This document shows, piece after piece, positions 1 to 44,625 of a stretch of DNA of 44,625 nucleotides. The stretch is taken from contig CAMDGU010000003.1 in assembly GCA_945897885.1 (NCBI GenBank), forward strand, positions 70,339 through 114,963, given 5' to 3'. Under the pieces are notes generated by a model. The model searched no databases. It had not been told where the DNA came from and worked only from the letters and a program-made list of their open reading frames with translations. Both the position numbers and the translations under genes were made by a program. How positions within the stretch are numbered: the stretch's first letter is position 1; each line of letters opens with the position of its first letter. Source of the stretch: Chitinophaga pinensis (GTDB lineage Bacteria > Bacteroidota > Bacteroidia > NS11-12g > UBA9320).

Positions 1-368
1 ACGATAACTTTGCCCACCCCGGCTTCCTAAAAAAATGTTACCGATATGTAGCCAATCACAATGGAGTAAAAATGTATAGCAACTATGAATGCATAGATTT
101 TGAACCGCAAACGTATGTTCCAAATAGCTTTACCCCAAATGGTGACGGACTTAATGATAAATTTTTGCCATCAATGATGGGTATTGTAAGTTATGATATG
201 AAGGTGTTCAACCGATGGGGGCAATTGGTGTATAGTGGCAATACTCCTTGGGATGGTATGATAAATGGCCAAGCTACTGAAGCAGATATATTTATTTATT
301 CAATACATATTATGCGTAATGATAGAAACAGTGAATTTTATAAAGGAATGGTGCATTTGATAAGATAA
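1..368 (+). CDS. T9SS type B sorting domain protein, C-terminal part only
   Basis: The frame is open from the first bases of the window, so the gene begins upstream and only about the last 121 residues are visible. They contain the CHU_C / gliding-motility-associated C-terminal signature: VPNSFTPNGDGLNDKF, then FNRWGQLVY, a WDG step and a final G-M-V-HLIR strand. This domain is the type B signal that sends secreted proteins through the type IX system to the cell surface or medium, typically on large adhesin-like proteins. The passenger part lies outside the window, so its function is unknown. An internal ATG at 72 is not the true start, because the frame before it also reads as the same domain. 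A hairpin terminator follows 21 bases after the stop. Confidence 0.9.
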   Translation, partial: DNFAHPGFLKKCYRYVANHNGVKMYSNYECIDFEPQTYVPNSFTPNGDGLNDKFLPSMMGIVSYDMKVFNRWGQLVYSGNTPWDGMINGQATEADIFIYSIHIMRNDRNSEFYKGMVHLIR

Positions 369-389
369 TTTATAAATATATTATTTTCT

Positions 390-414
390 AAAAGGGCTTC
401 AAAAGCCCTTTTTT
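390..414 (+). terminator. Rho-independent terminator
   Basis: A 9-bp perfect stem (AAAAGGGCT / AGCCCTTTT) with a 5-base loop is followed by further T residues. It lies directly after the stop of the type B sorting-domain gene and before the GSCFA gene, separating the two transcription units. Confidence 0.85.
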
Positions 415-434
415 ATTGATATTTGAACCAATAA

Positions 435-1364
435 ATGAGTATTAGTTTTTTTATAAAATTTCCTATTGAAACCTTTAAAGTTATTAAGGAGGATAGCAAA
501 ATCGTATTGATAGGGTCTTGTTTTACCGAACATATAGGAAATAGGCTAAATATGGCAGGATTTAAAACCACTATTAATCCTTTTGGGATTTTATTTAACC
601 CTTTATCCATTTCCAATTCGATTAATAGAATATTGAATTTAGAGGTTTATAAGAAAGACGATTTAACTCAAAATCAAGAGGGACGTTTTATTTCGTTTGA
701 TCATCACGGGCGATTTTCAGGACCTAATGCCAATAAGGTGGTAGAAGAAATAAACACATCGTTAATGGGAGCCAATGCGGCCATTAAAGCAGCCGATATA
801 CTAATAGTAACATTAGGTTCAGCTTGGGTTTATAAGCATTTAAGGGAAAACAAGATTGTGGCCAATTGCCATAAGATACCAAATCATGAATTTGAAAAGG
901 AGCTATTGGATGTACAAACCATTGTTAGTTCATTAAATGAAACCTTAAAAAAGATAAGAATACATAATCCTGATAGTAAGATTTTATTTACCATTAGTCC
1001 TGTGAAGCATTTGCGGGATGGTATTATTGAAAATCAACGCAGCAAGGCTACATTAATTTTGGCTATTAGTGAGTTATTGAAATCTGGAGATAACGACAGC
1101 TATTATTTTCCAGCCTATGAAATTGTGACCGATGAATTGCGGGATTATCGGTTTTTTGAAGCTGACCATGCACATCCCAACCAAATGGCAATTGATTATG
1201 TTTGGCAAAGGTTTATTGAAACTTGCTTTACCGAAACAGCTATAGAAAAAGCAGCTGAAGCTGAAAAGCTAAGCAAAGCATTTGCCCACAAGACTCTGCA
1301 TAATGAGGGTATGAATGAAAATTTGGAGCAAAAAATAAAACGGTATTTGGACAGGTATAAGTAG
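435..1364 (+). CDS. GSCFA domain-containing protein
   Basis: The 309-residue protein carries the family signature IGSCFTEHIG at residues 26-35. A TLGSAWVY block (126-133), a TISPVKHLRD block (186-195) and a DHAHPNQMA block (244-252) follow. This layout resembles SGNH/GDSL-type hydrolases (Ser near the N-terminus, Asp-x-x-His near the C-terminus). GSCFA proteins are common in Bacteroidota; a hydrolase role is suspected from fold similarity, but the substrate is unknown. There is no signal peptide, so it is probably cytoplasmic. It stands alone between a terminator and a long repeat array. The ATG at 435 has no clear Shine-Dalgarno sequence, as is usual in this phylum. Confidence 0.9.
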   Translation: MSISFFIKFPIETFKVIKEDSKIVLIGSCFTEHIGNRLNMAGFKTTINPFGILFNPLSISNSINRILNLEVYKKDDLTQNQEGRFISFDHHGRFSGPNANKVVEEINTSLMGANAAIKAADILIVTLGSAWVYKHLRENKIVANCHKIPNHEFEKELLDVQTIVSSLNETLKKIRIHNPDSKILFTISPVKHLRDGIIENQRSKATLILAISELLKSGDNDSYYFPAYEIVTDELRDYRFFEADHAHPNQMAIDYVWQRFIETCFTETAIEKAAEAEKLSKAFAHKTLHNEGMNENLEQKIKRYLDRYK

Positions 1365-1400
1365 GATTGTATAAATAAGAGGATAGTTTAATTAAAAGAT

Positions 1401-2150
1401 TGAACCACATAGGACATAGTAAACATAGAAAATACACATAGAAATTTATTGAGGCACTATATGAAAACCTATGCCTTCTGCGATTTTAAAAGGTTCAATA
1501 AAAAGGTTGAACCACATAGGACATAGTAAACATAGGAAATACACATAGAAATTTATTGAGGCATTATTTGAAAACCTATGCCTTCTACGATTTTAAAAGG
1601 TTCAATAAAAAGGTTGAACCACATAGGACATAGTAAACATAGGAAATACACATAGGAATTTATTGAGGCACTATATGAAAACCTATGCCTTATGCGATTT
1701 TAAAAGGTTCAATAAAAAGATTAAACCACATAGGACATAGTAAACATAGACAATACACATAGAAATTTATTGAGGCACTATATGAAAACCTTTGCCTTCT
1801 GCGATTTTAAAAGGTTCAATAAAAAGATTGAACCACATAGTACATAGTAAACATAGACAATACACATAGGAATTTATTGAACCACTATGTGAAAACCTAT
1901 GCCTTCTGCGATTTTAAAAGGTTCAATAAAAAGATTAAACCACATAGGACATAGTTAAACATAGGAAATACACATAGAAATTTATTGAGGCACTATATGA
2001 AAACCTATGCCTTCTGCGATTTTAAAAGGTTCAATAAAAAGATTGAACCACATAGTATATAGTAAACATAGACAATACACATAGGAATTTATTGAACCAC
2101 TATGTGAAAACCTATGTTCCTATGTGACTATGTGGTTCTGAAAAGGTTTA
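1401..2150. repeat. Seven tandem copies of a 107-bp repeat
   Basis: Units begin at 1401, 1508, 1615, 1722, 1829, 1936 and 2044, a spacing of 107 bp (108 once, because of an inserted T). Each unit starts with (T)GAACCACATAG and carries several CATAG/CACATAG words. It then has TTTATTGA, GAAAACC(T)ATG and TGCGATTTTAAAAGG, and ends in GGTTCAATAAAAAG. GGTTCAA(T) at a unit end and (A)TTGAACC at the next unit start form a hairpin at the junctions whose next unit starts TTGAACC. Units 4 and 6 share one variant (GATTAAACC) and units 5 and 7 another (ACCACATAGTA, ATTGAACCACTATGTG), so the right half looks like a duplicated 214-bp dimer. The array fills the gap between the GSCFA gene and the sugar reductase. 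No long open frame crosses it. Confidence 0.95.
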
Positions 2151-2200
2151 CTAAAAAGGTTTACTAAAAAGGTTTACTAAAAAGGTTCAGAAAAAGGTTT
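2141..2200. repeat. Short tandem repeat, 13-bp period
   Basis: AAAAAGGTTTACT is repeated with a 13-bp period (2141-2152, 2153-2165, 2166-2178) and continues in degenerate form as AAAAAGGTTCAG and AAAAAGGTTT. It directly follows the 107-bp array and shares its AAAAGGTT core, so it probably arose by slippage from the array's end. It lies about 40 bp upstream of the -7 element of the next gene. Confidence 0.9.
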
Positions 2201-2241
2201 AAAAATATTTTTAACACTAACAATCTTTATCCCTAGCCATC

Positions 2242-2249
2242 TATTTTTG
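2242..2249 (+). promoter_or_regulatory. Bacteroidota -7 promoter element (TATTTTTG)
   Basis: The 8-mer matches TAnnTTTG, the primary sigma factor -7 motif of Bacteroidota. Only 9 bases separate it from the ATG at 2259, so the transcript would have a leader of a few bases. I see no good TTTG/TTG -33 box 19-21 bases upstream, where the sequence is A/T/C-rich. Confidence 0.5.
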
Positions 2250-2258
2250 TAATAATTA

Positions 2259-3203
2259 ATGAAAACAGTTTTAGTAACAGGAAGCAATGGATTGCTGGGC
2301 CAGAAGTTAACGGATTTATATCTTCAAAATTTAGAGATAAAACTTATTGCAACAGGCCGCGGCATTAACAGGCATCTCATAAAAAATGGCTATATCTATG
2401 CGGAAATGGATATAACCAATAGCAAGGAAGTACAACGTGTGGTTGATAAATATCAGCCGAAGTGTATTATTCACACAGCTGCTATGACCAATGTAGATGC
2501 TTGCGAACTTGACCATGAATCGTGTGTATTGCAAAATATTGATGCTGTGAGAAATGTGGTAGAAGCTGCCAAACGAGTAAATGCTCATCTAATTCACCTT
2601 TCTACCGATTTTATTTTTGATGGCACTTCAGGACCCTACAAGGAAGATGCACAACCCAATCCTTTAAGTTTTTATGGTGCTTCAAAATTAAAAGCAGAGG
2701 AAATAGTAATGAACGGTTCAGATAATTGGGCAATTGCCAGAACCGTATTGGTTTATGGACTTGTGGCCGATATGAGCCGAAGCAATATTGTATTGTGGGC
2801 CAAAGACGCATTGGAAAACAAAAAGCAAATAAAAGTGGTGGATGACCAATACCGTACCCCAACCTTAGCTGAAGATTTGGCAATGGGTTGCCAGCTTTTG
2901 GAAAAGCATGAAGCGATGGGAATTTTTAATATTTCGGGTAAAGATTATATGAATATTTATGAGTTGGTGAGCCGTGTGGCAACGTTTTTTGGTTTTGAAA
3001 TGGATAATGTGGAACGAACCAATAGCAACACCCTGAATCAACCTGCCAAAAGACCACCAATAACCGGATTTGATATTTCCAAAGCCATAAAGGAATTGGA
3101 ATACAATCCGCATAGCTTTGAAGAGGGGATCGAAATAGTTCAAAAACAATTTGAAAATTTCACCAAAACAAAAGCAACATTACTACCAAAAATGAACTCT
3201 TAA
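2259..3203 (+). CDS. RmlD-like NAD(P)-dependent sugar reductase (SDR family)
   Basis: The 314-residue extended SDR protein resembles dTDP-4-dehydrorhamnose reductase. The N-terminal Rossmann motif GSNGLLG is at residues 8-14. HTAAMTNVDACE follows at 72-83, then LSTDFIFDG (114-122) and the catalytic pair Y139-x-x-x-K143 within YGASK. RmlD enzymes reduce dTDP-4-keto-L-rhamnose with NAD(P)H in the last step of dTDP-rhamnose synthesis. No rmlA, rmlB or rmlC is nearby, so the exact substrate is uncertain; related reductases of other nucleotide sugars look alike. The next gene starts 5 bases after the stop, so they are probably co-transcribed. Confidence 0.85.
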   Translation: MKTVLVTGSNGLLGQKLTDLYLQNLEIKLIATGRGINRHLIKNGYIYAEMDITNSKEVQRVVDKYQPKCIIHTAAMTNVDACELDHESCVLQNIDAVRNVVEAAKRVNAHLIHLSTDFIFDGTSGPYKEDAQPNPLSFYGASKLKAEEIVMNGSDNWAIARTVLVYGLVADMSRSNIVLWAKDALENKKQIKVVDDQYRTPTLAEDLAMGCQLLEKHEAMGIFNISGKDYMNIYELVSRVATFFGFEMDNVERTNSNTLNQPAKRPPITGFDISKAIKELEYNPHSFEEGIEIVQKQFENFTKTKATLLPKMNS

Positions 3204-3208
3204 TAATT

Positions 3209-5554
3209 ATGCTTAAAAAAGTACTTTTCCTAATGCTTTCAACTTGGGTGGTTTCTGCACTTGCCTATGATAAACCCAATAGTGTAGCTTATTATCCTTC
3301 TGTTAAAGCTTATTTTATTTCAAATCTTGCCGGAAAAACCATTACAAAACTGGATTCAAATTTTGACAAGACAGATATAATTAAAGGGCTCACACGCCCT
3401 AAAGATATTTTATTTGCATCATTTGGCCCATACAATGGATTGTTGATTTTGGATAGTAACGAAGTGAAAGTTTATGATGCTGATGGGTATTCTTACATTG
3501 CATCCTTTAATGTACCTGGAGCTATAGATTTGGAAGATGCCGAAGCCGATAAAACAACTCCCGGTACGTTTTACATTAGTGACCCATTAGCCCATAAAAT
3601 ATTTAAAGTAGTAGTTGGTCCTGCACCATTTTACACGCCAGCATTTACAACCTTAAATTCTTATGTTCGCAATCCAAAGGCCTTATTATTTGATAGTAAA
3701 AACCGATTGCTGGTAACAACCGATACTACAAAATCTGCTGTTTATTCAATTAATACTTCTACCGGAAATGCATCGTTAGTAAACACAACTTCAATTGATA
3801 ACATCAATAGTATTGAGGAAGATTTACAGGGGAATTTCTATGCTACAAGTTGGGGAAATAGTTATTTTTATAGGTTGGATAAAGATTTTAAAAATGCCAA
3901 AGACCTTGCCATGTATAGCAAGCCTGCAGGTTTATTCTTTAATAAAGATTATGATGTTATTGTTTTGGCTTGTTCAAATTGTAATAAGGTTGAGTTTTAT
4001 AAATTACACATGGTTTATATCAATGATGTGGATACTGCCAAGTGTCCGGGTGATACATTTAATGTAAATGTAAGTTTACAGTTTAAAGGAAAAGGAACTT
4101 ATAATTCATCCAATACTTTTTATGTGGAGCTATCAGATGCCAATGGAAAATTTTCATCTGCAATATTAATTGGTAGTGAAAAAACAACGACCGAGCCATC
4201 CAACTATAGGGTAGTTTTGCCGCCAAACAGGCGATTTAATGGTAGTAATTATAAAATTAGGGTTCGCAGTACCAGCCCTGCTTTTTATAGTTTAAATGAA
4301 ATGGAGGTAATAGTTCCTTATATACCTACAATTAATATCAGTAATAAGGATACTATATTCTTTTGCAATAACACAACCTTAACTTTAGGAACGAATAAGG
4401 ATATAGACTCAGGTTTTGTAAATTATTTATGGTTCGAAAATGGTAAAAAAATAAGCAATTCATTAAGTACTTATCAAAAGACATATACCTCTCAAACAGC
4501 GATTAGATTGATCAAATCTCCAATTTTAGGTAATTGTTTATTAAAGGATTCGGTTGTTATAAAGCCATCAAGTGCTATAAAAATTCCGTTTAAAGATACA
4601 ATTAAAGCTTGCGCAAATACTTGGGTATATGTAGGTGGAGATTCCATAAACAATACAAAAATTGAATGGACCAGTAAAAAATATCCTACAGTAAAAACAG
4701 AGTTTAATCCCAAGTATCAATTGAATTTTAATGATACTTTTTTAGTAAAAGTTACTTCAACGACCGGTTCTTGCTCCTCTCAAAAAAATATTTATGCTTA
4801 TAAATTACCTAATCCTTATATCGATTGCCAACCTGAATTAAAAACGTGTTATACAGGTTTTGTTATGCCAATAGGCACTTCCAATACAACCGGTAACTGG
4901 AATACATTAAAATATGCTTGGCACCCCGGCAAGAATCTATCAGATTCTACCATTATAAGGCCGGTCTTTATAACAGCTGCTCGGTTTACAAAAGAGAGTT
5001 ATAAATTAATTGTAGTGGATACAGTTACAAAGTGTTATGACTCGGCAGAAATGGCTATAACAACCTACGAACGTCCTGTAAAACCATTATTAGCTAAAAA
5101 TGTAAATGGTGTAGTTATAAGAAATTTTGATAAAGCTTTTGCCTACAAGTGGTTTAAAAATGATACTATGGTTCAAATTGCCAGCGATTCACAATTTGTA
5201 TTTCCGTCGGGTAAAATGGAATGGGGTATGTACAAGGTTACTGTGGTTTCAAAAGATAGTGGTTTTTGTGCGGATACCTCTGAAATATTTAAGTTAACCA
5301 ATCCAAATTCGTTAAATACAATAAATAAAAATTCATTCTTGGTTTATCCTAACCCAGCTCATGACAAACTTTTTATTAAGGGTTTAAAAAATGGAATGGA
5401 AGTAAAATTATTTGATGTAGCAGGTAGAGTAATTATTATTAAAGAAATGACAGACTTTAATACAATAAATATTAATACTCTTGTGGCCGGAATGTATTTT
5501 ATAACTATTAATTTTGAAGGCTCACTTCAAGTGGTCAATTTTATAAAATATTAA
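3209..5554 (+). CDS. Secreted beta-propeller protein with T9SS type A sorting domain
   Basis: The 781-residue protein has an N-terminal signal peptide (MLKKVLFLMLSTWVVSALA). Residues about 25-270 look like an SMP-30/NHL-type beta-propeller: repeated blocks such as LTRPKDILFASFGPYNGLLI, NPKALLFDSKNRLLVT and SIEEDLQGNFYATS. Several Ig-like beta-sandwich segments with scattered Cys pairs follow. The last ~75 residues are a typical type A sorting domain with FLVYPNPAHDKLFIKGL, KLFDVAGRV and LVAGMYFITI. The protein is therefore predicted to be exported by Sec, carried across the outer membrane by T9SS and attached or released. The ligand or enzyme activity, if any, cannot be told. It follows the sugar reductase by 5 bases, and its stop overlaps the next small gene by one base (TAATG). 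Confidence 0.88.
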   Translation: MLKKVLFLMLSTWVVSALAYDKPNSVAYYPSVKAYFISNLAGKTITKLDSNFDKTDIIKGLTRPKDILFASFGPYNGLLILDSNEVKVYDADGYSYIASFNVPGAIDLEDAEADKTTPGTFYISDPLAHKIFKVVVGPAPFYTPAFTTLNSYVRNPKALLFDSKNRLLVTTDTTKSAVYSINTSTGNASLVNTTSIDNINSIEEDLQGNFYATSWGNSYFYRLDKDFKNAKDLAMYSKPAGLFFNKDYDVIVLACSNCNKVEFYKLHMVYINDVDTAKCPGDTFNVNVSLQFKGKGTYNSSNTFYVELSDANGKFSSAILIGSEKTTTEPSNYRVVLPPNRRFNGSNYKIRVRSTSPAFYSLNEMEVIVPYIPTINISNKDTIFFCNNTTLTLGTNKDIDSGFVNYLWFENGKKISNSLSTYQKTYTSQTAIRLIKSPILGNCLLKDSVVIKPSSAIKIPFKDTIKACANTWVYVGGDSINNTKIEWTSKKYPTVKTEFNPKYQLNFNDTFLVKVTSTTGSCSSQKNIYAYKLPNPYIDCQPELKTCYTGFVMPIGTSNTTGNWNTLKYAWHPGKNLSDSTIIRPVFITAARFTKESYKLIVVDTVTKCYDSAEMAITTYERPVKPLLAKNVNGVVIRNFDKAFAYKWFKNDTMVQIASDSQFVFPSGKMEWGMYKVTVVSKDSGFCADTSEIFKLTNPNSLNTINKNSFLVYPNPAHDKLFIKGLKNGMEVKLFDVAGRVIIIKEMTDFNTININTLVAGMYFITINFEGSLQVVNFIKY

Positions 5555-5700
5555 TGAAACCCAACCCAACCCGCGACGAATTCGTAAACCAAATGTTGTT
5601 ATCAGAAGTTTTGATTACAACAATAGTTTTTATTGGAGTGTACTTTATTTTCCGCAATTTTTGGCGCAAGGAAAATAAAGATAAAGAAGGTGATAAATAG
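5554..5700 (+). CDS. Small single-pass membrane protein (48 aa)
   Basis: An ATG overlapping the stop of the T9SS cargo gene by one base opens a 48-codon frame. The product starts MKPNPTRDEFVNQML, has one hydrophobic segment at about residues 18-34 (EVLITTIVFIGVYFIF), then a positively charged, hydrophilic tail (RKENKDKEGDK). The 1-base coupling, a clear transmembrane helix and the charge pattern argue for a real gene with the C-terminus in the cytoplasm. I do not recognise the family. It ends two bases before the stop of lspA on the opposite strand. Confidence 0.6.
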   Translation: MKPNPTRDEFVNQMLLSEVLITTIVFIGVYFIFRNFWRKENKDKEGDK

Positions 5701-5702
5701 AT

Positions 5703-6446
5703 TTAGTTTTTTTTAGAAGTAGAATCATCTTCAGTAGATTCTTGCTCTGACCTTACTGTATGAGATTCTTCTGTATTTGAAGTATCAGTTTCTTCGTTAT
5801 ATACTGTAACATTTTCTTCACTTGTTTCAGTCATTAATGGAGTTTCTAAAATGTGGCCAAAGAATTTTTTCTGAAAAACAATGATGGCAAAAATTCCCGA
5901 ACTTATGCTTGCATCGGCAATATTAAAAATAGGTCTAAAAAATGTTAAATCCTGACCACCCCAAAATGGGAACCATGATGGGTAGCGGGTTTCGATAATT
6001 GGGAAATACAGCATATCAACAACTCTTCCTAAGAAAAACTTTCCCTTATCATCATAAGTAACATAATCGGTAAACCAAACACCATAAAAAACGCTATCGA
6101 TTATATTACCAATAGCTCCTGCTAATATTAATGAAATGCAAACGATAAGTCCATTATGTACTTTAGAATTAACCTGCTTTATTAAATACCAAATAATGCC
6201 GACAACAGCTAATAAGCGAAAGGCAGTCAGAATTAATTTACCTGTAACTCCACCTAATTCAATCCCAAAGGCCATTCCATTGTTTTCGGTGAAATGAAGA
6301 AAGAACCAATTGCCAAGCATAGATTTTGTTTGCCCAAGGTACATGTGTTTGAGCACCCATATTTTTAACCATTGGTCAAAAAAAAGTACTGCAATAACTA
6401 TAAAAGCAGCTAATAAATAGTAGAACTTTTTTTTTGATGCTTCCAA
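5703..6446 (-). CDS. lspA: Lipoprotein signal peptidase (signal peptidase II) with acidic C-terminal tail
   Basis: LspA is an inner-membrane aspartyl protease that removes the signal peptide from diacylglyceryl-modified prolipoproteins. Family motifs are clear: FDQWLKIWV (23-31), FTENNGMAFG (52-61), GAIGNIIDS (110-118), GRVVDMLYFP (140-149) with catalytic D144, and FNIADASISSG (174-184) with catalytic D178. Four transmembrane helices fit the sequence. At 247 residues it is longer than the usual 160-210. The excess includes a tail after about residue 205 that is rich in Glu, Ser and Thr and has no hydrophobic segment. The gene starts 5 bases after the DksA-like gene, in the ileS-dksA-lspA order typical of Bacteroidota, and is probably transcribed from the ileS promoter. 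Confidence 0.96.
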   Translation of the reverse strand: MEASKKKFYYLLAAFIVIAVLFFDQWLKIWVLKHMYLGQTKSMLGNWFFLHFTENNGMAFGIELGGVTGKLILTAFRLLAVVGIIWYLIKQVNSKVHNGLIVCISLILAGAIGNIIDSVFYGVWFTDYVTYDDKGKFFLGRVVDMLYFPIIETRYPSWFPFWGGQDLTFFRPIFNIADASISSGIFAIIVFQKKFFGHILETPLMTETSEENVTVYNEETDTSNTEESHTVRSEQESTEDDSTSKKN

Positions 6447-6451
6447 AAGTT

Positions 6452-6838
6452 CTATTTGTATTGTTTAAGTTTAGCTTCCATACTTTGAGTAGTATGAGGC
6501 ACTGCCATTAATCGTTCTTTGGCTATAAGCTTTCCGGTAACCTTACAAATGCCGTAACTTTTATTTTCAATTCTAAGAAGGGCCATTTCAAGATTATCTA
6601 TGAACTTTCGTTGTCTTCCGGCAAGTTGTGAATTACTTTCTTTTAGTAAGGTTGAACTGCCATCTTCCATCGTTTTATATACACTACCGGTATCGTCGGT
6701 TCCATTGGAATTATTAGCAGATTCAGAAAGATCTTTCAACTCCGCTTTAGCTGATTCTAATTTTTTTAAAATAAGTTCTTTAAACTCCTGAAGTTCCTGA
6801 TCGTTGTAACGGGTTCTTTCTTTGTTTTCAATTTCCAT
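6452..6838 (-). CDS. DksA/TraR-family protein with degenerate zinc finger
   Basis: The 128-residue protein has a charged N-terminal coiled-coil region (about 10-95). A C-terminal DksA/TraR-type segment YGICKVTGKLIAKERL (95-110) and AVPHTTQSMEAK (112-123) follows. DksA proteins bind in the secondary channel of RNA polymerase and tune initiation together with ppGpp. Here only one of the four zinc-binding cysteines remains (C98; T101 and the second pair are replaced), so a structural zinc is unlikely. This degenerate form is common in Bacteroidota. Its ATG lies inside the end of ileS (11-bp overlap), indicating translational coupling, and lspA follows 5 bases after its stop. Confidence 0.9.
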   Translation of the reverse strand: MEIENKERTRYNDQELQEFKELILKKLESAKAELKDLSESANNSNGTDDTGSVYKTMEDGSSTLLKESNSQLAGRQRKFIDNLEMALLRIENKSYGICKVTGKLIAKERLMAVPHTTQSMEAKLKQYK

Positions 6839-9800
6839 AAACCTTATTTATTTTTATTTTTACTTCAATATTGTTAATATCAGTGGTTTCACCCCCGCTT
6901 ATTTCTTCTGAAAAAATGCTATCAGCTAAAATTTCGTTGCAAATATAATTTTTGAATACCAACAAGGTGCTGTCAATATCAATTTGTGGAGTAATCTTTA
7001 CAGAAATACGGTCGTTTACCTCATATCCATTGTCTTTGCGCATGTTCTGAATTTTATTCACAATTTCGCGAGCAAAGCCTTCTTTTTTTAATTCCTCAGA
7101 AATAGTGAGGTCTAGAGCAACTGTAATTTTACCGCTTACTGCTACTTGCCATCCTTCCACATCTTTGGTAACTATTTCTAGTTCGTCTCTGTTTATTGTA
7201 AACGAGCCACTTGATAATTTGATATCCAAGCTGCCATTTTGTTCTAATAAATTTAAATCTTTATCCGTAAATCGATTTACGGCGGCGCTAATTTCTTTCA
7301 TAGCAGCACCGGCTCTTGGACCTAATTTTTTAAAATCGGGTTTGGCAGACTTTATAATGATGGATTTCTCACCATCATGCAAAAAGTTTATTTCCTTAAC
7401 ATTTACTTCTGATAAAATAAGGTCTTTTACCAACGAAATTTGTTCTTCAAAATGTTTGTCAAGTACGGGAATCAGAATGCTTTGCAAAGGTTGGCGAACT
7501 TTTATTTTTTCTTTTTTGCGAATAGCTAAAACCATGCTGCAAATTTGCTGGGCAAGTTCCATTCGTTCTAAAAGTTCGGTATCTATACGTTCTAAGTTTG
7601 CTTCTAACAAATCGGTTAAATGAACCGACTCATGTTTTAATTGCGTATTATTAATAATGGCTTTTTCTCTAATGTTTAATGTCATATTGTTGTACAACCA
7701 ATCTGAAAAGAAAGGAGCAATGGGGCTCATTAATTGGCTCACAACTACCAAACATTCTTGTAGGGTCTCAAATGCAGCTTGTTTATCTTCAGATGATTCA
7801 CTTTTCCAAAAACGACGACGTGATAAACGCACAAACCAGTTACTTAAGTTATCATTCACAAAATCCTGAATAGCTCTCGTAGCAACGTGTGGTTCAAAAT
7901 TATCCAAACTTTCTCTTACTTCTACCACCAATTTGTGCAGAGCAGATAAAATCCATTTATCAAGTTCAGATAGTTTATCCCAGGTTACACGGTTGTCTTC
8001 ATAATTTGTAAAACCATCAAGATTGGCATACAAGGCAAAAAAGGAATAGGTATTATATAGAGTTCCAAAAAACTTACGTTGGGTTTCAGCCAGTCCTTCA
8101 ATATCAAATTTTAAGTTTTCCCAAGGAGCGGCATTGCCAATTAAATACCAGCGGGTGGCATCAGCTCCAAATTTATTAACGGTTTCAAATGGGTCAACAG
8201 TATTTCCCAACCGTTTACTCATTTTGTTGCCGTTTTTATCCAATACAAGTCCGTTGGCTACTACATTTTTATAGGCTACGGAATCAAAAAGCATGGTGGC
8301 AATAGTGTGCAATGTAAAGAACCACCCACGCGTTTGGTCAACACCTTCGGCAATGAAGTCGGCAGGGAAAGCCCCTTCAAATCCTTGACCAAAAGGTGAT
8401 TTTGAATCAGACTTATTCAATCCCCATTGAGCATAAGGCATGGCACCACTATCAAACCAAACATCTATCAAATCTGTTTCGCGGGTCATAGGTTTTCCTG
8501 AAGCCGATACTAAGATGATATTGTCTACATAAGGACGGTGCAAATCCAATCCATGACCACTCTCAAAAGCCGATTCAGTGATAAATCCGGCTTTAACAGA
8601 TTTGGCCGCTTCCTCTTTTAATTCTTCAATAGAACCTATACAAATTTCTTCACTTCCATCTTCCGTTCTCCAAATCGGCAAAGGTGTGCCCCAGTAGCGG
8701 CTGCGGCTTAAGTTCCAATCGACAATGTTTTCTAACCAATTACCAAATCGTCCTTCTCCGGTGTGTTCCGGTTTCCAGTTGATAGTTTTGTTAAGTTCTA
8801 TTAACCTGTCTTTAACGGCAGTGGTTTTTATGAACCAACTTTCCATCGGGTAGTATAAAATAGGTTTATCGGTTCGCCAGCAATGCGGGTAGCTATGCTC
8901 GTATTTTTCTACTTTAAAGGCTTTATTTTCTTCCTTTAATTTTATGGCTAACTCCACATCTACTGATTTATCAGGAGGTGTGGAGTAATATTCATTTTTA
9001 ACATATTTGCCCGCAAAATCTCCCATCTCCTTTACAAATTTTCCTTGTAAATCTACCAAAGGAACTAATTTTCCATCTTCGTTCATTATAAGCATGGCAG
9101 GCACACCAGCTTGTTTCGCAACCCTTGCATCATCGGCTCCAAAGGTTGGGGCAATGTGAACAATTCCGGTTCCATCCTCAGTACTAACAAAATCTCCGGC
9201 TATTACTTTAAAGGCTTTTTCCGGGTTTTCTGCCGGTAAGCTATAAGCTAATAATTGCTCATAGGAAGAACCTATTAAATCATTCCCAACAAATTCAGTT
9301 AGTATTTGGTAAGGAATTTTTTTATCACCTGCTTCATAATTATCAAAAGTTAGCTGTGTATCCTCTTCAGCAAAGAATTTTTTAACCAAATCTTTGGCCA
9401 AAATAACCTGAATAGGTTGGAATGTGTATTGATTATAGGTTTTAACTAAGGCATATCTTATTTTTGGGTCAACGGCCAAGGCCGTGTTTGATGGCAAAGT
9501 CCATGGAGTAGTGGTCCAAGCCAGGAAATATGTGTCAAGACCAGATTGGTTTTTAAAACCTGTTAGTTCTCCTTTTATCTTAAATTGGGCTACAACCGTT
9601 GTATCTTTAACATCCCTGTAAGTACCGGGTTGGTTAAGTTCGTGAGAACTTAATCCTGTACCGGCAGCAGGAGAGTATGGCTGAATAGTGTATCCTTTAT
9701 ATAAATATCCTTTTTTGTAAATTTCTTTTAATAAATACCAAACGGTTTCAATGTATTCATTTTCGTAGGTTACGTAAGGATTTTCGAGATCAACCCAATA

Positions 9801-10244
9801 CCCAATGCGTTCGGTTAAGTCATCCCAAACCCCTTTGAATTTCATTACATCCTTGCGACATGCAGCATTGTAATCCTCAACACTTATTTTTTTTCCAATA
9901 TCATCTTTGCTAATTCCTAAAGATTTTTCAACTTGCAGTTCAATAGGTAATCCATGAGTATCCCAACCGGCTTTGCGTTCTACTTTAAATCCTTGTAGTG
10001 TTTTATATCTGCAAAAAAGGTCTTTAATGGTGCGGCTCATCACGTGATGAATGCCAGGCATTCCATTGGCCGAGGGAGGTCCTTCATAAAACACAAAATC
10101 CTCAGCTCCATTGCGGTTGTCAATAGATTTTTGAAAAATATTTTTGTCTTTCCAAAACTGGGCTACTTCCTTTTCAAATTCAGGAAAGTTAGCTTGTTTA
10201 TATTCTGGGTATAGTTTTTGGTCGGCGGCTTTCTGCACAGTCAT
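6828..10244 (-). CDS. ileS: Isoleucyl-tRNA synthetase
   Basis: The 1138-residue class I aminoacyl-tRNA synthetase attaches isoleucine to tRNA-Ile. The N-terminal segment YEGPPSANGMPGIHH carries the HIGH-motif position as G64-I65-H66-H67 rather than H-x-G-H. The KMSKR loop is at 674-678 (preceded by LDKNG, followed by LGNTV). The CP1 editing domain lies between them, with TTTPWTLPSNTA and GTGIVHIAPTFGADD. A C-terminal anticodon-binding domain follows, with a long extension that includes IRKKEKIKVRQPL. The length and motif wording fit the bacterial type 2, eukaryote-like IleRS. The gene leads the minus-strand operon with the DksA-like gene and lspA. A TAnnTTCG element sits 13 bases before the ATG. 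Confidence 0.98.
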   Translation of the reverse strand: MTVQKAADQKLYPEYKQANFPEFEKEVAQFWKDKNIFQKSIDNRNGAEDFVFYEGPPSANGMPGIHHVMSRTIKDLFCRYKTLQGFKVERKAGWDTHGLPIELQVEKSLGISKDDIGKKISVEDYNAACRKDVMKFKGVWDDLTERIGYWVDLENPYVTYENEYIETVWYLLKEIYKKGYLYKGYTIQPYSPAAGTGLSSHELNQPGTYRDVKDTTVVAQFKIKGELTGFKNQSGLDTYFLAWTTTPWTLPSNTALAVDPKIRYALVKTYNQYTFQPIQVILAKDLVKKFFAEEDTQLTFDNYEAGDKKIPYQILTEFVGNDLIGSSYEQLLAYSLPAENPEKAFKVIAGDFVSTEDGTGIVHIAPTFGADDARVAKQAGVPAMLIMNEDGKLVPLVDLQGKFVKEMGDFAGKYVKNEYYSTPPDKSVDVELAIKLKEENKAFKVEKYEHSYPHCWRTDKPILYYPMESWFIKTTAVKDRLIELNKTINWKPEHTGEGRFGNWLENIVDWNLSRSRYWGTPLPIWRTEDGSEEICIGSIEELKEEAAKSVKAGFITESAFESGHGLDLHRPYVDNIILVSASGKPMTRETDLIDVWFDSGAMPYAQWGLNKSDSKSPFGQGFEGAFPADFIAEGVDQTRGWFFTLHTIATMLFDSVAYKNVVANGLVLDKNGNKMSKRLGNTVDPFETVNKFGADATRWYLIGNAAPWENLKFDIEGLAETQRKFFGTLYNTYSFFALYANLDGFTNYEDNRVTWDKLSELDKWILSALHKLVVEVRESLDNFEPHVATRAIQDFVNDNLSNWFVRLSRRRFWKSESSEDKQAAFETLQECLVVVSQLMSPIAPFFSDWLYNNMTLNIREKAIINNTQLKHESVHLTDLLEANLERIDTELLERMELAQQICSMVLAIRKKEKIKVRQPLQSILIPVLDKHFEEQISLVKDLILSEVNVKEINFLHDGEKSIIIKSAKPDFKKLGPRAGAAMKEISAAVNRFTDKDLNLLEQNGSLDIKLSSGSFTINRDELEIVTKDVEGWQVAVSGKITVALDLTISEELKKEGFAREIVNKIQNMRKDNGYEVNDRISVKITPQIDIDSTLLVFKNYICNEILADSIFSEEISGGETTDINNIEVKIKINKVYGN

Positions 10245-10257
10245 TGTAAAAAGGATG

Positions 10258-10265
10258 CGAAGATA
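10258..10265 (-). promoter_or_regulatory. Probable -7 element of the ileS operon (TATCTTCG)
   Basis: On the minus strand this reads TATCTTCGC, one base off the Bacteroidota consensus TAnnTTTG, and it lies 13 bases before the ileS ATG. The same TTCG variant appears before malate dehydrogenase (TAGCTTCGC, 29683-29690). I see no convincing -33 box. Confidence 0.35.
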
Positions 10266-10448
10266 AGAATTTTTGGAGGGAAATTATTTTCAAGTTTATA
10301 ATGGGAATCCTTTAACCCGAAAACCCATTATCATTTGTTTTTTACCAAATTATACTTTACAAAAAATTCCTAATCTTCTTGAATTTCCTTTAATTTTATC
10401 ATAGGGGTCAGCACTCCAAGTATATGAATTAATCGCTCTGTTTGGGTG

Positions 10449-10698
10449 TCAATAGTCAGTTTTTAAAAATGATAGTTGATAATAGACCTTAGTTGTGAAT
10501 TGGGTTCCATCAGGTTGTAAAAAAGGTGAAAAACCTAAGCTCAAATCCCTCTCATCAATTTGTTCGTAATCTGGGATATGGTCTCCTGTTCTGTATAAAC
10601 GAGTTTAATTTTTAATAATTATCATATTAAAATCTAAACCCCAATAATTTCCTTTAGCACCCGATTTTTTGTTTATTTTTTACCCAAACCAAAATTCC
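10449..10698 (-). pseudogene. Decayed gene remnant
   Basis: The 630-bp gap between ileS and the WG-repeat gene is not featureless. On the minus strand a 51-codon stop-free stretch (10604 down to 10452) reads TRLYRTGDHIPDYEQIDERD, then LSLGFSPFLQPDGTQFTTK and VYYQLSFLKTDY, ending in TGA at 10451-10449. This has a protein-like composition with alternating hydrophobic residues, as in a terminal beta-strand. Just upstream in the same frame, after one TAA (10605-10607), GAKGNYWGLDFNMIIIKN is readable. Further upstream a shifted frame gives TIHEYGILVWVKNKQKIG. This looks like the 3' end of a gene broken by a stop and a frameshift. I do not recognise the family. The rest of the gap shows nothing else. 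Confidence 0.4.
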
Positions 10699-10852
10699 AT
10701 ATTCATGGATTGTGAAAATAAACTTGATGATAGGCAAACAAATCATGCTGCAAGAAGAAGTTGTTTTAGAGTATTCATTTGACAAATGAAAATAAAAAGA
10801 TTGAAAAGAGAGTTATAAAATATTAAAGCATTTATCTATTCTTCAAATATTA

Positions 10853-10860
10853 TAAGTTTG
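10853..10860 (+). promoter_or_regulatory. Bacteroidota -7 promoter element (TAAGTTTG)
   Basis: The 8-mer matches TAnnTTTG and is followed by C, as in the extended consensus. It lies 17 bases upstream of the GTG start of the WG-repeat gene. Confidence 0.5.
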
Positions 10861-10877
10861 CCAAACTTTAAAAACTA

Positions 10878-12095
10878 GTGATACACAAAGTAATTTTACT
10901 TCTCTCATTCATATTTTCAGGATTAGGTTTAAAGGCTCAAAAATTATGGTATAGAGTGGACGACCCCGAAAGTAATAGCTGTTTTTTTATTGACACATTA
11001 GGACAGAAATGTCCTGCAGGCGAACACCAAAAAATGGCTATTAACCTTGAATTTTCAGAAGGATTAATCTGTATCAATTTTAAGAAGAAGCCAACAGATA
11101 CTAACGCATGGGGCTGCCTTAACGATAAAGGTGATACGATAATTAAAGGCAAGTATTTGGAACCTTTTTATTTTTACAATGGCATTGCCAGGGTTGCGGT
11201 TGAACCAATGCCGCTTAAAATTTCATTGGATGGTATTGAACCTGATTATTTTTATCACTATATCAATACACAAGGTTTGCCTATTAATGATAAGCTATTT
11301 GATGGGGATGGAAGTTATGATATGGACCATAGCTGGACAGTAACAAAATCTGGATTTCAGTGGTACATACTTTCAAAAAGCGGGAAACTAAAAGAACTCT
11401 CTGTAGATTATGAAACAGTAGATGCCTTTGACAATGGATTGGCTAAATGCAAACGAATGAATCATTATACGGTTTATATTGATACCACAGGTTGGCCGGT
11501 AATTGATATCCCCAATGAAAATTTTACCGGTGAATTTTATAATGGATTTGCACCATATTCTACAGTTGATAATAAATATGGTTTTATGAATAAAAAAGGA
11601 CAACCAGCTACTCCTTGTGTTTATGAGGAAGTATCTTACTTTAATGAAGAATTGGCTTCGGTAAAAATATATAATAAATGGGGGTTCATTGACACAAAGG
11701 GTAAAATGGTAATAAAACCAGAGTATGATGCCACAGAGGCCTTTTATGAAGGACTGGCAAGGGTTAGCCTTGATGGTAAATTTGGCTATATTAACAAATC
11801 AGGTAAAAGAATTATTCCTTTAAAATTTGCTAATGCGTATAGCTTTTTTTCAAATGGATTAGCAATCATATTGGATGAGAACCAAATGTGGGGACTCATT
11901 AATAAAAAAGGAGAAGTAATTATAAAACCTCAATTTGTTAATCCTTTTCAATTTGATAAATTCGGTTTTGCCACAGTTGAATACACAGATAAACATAGCT
12001 ATAAAAAAGGCAAACTAGAAACCTATGAAAAAGCCTTACTTAGTAAACAAGGAAAAGTAGTTTGGTACTCGGGAGAAAAGCTGATTTTGAAATAG
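10878..12095 (+). CDS. WG repeat-containing secreted protein
   Basis: The 405-residue protein starts at GTG; no ATG is available near a promoter-compatible position. It opens with a signal peptide (MIHKVILLLSFIFSGLGLKA, cleavage before or near Q21). From about residue 215 to 370 it has WG repeats, seen as YGFMNKKGQPATP, WGFIDTKGKMVIKPEY, FGYINKSGKRIIPLKF and WGLINKKGEVIIKPQF. These are spaced 45-50 residues apart and each is followed by an F-x-x-GLA-type strand. WG repeats are short beta motifs found in many Bacteroidota secreted or periplasmic proteins; their ligands are generally unknown. No T9SS tail is seen. It is convergent with the RND transporter gene, 25 bases away, with no clear terminator between them. 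Confidence 0.9.
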   Translation: MIHKVILLLSFIFSGLGLKAQKLWYRVDDPESNSCFFIDTLGQKCPAGEHQKMAINLEFSEGLICINFKKKPTDTNAWGCLNDKGDTIIKGKYLEPFYFYNGIARVAVEPMPLKISLDGIEPDYFYHYINTQGLPINDKLFDGDGSYDMDHSWTVTKSGFQWYILSKSGKLKELSVDYETVDAFDNGLAKCKRMNHYTVYIDTTGWPVIDIPNENFTGEFYNGFAPYSTVDNKYGFMNKKGQPATPCVYEEVSYFNEELASVKIYNKWGFIDTKGKMVIKPEYDATEAFYEGLARVSLDGKFGYINKSGKRIIPLKFANAYSFFSNGLAIILDENQMWGLINKKGEVIIKPQFVNPFQFDKFGFATVEYTDKHSYKKGKLETYEKALLSKQGKVVWYSGEKLILK

Positions 12096-12120
12096 CATTT
12101 TCATATTTCTCAATCAAATA

Positions 12121-14463
12121 CTATTCAAAACTATCTAAATCTACCAATCCACTTCCTTCATTCTTTTTGGCAATGGCTACATCATAACTGTGAAGAAGTG
12201 ATGGTAACAAAATAAGATTAGATAACAGGGCAAGTACAAGATTGATACTTGTTAAAATTCCAAGCATTATGGTTCCCCCAAAAGATGAAAAGGCGAAAAT
12301 TAAAAATCCAAAGAATAGCACCACTGCTGAATATATCATACTAACTCCCGATTCTTTTAAAGCACTAGAAACAGCCTTTGGGATATTATACTTATGCTTT
12401 TTAAGTTCCTGTCGGTATTTGGCCAAAAAGTGGATGCTGTAATCTACTGCAATACCATATGCTATTGAAAAAACGATAATGCTACTTGGTTTAAAATCAA
12501 TTTTACAAAATCCCATAATAGCAATGGTCATTATTAAGGGTATAATGTTGGGAATAAAGGAAATAATAATCATCCTCCAATTGAAAAAGATAAAGGCCAT
12601 AATGAGTGAATTGGCCAATAAGGCATAGAGAACACTCGAAAAAAGACTGTCAAACAAATATTTATTACCTTCTAAAAAGATAACACTATTTCCTGTAAGT
12701 GAAATTTTAAAGTCTTCTTGTGGAAAAATTTCATACGCTTTTTTTCTTACACTGTCTTTAATCTCCTGAATTCGTTTTGACCCAACATCGGCCATTTGAA
12801 AACTAATTCTAGCTTTTCTAAAATTACTGTCAACCAGATTATGTATTATATTGCCGTTCTCATTACCGGCCGGCATCATACTCATAATCGTACTTAAGTC
12901 CATAATACTTGGTATTAAATACCGGATAGAATCTCCTTCATAATAAGCCTGATTTGCAAATCGCAACATTTTTGCCAGTGAAATGGACTTCGAAAATTCG
13001 GGCATCATTCCAATGTCATGCTCCAATTTATCTATCCGCTGTAGGGTTCTAACATTTTTTATTCCCGCATTCTTTTTCGAATCAATGATTATTTCAAAAG
13101 GCATTACGCCCTTCACATTTTTTTCAAAAAATTTAAGGTCGGTATATAAAGGGTCAGTTTTCGAAATATCATCTACCATATAACCAACTGAGGTTATTAA
13201 AAATAAACCTGCAATGGATATAATAGAAAGAACAATGGTTACAATATAAATGAGTTTTCGTTTAAAGGTTATCATTTTTACCAGCCAGTCAACCACTACT
13301 TGTAAAAATTTGCGATCTAAATGTTTGGTTTGTTTTTTTGAAGGAGCCGGCAGATAACTAAAAATAATAGGTATCAATACCATGGAAATAACATAGACCG
13401 CCATTATGGCCCAAAATGAAACGATACCAAACTCGCGAAGGGCAGAACTGCCTGAAAAATAGAATACTCCAAAACCAAATGCTGTGGTAAGATTAATAAA
13501 GAAAACAGCAGCACCTACCTTTGAAATAACGCGGTGCAATGCCTTCATTTGGTTACCATGTTTACGGTATTCATCATGGTATTTATTTAGTAAATAAATA
13601 CAGTTGGTAATACCTATTACCACCATTAAAGGTGGCATTAAACCAGTGAAAAGAGTTATTTTAAAACCATAAACGGCATTAATACCTACCGTCCAAATTA
13701 CGCCCATTATTACTACAAGCTGCGCAAATAAAAGGGTATAAAGCGAACGGAAGAAAAACAGCATAATCAACGAAGTGATTAAAAAGGAGAGTGCTGTAAA
13801 TAAAATTATTTCGTGTTTTACCTTTTTTGAAAACTCGGTTCGTATGTATGGTAATCCTGAAAAATGAGGTTCTACATCATGTTTTTCACAAAGTTCTCTT
13901 ACTTGTTTTTCAAGCTTCTCAACAAAGTCAATCCGTTCACGACTGTCCAAAAGGCTTGATTCCATGGTTATAGCCATAATGGTAAGGTCGCCTGATTTGT
14001 CATAAATCAATCCCTCATAAAATTTAAGGGTGTGCATTTTGGCTAATTGGGTATCCAATTCGGTTTGACTAACCGGGCGATGCGCAAAAACCTTAGATTG
14101 ACCAAATGTGTAGGTAGAGTCATCAACAACCATAGCTCTAATGTTGGCTATGGAAAGTATTTGTTTTATACCTTTAGTCTTTTCAATTTGTTCGGTAAGG
14201 TCATACCAATCATTAAAAAAAGCTAATTTTTTTATTTTAGGATCTCTAATCCCAATAACCATCACACTTCCATCATCCCCAAAAAGTTTCTTAAAATCTT
14301 TGTAAACAACTAAATCCGAATCGTCATCAGGAATGAACTTAGGATTATCGTAAGCCATCTTAATATTCTTGGATTCATAGGCCATGTACACCGTAGCTCC
14401 AATCAAAATTATGATTAACCAAAGCCTATTGCGAAGTAAAATATTAGCAATTTTTTCCCACAT
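12121..14463 (-). CDS. RND superfamily transporter (MMPL type)
   Basis: The 780-residue protein has one N-terminal transmembrane helix and a large periplasmic domain (about 35-205). A bundle of about five helices follows (about 210-400), then a second anchor helix and periplasmic domain (about 400-610) and a second helical bundle (about 610-765). This is the two-fold RND architecture in its shorter, single-protein MMPL/HAE3 form. Family features include GDDGSVMVIGIRDP after the first helix, and GLMPPLMVVIGITNCIYLLNKY and FSIAYGIAVDYSIHFLAKY within the two helical bundles. Such proteins export or move lipids and hydrophobic compounds using the proton gradient; the substrate is unknown. No membrane-fusion or outer-membrane partner lies beside it. 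It has the best-formed promoter in the window. Confidence 0.9.
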   Translation of the reverse strand: MWEKIANILLRNRLWLIIILIGATVYMAYESKNIKMAYDNPKFIPDDDSDLVVYKDFKKLFGDDGSVMVIGIRDPKIKKLAFFNDWYDLTEQIEKTKGIKQILSIANIRAMVVDDSTYTFGQSKVFAHRPVSQTELDTQLAKMHTLKFYEGLIYDKSGDLTIMAITMESSLLDSRERIDFVEKLEKQVRELCEKHDVEPHFSGLPYIRTEFSKKVKHEIILFTALSFLITSLIMLFFFRSLYTLLFAQLVVIMGVIWTVGINAVYGFKITLFTGLMPPLMVVIGITNCIYLLNKYHDEYRKHGNQMKALHRVISKVGAAVFFINLTTAFGFGVFYFSGSSALREFGIVSFWAIMAVYVISMVLIPIIFSYLPAPSKKQTKHLDRKFLQVVVDWLVKMITFKRKLIYIVTIVLSIISIAGLFLITSVGYMVDDISKTDPLYTDLKFFEKNVKGVMPFEIIIDSKKNAGIKNVRTLQRIDKLEHDIGMMPEFSKSISLAKMLRFANQAYYEGDSIRYLIPSIMDLSTIMSMMPAGNENGNIIHNLVDSNFRKARISFQMADVGSKRIQEIKDSVRKKAYEIFPQEDFKISLTGNSVIFLEGNKYLFDSLFSSVLYALLANSLIMAFIFFNWRMIIISFIPNIIPLIMTIAIMGFCKIDFKPSSIIVFSIAYGIAVDYSIHFLAKYRQELKKHKYNIPKAVSSALKESGVSMIYSAVVLFFGFLIFAFSSFGGTIMLGILTSINLVLALLSNLILLPSLLHSYDVAIAKKNEGSGLVDLDSFE

Positions 14464-14474
14464 ACCTTAAGGCG

Positions 14475-14505
14475 CAAAAGTAAACAATACAAAAGGACGA
14501 GCAAA
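14475..14505 (-). promoter_or_regulatory. Complete Bacteroidota promoter (TTTG-N19-TACTTTTG)
   Basis: On the minus strand, TTTG (14505-14502) is followed after exactly 19 bases by TACTTTTG (14482-14475) and then C. This matches the -33 and -7 consensus with standard spacing. The RND gene's ATG is at 14463, 11 bases after the -7 box, so the leader is only about 5-8 bases. Confidence 0.75.
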
Positions 14506-14548
14506 TAATTATTTTAAAGCATAATACACCTTAATGGCAGAAAATATT

Positions 14549-15853
14549 TTATAGCTCAAGTTTTAAAATACCTTTAAAAATAAGTGATTTCTCATCCAAA
14601 ATTTTAAAGTAATAGAGACCTGATGGTAAATTTATATGAAAAGGTTTATTAGGCGGAAATGTTGATTGGTATACCAAGTTTCCTTTAATTCCATAAACCA
14701 AAATTAAAGGCATTCTAACTTTTTTGTTAAGGTTAATAGTAACTATTCCGGCACTTGGGTTAGGAAAAAAGTTGGTCTCTGTATTAGATTTTAATTCCAA
14801 ATTTGATAAAACCAAACCACAACTGTCAGCAATTCGAGCAGATTCAGCTTTAATTGAGGGTAATAATGCATGGAGTGAATCGCCCGGACAATCGGTATTA
14901 CAGCCATCTCTATGTCCACAAAGATTGTTTAATAAACTACCGGTATTTTGTGGATGCTTTGTTTGACCAAAAGCATTTATGCCATCTTTCTTTAGTTTCC
15001 AAGCCAACAAGTATTTTAGAGAAAAAATAGCTTTTTCGGTAGGTCTCACTTTCATAAAATCACCTAACATGCAAACACCCATGGTATTTTGGTTTTTACC
15101 ACAAAAATGAGCGCCCAAAATATTGTCATCATCTGCAACTCCCTTTGGGTCGCGGCCATTAAAAACAACCCCATTGGGTGCTACTAAAAAATTATAACCA
15201 ATGTCATCCCAACCATTACTTTGGGTATGAAACAAATAAATATTGCGAATGGTATTTAGATAATTGGTATCGGTATTACTGCCGGCTGAGTGATGTACAA
15301 CCAAATGTTCCACTTCGGTGGCTTCTCTTGGTGGTTTTGGGTCGGGAAGTCCTGATCGCCATTCCGAATAACTTATCATTTGTGGTTTTGAGCATCGGTC
15401 TGAGGTTTTAAAATTTTTATTAGCTGAAACTAACTCTAGTTTTGGAGCATGAAAAAGTTCAATTTTTACAAATCCTTTAAAATCCCCCCAATTAATATTT
15501 AGTTCAGTTTGCGGAGTATCAAAAATTTGAAGCGGGCAAGAAAATGTTCCGTCAAATCCTTCATCTGCGTTTTCAGAAAAGTAAGTGCTTAAACTGTTTA
15601 ATGAGCCATTTGTATTTTTAAAGGCTATTAGAATTGGGTTTTCAAAAGGTTTTTGGACTTCAATTTTAAGGGAGGTATATTTTAGACCATCGAGTTTTGT
15701 ATTTTTATTAGTACTGTCGGAAATGGACAAGGTAATAAATGAATAAAAGTCGTTGACTTTTGTTGGTTCAACAGTTTGTTGTGCATTGCTATTGCTAAAG
15801 ATTCCACTAAGAATGAGCGTTCCACAGAGGCGGTAAATAGTTTTTAAAATCAT
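14549..15853 (-). CDS. N-acetylmuramoyl-L-alanine amidase (Amidase_2/PGRP fold) with T9SS type A sorting domain
   Basis: The 434-residue protein has a signal peptide (to about residue 24), an uncharacterised beta-rich region (about 30-150) and an Amidase_2/PGRP domain (about 160-345). The domain shows LVVHHSAG with zinc ligand H187 or H188, WDDIGYNFLVAPNGVVFNGR (215-234), and GHRDGCNTDCPG (313-324) with probable ligands H314 and C322. These residues are those of zinc amidases that cut the bond between MurNAc and L-Ala in peptidoglycan. The C-terminus (about 360-434) is a type A sorting domain with NFFPNPSAGIVTINL and LPSGLYYFKIL, so the enzyme is predicted to be delivered to the cell surface or outside. 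Its start overlaps the preceding gene's stop (ATGA). Confidence 0.93.
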   Translation of the reverse strand: MILKTIYRLCGTLILSGIFSNSNAQQTVEPTKVNDFYSFITLSISDSTNKNTKLDGLKYTSLKIEVQKPFENPILIAFKNTNGSLNSLSTYFSENADEGFDGTFSCPLQIFDTPQTELNINWGDFKGFVKIELFHAPKLELVSANKNFKTSDRCSKPQMISYSEWRSGLPDPKPPREATEVEHLVVHHSAGSNTDTNYLNTIRNIYLFHTQSNGWDDIGYNFLVAPNGVVFNGRDPKGVADDDNILGAHFCGKNQNTMGVCMLGDFMKVRPTEKAIFSLKYLLAWKLKKDGINAFGQTKHPQNTGSLLNNLCGHRDGCNTDCPGDSLHALLPSIKAESARIADSCGLVLSNLELKSNTETNFFPNPSAGIVTINLNKKVRMPLILVYGIKGNLVYQSTFPPNKPFHINLPSGLYYFKILDEKSLIFKGILKLEL

Positions 15854-16647
15854 TTACCTGAATTAAAATTTTTGTTGATTATGGCATAAAAAGGCTCATA
15901 AATGTGGCTATTAGCTGCCACCATGGTTTTACCAAAAATATAATCGTTGCCTCCACTAAAGTCAGTCACTTTTCCTCCGGCTTGTTTTACAATATAAGCT
16001 CCTCCTGCCACATCCCAAGGTTGCAATCCGTATTCAAAAAAACCTTCAAATTTTCCACAAGCTACGTAAGCTAAATCTATAGCGGCACTTCCTAAGCGTC
16101 GCAATCCATGCGAGTGTTGCATCAATTCTTTCAGCACATTCATATAGTTTTCCATTCCATCAAAATCATAATACGGAAATCCGGTGGCCAATAAACTTTT
16201 GTTTAGTACCATATTATCAGAAACTGAAATTGAAATACCGTTGCAATAAGCTCCGGTTTCATCGGCATAAAACATGTTATCATTACACACATCATACACC
16301 ACGCCCAGCAAGGTTTCATTTCCTTTTTGCAAAGCAATACTCACAGCAAAAACTGGTATACCATGCATAAAATTGGTAGTACCATCTAGTGGGTCAATAA
16401 TCCAGTTTAGGGTATCCGAAATTTTTACAATTGTATTTTCCTCAGTAATAAATCCTGCTTCAGGTACTAATTGGCTAAGTCCTTCCACTATCATTTTTTC
16501 AGCAGTAATGTCTACATAACTTACCAATTGATTGGGCGATTTTTCATTAATATCTTTCTGGCTAAAGGTTTTAAATTCTTGAAGTAAATACAACCCGGCT
16601 TGGTTTGCTATCTCTAAGGTTTCAGCGGTTAGTTTTTGAATTGGCAT
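15850..16647 (-). CDS. Inositol monophosphatase family protein
   Basis: The 265-residue cytoplasmic protein shows the metal-site motifs of the Li+-sensitive phosphatase family: E69-E70 within ITEEN, DPLDGTTNF (85-93) and WDVAGGAYIV (211-220). Members hydrolyse myo-inositol-1-phosphate or related sugar phosphates with Mg2+; some (CysQ) act on 3'-phosphoadenosine phosphates. The length and the ordinary GTTNF form fit the IMPase/SuhB branch, but the substrate cannot be decided here. It lies between the FkbM methyltransferase (9-base gap) and the amidase (4-base overlap) in one minus-strand unit. Confidence 0.93.
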   Translation of the reverse strand: MPIQKLTAETLEIANQAGLYLLQEFKTFSQKDINEKSPNQLVSYVDITAEKMIVEGLSQLVPEAGFITEENTIVKISDTLNWIIDPLDGTTNFMHGIPVFAVSIALQKGNETLLGVVYDVCNDNMFYADETGAYCNGISISVSDNMVLNKSLLATGFPYYDFDGMENYMNVLKELMQHSHGLRRLGSAAIDLAYVACGKFEGFFEYGLQPWDVAGGAYIVKQAGGKVTDFSGGNDYIFGKTMVAANSHIYEPFYAIINKNFNSGK

Positions 16648-16656
16648 AACTAAATA

Positions 16657-17382
16657 TTACGATCTGAAAAAATGGAAAGGATTTACGGCAATAATATCAT
16701 GAGGTAAAAAAAATGAAAAGTAGAATTGTTTTTGCAAAAATAAAAGTGCTTCTTGGATTTCAGACTTAGTTAAATTTACGTGTTCAAATTTTATCATCTT
16801 GGGTCGTACTACTTTAAAATCAATACTTTTAATAATCTCAAAATCATAACCTTCGGTATCAATCTGTAGAAATCGGAGGGGTTTAATATGAGCTTTCTCA
16901 TTAATTAATTCCATTAATGATTTGCATATTACCAAGTCTGAGGTAATATGCTCAGGTTTTATATTATGTTTTAATAAATGATTAATATTGAATGACCCTA
17001 TACCATTGGTCCAATCAGGATATTGATGCATTGCCTTTTCATCAACATAATGTAGCTCTGAATATGACTTTGTGTTATGAATTGCAATATTTTCAAATTC
17101 AATGTTAGAAAAGGCTTCAAAGTTTTTTTTTAATCTTGTGAAGTAGATTTTATTGGGCTCCACAAAAATTCCATTTAATCTGTCGGATTTAATTAGTTCA
17201 TAGATATTATCATGACTCTTTCCGTCATGGGCACCAATAATTACAATATTGTAAGGTTGTTTATTAGAAATGAATTTTTTAAATAAATACTCAAACTTTG
17301 ATTTTTTAACAAAAAGATTTAGAATTATAAAATACAGTTGGAAAATTCTATACTGAATAATAATTAATAGTCTATTTAACAT
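16657..17382 (-). CDS. FkbM family methyltransferase
   Basis: The 241-residue protein has an SAM-binding first motif IGAHDG (49-54), an acidic second motif VEPN (74-77) and the family hallmark IDTEGYDFEIIKS (174-186). FkbM-type enzymes are usually O-methyltransferases; in Bacteroidota they often sit in surface polysaccharide loci and methylate sugars. The hydrophobic N-terminus (about 1-25) may be a membrane-associated helix. The gene is divergent from the PglK-like ABC exporter, which supports a role in the same glycan locus. A TAAATTTG element lies 8 bases before the ATG. Confidence 0.88.
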   Translation of the reverse strand: MLNRLLIIIQYRIFQLYFIILNLFVKKSKFEYLFKKFISNKQPYNIVIIGAHDGKSHDNIYELIKSDRLNGIFVEPNKIYFTRLKKNFEAFSNIEFENIAIHNTKSYSELHYVDEKAMHQYPDWTNGIGSFNINHLLKHNIKPEHITSDLVICKSLMELINEKAHIKPLRFLQIDTEGYDFEIIKSIDFKVVRPKMIKFEHVNLTKSEIQEALLFLQKQFYFSFFLPHDIIAVNPFHFFRS

Positions 17383-17390
17383 TTAAGGTT

Positions 17391-17398
17391 CAAATTTA
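17391..17398 (-). promoter_or_regulatory. Bacteroidota -7 element for the FkbM operon (TAAATTTG)
   Basis: On the minus strand this reads TAAATTTG, matching TAnnTTTG, and ends 8 bases before the ATG at 17382. The implied 5' leader is very short. Confidence 0.5.
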
Positions 17399-17462
17399 AC
17401 ATTTATAACAACCAACAGAATATTATTATAGGAAATCATTATTAAGATATGGTAATTGATAT

Positions 17463-17470
17463 TAAGTTTG
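17463..17470 (+). promoter_or_regulatory. Bacteroidota -7 element for the ABC exporter (TAAGTTTG)
   Basis: TAAGTTTG followed by C matches the -7 consensus and lies 40 bases before the TTG start of the exporter. With the minus-strand element at 17391-17398 it makes the 128-bp gap a divergent promoter region. Confidence 0.5.
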
Positions 17471-17510
17471 CCTAAAAATTATATTTCCAAATTACACTAA
17501 TGAATATTAA

Positions 17511-19292
17511 TTGATTTCTAATCTTGTAAAAAAAATACTATCACTACTAACAAAGCGAGAAATACAAAAATCAGTTTCTATCGTTTCGTTAACTTTTATT
17601 AATTCTATTTTAGATGTTATCGGTCTAGCAATGGTATTGCCAATAATGAACTTGTGCATGGATAATTCTTTGTCAAAAAGGAATCACGTGTTTAGCTCTA
17701 TATATCATTTTTTCAACTTTCAGTCTCACGCTATTTTTACATTATATGTGCTATTATTTGTGTTAATGATATTTATTTTAAAAGCTTTCATTTCTATCTG
17801 GAATAATAAAATTATTGCCAATTTTACTTATGAGGTTGCATTGAGAATTACAGAAGTTAATTTTAAGAATTTTTATAACTTAGACCTAAATGAATATAAA
17901 CGACATAACTCAGTCGTGTTTTTTAGAGAAATTCGAAATTCACCCGCCATTTTTGCCAACTCGGTGCTTCTGTCATGCTTTCAATTAATATCAGAAATTT
18001 TTGTAGTTTTATTAATAATAGCAACCTTGGTAATGGTAAATATTCAGATTCTATCTCTTTTTTTTATAATCATTTTGCCAGTAGTTTTATTGTTTAATAA
18101 TTATTACAGAAAAAGAATGCAAGCTATTGGAACCGATATCTGGAACCTAGATATAGATACTGCCACATTAATGAATAAGAGTATTTCCGGTTTTGTTGAT
18201 ATCAGGTTGCTGGATAAATGCGCTGCATTTATAAATCGTTTTTTAGGAATTAGTAATACTTTGTTTCAAAAACAGATTCAAAAAACTATTTATGAGATAC
18301 TTCCGGGTAAGATGATTGAAATAGTGGCAGTTCTTGGACTGTTAATTATTTTTATCATTCATGCTTTTTTTTTACCCGATAATTCTATGTCAATTCTTAC
18401 ACTTTTTACCGTTTTTGGCATTGCTGCCTATAGATTATTGCCATCAATAAGTAGAATTTTTAATTCAATACTTACCTTAAACAGGAATAAGGATTTGCTG
18501 CATAATTTATCAGAATTTAACACTTTTGGTTCACAAGCGGTAAGCATGGCCGATCAAGTAAAATTGGATTTCAATCGTTCTATTGAGTTAAAAAATGTTT
18601 CATATAAATATGAAAACAAATCAAATTATGTAATTAATAATATTTCTTTAACCATTAAAAAGCGCGAAATAATTGGTTTAGTAGGCAAATCGGGATCAGG
18701 TAAAACTACTTTTATAAATCTTCTTTTACGGTTTTTGCAGGAAGAAAAAGGATCAATAGAAATAGATGGGGTAAAATTAGATAATACAAATATCGCAGCA
18801 TGGCGGAGCAGAATCGGATATGTACCCGAAAACTTATATATTCTAGACAGTTCCTTTAAAGATAATATTACTTTGGGCGAAACTGAAATTGACGAAAAAA
18901 GATTTGAAAGAGCCGTCCGATTGGCCCAATTATCAGAACTTGTAAGCAATTGGAAAGAGGGTATAGAAACCCTGTTAGGCGAGAATGGTGCATTTATTTC
19001 AAATGGGCAAAAACAAAGGATTGGCATAGCCAGAGCTCTTTATAGAAATATAGATTTTTTAATATTGGATGAGGCCACCAGCGCCCTGGATATAAACACT
19101 GAAAAAGAAATTTCTGAAACAATTAAAAATCTTGAAAACGAAGATATAACCATGTTAATTATTGCGCATCGCTATTCAATTCTTAAAAACTGTAATCGAA
19201 TTTATGAGTTGGATAACGGCTCAATTGCAAAACAATACACATACGATGAACTAATAAAATTAACTACTTTAGATACAGACAGACAAAGATAA
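17511..19292 (+). CDS. PglK/MsbA-like ABC exporter, fused permease and ATPase
   Basis: The 593-residue protein has an N-terminal six-helix membrane domain (about 20-320) and a C-terminal ATPase domain. The latter carries Walker A GKSGSGKTT (392-400), the ABC signature as SNGQKQR (497-503; Ser-Gly-Gly replaced by Ser-Asn-Gly), Walker B LILDEATSALD (517-527) and the H-loop His at 553. The membrane domain start (SILDVIGLAMVLPIMNL) resembles exporters that flip lipid-linked oligosaccharides, and the neighbours are glycosyltransferases. Glycolipid flipping is therefore the likely role, by inference. The start is TTG: a TAA stop stands directly before it, and the first in-frame ATG is about 40 codons in, inside the first membrane helix. 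The 3' end overlaps the convergent glycosyltransferase gene by 29 bp. Confidence 0.9.
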   Translation: MISNLVKKILSLLTKREIQKSVSIVSLTFINSILDVIGLAMVLPIMNLCMDNSLSKRNHVFSSIYHFFNFQSHAIFTLYVLLFVLMIFILKAFISIWNNKIIANFTYEVALRITEVNFKNFYNLDLNEYKRHNSVVFFREIRNSPAIFANSVLLSCFQLISEIFVVLLIIATLVMVNIQILSLFFIIILPVVLLFNNYYRKRMQAIGTDIWNLDIDTATLMNKSISGFVDIRLLDKCAAFINRFLGISNTLFQKQIQKTIYEILPGKMIEIVAVLGLLIIFIIHAFFLPDNSMSILTLFTVFGIAAYRLLPSISRIFNSILTLNRNKDLLHNLSEFNTFGSQAVSMADQVKLDFNRSIELKNVSYKYENKSNYVINNISLTIKKREIIGLVGKSGSGKTTFINLLLRFLQEEKGSIEIDGVKLDNTNIAAWRSRIGYVPENLYILDSSFKDNITLGETEIDEKRFERAVRLAQLSELVSNWKEGIETLLGENGAFISNGQKQRIGIARALYRNIDFLILDEATSALDINTEKEISETIKNLENEDITMLIIAHRYSILKNCNRIYELDNGSIAKQYTYDELIKLTTLDTDRQR

Positions 19293-20304
19293 ACCGCACT
19301 TTTTTCCTTAAACTGGAAAAGCAAAAAAAGGTTTTGTCGGTTATGTATAATTTTAACACCCTTAAAGAGTTGCTAAATCCAATATTGGTATAATTGTAAC
19401 AATAGTCATCTAAGTAAATATACCATTTTTGCTGCCAAAATTGGCTTATTGTTTTTTGATTAATAGTTGAAATAGAAGTTTTTTTCAGTTCTAAAACTAT
19501 TTTTTTAATTCTTTTTAGTTCGCGTATATCATTAAACTTGTGATTAATTAAACTCAAGTAAGCTTCTTCAGTGTACTTCGTCAAAATATTTTTGAAATAA
19601 AATTTGGCAATTTTTAATCTAATAATATCGTCTAAGATAAGCAATTGCTCATAGTATCTATCTGTGTTTTGATTAGCATGTTGACGGTATATAAGCATTT
19701 TTTCGGGTAAGTTTGTAAATTTTAAACCTTTAATACAAGCATCGGTCCATAAATTGTAATCTTCAGCCGTTTGCAGGCTTTCATTATATTCTAATTCGTT
19801 TTTAATGAGCGCCTCCCTTTTTATCATCACGGTGGGATGGCACAAAGGGCACCTAAAAAACAGTTCTAATTTAATATCACTATCATTTGCCGGTAAATTA
19901 TTATTAAGGGGCCTGTTGTAGCTAAATTGAGAAAAAGAAGTTCCAAGAATGTCAATTTGAGGAGATTTATTAAAAAAAGCAATTTGCTCAATGATTTTAT
20001 GAGGTAATATAACATCATCGGCATCCATCCGCATAATAAATTCTCCATTTGCATGTTTTAAAGCTTTGTTTAAGGTTTTTGCAACACCTAAATTACTTTC
20101 ATTCTTAAAATAGTGTAAGCGGGAATCTTTAAAACCTTGTAAAATAAATTCAGGATTATCAGTTGAACCATCATCAATTGCAATAATTTCAAAGTTTTGG
20201 TAAGTTTGATTGAATATGCTATCCAAACAGTCCTTAAGATATTGTGCAGCATTATATATAGGAAGTAGTATTGAAATTAATGGTTTTGTATTCAAGAGGT
20301 TCAT
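19264..20304 (-). CDS. Glycosyltransferase family 2
   Basis: The 346-residue protein has a GT-A fold start: SILLPIYNAAQYLKDCLDSI (11-30), the nucleotide-binding DDGSTD (44-49) and the metal-binding D94-A-D96 in MRMDADD. A C-terminal half that is basic and rich in Lys and Ile may contact membranes. It adds one sugar to a growing glycan; donor and acceptor cannot be read from sequence. It is the last gene of a minus-strand run (GT2, GT32, GT2) with start and stop codons overlapping by 1-4 bases, and it overlaps the ABC exporter gene tail to tail. Confidence 0.9.
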   Translation of the reverse strand: MNLLNTKPLISILLPIYNAAQYLKDCLDSIFNQTYQNFEIIAIDDGSTDNPEFILQGFKDSRLHYFKNESNLGVAKTLNKALKHANGEFIMRMDADDVILPHKIIEQIAFFNKSPQIDILGTSFSQFSYNRPLNNNLPANDSDIKLELFFRCPLCHPTVMIKREALIKNELEYNESLQTAEDYNLWTDACIKGLKFTNLPEKMLIYRQHANQNTDRYYEQLLILDDIIRLKIAKFYFKNILTKYTEEAYLSLINHKFNDIRELKRIKKIVLELKKTSISTINQKTISQFWQQKWYIYLDDYCYNYTNIGFSNSLRVLKLYITDKTFFCFSSLRKKVRFIFVCLYLK

Positions 20305-21056
20305 TATTGTTTTCCTAGAAGTATAAAAAGGGTCTTACTAAACTCCTTCCATTTAAATGTTTTGGATTCTGTAAATGCTTCCTTTACGAAGGATAGCAGG
20401 GCTTTCATAAATAATTTATCTTTAAGAAATAACTGATACCTGCTATAAAATGACCAACTATATTCCCACATATGAATAGCCATAGTATTAGGAGTAATAT
20501 ATTTCTTATAATTAATATTTATCTCATTTAAGCGTGATTCAGCAGGGTATGGATAGAAATAATCTATGGGATAAATTTTAATATCATCCTTCTCAACTCC
20601 AGAATATACCTTTGTGAAAATTCTGGGAATAGACTCTTTATGCCAATTTGCTGTATCCAATAGATTATAATAATTCAAAATATTCTGAGTGAAATTATGT
20701 CCTTTTTCAGCACCTATAATCCCGCAACTCAAAATGTTCTCAGTTTCGTATCCACAAAAAAATGAATTATTGAGTAATTTGTCTAAGGGTTTTATAACTA
20801 ACATATCTGTATCTAAATAAATTCCGCCATGTAAGTTTAAAGTATTTAATCTATAATAATCTGATAAATAAGCCCAGTTCTTATCTTTATAAGCCATTTT
20901 CACAAATGTACATTCATTGAAATGGAAGTGCTGATTATTCCATTCTACTATTTCCCAGTTGGGATGCAATTTGCACCAACTGTGCATACATTTTTTGATT
21001 AATCTGTTTTTTTTTCGGGGTCCAAGCCATATAAAATGTATTATTTTGGGAATCAT
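20304..21056 (-). CDS. Glycosyltransferase with DXD motif (GT32-like, capsular polysaccharide type)
   Basis: The 250-residue protein begins IPKIIHFIWLG (2-12). It then has the family block YLSDYYRLNTLNLHGGIYLD (63-82), with the DXD motif as D82-T83-D84, and a C-terminal aromatic stretch (AIHMWEYSWSFYSRY). This matches the OCH1/GT32 'glycosyltransferase sugar-binding region containing DXD' family, which transfers hexoses in capsule and LPS outer-core synthesis. The start overlaps the stop of the upstream GT2 gene (ATGA), and its stop shares a base with the next gene's start, so the three are translated together. Confidence 0.9.
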   Translation of the reverse strand: MIPKIIHFIWLGPRKKNRLIKKCMHSWCKLHPNWEIVEWNNQHFHFNECTFVKMAYKDKNWAYLSDYYRLNTLNLHGGIYLDTDMLVIKPLDKLLNNSFFCGYETENILSCGIIGAEKGHNFTQNILNYYNLLDTANWHKESIPRIFTKVYSGVEKDDIKIYPIDYFYPYPAESRLNEININYKKYITPNTMAIHMWEYSWSFYSRYQLFLKDKLFMKALLSFVKEAFTESKTFKWKEFSKTLFILLGKQ

Positions 21057-21976
21057 AGACTAAAATTATTTTTTCTAAGCAGGGTAATAAAAGCATAAGA
21101 TCTTATAAGTGGCTTTAATAAATCAATTAAAAAATTTGGAAAATAATATTCCCGTTGTTTAACAATTAAAATAATTCCATTTAATAAGTGCTTGGCACAT
21201 TGCTTAAAGTCATAAAATATTATTTTTAAAGATTTTTTATTTGCTATTCGATTCGATTCCAACTGCATAAATGACAAATTTTGGTGATAAAATATTTTTA
21301 ATATTTTCCAAATTGTGTCATCATTTCCAAAATGATTAATTTTGATTTCCTCGCAGTAATATACTTGAATTTTCCTGCTTCGTATTTTATATTCTATAAA
21401 GGTTTCCTCACAGTACATTATTTTGCTCCCCTTACCATAATTATTAGGAAATCCTTCTAATTGTAAAAGTAATTTAGTGTTAAACCCCATGTTGCCGCCC
21501 ATAATATGACCGTCATCTAATTTTCCGGTTTTTAAATATGCGTTTTCTCCGCACAAGTACCCATTCTTATACCATTCAGGTCTTTTGGTAATAAAAACTG
21601 GAATAATTTTACCTGTATATGCTTTTGGTTTGAAAGTAATTAAAAATGAAATAAGATTATCGCAAAAATCGTTTTCCAATGTAGTATCATCATCAATATA
21701 GTGAATGAATTCTGAATTACATTTATCAATCGCATAATTTCTGGCATAACTTAATCCAATATTTGATTCATGAAAAGTTTCAAGGTTCGGAATAAACATT
21801 CTCCACTTATTTATTATAGAATTAGTATTGTCATTTGAGCCATTGTCAATAATAATTATTGGTATAGTCTTATTATTTTGGTTTTGAATGCTTTTTAAAC
21901 ATCTATCAAGGAAAGATGCTCTGTTTCGAGTGCAGATTACTATAGAAACCAGTTTGTCAGAATTGTAATTAATCAA
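21053..21976 (-). CDS. Glycosyltransferase family 2
   Basis: The 307-residue GT-A enzyme shows LVSIVICTRNRASFLDRCL (9-27), DNGSND (44-49) and a D-D-D metal site (95-97 in YIDDDTTL). GGNMGFNTKLL lies in the acceptor half, as in GT2 enzymes of surface glycan synthesis. The only start compatible with the family N-terminus is a TTG at 21976-21974, about 9 codons before the first conserved strand. It is the first gene of the minus-strand GT2-GT32-GT2 operon and is divergent from another GT2 gene across a 156-bp gap. Confidence 0.88.
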   Translation of the reverse strand: MINYNSDKLVSIVICTRNRASFLDRCLKSIQNQNNKTIPIIIIDNGSNDNTNSIINKWRMFIPNLETFHESNIGLSYARNYAIDKCNSEFIHYIDDDTTLENDFCDNLISFLITFKPKAYTGKIIPVFITKRPEWYKNGYLCGENAYLKTGKLDDGHIMGGNMGFNTKLLLQLEGFPNNYGKGSKIMYCEETFIEYKIRSRKIQVYYCEEIKINHFGNDDTIWKILKIFYHQNLSFMQLESNRIANKKSLKIIFYDFKQCAKHLLNGIILIVKQREYYFPNFLIDLLKPLIRSYAFITLLRKNNFSL

Positions 21977-22098
21977 TTAACTTTAATAATAATTTAAGAT
22001 ATAAATATCTGCCAGGAAAATGGATTCAATATTACCTAAAAACAACTAAAATTGAATTATTAATGGAAATAAAATATAAAATCTGAAGAGCATTATAG

Positions 22099-22106
22099 TA
22101 TTTTTG
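22099..22106 (+). promoter_or_regulatory. Bacteroidota -7 promoter element (TATTTTTG)
   Basis: TATTTTTG matches TAnnTTTG and lies 26 bases upstream of the ATG of the plus-strand GT2 gene. No -33 box is evident in the A/T-rich sequence upstream. Confidence 0.4.
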
Positions 22107-22132
22107 GTGAGTCTTTATAACTTTATTGATTA

Positions 22133-22984
22133 ATGAAATTTTCTATTATAACCCCACTTAAAAATTCTGAAAAATACATTAAGGAATGCATAGAAAGTGT
22201 TATAAATCAAAGGGGGGATTTTGATCTGGAGTATTTTTTAATGGATGGAGAATCGAAAGATAGAACCCTGGAAATTTGTGAAGATTATAAAGCGCAATTT
22301 GATAATGGAACGAGAACCATATTTTGCAAATCAATTGACTTTAAAATCATTTCAAATAAAGATGGGGGTATGTATGAGGCTTTGTCAAATGGATTGAGCA
22401 AGGTTACCGGTGATATTATAAGCTATATCAATGCTGATGACTTTTATTTGCCGAATGCTTTTGGTTGTGTGAATGAAATAATTAAAAAATACTCCTCAGT
22501 GAATTGGCTTACTGGTTTACCAATAAGATATAATGAGGATGGACAAATCATAAATTTCCGTATTCCTTGGAAATACAATTCTCACTTAATATTAAATGGA
22601 TTTTATGGCAAACAATTGCCATTTATTCAGCAGGAATCTGTGTTTTGGCGAAGAGAGTGCAATGAACACATTAATCTTGAAAAATTAAAAGATTATAGAT
22701 TGGCTGGTGATTATTTTTTATGGCATTCATTTGCCCGTTGTGGATTTCAATTATTTTTAGTCTATTCATTTCTGGGAGGAAATCGTCTTAGAAATGGTCA
22801 ATTGTCAGAGAACAAAAAAGGCTATTTTAAAGAATTTGATTCTATCAAAACCAAATCCCATTTTACTGATAAACTAATTACATTATTTTATACCTTGATA
22901 GAAAAATTTGCTGGTAAACCCATTAAGAGAAGATTATCCCGTAACACCATTTTTTATAAAAATGGTAAATGGGTATTAAATTAA
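22133..22984 (+). CDS. Glycosyltransferase family 2 (WcaA-like)
   Basis: The 283-residue protein starts FSIITPLKNSEKYIKECIES (3-22). It has a nucleotide-site variant MDGESKDRT (37-45), the subgroup signature NKDGGMYEALSNGL (75-88) and N100-A-D-D103 as metal site. The MYEA-NGL block is typical of WcaA/PGL-type GT2 enzymes that act on lipid-linked glycans. It closes the glycan locus and is convergent with the C25 peptidase gene, 14 bases away. Sugar specificity is unknown. Confidence 0.9.
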   Translation: MKFSIITPLKNSEKYIKECIESVINQRGDFDLEYFLMDGESKDRTLEICEDYKAQFDNGTRTIFCKSIDFKIISNKDGGMYEALSNGLSKVTGDIISYINADDFYLPNAFGCVNEIIKKYSSVNWLTGLPIRYNEDGQIINFRIPWKYNSHLILNGFYGKQLPFIQQESVFWRRECNEHINLEKLKDYRLAGDYFLWHSFARCGFQLFLVYSFLGGNRLRNGQLSENKKGYFKEFDSIKTKSHFTDKLITLFYTLIEKFAGKPIKRRLSRNTIFYKNGKWVLN

Positions 22985-22998
22985 TGCCTTCAAAAATG

Positions 22999-25900
22999 CT
23001 ACCTCATAATATAAAGTTTACCAAAACCCTTTTTGAAAAAGGAATCCCCAGCAGTTTCGATCAGCTCAATATCCTTACCATTAAGTTTGGCGGTAACTTT
23101 ATAAAGATAAACCCCATTGGCTAGTTTATCTCCATAAGTGTCCGTTCCATCCCATTCATATTTGGTAATATTATTACCAATATTAATTGGGCCAAGGTCG
23201 TCTAAGGTTATTTCCTTAACCACAGTTCCTGAAACAGATATAACAGCTATTTTAAAATATTCAGGTACTTTTTCGCCGGTTAATGTAAAAATAAATTTAG
23301 TTTTGGTAGTAAATGGATTGGGGTAGGGGTATACATTAGTAATAGTAGATTTAGTAATTATCTGAAATGAGATTTTGTAATCCTCATCGGATGCAAAATT
23401 GCCCTTTGCATCCCTTACAGTAACAGCAAGTTCATAAATACCATCTTTAAGGTTCAATGGATTAAATATTAACTTGCTTTTATCATTCGGTCCTTTGGCA
23501 GCAACAAAATTAAAGGTGTCTGATGTTACATCTAATTCTCTATAAGTGGCACTGCCTGGTTCTTTAAGTTTGACTTTGAAATAGGACGGGTCGTCTAGAT
23601 AATAAAACTTATTTTCATCCGAGGATGTAATTGTTATCGAAGGGTTAGGAGACACTATTTCCATATTAGTAATATGTCGGCCATCAAATACCACATCCAA
23701 TAGGGGGTTTTTAGTATCATTAATCACAAAATAGTTGAATTGGTAAGAATTATTAAACGAATAAAGTTCAGGTTGGGCATTGTTAGGGTTAAAAATTACT
23801 TGAATACCATTGGTTTTAGATTTATTTTTAGTTGAAATTTTCTCATCAATTATTAAATAGTCACTGATAACTAAAGGTTTGAATTTTTTGGTATAGTAAT
23901 TTGTTGTTACATTATTAGAGTTTATTTCATTTACAGCAACCAATATACTATCCATATTTAAGATAGAAATATTTTGAAATGCTATTTTAAAATGTAATGA
24001 GTCTCCTTCATCTAAGGTATCCTTATTAATAAAGTTTGATAAATCTGAATTAATCATTCCTTCAGGAAATCCATCAAATAATACAGTCCACCTTTTGATT
24101 AATTGGGGTGTCTTGATTGTTGAATCTTTGATCAAGGCTTTAATTTTTATGAAAGGAAATTTAATGGCATCAATTTTATCAAGATTAGCTGAAGTTGTTT
24201 TGATATCTTTTATCAATAAGGTGTCATTACCTGATTTTTTAATACCATAAACTTCAAAAGCAACTTTATCACAATCACTGTCTGCTTTTAATAGTTGTGA
24301 ATACATATTTTTCCATTTTACAGCGGGGCCTATAGGATTGGAAGTAAGACCACCTTTACTGGATAGAATACTTAAATAAGCCGTGAAACTTAGGTTTTGT
24401 TGTGTTGGTGGTATCGTTGACGAATAATCAACTATTTTTTCAGAAACGGATGAGGGAGGAGCATTTCTTTTACTCACTAGAGTATACGGTTCTCCTTCTC
24501 CAACATTTCTAATGGAAATTGCACCAAATTGCTCAAATGTTTTGAACAAAGTATCTTCCCAAGATTTTATTCCGGTAGTATAGCCGAAGGTTACCATTAA
24601 ATAATAATCATCCGGAATTTTATTCAAAAAATTAACAAGACTGTCTCTGTCTGCCTTTAAATTGGTATTAAATCCATATCCTCCTGATTTTACAATACCC
24701 CTTGGCTCATAATATTTATAGTAGAATCTATCTTTAGCTACATTCCACCAAGGATTAGAAGAACTTTTTAGGTTATAATTTGAACCTGTTAATAATCTGT
24801 TTTCATTTTTTGAACTTACAGCAGTAACCGTAATACCATTAGTAAAGTAGCCGAAAAATAAAGGATGATATGATTGCCAAATGGATGGATTGGCATTTGG
24901 GTTGTTTTTGCCAGAATAGAGATCATATTTGTTACTTTGGTGGGTTAAAAAAGTGGCACTTTTGTCATTAGAAAGCTTAATGTTTTCCTGCTTAGAATTA
25001 ACAAACTTTTGCCAATAACCTTGGCTCCAGCCATTAGGACTATCATAAATAAACGTGAAGGTGGATACATCCCATGAATTATTTGTATTTTCATCTTCAA
25101 CTTTTACTCTCCAAAAATAATCAATACTATCAATTGGCATTAAATAGAAGTTAGCTTGTTTTAAACTAGAAGAATTATTTACAATTTCGGTTTGTTTTTT
25201 AGGGCTATTAAATTGGTTAGATGTATCTAATTCAAATATTATTTTCTTCGAATTATTATTTGATAATAATTGGGCAGACAAAGTAACTTTAATGTTGTTC
25301 AAAATACTGTTAGAAGGAGGAAGTAATGCCAAAGCTCTGTTAGAGGGGAAAAAGTAATTAAAGGTTTTCTGATTGTTATTTTCTCCATTAGGAAATTGTT
25401 CCTCTATCGAGTTACTTGAATCTATTAAAATGGTAAAATAGTTTAGACCTGCAAGATTATTAGCTTTATCATTTTTAATCCAAAATTCTAAAACCTTTTC
25501 ACTTGGAATGTTTTGTAATTTCTTTTTTAAAATTAATTTTTCAAAATTGTCAGGATATTTTTGAAATATGTTAATGTTGAATGAGTCTAATGTTGCGAGT
25601 GCCAAATTATCAATTGAGAAGCTAATAATAAATGAATCAACATCTGCTGTGACTTCCTTTGGCAGAATGGAGAAAGAATTCTGATTTACAGTATAATCTG
25701 GATTGTCAGCATTAAATATTAAGTAGGATGGGTCACCAAAATAACACATTTGACGGCATTGTGATCTATTGCTTGGATAATTAGGTAATTGAAAAGATTT
25801 TATAGTTTTGCTAATATTTTCAGCAACTGATTTTGAAGGGAAGGATGTTAAATTTGAATGTAAAATCTTTGAATATGCATCTAAAGAGCTCACATCACCA

Positions 25901-27978
25901 AAAGCAGTGCCGGCAATCCAACCAATTGCTCCTTTGTCAATTCCAAATAAATAATCTTCAGCCAACGAATTCATATTAAATGTATTACCCAAGGCACATC
26001 CATTAAGATAAAATACAGGGTATTTGTTAATGTTTTTTAATTTTAGAGGGTTTCCTAATGAAATATCTGTAGCGTCAGCAGAACCATGACCGAAGTAATC
26101 AATTAATGAATACCCATCGTTTATTGCATTTTGAATTTTATCAGTTAAAGAAGTATCTATAGCGGAAGGATCATTTTTTAAATATTTTAAACGTGAGGCC
26201 CCCCAGAGAGGTTGTCTAATAATATTATAATAATTGTCTAAAATAGCTGAAAACCAAGTTACATCTGTATTAGTAGCCCCTCCACCAAGTTGAAGAATTC
26301 TTTTTTTCCAAACCTCATAGCCATTTTGGTTATTTGTAGATATTTTTTTTAAATAATTGCGAATTTCATTGTTTGATTTCGCAGGTATCCTTCCTGTAGC
26401 TAAAAGTGGCTCTAAGACGGAGCCATTAAATCCTGATGTAAAAAAATAATCTGTAGCAGGATTTCCGCAAGTAGGTATTAAATCCCAATAATTTGATAAA
26501 ATATTATTGTACCTGACATTGGAATAAATTTGTCCTTTTCCTAACAAAAGCAGAAATTTTAATGTGGATGAAGAATTGATTGCAAACCTGCAAAAATTTT
26601 GTAGTGCCTTTGGGTGCTTTACACCAAAATAAAATTGATCATAAATATCGTCTGTAAATGCTAAATAAGTAGCATGATTTCCTCCATTAGTGGTCATCAA
26701 AAAATCCTTATATGCCTTAGCTCCAGAATCCAGAAGATGGTTGGAGATTATTAAATAATCATAGGGTAAAGCTAAGTTTAATTCGTTAAATTTATAAGGT
26801 TTTAAATTTGACGGTGAGACTGAAATTATTGAAGTTTCATCCAATATGTAAAGTTTTTTTTGGTTGTCAGAATTGGCAAGATTGCAATAAAGCTCAGTTC
26901 CTATTATTTCTCCATTCGATTTACTGAAACTATTAACATCGTATACAATGGGTTTTGATTTACCTGAAGGATATTTCGAAAAATGAATAAAATTATTCTT
27001 TGAAGTATAATCAAAATGGAAATTAGAAGAATCATTCAGATTAAACAATCGAGGATATGTTAGTTTGGAGTAAGAAATTGAATGGATCGATTTAGCTAAA
27101 ATTGATGAAGCTATTTTGAAACGGGTAAATGCCGAGCCAATGTCAGATTTTGCTAATGAATCTTCAAAATAATATTTATTATATCCTGTTACTCTTTTTT
27201 CTTCAATTAGCTTTCCTGATGCATCAAAAGTAATTTGAATGCCATTATTAAATCCGTTTGCATCATAGGATGAAGTGTTATTTGCCCTGGAATGAGCAAG
27301 AACTTGAAGAAGCGGACTTGGTCCTAAATTACTTAGGTACGGTGTTAAGAATGTAAATTTTGTTCCTCCACCCGAAAATTGCAAAGCCCATCCCTCACCT
27401 TCGGTGTATTCTGAATAAAAACCTGCAGCTGAAAATCCAAGTCCATCAAAGGATTGCCCGCCATTTTTATTATTGTACCAAATAACCTGTTCATATAAAA
27501 AATAAGGGTCGGCTGTTTTTCCGGTATAATCTTTATCATTATTAACTTGTATCCGTTTTCCTTGAGTTGATGCTGTATAAGTTAAAAAGTAAGTTGCAGT
27601 ATCCGAATACAAACTCATATATTGGTGGGGTTGTTCGTCGGGATTTCGGTACAAGGAAGAATCTAATTTTCCATCATTATAGGTTCCATAAAATTCAATA
27701 TAGTCACCAGAATTAAAGGAACCATCATTCTCTCCGTTTACAAGAATTGGTTGTTCTTCTCCATTAATCCAAAGCTGTATATTTTTAGGGTCAACCGAAC
27801 TTAATGGGAAACCAATAGACTGCAGGGAAGCTGAATCAATTCGGTAAATACCTTCTTTACCTATTTTTATTTTGTAATAGTTTTGGTTAAAATTTATCCA
27901 TTCATTGCCATATTTCTGGGCAAAAATGAGGTTTGAAACCAGCAGAGATAAACTGATTAGTAGAAATTTTTTCATCAA
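22999..27978 (-). CDS. C25 family (gingipain-like) cysteine peptidase, T9SS-associated
   Basis: The 1659-residue protein has a signal peptide (to about residue 20) and an N-terminal beta domain (NEWINFNQNYYKIKIGKEGIYRI) like that of C25 peptidases and the T9SS sortase PorU. The C25 catalytic core follows, with DYFGHGSADATD (His at 631) and FYLNGCALGNTF (Cys at 661), matching the His/Cys dyad positions. About 900 further residues of Ig-like and jelly-roll-like beta domains come next. The end is a FlgD-like region (YEWDGTDTYGDKLANGVYLYKVTA) before FFKKGFGKLYIMR. PorU homologues are usually 1100-1300 residues, so this is either a large PorU-type sortase or a secreted C25 peptidase. No other por or gld gene is nearby to decide. 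Confidence 0.85.
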   Translation of the reverse strand: MMKKFLLISLSLLVSNLIFAQKYGNEWINFNQNYYKIKIGKEGIYRIDSASLQSIGFPLSSVDPKNIQLWINGEEQPILVNGENDGSFNSGDYIEFYGTYNDGKLDSSLYRNPDEQPHQYMSLYSDTATYFLTYTASTQGKRIQVNNDKDYTGKTADPYFLYEQVIWYNNKNGGQSFDGLGFSAAGFYSEYTEGEGWALQFSGGGTKFTFLTPYLSNLGPSPLLQVLAHSRANNTSSYDANGFNNGIQITFDASGKLIEEKRVTGYNKYYFEDSLAKSDIGSAFTRFKIASSILAKSIHSISYSKLTYPRLFNLNDSSNFHFDYTSKNNFIHFSKYPSGKSKPIVYDVNSFSKSNGEIIGTELYCNLANSDNQKKLYILDETSIISVSPSNLKPYKFNELNLALPYDYLIISNHLLDSGAKAYKDFLMTTNGGNHATYLAFTDDIYDQFYFGVKHPKALQNFCRFAINSSSTLKFLLLLGKGQIYSNVRYNNILSNYWDLIPTCGNPATDYFFTSGFNGSVLEPLLATGRIPAKSNNEIRNYLKKISTNNQNGYEVWKKRILQLGGGATNTDVTWFSAILDNYYNIIRQPLWGASRLKYLKNDPSAIDTSLTDKIQNAINDGYSLIDYFGHGSADATDISLGNPLKLKNINKYPVFYLNGCALGNTFNMNSLAEDYLFGIDKGAIGWIAGTAFGDVSSLDAYSKILHSNLTSFPSKSVAENISKTIKSFQLPNYPSNRSQCRQMCYFGDPSYLIFNADNPDYTVNQNSFSILPKEVTADVDSFIISFSIDNLALATLDSFNINIFQKYPDNFEKLILKKKLQNIPSEKVLEFWIKNDKANNLAGLNYFTILIDSSNSIEEQFPNGENNNQKTFNYFFPSNRALALLPPSNSILNNIKVTLSAQLLSNNNSKKIIFELDTSNQFNSPKKQTEIVNNSSSLKQANFYLMPIDSIDYFWRVKVEDENTNNSWDVSTFTFIYDSPNGWSQGYWQKFVNSKQENIKLSNDKSATFLTHQSNKYDLYSGKNNPNANPSIWQSYHPLFFGYFTNGITVTAVSSKNENRLLTGSNYNLKSSSNPWWNVAKDRFYYKYYEPRGIVKSGGYGFNTNLKADRDSLVNFLNKIPDDYYLMVTFGYTTGIKSWEDTLFKTFEQFGAISIRNVGEGEPYTLVSKRNAPPSSVSEKIVDYSSTIPPTQQNLSFTAYLSILSSKGGLTSNPIGPAVKWKNMYSQLLKADSDCDKVAFEVYGIKKSGNDTLLIKDIKTTSANLDKIDAIKFPFIKIKALIKDSTIKTPQLIKRWTVLFDGFPEGMINSDLSNFINKDTLDEGDSLHFKIAFQNISILNMDSILVAVNEINSNNVTTNYYTKKFKPLVISDYLIIDEKISTKNKSKTNGIQVIFNPNNAQPELYSFNNSYQFNYFVINDTKNPLLDVVFDGRHITNMEIVSPNPSITITSSDENKFYYLDDPSYFKVKLKEPGSATYRELDVTSDTFNFVAAKGPNDKSKLIFNPLNLKDGIYELAVTVRDAKGNFASDEDYKISFQIITKSTITNVYPYPNPFTTKTKFIFTLTGEKVPEYFKIAVISVSGTVVKEITLDDLGPINIGNNITKYEWDGTDTYGDKLANGVYLYKVTAKLNGKDIELIETAGDSFFKKGFGKLYIMR

Positions 27979-28114
27979 ATATTTTGGTTAAATATTTATT
28001 AATACAATTATAACTTTACTTTTTCAATATACGAAGTGTTAAGGCATTAGTTTACTGAAAAATGTTTAAGAAATAATCCTTTAAAATCGTATTAAAATTA
28101 GTGAAAACCTATGT

Positions 28115-28122
28115 TAATTTTG
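28115..28122 (+). promoter_or_regulatory. Bacteroidota -7 element for the CoA-transferase operon (TAATTTTG)
   Basis: TAATTTTG followed by C is a full match to the extended -7 consensus, 23 bases upstream of the ATG at 28146. It lies downstream of a possible GTG start at 28101. This argues that the GTG is not used. Confidence 0.55.
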
Positions 28123-28145
28123 CAACCATTAAATATTGTTATAAA

Positions 28146-28844
28146 ATGAACAAAGTTGTTGAAAATGCTGATCAAGCAATTAAAAATATTAATGATGGTA
28201 TGACCCTGCTCTTAGGAGGTTTCGGTTTATGTGGGATACCAGAAAACTGCATAGCCGCTTTGGTAAAAAAGGGGGTAAATAACTTGACATGTATAAGCAA
28301 TAATGCCGGTGTTGATGATTTTGGAATAGGGTTGATGTTGCAACAAAAGCAGGTTAAAAAAATGGTTTCGAGTTATGTGGGTGAAAATGATGAATTTGAA
28401 CGCCAGATGCTAAGCAGTGAATTGGAAGTTGAACTAATTCCACAAGGCACCTTAGCTACAAGAGCCTTAGCGGCAGGTTACGGTATGCCGGTAATTTATA
28501 CTCCTGCCGGCGTTGGAACAGAAGTAGCCATAGGAAAAGAAACACGAGATTTTAACGGGAAAACCTATTTAATGGAATATGCTTTTGATGCCGACTTTGC
28601 CATAGTAAAAGCATGGAAAGGTGATACAATGGGTAATTTAGTTTTCAGAGCTACCAGTCGAAATTTTAATCCACTGATGGCTATGGCAGGAAAATATACG
28701 ATTGCTGAAGTCGAAGAATTGGTGCCTGCCGGAGAATTAGATCCCGATCACATTCATACTCCCGGGATTTATGTAAACTGTATTTTTCAGGGAAGTAATT
28801 ATGAAAAACGAATTGAACAACGAACTGTAAAACCTAGAAACTAA
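28146..28844 (+). CDS. scoA: 3-oxoacid CoA-transferase, subunit A
   Basis: The 232-residue alpha subunit of succinyl-CoA:3-ketoacid CoA-transferase moves CoA between succinyl-CoA and acetoacetate or related acids in ketone-body and butanoate metabolism. It opens NKVVENADQAIKNINDGMTLLLGGFGLCGIPE, the typical family start. ISNNAGVDDFGIGLML, FIPQGT-like LIPQGTLATR, TPAGVGTEVA and YLMEYAFDADFAIVKAWKGD follow. I choose ATG 28146 over the GTG at 28101 because the family begins here and the probable promoter lies between the two. The B subunit gene follows after 5 bases. Confidence 0.95.
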   Translation: MNKVVENADQAIKNINDGMTLLLGGFGLCGIPENCIAALVKKGVNNLTCISNNAGVDDFGIGLMLQQKQVKKMVSSYVGENDEFERQMLSSELEVELIPQGTLATRALAAGYGMPVIYTPAGVGTEVAIGKETRDFNGKTYLMEYAFDADFAIVKAWKGDTMGNLVFRATSRNFNPLMAMAGKYTIAEVEELVPAGELDPDHIHTPGIYVNCIFQGSNYEKRIEQRTVKPRN

Positions 28845-28849
28845 ACGAG

Positions 28850-29503
28850 ATGCTTGATAAAAACCAAATAGCAAAGGTAATAGCCCGCGAATTAAAAGAT
28901 GGGTATTATGTGAATTTAGGAATTGGTATTCCCACGCTTGTAGCCAATTATATTCCAAAAGGAGTGGAGGTACAACTCCAATCTGAGAACGGTTTGCTGG
29001 GCATGGGTCCATTCCCGGTGGAGGGGGAAGAGGATGCCGATTTAATAAATGCCGGTAAGCAAACGATTACCACCATACCCGGTTCGGCTTTTTTTGATTC
29101 GGCTATGAGTTTTGGGATGATACGTGCCGGAAGAGTTGATTTAACAGTTTTGGGGGCTATGGAAGTAGCCGATAACGGTGATATAGCAAATTGGAAAATT
29201 CCGGGTAAAATGGTAAAAGGAATGGGCGGTGCTATGGATCTAGTTGCTAGTGCCAAAAATATTATTGTTGCGATGCAACATACCAATAAAGCAGGTGAAA
29301 GCAAATTGCTAAAAAAATGTTCTTTACCAATTACAGGTTTGGGTTGTGTTAAAAAAGTAGTTACTGAATTAGGTGTTTTTAATATTACCGAACGTGGCTT
29401 TGAACTAAAAGAATTGGCTCCGGGAGTCACAGTAGAAGATGTTAAAGCAAAAACAGAAGGCAGATTGGTGATAGAAGGAGAAATTCCTACTCTTGAAATA
29501 TGA
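28850..29503 (+). CDS. scoB: 3-oxoacid CoA-transferase, subunit B
   Basis: The 217-residue beta subunit carries the catalytic glutamate E46 in the hallmark QSENGLLGMGPFP (44-56), which forms the glutamyl-CoA thioester. The N-terminal GIGIPTLVANYIP (24-36) and KMVKGMGGAMDLV in the middle also match. It pairs with the A subunit, encoded 5 bases upstream, to form the functional enzyme. The length is normal. No hairpin terminator is obvious in the roughly 220 bases that follow. Confidence 0.96.
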   Translation: MLDKNQIAKVIARELKDGYYVNLGIGIPTLVANYIPKGVEVQLQSENGLLGMGPFPVEGEEDADLINAGKQTITTIPGSAFFDSAMSFGMIRAGRVDLTVLGAMEVADNGDIANWKIPGKMVKGMGGAMDLVASAKNIIVAMQHTNKAGESKLLKKCSLPITGLGCVKKVVTELGVFNITERGFELKELAPGVTVEDVKAKTEGRLVIEGEIPTLEI

Positions 29504-29723
29504 AATCCAATTAGATTAATTTCAAACGATAGAGATGAAATTTGATGCATTCCATATGGCCAATTACTTGAAGAAATAAGATGACACATCGCAGATTCGA
29601 TAATACCGCTAACTAAAAATGTGTATGAATTAATTATCATATGAATTTAGTCATAACCCTTTTAAACCTAAAAATATTAATTGTAGCTTCGCGCAAAATT
29701 TACCAACCAATAATAATTTAAAT

Positions 29724-30644
29724 ATGAAAATAAGTGTAATAGGTGCAGGAAATGTAGGAGCAACTACTGCTGATGCTTTGGCTTTCAGAAGAATTGCCAG
29801 TGAAATTGTTTTGTTAGACATTAAAGAAGGTTTTGCTGAAGGCAAAGCTTTGGATATGATGCAAACCGCCACATTAAATGGGTTTAATACTCGCGTTTCA
29901 GGAACTACAGGTGATTATTCAAAAACAGCAAACAGCGATGTTGTTGTTATCACCAGTGGAATTCCTCGTAAGCCCGGAATGACCCGTGAGGAACTGATTG
30001 GAATTAATGCAGGTATTGTTAAAACTGTTACCGAAAATGTTTTGGCTCATTCGCCAAATGCAGTGATTGTAATTGTAAGTAATCCAATGGATACCATGAC
30101 TTATTTAGCACTTAAATCATCAGGATTGCCTAAAAATAGAATTATTGGTATGGGAGGTATTTTGGATAGCGCCCGTTTTAAATGCTATTTGTCATTAGCT
30201 TTAAATTGCTCTCCTAATGATGTAAATGGTATGGTAATTGGTGGTCACGGTGATACAACCATGATTCCATTAACACGTCTTGCTTCATATATGGGAGTTC
30301 CTGTTTCTCATTTTGCTGATGCAGAAGCTTTAAATAAAATAAGTGCCGATACTATGGTTGGAGGTGCTACCCTTACAGGATTATTAGGCACTTCAGCTTG
30401 GTATGCTCCGGGAGCTGCCGTTGCCAGTTTGGTAGATAGTATTGTAAACGATCAAAAACGTTTGTTCCCTTGCTGCGTGTACCTTGACGGCGAATATGGT
30501 CAAAAAGATATTTGCATAGGAGTGCCTGTAGTTGTAGGTAGAAATGGTTGGGAAAAAATAGTTGAACTTGACTTGAATGATGTTGAAAAAGCTGCTTTTG
30601 CAAAAAGTGCAGAGGCCGTTAGAAGTATGAACAGCGTGCTTTAA
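29724..30644 (+). CDS. mdh: Malate dehydrogenase
   Basis: The 306-residue enzyme oxidises malate to oxaloacetate with NAD in the TCA cycle. It has the Rossmann motif GAGNVG (7-12) and D32 at the end of the second strand, indicating NAD rather than NADP. The substrate loop GIPRKPGMTR (79-88) has Arg at position 82, the mark of malate rather than lactate dehydrogenases. R151 in LDSARF and catalytic H175 in GGHGDT complete the site. It is the LDH-like bacterial type. A possible -7 variant TAGCTTCG lies at 29683-29690. A strong terminator follows the stop by 25 bases. Confidence 0.96.
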   Translation: MKISVIGAGNVGATTADALAFRRIASEIVLLDIKEGFAEGKALDMMQTATLNGFNTRVSGTTGDYSKTANSDVVVITSGIPRKPGMTREELIGINAGIVKTVTENVLAHSPNAVIVIVSNPMDTMTYLALKSSGLPKNRIIGMGGILDSARFKCYLSLALNCSPNDVNGMVIGGHGDTTMIPLTRLASYMGVPVSHFADAEALNKISADTMVGGATLTGLLGTSAWYAPGAAVASLVDSIVNDQKRLFPCCVYLDGEYGQKDICIGVPVVVGRNGWEKIVELDLNDVEKAAFAKSAEAVRSMNSVL

Positions 30645-30669
30645 TATTAAAAACTATTCGGTTTATATT

Positions 30670-30707
30670 AAAACGTCCGAGATTTTTTAAAACCTCGGAC
30701 GTTTTTC
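30670..30707 (+). terminator. Rho-independent terminator after mdh
   Basis: A 12-bp perfect stem (AAAACGTCCGAG / CTCGGACGTTTT) with a 12-base loop is followed by T residues. It ends transcription of mdh and lies only 10 bases before the ATG of the EamA transporter gene. That gene must therefore be served by read-through or by an unseen promoter overlapping the hairpin. Confidence 0.9.
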
Positions 30708-30717
30708 TTTAAAAGAG

Positions 30718-31602
30718 ATGTCTAAAGGAGTAAAAAGCATTTTAATTGCAACTTTAATTTTTGCAGGCATGAACGTGTTTGTAAAGCTGCTTTCGCATCT
30801 TCCTGTATTTGAACTAACTCTTTTTCGTTCCATTTTCACATCAATCATTTGTTACATTCTAATCAAACGGATGAATATTCCTTTGTTCGGAAGCCGAAGA
30901 CCTATACTTTTTTGGAGGGGATTTTTTGGTTCGGTTTCACTGATTTTATTTTTTAAAAGTGTTCAAACTTTGCCTTTGGCAACAGCAACCTTAGTTCATT
31001 ATATCACCCCATTTTTTACCACCTTATTTGGGTTTTGGTTCTTGGGCGAAAGGTTTTATAAAATCCAATGGTTGTTTTTGATAATTTGCTTTACCGGTAT
31101 TTTTCTTACTCAAAGTTCAAATGCCAATTTATTTGAACTTAGTATTTCAAATATTGGTTTATTGTCAGGCTTAGGTGGATGTTTGGCCGCCGCTGCAGCT
31201 TACAATTGTATCCGAAAAATTGGAGTATCTGAAGACCCAAACGTTATTCTGATTCATTTTTCTATTGTTACAATTCCAATATCTATAGCCCTTCTGGTAT
31301 TTTTTGGAGGATTTCAATGGCCAACCTTACTTGAATGGTTTTATATTTTGTGCATGGGGATTCTAACTCAAGCTGCGCAATATTTTATGACTTTAGCGTA
31401 TCAAAATGAAAAGGTAGGAACCATAGCTATTTTTACAAACATGGGAATTATTTATGCCATAATAAATGGAATGTTGTTTTTTAAAGAGATTCCAACCCCA
31501 ATTGCTTGGGTTGGTATATCCGTTGTTTTTATTGGATTATTGATGAACGTTTTTTCTGAACGAATTTTAGCATTTTTTAAAACTAAGCCACAAAACTTTT
31601 AA
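30718..31602 (+). CDS. EamA/DMT family transporter
   Basis: The 294-residue protein has about ten transmembrane helices in two related halves, the drug/metabolite transporter fold. Typical features are FVKLLSHLPVFELTLFRS in the first helix pair, LATATLVHYITPFFTTLFGFWFLGERF at the end of the first half, and IFTNMGIIYAIINGMLFFKE near the end of the second. Members export metabolites such as amino acids or take up nucleotide-type compounds; no substrate can be assigned. It begins 10 bases after the mdh terminator. Confidence 0.92.
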   Translation: MSKGVKSILIATLIFAGMNVFVKLLSHLPVFELTLFRSIFTSIICYILIKRMNIPLFGSRRPILFWRGFFGSVSLILFFKSVQTLPLATATLVHYITPFFTTLFGFWFLGERFYKIQWLFLIICFTGIFLTQSSNANLFELSISNIGLLSGLGGCLAAAAAYNCIRKIGVSEDPNVILIHFSIVTIPISIALLVFFGGFQWPTLLEWFYILCMGILTQAAQYFMTLAYQNEKVGTIAIFTNMGIIYAIINGMLFFKEIPTPIAWVGISVVFIGLLMNVFSERILAFFKTKPQNF

Positions 31603-31649
31603 AACTTCGTGAACCATAGTGCACTTGTGTTTTAGTGGGAAGTATAATT

Positions 31650-31657
31650 TACCTTTG
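31650..31657 (+). promoter_or_regulatory. Bacteroidota -7 promoter element (TACCTTTG)
   Basis: TACCTTTG matches TAnnTTTG, with a TTG 22 bases upstream (31625-31627) as a possible -33 box. The ATG at 31668 follows after 10 bases, so the leader is a few bases only. Confidence 0.5.
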
Positions 31658-31667
31658 AAATTAATAA

Positions 31668-32798
31668 ATGAACCCATCACGATTAATATGTTTTAGTTTT
31701 TTCTGTATCTCAAACGGACTTTTGGCTCAGTCCATCGCTTTGCGAAAAGTAACAACTTTGCCTTCCATTGTTCAGGAAACTTCGGGTATTGAAATTTCTA
31801 ATCCACTTTGTATCTGGACACACAACGATGGCGGTGGTGAACCTGAACTTTATAAGATTGATACATTTGGAACCCTCATTAAAACCATTGTTATAAAAAA
31901 TGCTCAAAATACCGATTGGGAGGATATGACGAGTGATGGCAAATCCTATTATATTGGTGATATTGGAAATAATGCCAACAGCCGAAAAGATTTAAAGATT
32001 TATAAAATTCCAAATCCTGAGAATATAGCGGGAGATAACGTTGAAGCAGAAATTATAAGCTTTTCCTATTCCAATCAAAATCAGTTTCCTCCCGATAATG
32101 CCTATAAAAATTTTGATGCAGAAGCATTGATATCTTTTGATAGCAGCCTTTATATTTTTTCCAAAAACTACACCAATCCGTTTACCGGGTATACTTATTT
32201 GTATAAAATTCCTGCCAAACCAGGACAACACTTAGCCACTTTGCTGGATAGTTTTAAAACAGGTATTGGATACAAAGAACAATGGTGGGTTACCGCAGCC
32301 GATATGTCGCCAGATGCTAAAAAACTGGTGTTGCTTTCCAGCGACAAACTATTTGTGTTCACGGATTTTACAAGTGATAATTTTTTTAAAGGAAAAATGA
32401 AAACAATAGATTTGGGCTCATTTACCCAAAAGGAAGCCATAGCATTTTACACCAATACTGAATTTTATATCACCGACGAATATTTTGATATTCTTGGTGG
32501 CCGAAACCTTTATCAGGGAAGTATAAAAGATTTGTATACCGCTAATTTTAAAGAACCTCAAAAGCCTCAGAATTTATTAATAAACTATAAACGCCAGTTT
32601 GGTGAACACGTTATCTCGTTAATAGATGAAACCAAAAAAGTAAGTGCTGCAGTAATAGATATGAATGGAAAAGAAGTGAAAAAGTACTTATTAAATGCCA
32701 CGCAACCCATTATTATCATTGATGTCCCCTTTGGGTATTATACCCTGCTGATTTCAGATGGTAAGGTGAAACAAGAGTTATCAATTTTGATAAATTGA
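31668..32798 (+). CDS. Secreted protein with probable beta-propeller and degenerate T9SS tail
   Basis: The 376-residue protein has a signal peptide (MNPSRLICFSFFCISNGLLA). Residues about 30-290 contain propeller-like strands: ETSGIEISNPLCIWTHNDGG, DWEDMTSDGKSYYIGDIGNN, NFDAEALISFDSSLYIFSKN and WVTAADMSPDAKKLVLLSSD. The pattern is like proteins annotated as esterase-like or SdiA-regulated. The end (about 300-376) has sorting-domain elements (VSAAVIDMNGKEVKKYLLN and VPFGYYTLLISDGK) but lacks the usual YPNP start. It may therefore be a divergent type A signal. Role unknown. It has its own promoter element and stands alone. Confidence 0.75.
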   Translation: MNPSRLICFSFFCISNGLLAQSIALRKVTTLPSIVQETSGIEISNPLCIWTHNDGGGEPELYKIDTFGTLIKTIVIKNAQNTDWEDMTSDGKSYYIGDIGNNANSRKDLKIYKIPNPENIAGDNVEAEIISFSYSNQNQFPPDNAYKNFDAEALISFDSSLYIFSKNYTNPFTGYTYLYKIPAKPGQHLATLLDSFKTGIGYKEQWWVTAADMSPDAKKLVLLSSDKLFVFTDFTSDNFFKGKMKTIDLGSFTQKEAIAFYTNTEFYITDEYFDILGGRNLYQGSIKDLYTANFKEPQKPQNLLINYKRQFGEHVISLIDETKKVSAAVIDMNGKEVKKYLLNATQPIIIIDVPFGYYTLLISDGKVKQELSILIN

Positions 32799-32929
32799 GT
32801 TCCACGTCAACTTTCCAAAAGTTCCAAAATTTTAGGTAAAGTTTTACAAATGCCGTGAAATATTCTTCTTTACTTTGCACCTTTTAAATACGAAACAGGT
32901 TAATCGGCTGTTTTAACTAAATACAAGTA

Positions 32930-34687
32930 ATGAACATTCTTAAAAAATATTTAAAATACCACTGGAAACTTTTAGTGTTAGCTCTGGTACTGGCAACTAT
33001 CAATATCGGTTTCTCATTAATGGATCCATACATTACCGGACATGTCGTGGATGAGGTTATCACTAAATATGACAAACTTACTAGGCAACAATACATCAAT
33101 ATTGCTTTGTTTTGGATTGGCTGTTCTATTGGAGTTTCTATGGTGAGCCGTATTGCTAAAAATTTTCAGGATTATTTTACCAATGTTATTATTCAAAAAT
33201 TGGGAGCCCAAATTTATGCCGATGGATTAAAACACAGTTTGGAATTGCCCTATCAGGTGTTTGAAGACCAACGCAGTGGCGAAACCCTTTCGGTTTTGCA
33301 AAAAGTAAGAATTGATATTGAAAAGTTACTTACATCCTTTATTGGCGTTCTTTTTACCAGTATGGTTGGGATCATTTTCGTAATGGTGTATGCCTTTAGT
33401 ATTACATGGACAGTGGGTGTGGTGTATCTCTTTGCCATATTAGTTATCGGTGTGCTAAGCAGTTATTTTAGCAAACGTATAAAAATAATGCAACAAAAAA
33501 TTGTGGGTGCTACTACTGCTTTAGCAGGAAGCACAACTGAATCACTTAGGAATATTGAGTTGGTAAAAAGTTTGGGATTGGCCAATCAGGAAATTGAGCG
33601 GCTTAACAAAACAACTTTCCAAATATTGGAACTTGAGCTTAAGAAAGTGAAATTCATACGTAGCCTTGGATTCCTGCAGGGAACAACCGTGCAATTTGTT
33701 AGGAGTACTATGGTTTTTATTTTATTGATGTTGATTTTTGGTAAAGAGATATCTCAAGGGCAATACTTCATGTTTTTGTTTTTCTCGTTTTTTATCTTCA
33801 ATCCGCTTCAGGAATTAGGAAATGTCATTTTGATTTACCGTGAAGCGCAGGTATCCTTAGAAAACTTTAGAACCATAATGGAAAAACCCAAAGAAGAAAA
33901 ACCTTTGCGTCCAAAAGCTCTAACCAAATTGGATAATTTTGAGTTTCAAAATGTAACCTTTAAGCATTTAACCGCAAAATATCCTGCTCTTAAAAATATT
34001 GATTTTAAGGTAAATAAAGGCGAGACGATTGCATTTGTTGGTCCAAGTGGTTCAGGAAAAACCACCTTAGTGAAATTGTTAGTAGGCTTGTATCAACCTT
34101 TAGAAGGAATCATAAAATATGACGGAATCAATGGCAGAGAAATTGATTTGGATAATTTGCGTGAGCAAATAGGTTTTGTAACCCAAGATACCCAATTATT
34201 TGCCGGAACGATAAAGGAAAATCTATTATTTGTAAAACCCAATGCCACCGACGAACAAATATTGGATGTATTACAAAAGGCCAGTTGCCACTCGTTGCTA
34301 AACCGAGCGGATAAAGGCATCAACACGATGATTGGTGAAGGAGGGGTAAAAGTATCAGGAGGTGAAAAGCAACGCCTTTCCATAGCCCGTGCCTTATTGC
34401 GCAAGCCGAGCCTTTTGGTGTTTGATGAAGCTACTTCATCCCTTGATAGTATTACCGAAGATGAAATAACCCAAACCATTAAAGGGATAAATAACACCCA
34501 CGATATGGTGACTATTTTGATAGCTCACCGCTTAAGCACCATTATGCATGCCAACCGTATTTTTGTTTTGGAAAAAGGCCAAATAATTGAGCAAGGTAAT
34601 CATAGTGATTTGTTGGATGCTAAAGGACTTTATTACGCAATGTGGCGTCAGCAAGTAGGTGAGGGTAGAGAGGTTCAGGTTGGTTGA
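32930..34687 (+). CDS. ABC transporter, fused permease and ATPase (MsbA/LmrA-like)
   Basis: The 585-residue half-transporter has six N-terminal transmembrane helices (about 15-310), starting with a very basic leader (MNILKKYLKYHWK). The ATPase domain follows, with Walker A GPSGSGKTT (371-379), the signature SGGEKQR (476-482), Walker B LLVFDEATSSLD (495-506) and H-loop IAHRLS. Unlike the PglK-like protein in this window, all ATPase motifs are canonical. It works as a homodimer exporting lipids, peptides or drugs; the substrate is unknown. HflX is encoded next on the same strand with its own promoter element. Confidence 0.92.
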   Translation: MNILKKYLKYHWKLLVLALVLATINIGFSLMDPYITGHVVDEVITKYDKLTRQQYINIALFWIGCSIGVSMVSRIAKNFQDYFTNVIIQKLGAQIYADGLKHSLELPYQVFEDQRSGETLSVLQKVRIDIEKLLTSFIGVLFTSMVGIIFVMVYAFSITWTVGVVYLFAILVIGVLSSYFSKRIKIMQQKIVGATTALAGSTTESLRNIELVKSLGLANQEIERLNKTTFQILELELKKVKFIRSLGFLQGTTVQFVRSTMVFILLMLIFGKEISQGQYFMFLFFSFFIFNPLQELGNVILIYREAQVSLENFRTIMEKPKEEKPLRPKALTKLDNFEFQNVTFKHLTAKYPALKNIDFKVNKGETIAFVGPSGSGKTTLVKLLVGLYQPLEGIIKYDGINGREIDLDNLREQIGFVTQDTQLFAGTIKENLLFVKPNATDEQILDVLQKASCHSLLNRADKGINTMIGEGGVKVSGGEKQRLSIARALLRKPSLLVFDEATSSLDSITEDEITQTIKGINNTHDMVTILIAHRLSTIMHANRIFVLEKGQIIEQGNHSDLLDAKGLYYAMWRQQVGEGREVQVG

Positions 34688-34786
34688 TTAAGTTGATTTG
34701 AAAATTTGTAAATGGCCTTCGGGTTAGGAGGGTGTTTAATCTCCCAACTCAAAATCTCATATCTCAAAATCTCTTTACTAATAATC

Positions 34787-34794
34787 TATCTTTG
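34787..34794 (+). promoter_or_regulatory. Bacteroidota -7 promoter element inside the annotated-length hflX frame (TATCTTTG)
   Basis: TATCTTTG matches TAnnTTTG. It lies within the longest possible hflX frame (ATG at 34712) and 4 bases before an in-frame TTG at 34799. The transcript would start at or next to that TTG, which excludes the ATG at 34712 for this promoter. Confidence 0.5.
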
Positions 34795-34798
34795 TGCC

Positions 34799-35974
34799 TT
34801 GAAAGGACAAATTTACGATACCACCCCAAAGCCGGAACAAGCCATTTTAGTTGCGGCAGATTTATACAGCTATCGCAAAGGAAAATGCGCTGAATATTTG
34901 GAAGAACTGGCTTTTTTGGCTGAAACAGCCGGAGCCGAAACTGTAAAAGTATTTACCCAAAAAACCGACCGACCGCATTCTAAGACCTATTTAGGTCAGG
35001 GGAAGTTGGAGGAAGTGGCGTTATACGTTAAAGAAAATGAAATTGACGTTGCCATTTTTGATGATGAACTAAGCCCTTCTCAAACCCGAAATTTGGAAGA
35101 TGCGTTGATGTGCAAAATCATAGATAGGAGTATGTTAATCCTTGATATTTTTGCTAAAAATGCCCAAACCGCCACAGCAAAAGCACAGGTGGAACTAGCC
35201 CGAAACGAATATTTACTACCCCGACTTACACGGATGTGGAGTCACTTGGACAGGCAAAAAGGTGGGATTGGTCAACGTGGAGCAGGGGAAAAAGAAATTG
35301 AAACTGACCGACGTGCTATTCGTCATACCATTTCCTTATTAAAGGATAAATTAAAAGATATTGACAGCCAAAATCAGGTTCGCCGCAAAAACCGCGATGC
35401 TATGAAAAAAGTAGCCTTAGTGGGATATACCAATGTGGGCAAATCCACAATAATGAATTTAATAACCAAAGCAGGAGTTTATACCGAAAATAAATTGTTT
35501 GCCACCTTAGATTCTACGGCTCGCAAAGTGGTTTTTCCAAATCCTGACCCAATGAAGCAACCGATTATTTTTATCTTATCGGATACCGTTGGGTTTATCC
35601 GCAAACTACCGCATCAGTTGGTTGAAAGTTTTAAATCTACATTGGATGAAGTAGTGGATGCTGATGTTTTGTTGCACGTGGTAGATGTTTCGCATCAAGG
35701 ATTTGAGGAGCAAATGGATGTGGTAAAAAGTACATTGGATGAAATTGGAGCCGCTCAAAAACCAACCATTATTGTGTTTAATAAAATAGACCAATATAAT
35801 CCTAATCCTACAGCCGAGGATATTTTTGAAGATACCACGATTTATGATTTAGATTTATTGAAAAAAAGCTGGATGGCTAAAGAAAACTCACCGGTTGTTT
35901 TTATCTCTGCTTTAAAAAATGAAAATATAGATGAACTAAAGGCAAAGATTATTGATTTGCTACCGTTGGCTTAA
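34799..35974 (+). CDS. hflX: Ribosome-associated GTPase HflX
   Basis: The 391-residue protein (from the TTG at 34799) has the HflX N-terminal domain with SKTYLGQGKLEEVALY and FDDELSPSQTRNLE. The glycine-rich linker KGGIGQRGAGEKEIETDRR follows, then the GTPase domain with G1 GYTNVGKST, G3 DTVGF, G4 NKID and G5 SALK. HflX binds the large subunit and splits stalled or heat-damaged ribosomes. The frame can be extended to an ATG at 34712, but the extra residues (MAFGLGGCLISQLK...) are unlike the family. A -7 element stands just before TTG 34799, after which the sequence reads KGQIYDTTPKPEQA as expected for Bacteroidota HflX. The start is inference; the identity is certain. Confidence 0.93.
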   Translation: MKGQIYDTTPKPEQAILVAADLYSYRKGKCAEYLEELAFLAETAGAETVKVFTQKTDRPHSKTYLGQGKLEEVALYVKENEIDVAIFDDELSPSQTRNLEDALMCKIIDRSMLILDIFAKNAQTATAKAQVELARNEYLLPRLTRMWSHLDRQKGGIGQRGAGEKEIETDRRAIRHTISLLKDKLKDIDSQNQVRRKNRDAMKKVALVGYTNVGKSTIMNLITKAGVYTENKLFATLDSTARKVVFPNPDPMKQPIIFILSDTVGFIRKLPHQLVESFKSTLDEVVDADVLLHVVDVSHQGFEEQMDVVKSTLDEIGAAQKPTIIVFNKIDQYNPNPTAEDIFEDTTIYDLDLLKKSWMAKENSPVVFISALKNENIDELKAKIIDLLPLA

Positions 35975-36021
35975 GTATACAGTAGTAGATAAATTTTTAA
36001 GATTTTACATTTCTAAAATAA

Positions 36022-36029
36022 TAAGTTTG
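36022..36029 (+). promoter_or_regulatory. Bacteroidota -7 element of the surface-protein operon (TAAGTTTG)
   Basis: TAAGTTTG followed by C matches the extended consensus. It lies 93 bases before the ATG at 36123, so this operon has an untranslated leader of about 90 bases, unlike several genes here with almost none. I see no strong hairpin in the leader. Confidence 0.45.
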
Positions 36030-36122
36030 CATACTTAGACTAATTAGGCCCATCAGATAGTAATGAGTTTGTTACAGATTTTAGCTTTTTCGTCTATATA
36101 AAATATATACTAACAAGGAGGA

Positions 36123-38384
36123 ATGCGATACCGGCTCATACTATTTTTAATGCTTTTTGCATGTTTTAACAGCCATGCGCAACTTGGCTGGGAACCTTGG
36201 GAAATCCTCTATGGTGATAGCACCGTAATCGTTGAAGTTCAATTCAGATTATCCGATAACAGTTGCGAACTGGATGGCAAAAAGTATAAATTTAGAACCC
36301 GAATACGCGGTGAGTTTAAAACCTACAATTACTTTGTGAACTGGAAAATGGATTATACCGATTGCAACGGGAATCAGTTTTACCAGCAAAATTCTGTTCC
36401 AATCTGGAAAAAAGAAGGAGGTTTTTCTAACGAAATTCCAATCGAATCCATTGATGATATTTTTACGGCGAGATCATTAGATAATATGCATTATGACGAA
36501 GAGGTTGATATTTACCCCAAAAGTGGAACAGGAAGAAAAGGCGATTTTAAATCCGTTGATCCCAAAGGAATTATTGGGAAAAATAAATTGAATTATGGCG
36601 AATCTACGGTTCTGTCAATAAATGGCGGGGAATTAGGGGAGGGAGCCGAATGGGTTTGGTACAAGGATACATGTGGTACTTTCAGATTGGGTTCAGGTTC
36701 CACTTTGAAAATTCAACCTAATGAAACATCGGTTTATTTTGTGAGGGCCGAAGGAAGGGATAATATTACTAATTGCGCCCAGCTAACGGTTAGAGTAAAC
36801 CAAAATAGCAAGGAACCTTCTAATATTGTTTTGAAAACACCACCGTGCAAAGGGGTTTCAAATACCTTGAAGGTTAATGGCGGGTTTTTGGGATTTGATG
36901 CTGTTTGGAAATGGTATGAGGATAGTTGCAATGGAAATTTTATAGGAACGGGAAGTTATATCAGTATCAAACCTTTAAAAAAAACAACCTATTTTGTAAG
37001 AGCTGAAGGTAAAACCAATGTTACCAAATGTACTAAAATAGTGGTAGACCCATTAGAAAAATCTTTGGACCCTACAGCTTCAATTATTTATAAAGATAAA
37101 ACCATTTGCCAGGGCGATAGTGTCGAGTTAAGTATTCCGGATATTGGCTTGGCGGCTGATGCTCATTGGAGTTGGAGTAAGCAAGAATGTGGTGATTATT
37201 CAATAGGCGTTGGTCCAAAAATTAAGGTTATGGCCGATACCTCAATAACCTATTTTGTGAGGGGAGAAGGCCAGTGTAATTTTACCAGATGTGCTTCGGC
37301 TACCATTAATGTGAATACTAAATCGATAACGGCTGAACGGATTGTTTCAGTTCCTGATAGTGCTAAAATTTTTAAACGAAAAAGTGCAGTCTTAACCTTA
37401 AACGGAGGAACATTGGGAACCGATGCTGAATGGAATTGGTACAAAGGATCGTGTAAAGGGAAGTTTATAAGCAAAGGGGATTCATTGATAATTCATCCCC
37501 GAAAAAAGACAACTTATTATGTAAAAGCCAGTGGACTTTGTAATAGCACAGATTGTAAAGGGCTAGTTATTTCGCCAATTAAGTTTCATTATTTTTATAA
37601 GCAGTATAGCGCCAAACTGAGAAATTCATACCACATTGGAGGCGGTTTGGGGTTAGAAAATTTTGAATATTCGGATAGAATGAAGTATACCAAAAAAGAT
37701 ACTTCCGGCACTCTTTTGGAAAGTGACTCTGTAACTAAATACGTTAATGCTTCCGGAATAAAAGTGAATTTGGTTTATCATCCAATAATAAACAGGTACA
37801 TAAGTTTTGGATTATTTGGTGGCTATTCACAAGGAACAACGACGCTTATTGTGCTTGGTAATAAATCATCAGGATTATTTACCACAACTGAGGTGAAATA
37901 TTTTTATGAAAGGATAAATTATGGAAGCGAATTGGCCTTGGGTTTAAAAAAAGTAAAAGTTTTGGGAGCTTTTAATCGTTCATCTCAATCGAATGATTAT
38001 ACTAAAACAACTACTTCTGACACGTATGTAAAAGAGTTTTTGTTTAATGAAAAATACACTCAGGAAATGTTGAGTATAGGTTTACGATTAGGAAGCTATA
38101 CAACCAAATACAAAGACAAAAGGCCACATGCGTTTGATATAGTTTATAGTTTGAGTCGAACTATTCCTGACCAATTTTTAAAGATTTCGTTTAAGGATTA
38201 CAAAGACCTAAGTGATTGGAAAGTAGGAGCAGGATTTAATTTTTGGGTGCAAAGCTGGGTGAGGATGCGATTGGATATTACTTCCAACAAAAAGCAAAGT
38301 AAACTTCATCTAATAAACTTTAATAATATTCAATACATGGCTACTTTAGCTTTTAGTATCGATAGGTTTAAAAATTATAAATAG
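36123..38384 (+). CDS. Outer-membrane beta-barrel protein with four Ig-like repeats
   Basis: The 753-residue protein has a signal peptide (MRYRLILFLMLFACFNSHA) and an N-terminal domain (about 21-150). Four copies of a ~70-residue module follow, at about 152-226, 243-308, 327-397 and 418-484. The module pattern is a hydrophobic strand, G-x-L-G-x-x-A-x-W-x-W-Y, Cys about 4 residues on, G-x-G, then T-x-YFVRAEG and a late Cys. Similar modules occur in large Bacteroidota adhesins with Ig-like CHU_C-associated domains. Residues about 490-753 are alternating beta-strands ending in LAFSIDRFKNYK, consistent with an outer-membrane barrel. I do not recognise the whole protein. It is the first gene of a five-gene operon. 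The SD-like AAGGAGG sits one base from the ATG and is probably fortuitous. Confidence 0.75.
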   Translation: MRYRLILFLMLFACFNSHAQLGWEPWEILYGDSTVIVEVQFRLSDNSCELDGKKYKFRTRIRGEFKTYNYFVNWKMDYTDCNGNQFYQQNSVPIWKKEGGFSNEIPIESIDDIFTARSLDNMHYDEEVDIYPKSGTGRKGDFKSVDPKGIIGKNKLNYGESTVLSINGGELGEGAEWVWYKDTCGTFRLGSGSTLKIQPNETSVYFVRAEGRDNITNCAQLTVRVNQNSKEPSNIVLKTPPCKGVSNTLKVNGGFLGFDAVWKWYEDSCNGNFIGTGSYISIKPLKKTTYFVRAEGKTNVTKCTKIVVDPLEKSLDPTASIIYKDKTICQGDSVELSIPDIGLAADAHWSWSKQECGDYSIGVGPKIKVMADTSITYFVRGEGQCNFTRCASATINVNTKSITAERIVSVPDSAKIFKRKSAVLTLNGGTLGTDAEWNWYKGSCKGKFISKGDSLIIHPRKKTTYYVKASGLCNSTDCKGLVISPIKFHYFYKQYSAKLRNSYHIGGGLGLENFEYSDRMKYTKKDTSGTLLESDSVTKYVNASGIKVNLVYHPIINRYISFGLFGGYSQGTTTLIVLGNKSSGLFTTTEVKYFYERINYGSELALGLKKVKVLGAFNRSSQSNDYTKTTTSDTYVKEFLFNEKYTQEMLSIGLRLGSYTTKYKDKRPHAFDIVYSLSRTIPDQFLKISFKDYKDLSDWKVGAGFNFWVQSWVRMRLDITSNKKQSKLHLINFNNIQYMATLAFSIDRFKNYK

Positions 38385-38404
38385 CCCATTCTGACATTAG
38401 AATT

Positions 38405-39184
38405 ATGAAAATCAATACCTCAAAAATTAAGATTTATGGATTGATTTTAGTAGTGCTAATACTTGGTTTTATAAGCTTTAAAATAATTTCAATTGATAAT
38501 TCATCGGTTATTCCTGAAGAAAAGCAATGTGTTCAAAAACCCTATTTCAACCTTAAAAATCACATTGACAGCCTAAATACAGGTAATCTTAAAGCAGATT
38601 TTCCTTACGAGATATATCTTGATTCAGCCAATTATTGTGATATCGCTTCTATTCATAAACACCTTGAAATTTTAAACACTTTAAATCGTGATGCTAAAGA
38701 AAATAAAAAGATTCTAGTAAAAGCCTTGACTGAAAAACTGGAAGAAAAAATTGGCTCACGGTTTAATACTTATCAGCCTGACAGCATAATTTTGATGCTT
38801 AACTGGGTAAATAAATTTCAATATTACAAAGACATTGATACCAATAATTTAAAGCTTTACAGAATGGTGCACCGGCATTGGTATAATTACTTTGCCAATA
38901 AATTAAGTCAATATAATGATAGCGATGCTAACCTTAAATATGAGTTTAAGTTTAAGTATTTGTTAGCTATGTGCCAATCTAAAAACTACCCGCCCGATAT
39001 TCGAAATTCCAGTATCACTAAAATAATTGACAACGTTGTAAATAATAAATGGGCTTATTTGTTTAAACGATTTTGGAATGGAACCGGATTTTTAGTTAAA
39101 CTCTTACTTTCGGCTGCCATACTGTTTACATTTTATAGTTATTATTGTGTGTACAAACTTCATTTCAATAAAGGAACTAAGTGA
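38405..39184 (+). CDS. Membrane protein with two transmembrane helices, unknown function
   Basis: The 259-residue protein has a helix at residues 11-29 (YGLILVVLILGFISFKII) and another at about 229-248 (LVKLLLSAAILFTFYSYY). Between them is a ~195-residue hydrophilic, helix-rich domain with many Lys, Asn and aromatic residues. Both termini are short and basic, so the central domain is predicted to face the periplasm. I recognise no family. It lies 20 bases after the barrel gene, and its TGA overlaps the GTG start of the next gene, so it is translationally coupled to the first NAGPA-like protein. Confidence 0.7.
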   Translation: MKINTSKIKIYGLILVVLILGFISFKIISIDNSSVIPEEKQCVQKPYFNLKNHIDSLNTGNLKADFPYEIYLDSANYCDIASIHKHLEILNTLNRDAKENKKILVKALTEKLEEKIGSRFNTYQPDSIILMLNWVNKFQYYKDIDTNNLKLYRMVHRHWYNYFANKLSQYNDSDANLKYEFKFKYLLAMCQSKNYPPDIRNSSITKIIDNVVNNKWAYLFKRFWNGTGFLVKLLLSAAILFTFYSYYCVYKLHFNKGTK

Positions 39185-40098
39185 AAAGGGCGGTATTTAT
39201 ACTATTATTTTTAGTTTTAAGCTGCAGTCTTAGATTACTGAGCTTAAATCTGCCTGCCTCCAATTGCTATGATTCTAATTACGTTGAACTATCAAACTCA
39301 ACTTACAAGAATGAGGAATACACTGTGATTATGCTGAATAAAGCTGGGCAGCGGATTAAAGCAAAGTATTTTGCCGCTCCTGATATTGGCAAAACGGTTT
39401 ATAAACGCTATCTAGATTGGAGTACCCGAATTAAAAATATTGTTTTGGTTTCAAGCGGCACTTACATGGATGAATGTGATAATGCAGAAACAGCCAAGCC
39501 TGTGGGATTAACCATTGATAATGGTGTGCCGGTAACTGAAACATTAATAACAAAAAAAATGGATGCCTTGGTTATTATTTATTCAGGCGGTGGATTGGGA
39601 GGAGGAATTATGGTAACTAATTTATTAGATGGTGATTTAACTCTAAAGGGAAATGGTGTAAACGAAAAGCGAAAATTTAACCTTCGAAAATCTGCCGATG
39701 ATTTGGATGATTTTATGGAATGGGCACAAGAGCAGGAAGCTACGGTTTTTCAAACACATCTTTTGGTTTACAATAATGTATTAAAGGTTTCGGCTGTCAA
39801 TTCAAGCACTGCCAAACGCGAACGGAGATTTTTGGCACTAGGAAAAGATGCTGATGGGCAATTGTTCAATATTATTTTAAACTGCCCTTCAAGTGCATCC
39901 TTGCATGATGCTTCAAAAAAAGCTTTAGAATTTTTAAATAAGTTCAAAGAAATCAACGTTTCATTTATGATAAATCTGGATACCGGATGTCAAAATGTAA
40001 TAGAATTGCGAAACAGCAATTGTTCAGTAAACAAAGCTGTAACAGGCACGCATACCATTAACAGTGCTGTAAATCTTTTAGCATTTTATTTCCAATAA
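39181..40098 (+). CDS. Divergent phosphodiester glycosidase (NAGPA-fold) protein
   Basis: The 305-residue protein starts at GTG (overlap GTGA with the upstream gene) and has a hydrophobic leader (VFILLFLVLSCSLRLL) that could be a signal peptide or lipoprotein signal at C15. It aligns by eye with NAGPA (PF09992-type) proteins. KPVGLTIDNGVPV (106-118) is the family's early block. ATVFQTHLLVYNNVLKV (187-203) fits 'QSGPLLVxxG'. RERRFLALGKDADGQLFNII (213-232) fits 'RTAIGID-DG'. INLDTGCQNVIELRN (264-278) fits 'LNLDGGGSSTLV'. The family hydrolyses sugar-phosphodiester links, as in the human uncovering enzyme. Several conserved Gly and Ser are altered (LDTGC), so activity is doubtful. The assignment is inference from motif order. 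Confidence 0.6.
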   Translation: MKRAVFILLFLVLSCSLRLLSLNLPASNCYDSNYVELSNSTYKNEEYTVIMLNKAGQRIKAKYFAAPDIGKTVYKRYLDWSTRIKNIVLVSSGTYMDECDNAETAKPVGLTIDNGVPVTETLITKKMDALVIIYSGGGLGGGIMVTNLLDGDLTLKGNGVNEKRKFNLRKSADDLDDFMEWAQEQEATVFQTHLLVYNNVLKVSAVNSSTAKRERRFLALGKDADGQLFNIILNCPSSASLHDASKKALEFLNKFKEINVSFMINLDTGCQNVIELRNSNCSVNKAVTGTHTINSAVNLLAFYFQ

Positions 40099-40102
40099 GA
40101 TT

Positions 40103-42244
40103 ATGCGTTTTACGGTGAAATTAATTCTGATATTTCTTTTAGTAGCACCGAGAATTTCCTTAAAAGCTCAAACCTTAATTGCTCATTATCCCTTTGATAA
40201 TACCAGTGCTTTGGATATAAGCGGAAATAGTAACAATGGAACATTAATAGGCGGGGTTAAAACAACAGCGGATAGATTTGGCAATCCGTGTGGTGCTTTG
40301 CTTTTTAACGGCGTGGATGGATACATTGAAGTGCCCAATTCATTTACACTAAAATCACCGGCTGCTAGTTTTTCGGCTACCTGTTGGTTCAAAATAAAAA
40401 CCGGTTCAGGATTAAACTGGTTAACGCTTATCTGCAAAGGAGCTTATCATGAGGAAACTCCAGATAATCCTCAGTACAGAGTACAAGTTCTTCAAACATC
40501 TAATCAAAGTACAATATCTATAAATACCGAATTTACGGAGTATGATAATGATTATTCCACGCACCTTTTTCAAAATGAAGTTTGGCATTTTTACGCCCTT
40601 GTGTATGATGGGAAATTTGTAAGAACCTATTTGGATGGGACTGAAATATGGAAACATGCTTACGAAAATACTCTTACACCTAATGATGAACCATTATGCA
40701 TTGCCAAAGATATTCCGGGGGCTACCGAGTATTTTAATGGCAGTTTGGATGATTTAAGGATTTTTAGTTCGGCATTGACTGCTAAAGATATTAAGGAGAT
40801 TTACAGAGACGATACCTATGCCAAATTTGATTATGATTTTAATTTGGTATGCCCTAATGATATTATTGTAAATGCTGAACCAAACAAATGCCTGGCTACC
40901 GTAACCTACGAGCAACCTGTAATTGATATTATTTGCGGAAGCACCACTTTAAAACAAATAAGCGGCTTGCCCAGTGGTTCTCAATTTCCGGTAGGTACAC
41001 ATACCATTGTGTTTGAAGGTAAAAGTAATTACGATGTTCAAAAATCGTGTTATTCAAAAATTTATGTAAAAGATGATGAACCGCCTGTTATATTTCCGGT
41101 AAATGATACCACAGTTTACATGGAAGATACCAAGTTAATAGGCAAACTATTTAATTATACAATGCCTATTTTTACGGATAATTGTGGAGCAACCATTGCG
41201 CTAAAAAGTGGTTTGCCAAGTGGCTCAAAATTTCCGGAAGGTAAAACGGTACTGACTTTTGTGGCTTCCGATAAATCAGGCAATAAAACCGAGTTATTTT
41301 ATACTGTAAATGTTTTAAAAAAAGAGAAATCAACTACCACAAAATGCCCGGAGGATATAGTTAAAGAGAACGATTTTAGAAAATGTGGAGCTATTGTAAC
41401 CTTCGGTATTCCTGACTCCATTAATCAAAAATCTTTAAAATTAGTGGAAGGCAAAACCAGTGGCAGTTTTTTTAAAGTGGGTGAAAATAAAAATAAATTT
41501 GAAAATGAAATTTCAAACGAATGTTTATTTAAAGTAACTGTATTGGATAAAGAAAACCCTGAAATAAAATGCCAAACAGATACCGTAATTTATTCAGCCA
41601 AAAATAATAAAGGAAGCCGATTTTATTACTCCAAACCCAAAGCTTTGGATAATTGTAAAGTAGATTCATTTAATCAGGTGAAAGGATTAAAAAGTGGTGA
41701 CGTTTTTCCTGTGGGTGTTACCGAAAATAGTTTTGTCGCAAGAGATATATACGGCAATACGGCGCAATGTTCATTTAAGGTAACCGTAATTGATACATTT
41801 GGCGTGGATGAGCCTGTGCTTGTTCCCAAAAAGACGAGGACTGTTAGCACTCACCTCACCGATTCCATACACTACTATAAAAAGGGCATTGATTTTAAGA
41901 AGTGTATTTTAACCCTCTCGATGTATGATGACAGTAAGCAGGACGGCGATACCGTTTCTTTATTTTTTAATGGTAATGAGGTAGTAGAAAAGCAACTTAT
42001 AACCATTAAGAATAACGGAACGATTGATGTATCCCTTGAATTAGTGCCAAATGTAAATAACTATTTTATTTTTAAGGCTTGGAACGAAGGTTCTATTAGT
42101 CCCAATACCCTTCGTATTGAATTTTATGAAGGCTATTATATCGATAAAATGCAAAAGTTAAAACGAAAGAAGCCCACAGAAATGATAGTAATGCATGCCA
42201 AGGTTGGGGTGGCTTCTGCCATTTCTTTAAAGTGTAAAGAGTAA
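40103..42244 (+). CDS. Secreted LamG and HYR domain protein
   Basis: The 713-residue protein has a signal peptide (MRFTVKLILIFLLVAPRISLKA). A LamG/concanavalin-like jelly-roll follows at about 24-235, with LIAHYPFDNTSALDISGNSNNGTL, ALLFNGVDGYIEVPNS, WHFYALVYDGKFVRTYLDG and GSLDDLRIFSSALTAKDI. Four HYR (hyalin-type Ig) domains follow at about 249-324, 327-405, 414-482 and 486-564. They show CPNDIIVNAEPNKCLATVTY, SGLPSGSxFPxG and NTAQCSFKVTVID. The last ~150 residues are unassigned and hold no T9SS sorting motif. The combination suggests glycan binding at the surface. It starts 4 bases after the NAGPA-like gene and is the fourth gene of the operon. Confidence 0.88.
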   Translation: MRFTVKLILIFLLVAPRISLKAQTLIAHYPFDNTSALDISGNSNNGTLIGGVKTTADRFGNPCGALLFNGVDGYIEVPNSFTLKSPAASFSATCWFKIKTGSGLNWLTLICKGAYHEETPDNPQYRVQVLQTSNQSTISINTEFTEYDNDYSTHLFQNEVWHFYALVYDGKFVRTYLDGTEIWKHAYENTLTPNDEPLCIAKDIPGATEYFNGSLDDLRIFSSALTAKDIKEIYRDDTYAKFDYDFNLVCPNDIIVNAEPNKCLATVTYEQPVIDIICGSTTLKQISGLPSGSQFPVGTHTIVFEGKSNYDVQKSCYSKIYVKDDEPPVIFPVNDTTVYMEDTKLIGKLFNYTMPIFTDNCGATIALKSGLPSGSKFPEGKTVLTFVASDKSGNKTELFYTVNVLKKEKSTTTKCPEDIVKENDFRKCGAIVTFGIPDSINQKSLKLVEGKTSGSFFKVGENKNKFENEISNECLFKVTVLDKENPEIKCQTDTVIYSAKNNKGSRFYYSKPKALDNCKVDSFNQVKGLKSGDVFPVGVTENSFVARDIYGNTAQCSFKVTVIDTFGVDEPVLVPKKTRTVSTHLTDSIHYYKKGIDFKKCILTLSMYDDSKQDGDTVSLFFNGNEVVEKQLITIKNNGTIDVSLELVPNVNNYFIFKAWNEGSISPNTLRIEFYEGYYIDKMQKLKRKKPTEMIVMHAKVGVASAISLKCKE

Positions 42245-42250
42245 GAAACG

Positions 42251-43216
42251 ATGAAAAAAACAACGCTAATACGTCTCATTTTTCTGCTGCTCAGTGCCGT
42301 TCTTATTTCGTTTGTGGTAATAAAAGATAATAAAAAAACGGTCCCTACTTTTAAGCTAGAAGCAATACCAAAAGTTGATTCATTCCAGATTTTTATTGAT
42401 GAGTATTGTAAGATTTCAAAGACCATTGACTCGATAAATAAAACCAACGGGGATGGGAAACTGCAGCATGAAAAGGCTCTTAAATCCATCCTTGCCAAAT
42501 TAAAATTGCATTCGGAGCAAATGAACGGAAGTAAGGCCGTTATTTTTAATGGAGTTAAATACAGCATTTTTGTTGCCAACACGGACAGCGACCAAATTAA
42601 ATTGCATTTGCTAAGGCCAAAGTATAAATCAAGTTTGGGAGATGTTAAATCCTATTTGGAATCGCAAAATTTTAAACCTTTGATGATAACCAACGCAGGC
42701 ATGTTTACAGCTACTTATGAACCCGAAGGCTTGTATATTGAAGAGAATCCTTTAAAAAAATACAGTTTGGATGTGGGGGATCAAAAATCAAGTTTCAATT
42801 TTTACCTTTATCCAAACGGTGTGTTTTATATGGATGCTAAAAACACGCCGCATATTGATACCACTAAGGAGTTTGCCAGGTTGCAACGGTTAAAAAAAAT
42901 AAAAGTGAAAGTAGCCACCCAATCCGGGCCTATGTTGGTTATCAACGGGCGAATTCATCAGGCATTTGTGAAGGGTTCTACCAATTACAAAATACGGGGC
43001 GGAGTTGGGATTATAAGTTCAAAAAAAGTGGTATTTGCCTGCACCGTGGGGGGGAGCAATTTTTATGATTTTGGCCTATTTATGCGCGATGTTTTTAATT
43101 GCAAAAATGCCTTATTTCTGGATGGCGCCATTTCTAAAATGTACCTTCATGATATTTATCCCGAAGAAACCGGAGGGCAATTTGGGCCGGTTATTTCGGT
43201 TTCGAGGAAGAAATAA
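42251..43216 (+). CDS. Phosphodiester glycosidase family protein (NAGPA domain)
   Basis: The 321-residue protein has an N-terminal membrane anchor or uncleaved signal (about 5-24), a helical linker (about 40-95) and an NAGPA domain (about 100-318). Motifs are ITNAGMF (146-152), EPEGLYIEE (157-165), ATQSGPMLVINGRI (222-235), RGGVGI (249-254) and LFLDGAISKMYL (288-299). Members cleave the phosphodiester between GlcNAc (or another sugar) and a phosphorylated partner; bacterial substrates are mostly unknown. The typical GGGSS following LDG is AISK here. It is the last gene of the operon, 6 bases after the LamG/HYR gene, and the second NAGPA-fold member there. Confidence 0.88.
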   Translation: MKKTTLIRLIFLLLSAVLISFVVIKDNKKTVPTFKLEAIPKVDSFQIFIDEYCKISKTIDSINKTNGDGKLQHEKALKSILAKLKLHSEQMNGSKAVIFNGVKYSIFVANTDSDQIKLHLLRPKYKSSLGDVKSYLESQNFKPLMITNAGMFTATYEPEGLYIEENPLKKYSLDVGDQKSSFNFYLYPNGVFYMDAKNTPHIDTTKEFARLQRLKKIKVKVATQSGPMLVINGRIHQAFVKGSTNYKIRGGVGIISSKKVVFACTVGGSNFYDFGLFMRDVFNCKNALFLDGAISKMYLHDIYPEETGGQFGPVISVSRKK

Positions 43217-43316
43217 TTTCATTTTGTAGCAGCTTCATTTCAACAGACTTAATATTTTAAAAGGATCGGCTAAATAACTTGCCCTTCGTGCAACCGTGCT
43301 TAAATTCCTTTTTTTA

Positions 43317-43340
43317 CATCCCGGATGGGATGCATGCATC
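43317..43340. repeat. Palindromic GC-rich element in intergenic region
   Basis: CATCCC (43317-43322) and GGGATG (43327-43332) form an inverted repeat around GGAT. The overlapping GATGCATGCATC (43329-43340) is a perfect 12-bp palindrome. It sits in the 578-bp gap 43217-43794, which otherwise holds only an unconvincing 76-codon frame (43325-43555) and the orphan sorting domain at 43576-43764. Confidence 0.5.
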
Positions 43341-43575
43341 AAAGGCGCGGGGTGTTTTTTGTAATAAATAAATTAACGGTTGCAGGCAACTTTGGTGCGG
43401 CTTTCGGAGCCGATACACTTTCACCTAGCACAAATGTAAGTTGGAAGAACATACTTTCCAAAACTAAAAACCAGCATCACAATTGCCTGCTGTTACCGGC
43501 TGCCATATTGATTCCAGCATTTGATCAAATATTTAAGAATATTTTAACCATTTGATAAACTATTTAAACTATTAA

Positions 43576-43764
43576 AATTTAATTTTAAAGAACATAAATT
43601 ATCATGTTGAATTACATGATTTGCATGGCAAGCTTTGTCGCAGTGATGTTTTTGAGGGAGTTACCACTATTAATACTGAACAATTAAATAAGGGAGTTTA
43701 TTTTATAGTTATTAGAGATAATAAAAGTGGTTTTACCTTAGTGAAAAAGATAGTTTTATATTAA
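43576..43764 (+). pseudogene. Orphan T9SS type A sorting domain without a passenger
   Basis: A stop-free 62-codon stretch bounded upstream by TAA (43573-43575) and ending in TAA encodes a readable sorting domain. It runs NINYHVELHDLHGKL, then TTINTEQLNKGVYFIVIRD and LVKKIVLY. The order (VEL-DL-GK, a threonine-rich turn, L-x-x-GVYF-I, KK-V) is that of type A C-terminal signals. There is no in-frame start codon near its beginning and no YPNP segment or passenger in frame upstream. It is therefore the 3' end of a deleted or frameshifted cargo gene. Confidence 0.75.
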
Positions 43765-43794
43765 TAGTGGTTTAAATAAATTCGAATAAATTAA

Positions 43795-44448
43795 ATGATT
43801 TCTAAATTTCTATCATTTATCGCATTATTATTACTATCCGTATTAGTAGAAGCTAAAATTAATGCTCTAATTGTAAACCCAAAAATTCCAAATGAATCCG
43901 ATTCAAAAAGTCTAATAGTAGATATTGGATTTGGTGATGGCCCTTACTTTTCAGTTAAGGATTCTTTAAACATAAATATAAGTGGGAAGATAATTAATAT
44001 AAGGACTTTTTATGGTAATTACGGGGTAGGCACTCCAACTGCCTATTATCGGCAGGATACTTTTAAATTGCCAAAATTAAAAAAGGGGGATTATAAGTTG
44101 ATTTTTAGTCTAAATTATATAGCAATTGGTGACATCAAAAAAAAAGTGAGAAATATGACGGATTCAATCAGCTTTTTCGTTTATTCATTTAATTCCTTTT
44201 CTTTTAATCAACAAATAGAGTCATTGTTTTTTCCTAATCCTGCTTCAAAAGAATTAAATGTTAGATTAAATCCATATAGTAGAATTTAACTTGAAATTTA
44301 TAACGAATCTGGGATACTGGTATATAGCGAAGTTTGTATCTCTGAAAAGGTAGTTGATGTTAGAAATTTACCTCGGGGGAATTACATACTCAATATAGGT
44401 AATTTAGAAGGTAATCTTGTTACCCGAAGAAAATTTGTTTTATATTGA
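43795..44448 (+). pseudogene. Small T9SS cargo gene interrupted by an in-frame stop in its sorting domain
   Basis: From ATG 43795 the frame encodes a signal peptide (MISKFLSFIALLLLSVLVEA), a ~120-residue beta-rich domain and the start of a type A sorting domain (IESLFFPNPASKELNVRL). It meets TAA at 44287-44289, giving 164 residues. The same frame then continues directly with the missing half: LEIYNESGILVYSEV, VVDVRNLPRGNYILNI and TRRKFVLY, ending in TGA at 44446-44448. A single stop thus cuts the sorting domain in two. Either the gene is a recent pseudogene, or this base is a sequencing error, or the product is made short and stays in the periplasm. The function of the passenger is unknown. 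Confidence 0.75.
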
Positions 44449-44449
44449 A

Positions 44450-44532
44450 GTTTCGATTTCCTTCGCCAAGTCGTTTGTACGATATTCGTATCATCTGAAA
44501 ACAAGCTTTCACGATGTCAATCGAAACGACTT
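44450..44532. repeat. Nested inverted repeat at the right edge
   Basis: GTTTCGATT (44450-44458) pairs with AATCGAAAC (44519-44527), and AAGTCGTTT (44468-44476) pairs with AAACGACTT (44524-44532). The two right arms overlap, so the pairings exclude each other. The repeat lies just after the interrupted cargo gene. The remaining bases to the window end (44533-44625) show no recognisable gene. Confidence 0.5.
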
Positions 44533-44625
44533 AATCAGCATTTCTTGCCTCCTTTGCTTTGGGCTGCAAACAGTAAAACTTTGTTACAAAACATCCCTCC
44601 GAACTTCAACACGATTACTCCTCAA

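Follow-up and report, generated by a model that had tools for sequence, protein, structure and literature searches.

A tandem array of seven near-identical units lies between two genes in the stretch of Chitinophaga pinensis DNA that we analysed (44,625 nucleotides of contig CAMDGU010000003.1, hereafter the window), and raises the question of what kind of element the unit is and how it came to be multiplied there. A first-pass annotation made from the sequence alone had described the array as seven units spaced at 107 bp and packed with CACATAG/CATAG words, in which units 4 and 6 shared one variant and units 5 and 7 another, so that the right half would be a duplicated dimer arising by unequal exchange or slippage after the first expansion; it had also judged the units too long and without spacers, and so not CRISPR, and suggested that similar words may form dispersed repeats in related genomes. 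We examined the array itself, its relatives within and beyond this genome, and the genes that accompany such relatives.

Structure of the array

The array was confirmed as a real feature of the sequence. Tandem Repeats Finder reported 1386-2116 with a period of 107, 6.8 copies, 92% matches and a score of 1250, and on the forward strand the units begin with GAACC or AAACC at 1402-1508 (unit 1), 1509-1615 (unit 2), 1616-1722 (unit 3), 1723-1829 (unit 4), 1830-1936 (unit 5), 1937-2044 (unit 6, 108 bp with one inserted T) and 2045-2138 (unit 7), so that five spacings are of 107 and the last of 108. The units carry distinct variants and lie in a contig of 114,963 bases. The duplicated-dimer proposal was found to be half right: over the first 78 alignment columns units 5 and 7 differ at 2 sites (6-11 to all others) and are sister copies, but units 4 and 6 differ at 4 sites, each being nearer to unit 1 (3 differences), and share only one private site. 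The array holds no ORF of 80 aa, the window gave no Rfam match, and the units are contiguous and near-identical without the unique spacers of a CRISPR array. A second tandem repeat of 13 bp (AAAAGGTTTACTA, 4.8 copies) directly follows at 2141-2201 (+).

Unit 7 is a complete palindromic hairpin element (GAACCACATAG ... CTATGTGGTTC) with word pairs CACATAG/CTATGTG and 12-nt perfect arms; 2044-2139 folds as RNA at -37.5 kcal/mol (z -7.28) and as DNA at z -5.1. Units 1 and 5, the two that were folded alone, do not fold (z 0.14 and -0.64), and in units 1-6 the outer right arm is replaced by TTCTGCGATTTTAAAAGGTTC or near it, unit 1 having its left arm present and its right arm decayed. When the whole array was folded, the first left arm (CACATAG words) paired with the last right arm (CTATG words), so the array grew inside one hairpin element, or decayed in all but the last right arm. 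The interpretation given in the first-pass annotation was therefore only partly supported: the tandem array, the CATAG words, the exclusion of CRISPR, the dispersed relatives and an expansion after the first copy were right, a clean 4-6/5-7 dimer was not supported, and the palindromic origin of the unit and the gene associated with its family were missed.

A dispersed hairpin family

Searching this genome (G000) with ACCACATAGNNACATAG at up to 2 mismatches gave 40 matches (19 forward, 21 reverse) against 4 for the reversed control. On reading the loci we counted about 19 places with one or two arms, one of them (contig 20) being known only from its matches; besides the window array, contig 15 has a tandem pair (about 153 bp, flank included) and contig 61 two hairpins. 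Of 16 copies examined for context, 8 lie between tandem genes, 4 between divergent and 3 between convergent genes, 1 was unclassified, and none lies inside an ORF of 80 aa or more.

The array is flanked upstream by a GSCFA family gene (PF08885; 435-1364, +) and downstream by a gene for an RmlD-type sugar reductase (PF04321; 2259-3203, +), which stand side by side in 5 genus relatives. The gap between them is about 0.9 kb here. In the relative G006 (85% RmlD identity) it holds one full and one half element of like sequence, and in G005 (also 85%), G007, G002 and G003 it is 9-64 bp without one, while G004 gave no orthologue to compare. Copy number thus differs between species at the same site, and one insertion followed by expansion here is the simplest reading. 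No target-site duplication or exact excision product was seen, at sites too diverged for junctions to be read.

Hairpins beside a GxxExxY gene

On contig 61 two hairpins are followed by a 138-aa ORF and then by a right arm. The ORF is a plain member of the GxxExxY family (TIGR04256, PF13366), predicted to encode a PD-(D/E)XK nuclease. The stretch just before it is at best a degenerate left arm, and the arm that pairs with the right arm belongs to the preceding hairpin. In G005 and G006 the two genes flanking this site are only a few bases apart, whereas the more distant G004 has a different hairpin there (TTGAACCACAACTT..AAGTCGTGGTTC, upstream of holB), so loss in the nearer relatives is as possible as gain here. 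G000 has 20 exact ACCACATAGN{1,4}CATAG words, 7 of them in the window array, compared with 2 in G005, 2 in G006 (both at the array site), 1 in G008 and none in G001-G004 and G007. G005 has no GxxExxY gene and the only one of G006 has GTCTGAAC arms; among these nine genomes only G000 has a GxxExxY with CACATAG arms among the loci examined.

In an alignment of 40 proteins D70, E80 and K82 were invariant, as expected of the D..(D/E)xK active site. The structural model had a pLDDT of 96.5. Foldseek placed lambda exonuclease and SSO0001 (a Cas4 protein) first at E of about 0.01, with no match at 0.001 or better, and VIA-align gave SSO0001 a Z of 9.5 over 100 residues (rmsd 4.4), the rest scoring below 8; a sequence search of solved structures gave no match. 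The nuclease fold is in this way predicted, but a shared fold does not show activity. A search of a phage collection gave no GxxExxY relative. Of 8 plasmid records with GxxExxY, two were opened, and Bacteroides finegoldii has arms (score 45) and Prevotella nigrescens none (21).

Matching arms on both sides of GxxExxY genes

To test whether the arrangement on contig 61 is general, we compared the upstream and downstream flanks of GxxExxY genes in inverted orientation with swapped pairs. Among PF13366 loci of the GTDB family, 15 of 29 exceeded 95% of swapped-arm scores. Among 80 named loci from genome_contigs, the best of 577 by likeness to the first protein and so leaning to one clade, 52 exceeded 95% and 39 exceeded 99%, while 28 failed the 95% test; by record title they come from Bacteroidota, Ignavibacteria, Planctomycetota, Acidobacteria, Chloroflexota, Cyanobacteria, Proteobacteria and others. 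A direct-orientation control qualified this result: 18 of 80 exceeded the same cut-off in direct orientation, 16 of them (L151, L177, L178, L193 and 12 more) above their inverted score and 10 of these among the 52, with scores up to 268, because whole hairpin-bearing stretches are repeated on both sides, which is more like a duplicated unit than a simple two-arm element. In 42 of 80 the inverted match both passed the cut-off and beat the direct one. A score of 28 or more was reached by 42 of 72 GxxExxY ORFs (those of the 80 with a complete ORF and long enough flanks) against 7 of 196 neighbour ORFs (p 2e-16) and 0 of 30 window ORFs. Of those 7, two proved to be another GxxExxY and an IVP gene, and the other five are four ordinary genes and one ORF without a family. 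Of 97 loci with arms, 80 show single arms only at our cut-off and 17 a whole hairpin on at least one side. The arm words seen were CACATAG; CACAGAG, CGCAGAG and CACGAAG; CATTAAG; CGCAGAT; and GTCTGAAT..GGATT. In CAC-type arms 72 of 99 word spacings are 8 or 9 nt, and 31 of 60 arms have 3 words.

The arm words were found to follow the clade of the protein. Among the 97 of 135 loci with arms (the 38 scoring under 28 being left out), protein identity predicted word similarity between different genomes (Mantel r 0.29, 0 of 500 permutations), although G+C difference also correlated with it (r -0.20). On the protein tree, whose bootstrap had not settled and whose labels come from word patterns written after the arms had been seen, the seven labels (five words, 'other' and 'no arm') need 47 changes against 71.7 when shuffled (0 of 200 as low), 'no arm' alone not being clustered (31 against 33.2). 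All 7 CACATAG rows (L045, L150, L152, L236, L250, L253, L254) fall within one 22-row clade (support 97/82) without forming a clade of their own (5 changes against 6.9 shuffled, 2 of 500 as low). The CAC word separates the two main clades (0 of 9 against 10 of 14, p 0.0016) but the GTC word alone does not (5 of 9 against 3 of 14, p 0.18). Within a label, the own partner arm beat all other partners in 58 of 87 loci (32 of 53, 7 of 10, 5 of 7, 8 of 10 and 6 of 7). Three partial PF13366 hits (L065, L066, L072) were left out of the clade, Mantel, tree, mismatch and partner-arm analyses, and 16 later loci (L283-L298) are not in the last four of these. One genome can carry several dialects, each with its protein clade: G294 has CACATAG (L253), CGCGGAT (L243) and CACGAAG (L232) arms.

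Of 395 genomes of the phylum, 44 have the exact CACATAG-type word and 12, G000 included, have it at least 3 times, in six families, whereas the reversed control reaches 3 in none. A GxxExxY with CACATAG arms was found in 6 of the 11 others (L250, L236, L254, L285, L283, L253), and none among those examined in the remaining five (G128, G148, G223, G229, G368), one weak hit in G368 being outside that examination. One genome of another family, G113, has an independent tandem array (L300) with units of 255-280 bp and the same words (CACATAGACACATAG).

Four-helix-bundle genes with the same layout

Four-helix-bundle (IVP) genes showed the same layout, with matching arms in 24 of 33 family loci, but of quite other words (such as TTGAGG, GTAACA, GGTTTGAA and GATATAGGA), and the best arms of the 33 loci show no CATAG. 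Of 28 plasmid records with IVP, 4 were opened and 3 scored (28, 50, 53). In cyanobacterial plasmids an IVP gene with TTAGCTTT-type words sits between cas6 and cas4 in Pseudanabaena galeata and is missing in Pseudanabaena sp. ABRG5-3. This was the one pair with and without the gene given by that gap, but the site without it still holds ATTACGA words. In the same gap of an Anabaena sp. 90 plasmid (L328, 1170-1500) about 330 bp of AGGTGACAGGGAACAGG-type words stand beside an IVP gene, and the nearly identical flanks in Dolichospermum UHCC 0315A hold a GTAGGTTGGGTT palindrome insert in place of an empty site.

A proposed nuclease-paired element

We interpret the array as a tandem amplification, probably by slippage or unequal exchange, of a gene-less, MITE-like hairpin element that entered the gap between the GSCFA and RmlD genes, probably before this species and G006 parted. 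In this view the element belongs to a family whose arms are runs of a short word (here CACATAG/CATAG, 7-13 nt apart) in inverted orientation, and whose gene-bearing form carries, between single arms or between whole hairpins, a GxxExxY gene for a small predicted PD-(D/E)XK nuclease of Cas4/RecB type. We propose that this is most likely a minimal selfish element, and that the nuclease would recognise arm words of its own dialect, most likely as an extruded hairpin, nick or cut there, and so let the element be copied by host repair; gene-less hairpins would be passengers or relics, and tandem arrays by-products. As units 1 and 5 do not fold alone, the array need not do anything and is probably inert. 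Our analysis demonstrates the array, the dispersed hairpins, the matching words on both sides of GxxExxY genes, their agreement with protein clade and at the level of single loci, the conserved catalytic residues and the presence or absence of elements between related species, whereas nuclease activity, binding of the protein to the arms, cleavage, movement, copying by repair and the direction of change at the compared sites are inferred. We hold this reading to be more likely than not, having lowered our confidence slightly, here and in the broader reading that follows, because of the direct-orientation control.

A broader reading, which is possible but which we hold only tentatively, is that of a class of minimal mobile elements spanning many phyla in which a GxxExxY nuclease or an IVP protein would be the only gene, flanked by arms made of a short word that the protein reads, each protein clade having its own word and gene-less hairpins such as this array being MITE-like offspring; 23S rRNA intervening sequences (IVSs) would then be the special case that landed in rRNA. 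GxxExxY and IVP/S23 proteins are widespread and have no known function, and the function and origin of IVSs are stated to remain unclear, transposition or mobility having been proposed but not proven (PMC4990558). The word-arm rule gives both protein families a concrete candidate substrate, as the predicted cognate DNA of a GxxExxY protein can be read off its own flanks, and it might also account for the CACAGAG/CACGAAG/CACATAG-type intergenic repeats of many bacterial genomes. Flanking cognate word-arms of GxxExxY genes turned up in none of our literature searches, which covered open-licence papers. With MITEs the hairpins share terminal inverted repeats, the absence of a gene, many copies and sometimes a tandem arrangement, but no transposase relative was seen; the gene found beside such hairpins is a nuclease, with other relatives not excluded.

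Alternative explanations

An IVS-like RNA element, whose arms would form an RNA stem allowing host RNases such as RNase III to excise the insert from transcripts and so keep insertions between operon genes harmless, with the nuclease and four-helix-bundle ORFs as cargo, is unlikely but survives. 23S rRNA IVSs carry terminal inverted repeats and an S23/IVP ORF and are cut by RNase III (PMC4990558), IVP genes here have matching arms, and 8 of 15 classifiable own-genome copies lie between same-strand genes. However, the window element lies between protein genes and not in rRNA, its arms are runs of a short word, the gene of its dialect is of the PD-(D/E)XK and not the S23/IVP family, and neighbour orientation shows no clear bias. 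If pairing in the gene-sense RNA were selected, mismatches should favour G:U, but in 97 GxxExxY arm pairs we found 100 G:U against 138 A:C (p 0.016; by locus 26 against 48, p 0.014; IVP 22 against 33), a weak effect in the wrong direction.

Equally unlikely, in our judgement, is the reverse polarity, in which the hairpins are older or mobilised by something else and GxxExxY genes are homing parasites that invade hairpins of the dialect they cut. Gene-less hairpins do outnumber gene-bearing ones (about 19 places, 1 with the gene), 5 of the 11 other word-rich genomes showed no cognate gene among those examined, and in 16 of 80 loci the gene lies between direct copies of the flanking stretch. Against this, word number is high where the cognate gene exists and low in relatives without it, which fits driving better than invading, although this is one genome.

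That the hairpins are host-serving regulators (terminators or mRNA stabilisers) and the array a local expansion is very doubtful. None of the 16 own-genome copies lies inside an ORF, and two CACATAG hairpins in the genome G255 (L302, L321) enclose terminator-like cores, as judged by eye. However, no intrinsic terminator-like site was found in 1300-2300 (0.6 expected), convergent neighbours are not in excess (3 of 15), the window and contig 61 sites are not conserved in all relatives, and the two exact-word loci of G005 share no flanks with the own-genome loci compared.

A REPIN/RAYT-like system, which likewise pairs short dispersed hairpins with an enzyme gene, in its case a Y1 (HUH) transposase, is the least likely, as the hairpins have arms of about 3 words, end in GAACC/GGTTC and are about 80-100 bp rather than 20-40 bp palindromes with a GTAG or CGTC tag at one end (PMC3733652), and as none of the 3 Y1_Tnp genes of this genome has CACATAG arms within 500 bp, two of them (L039 and L041) having palindromic flanks of their own (GTCGCGTAGCGA; CCCGAAGGG) that form a separate repeat system.
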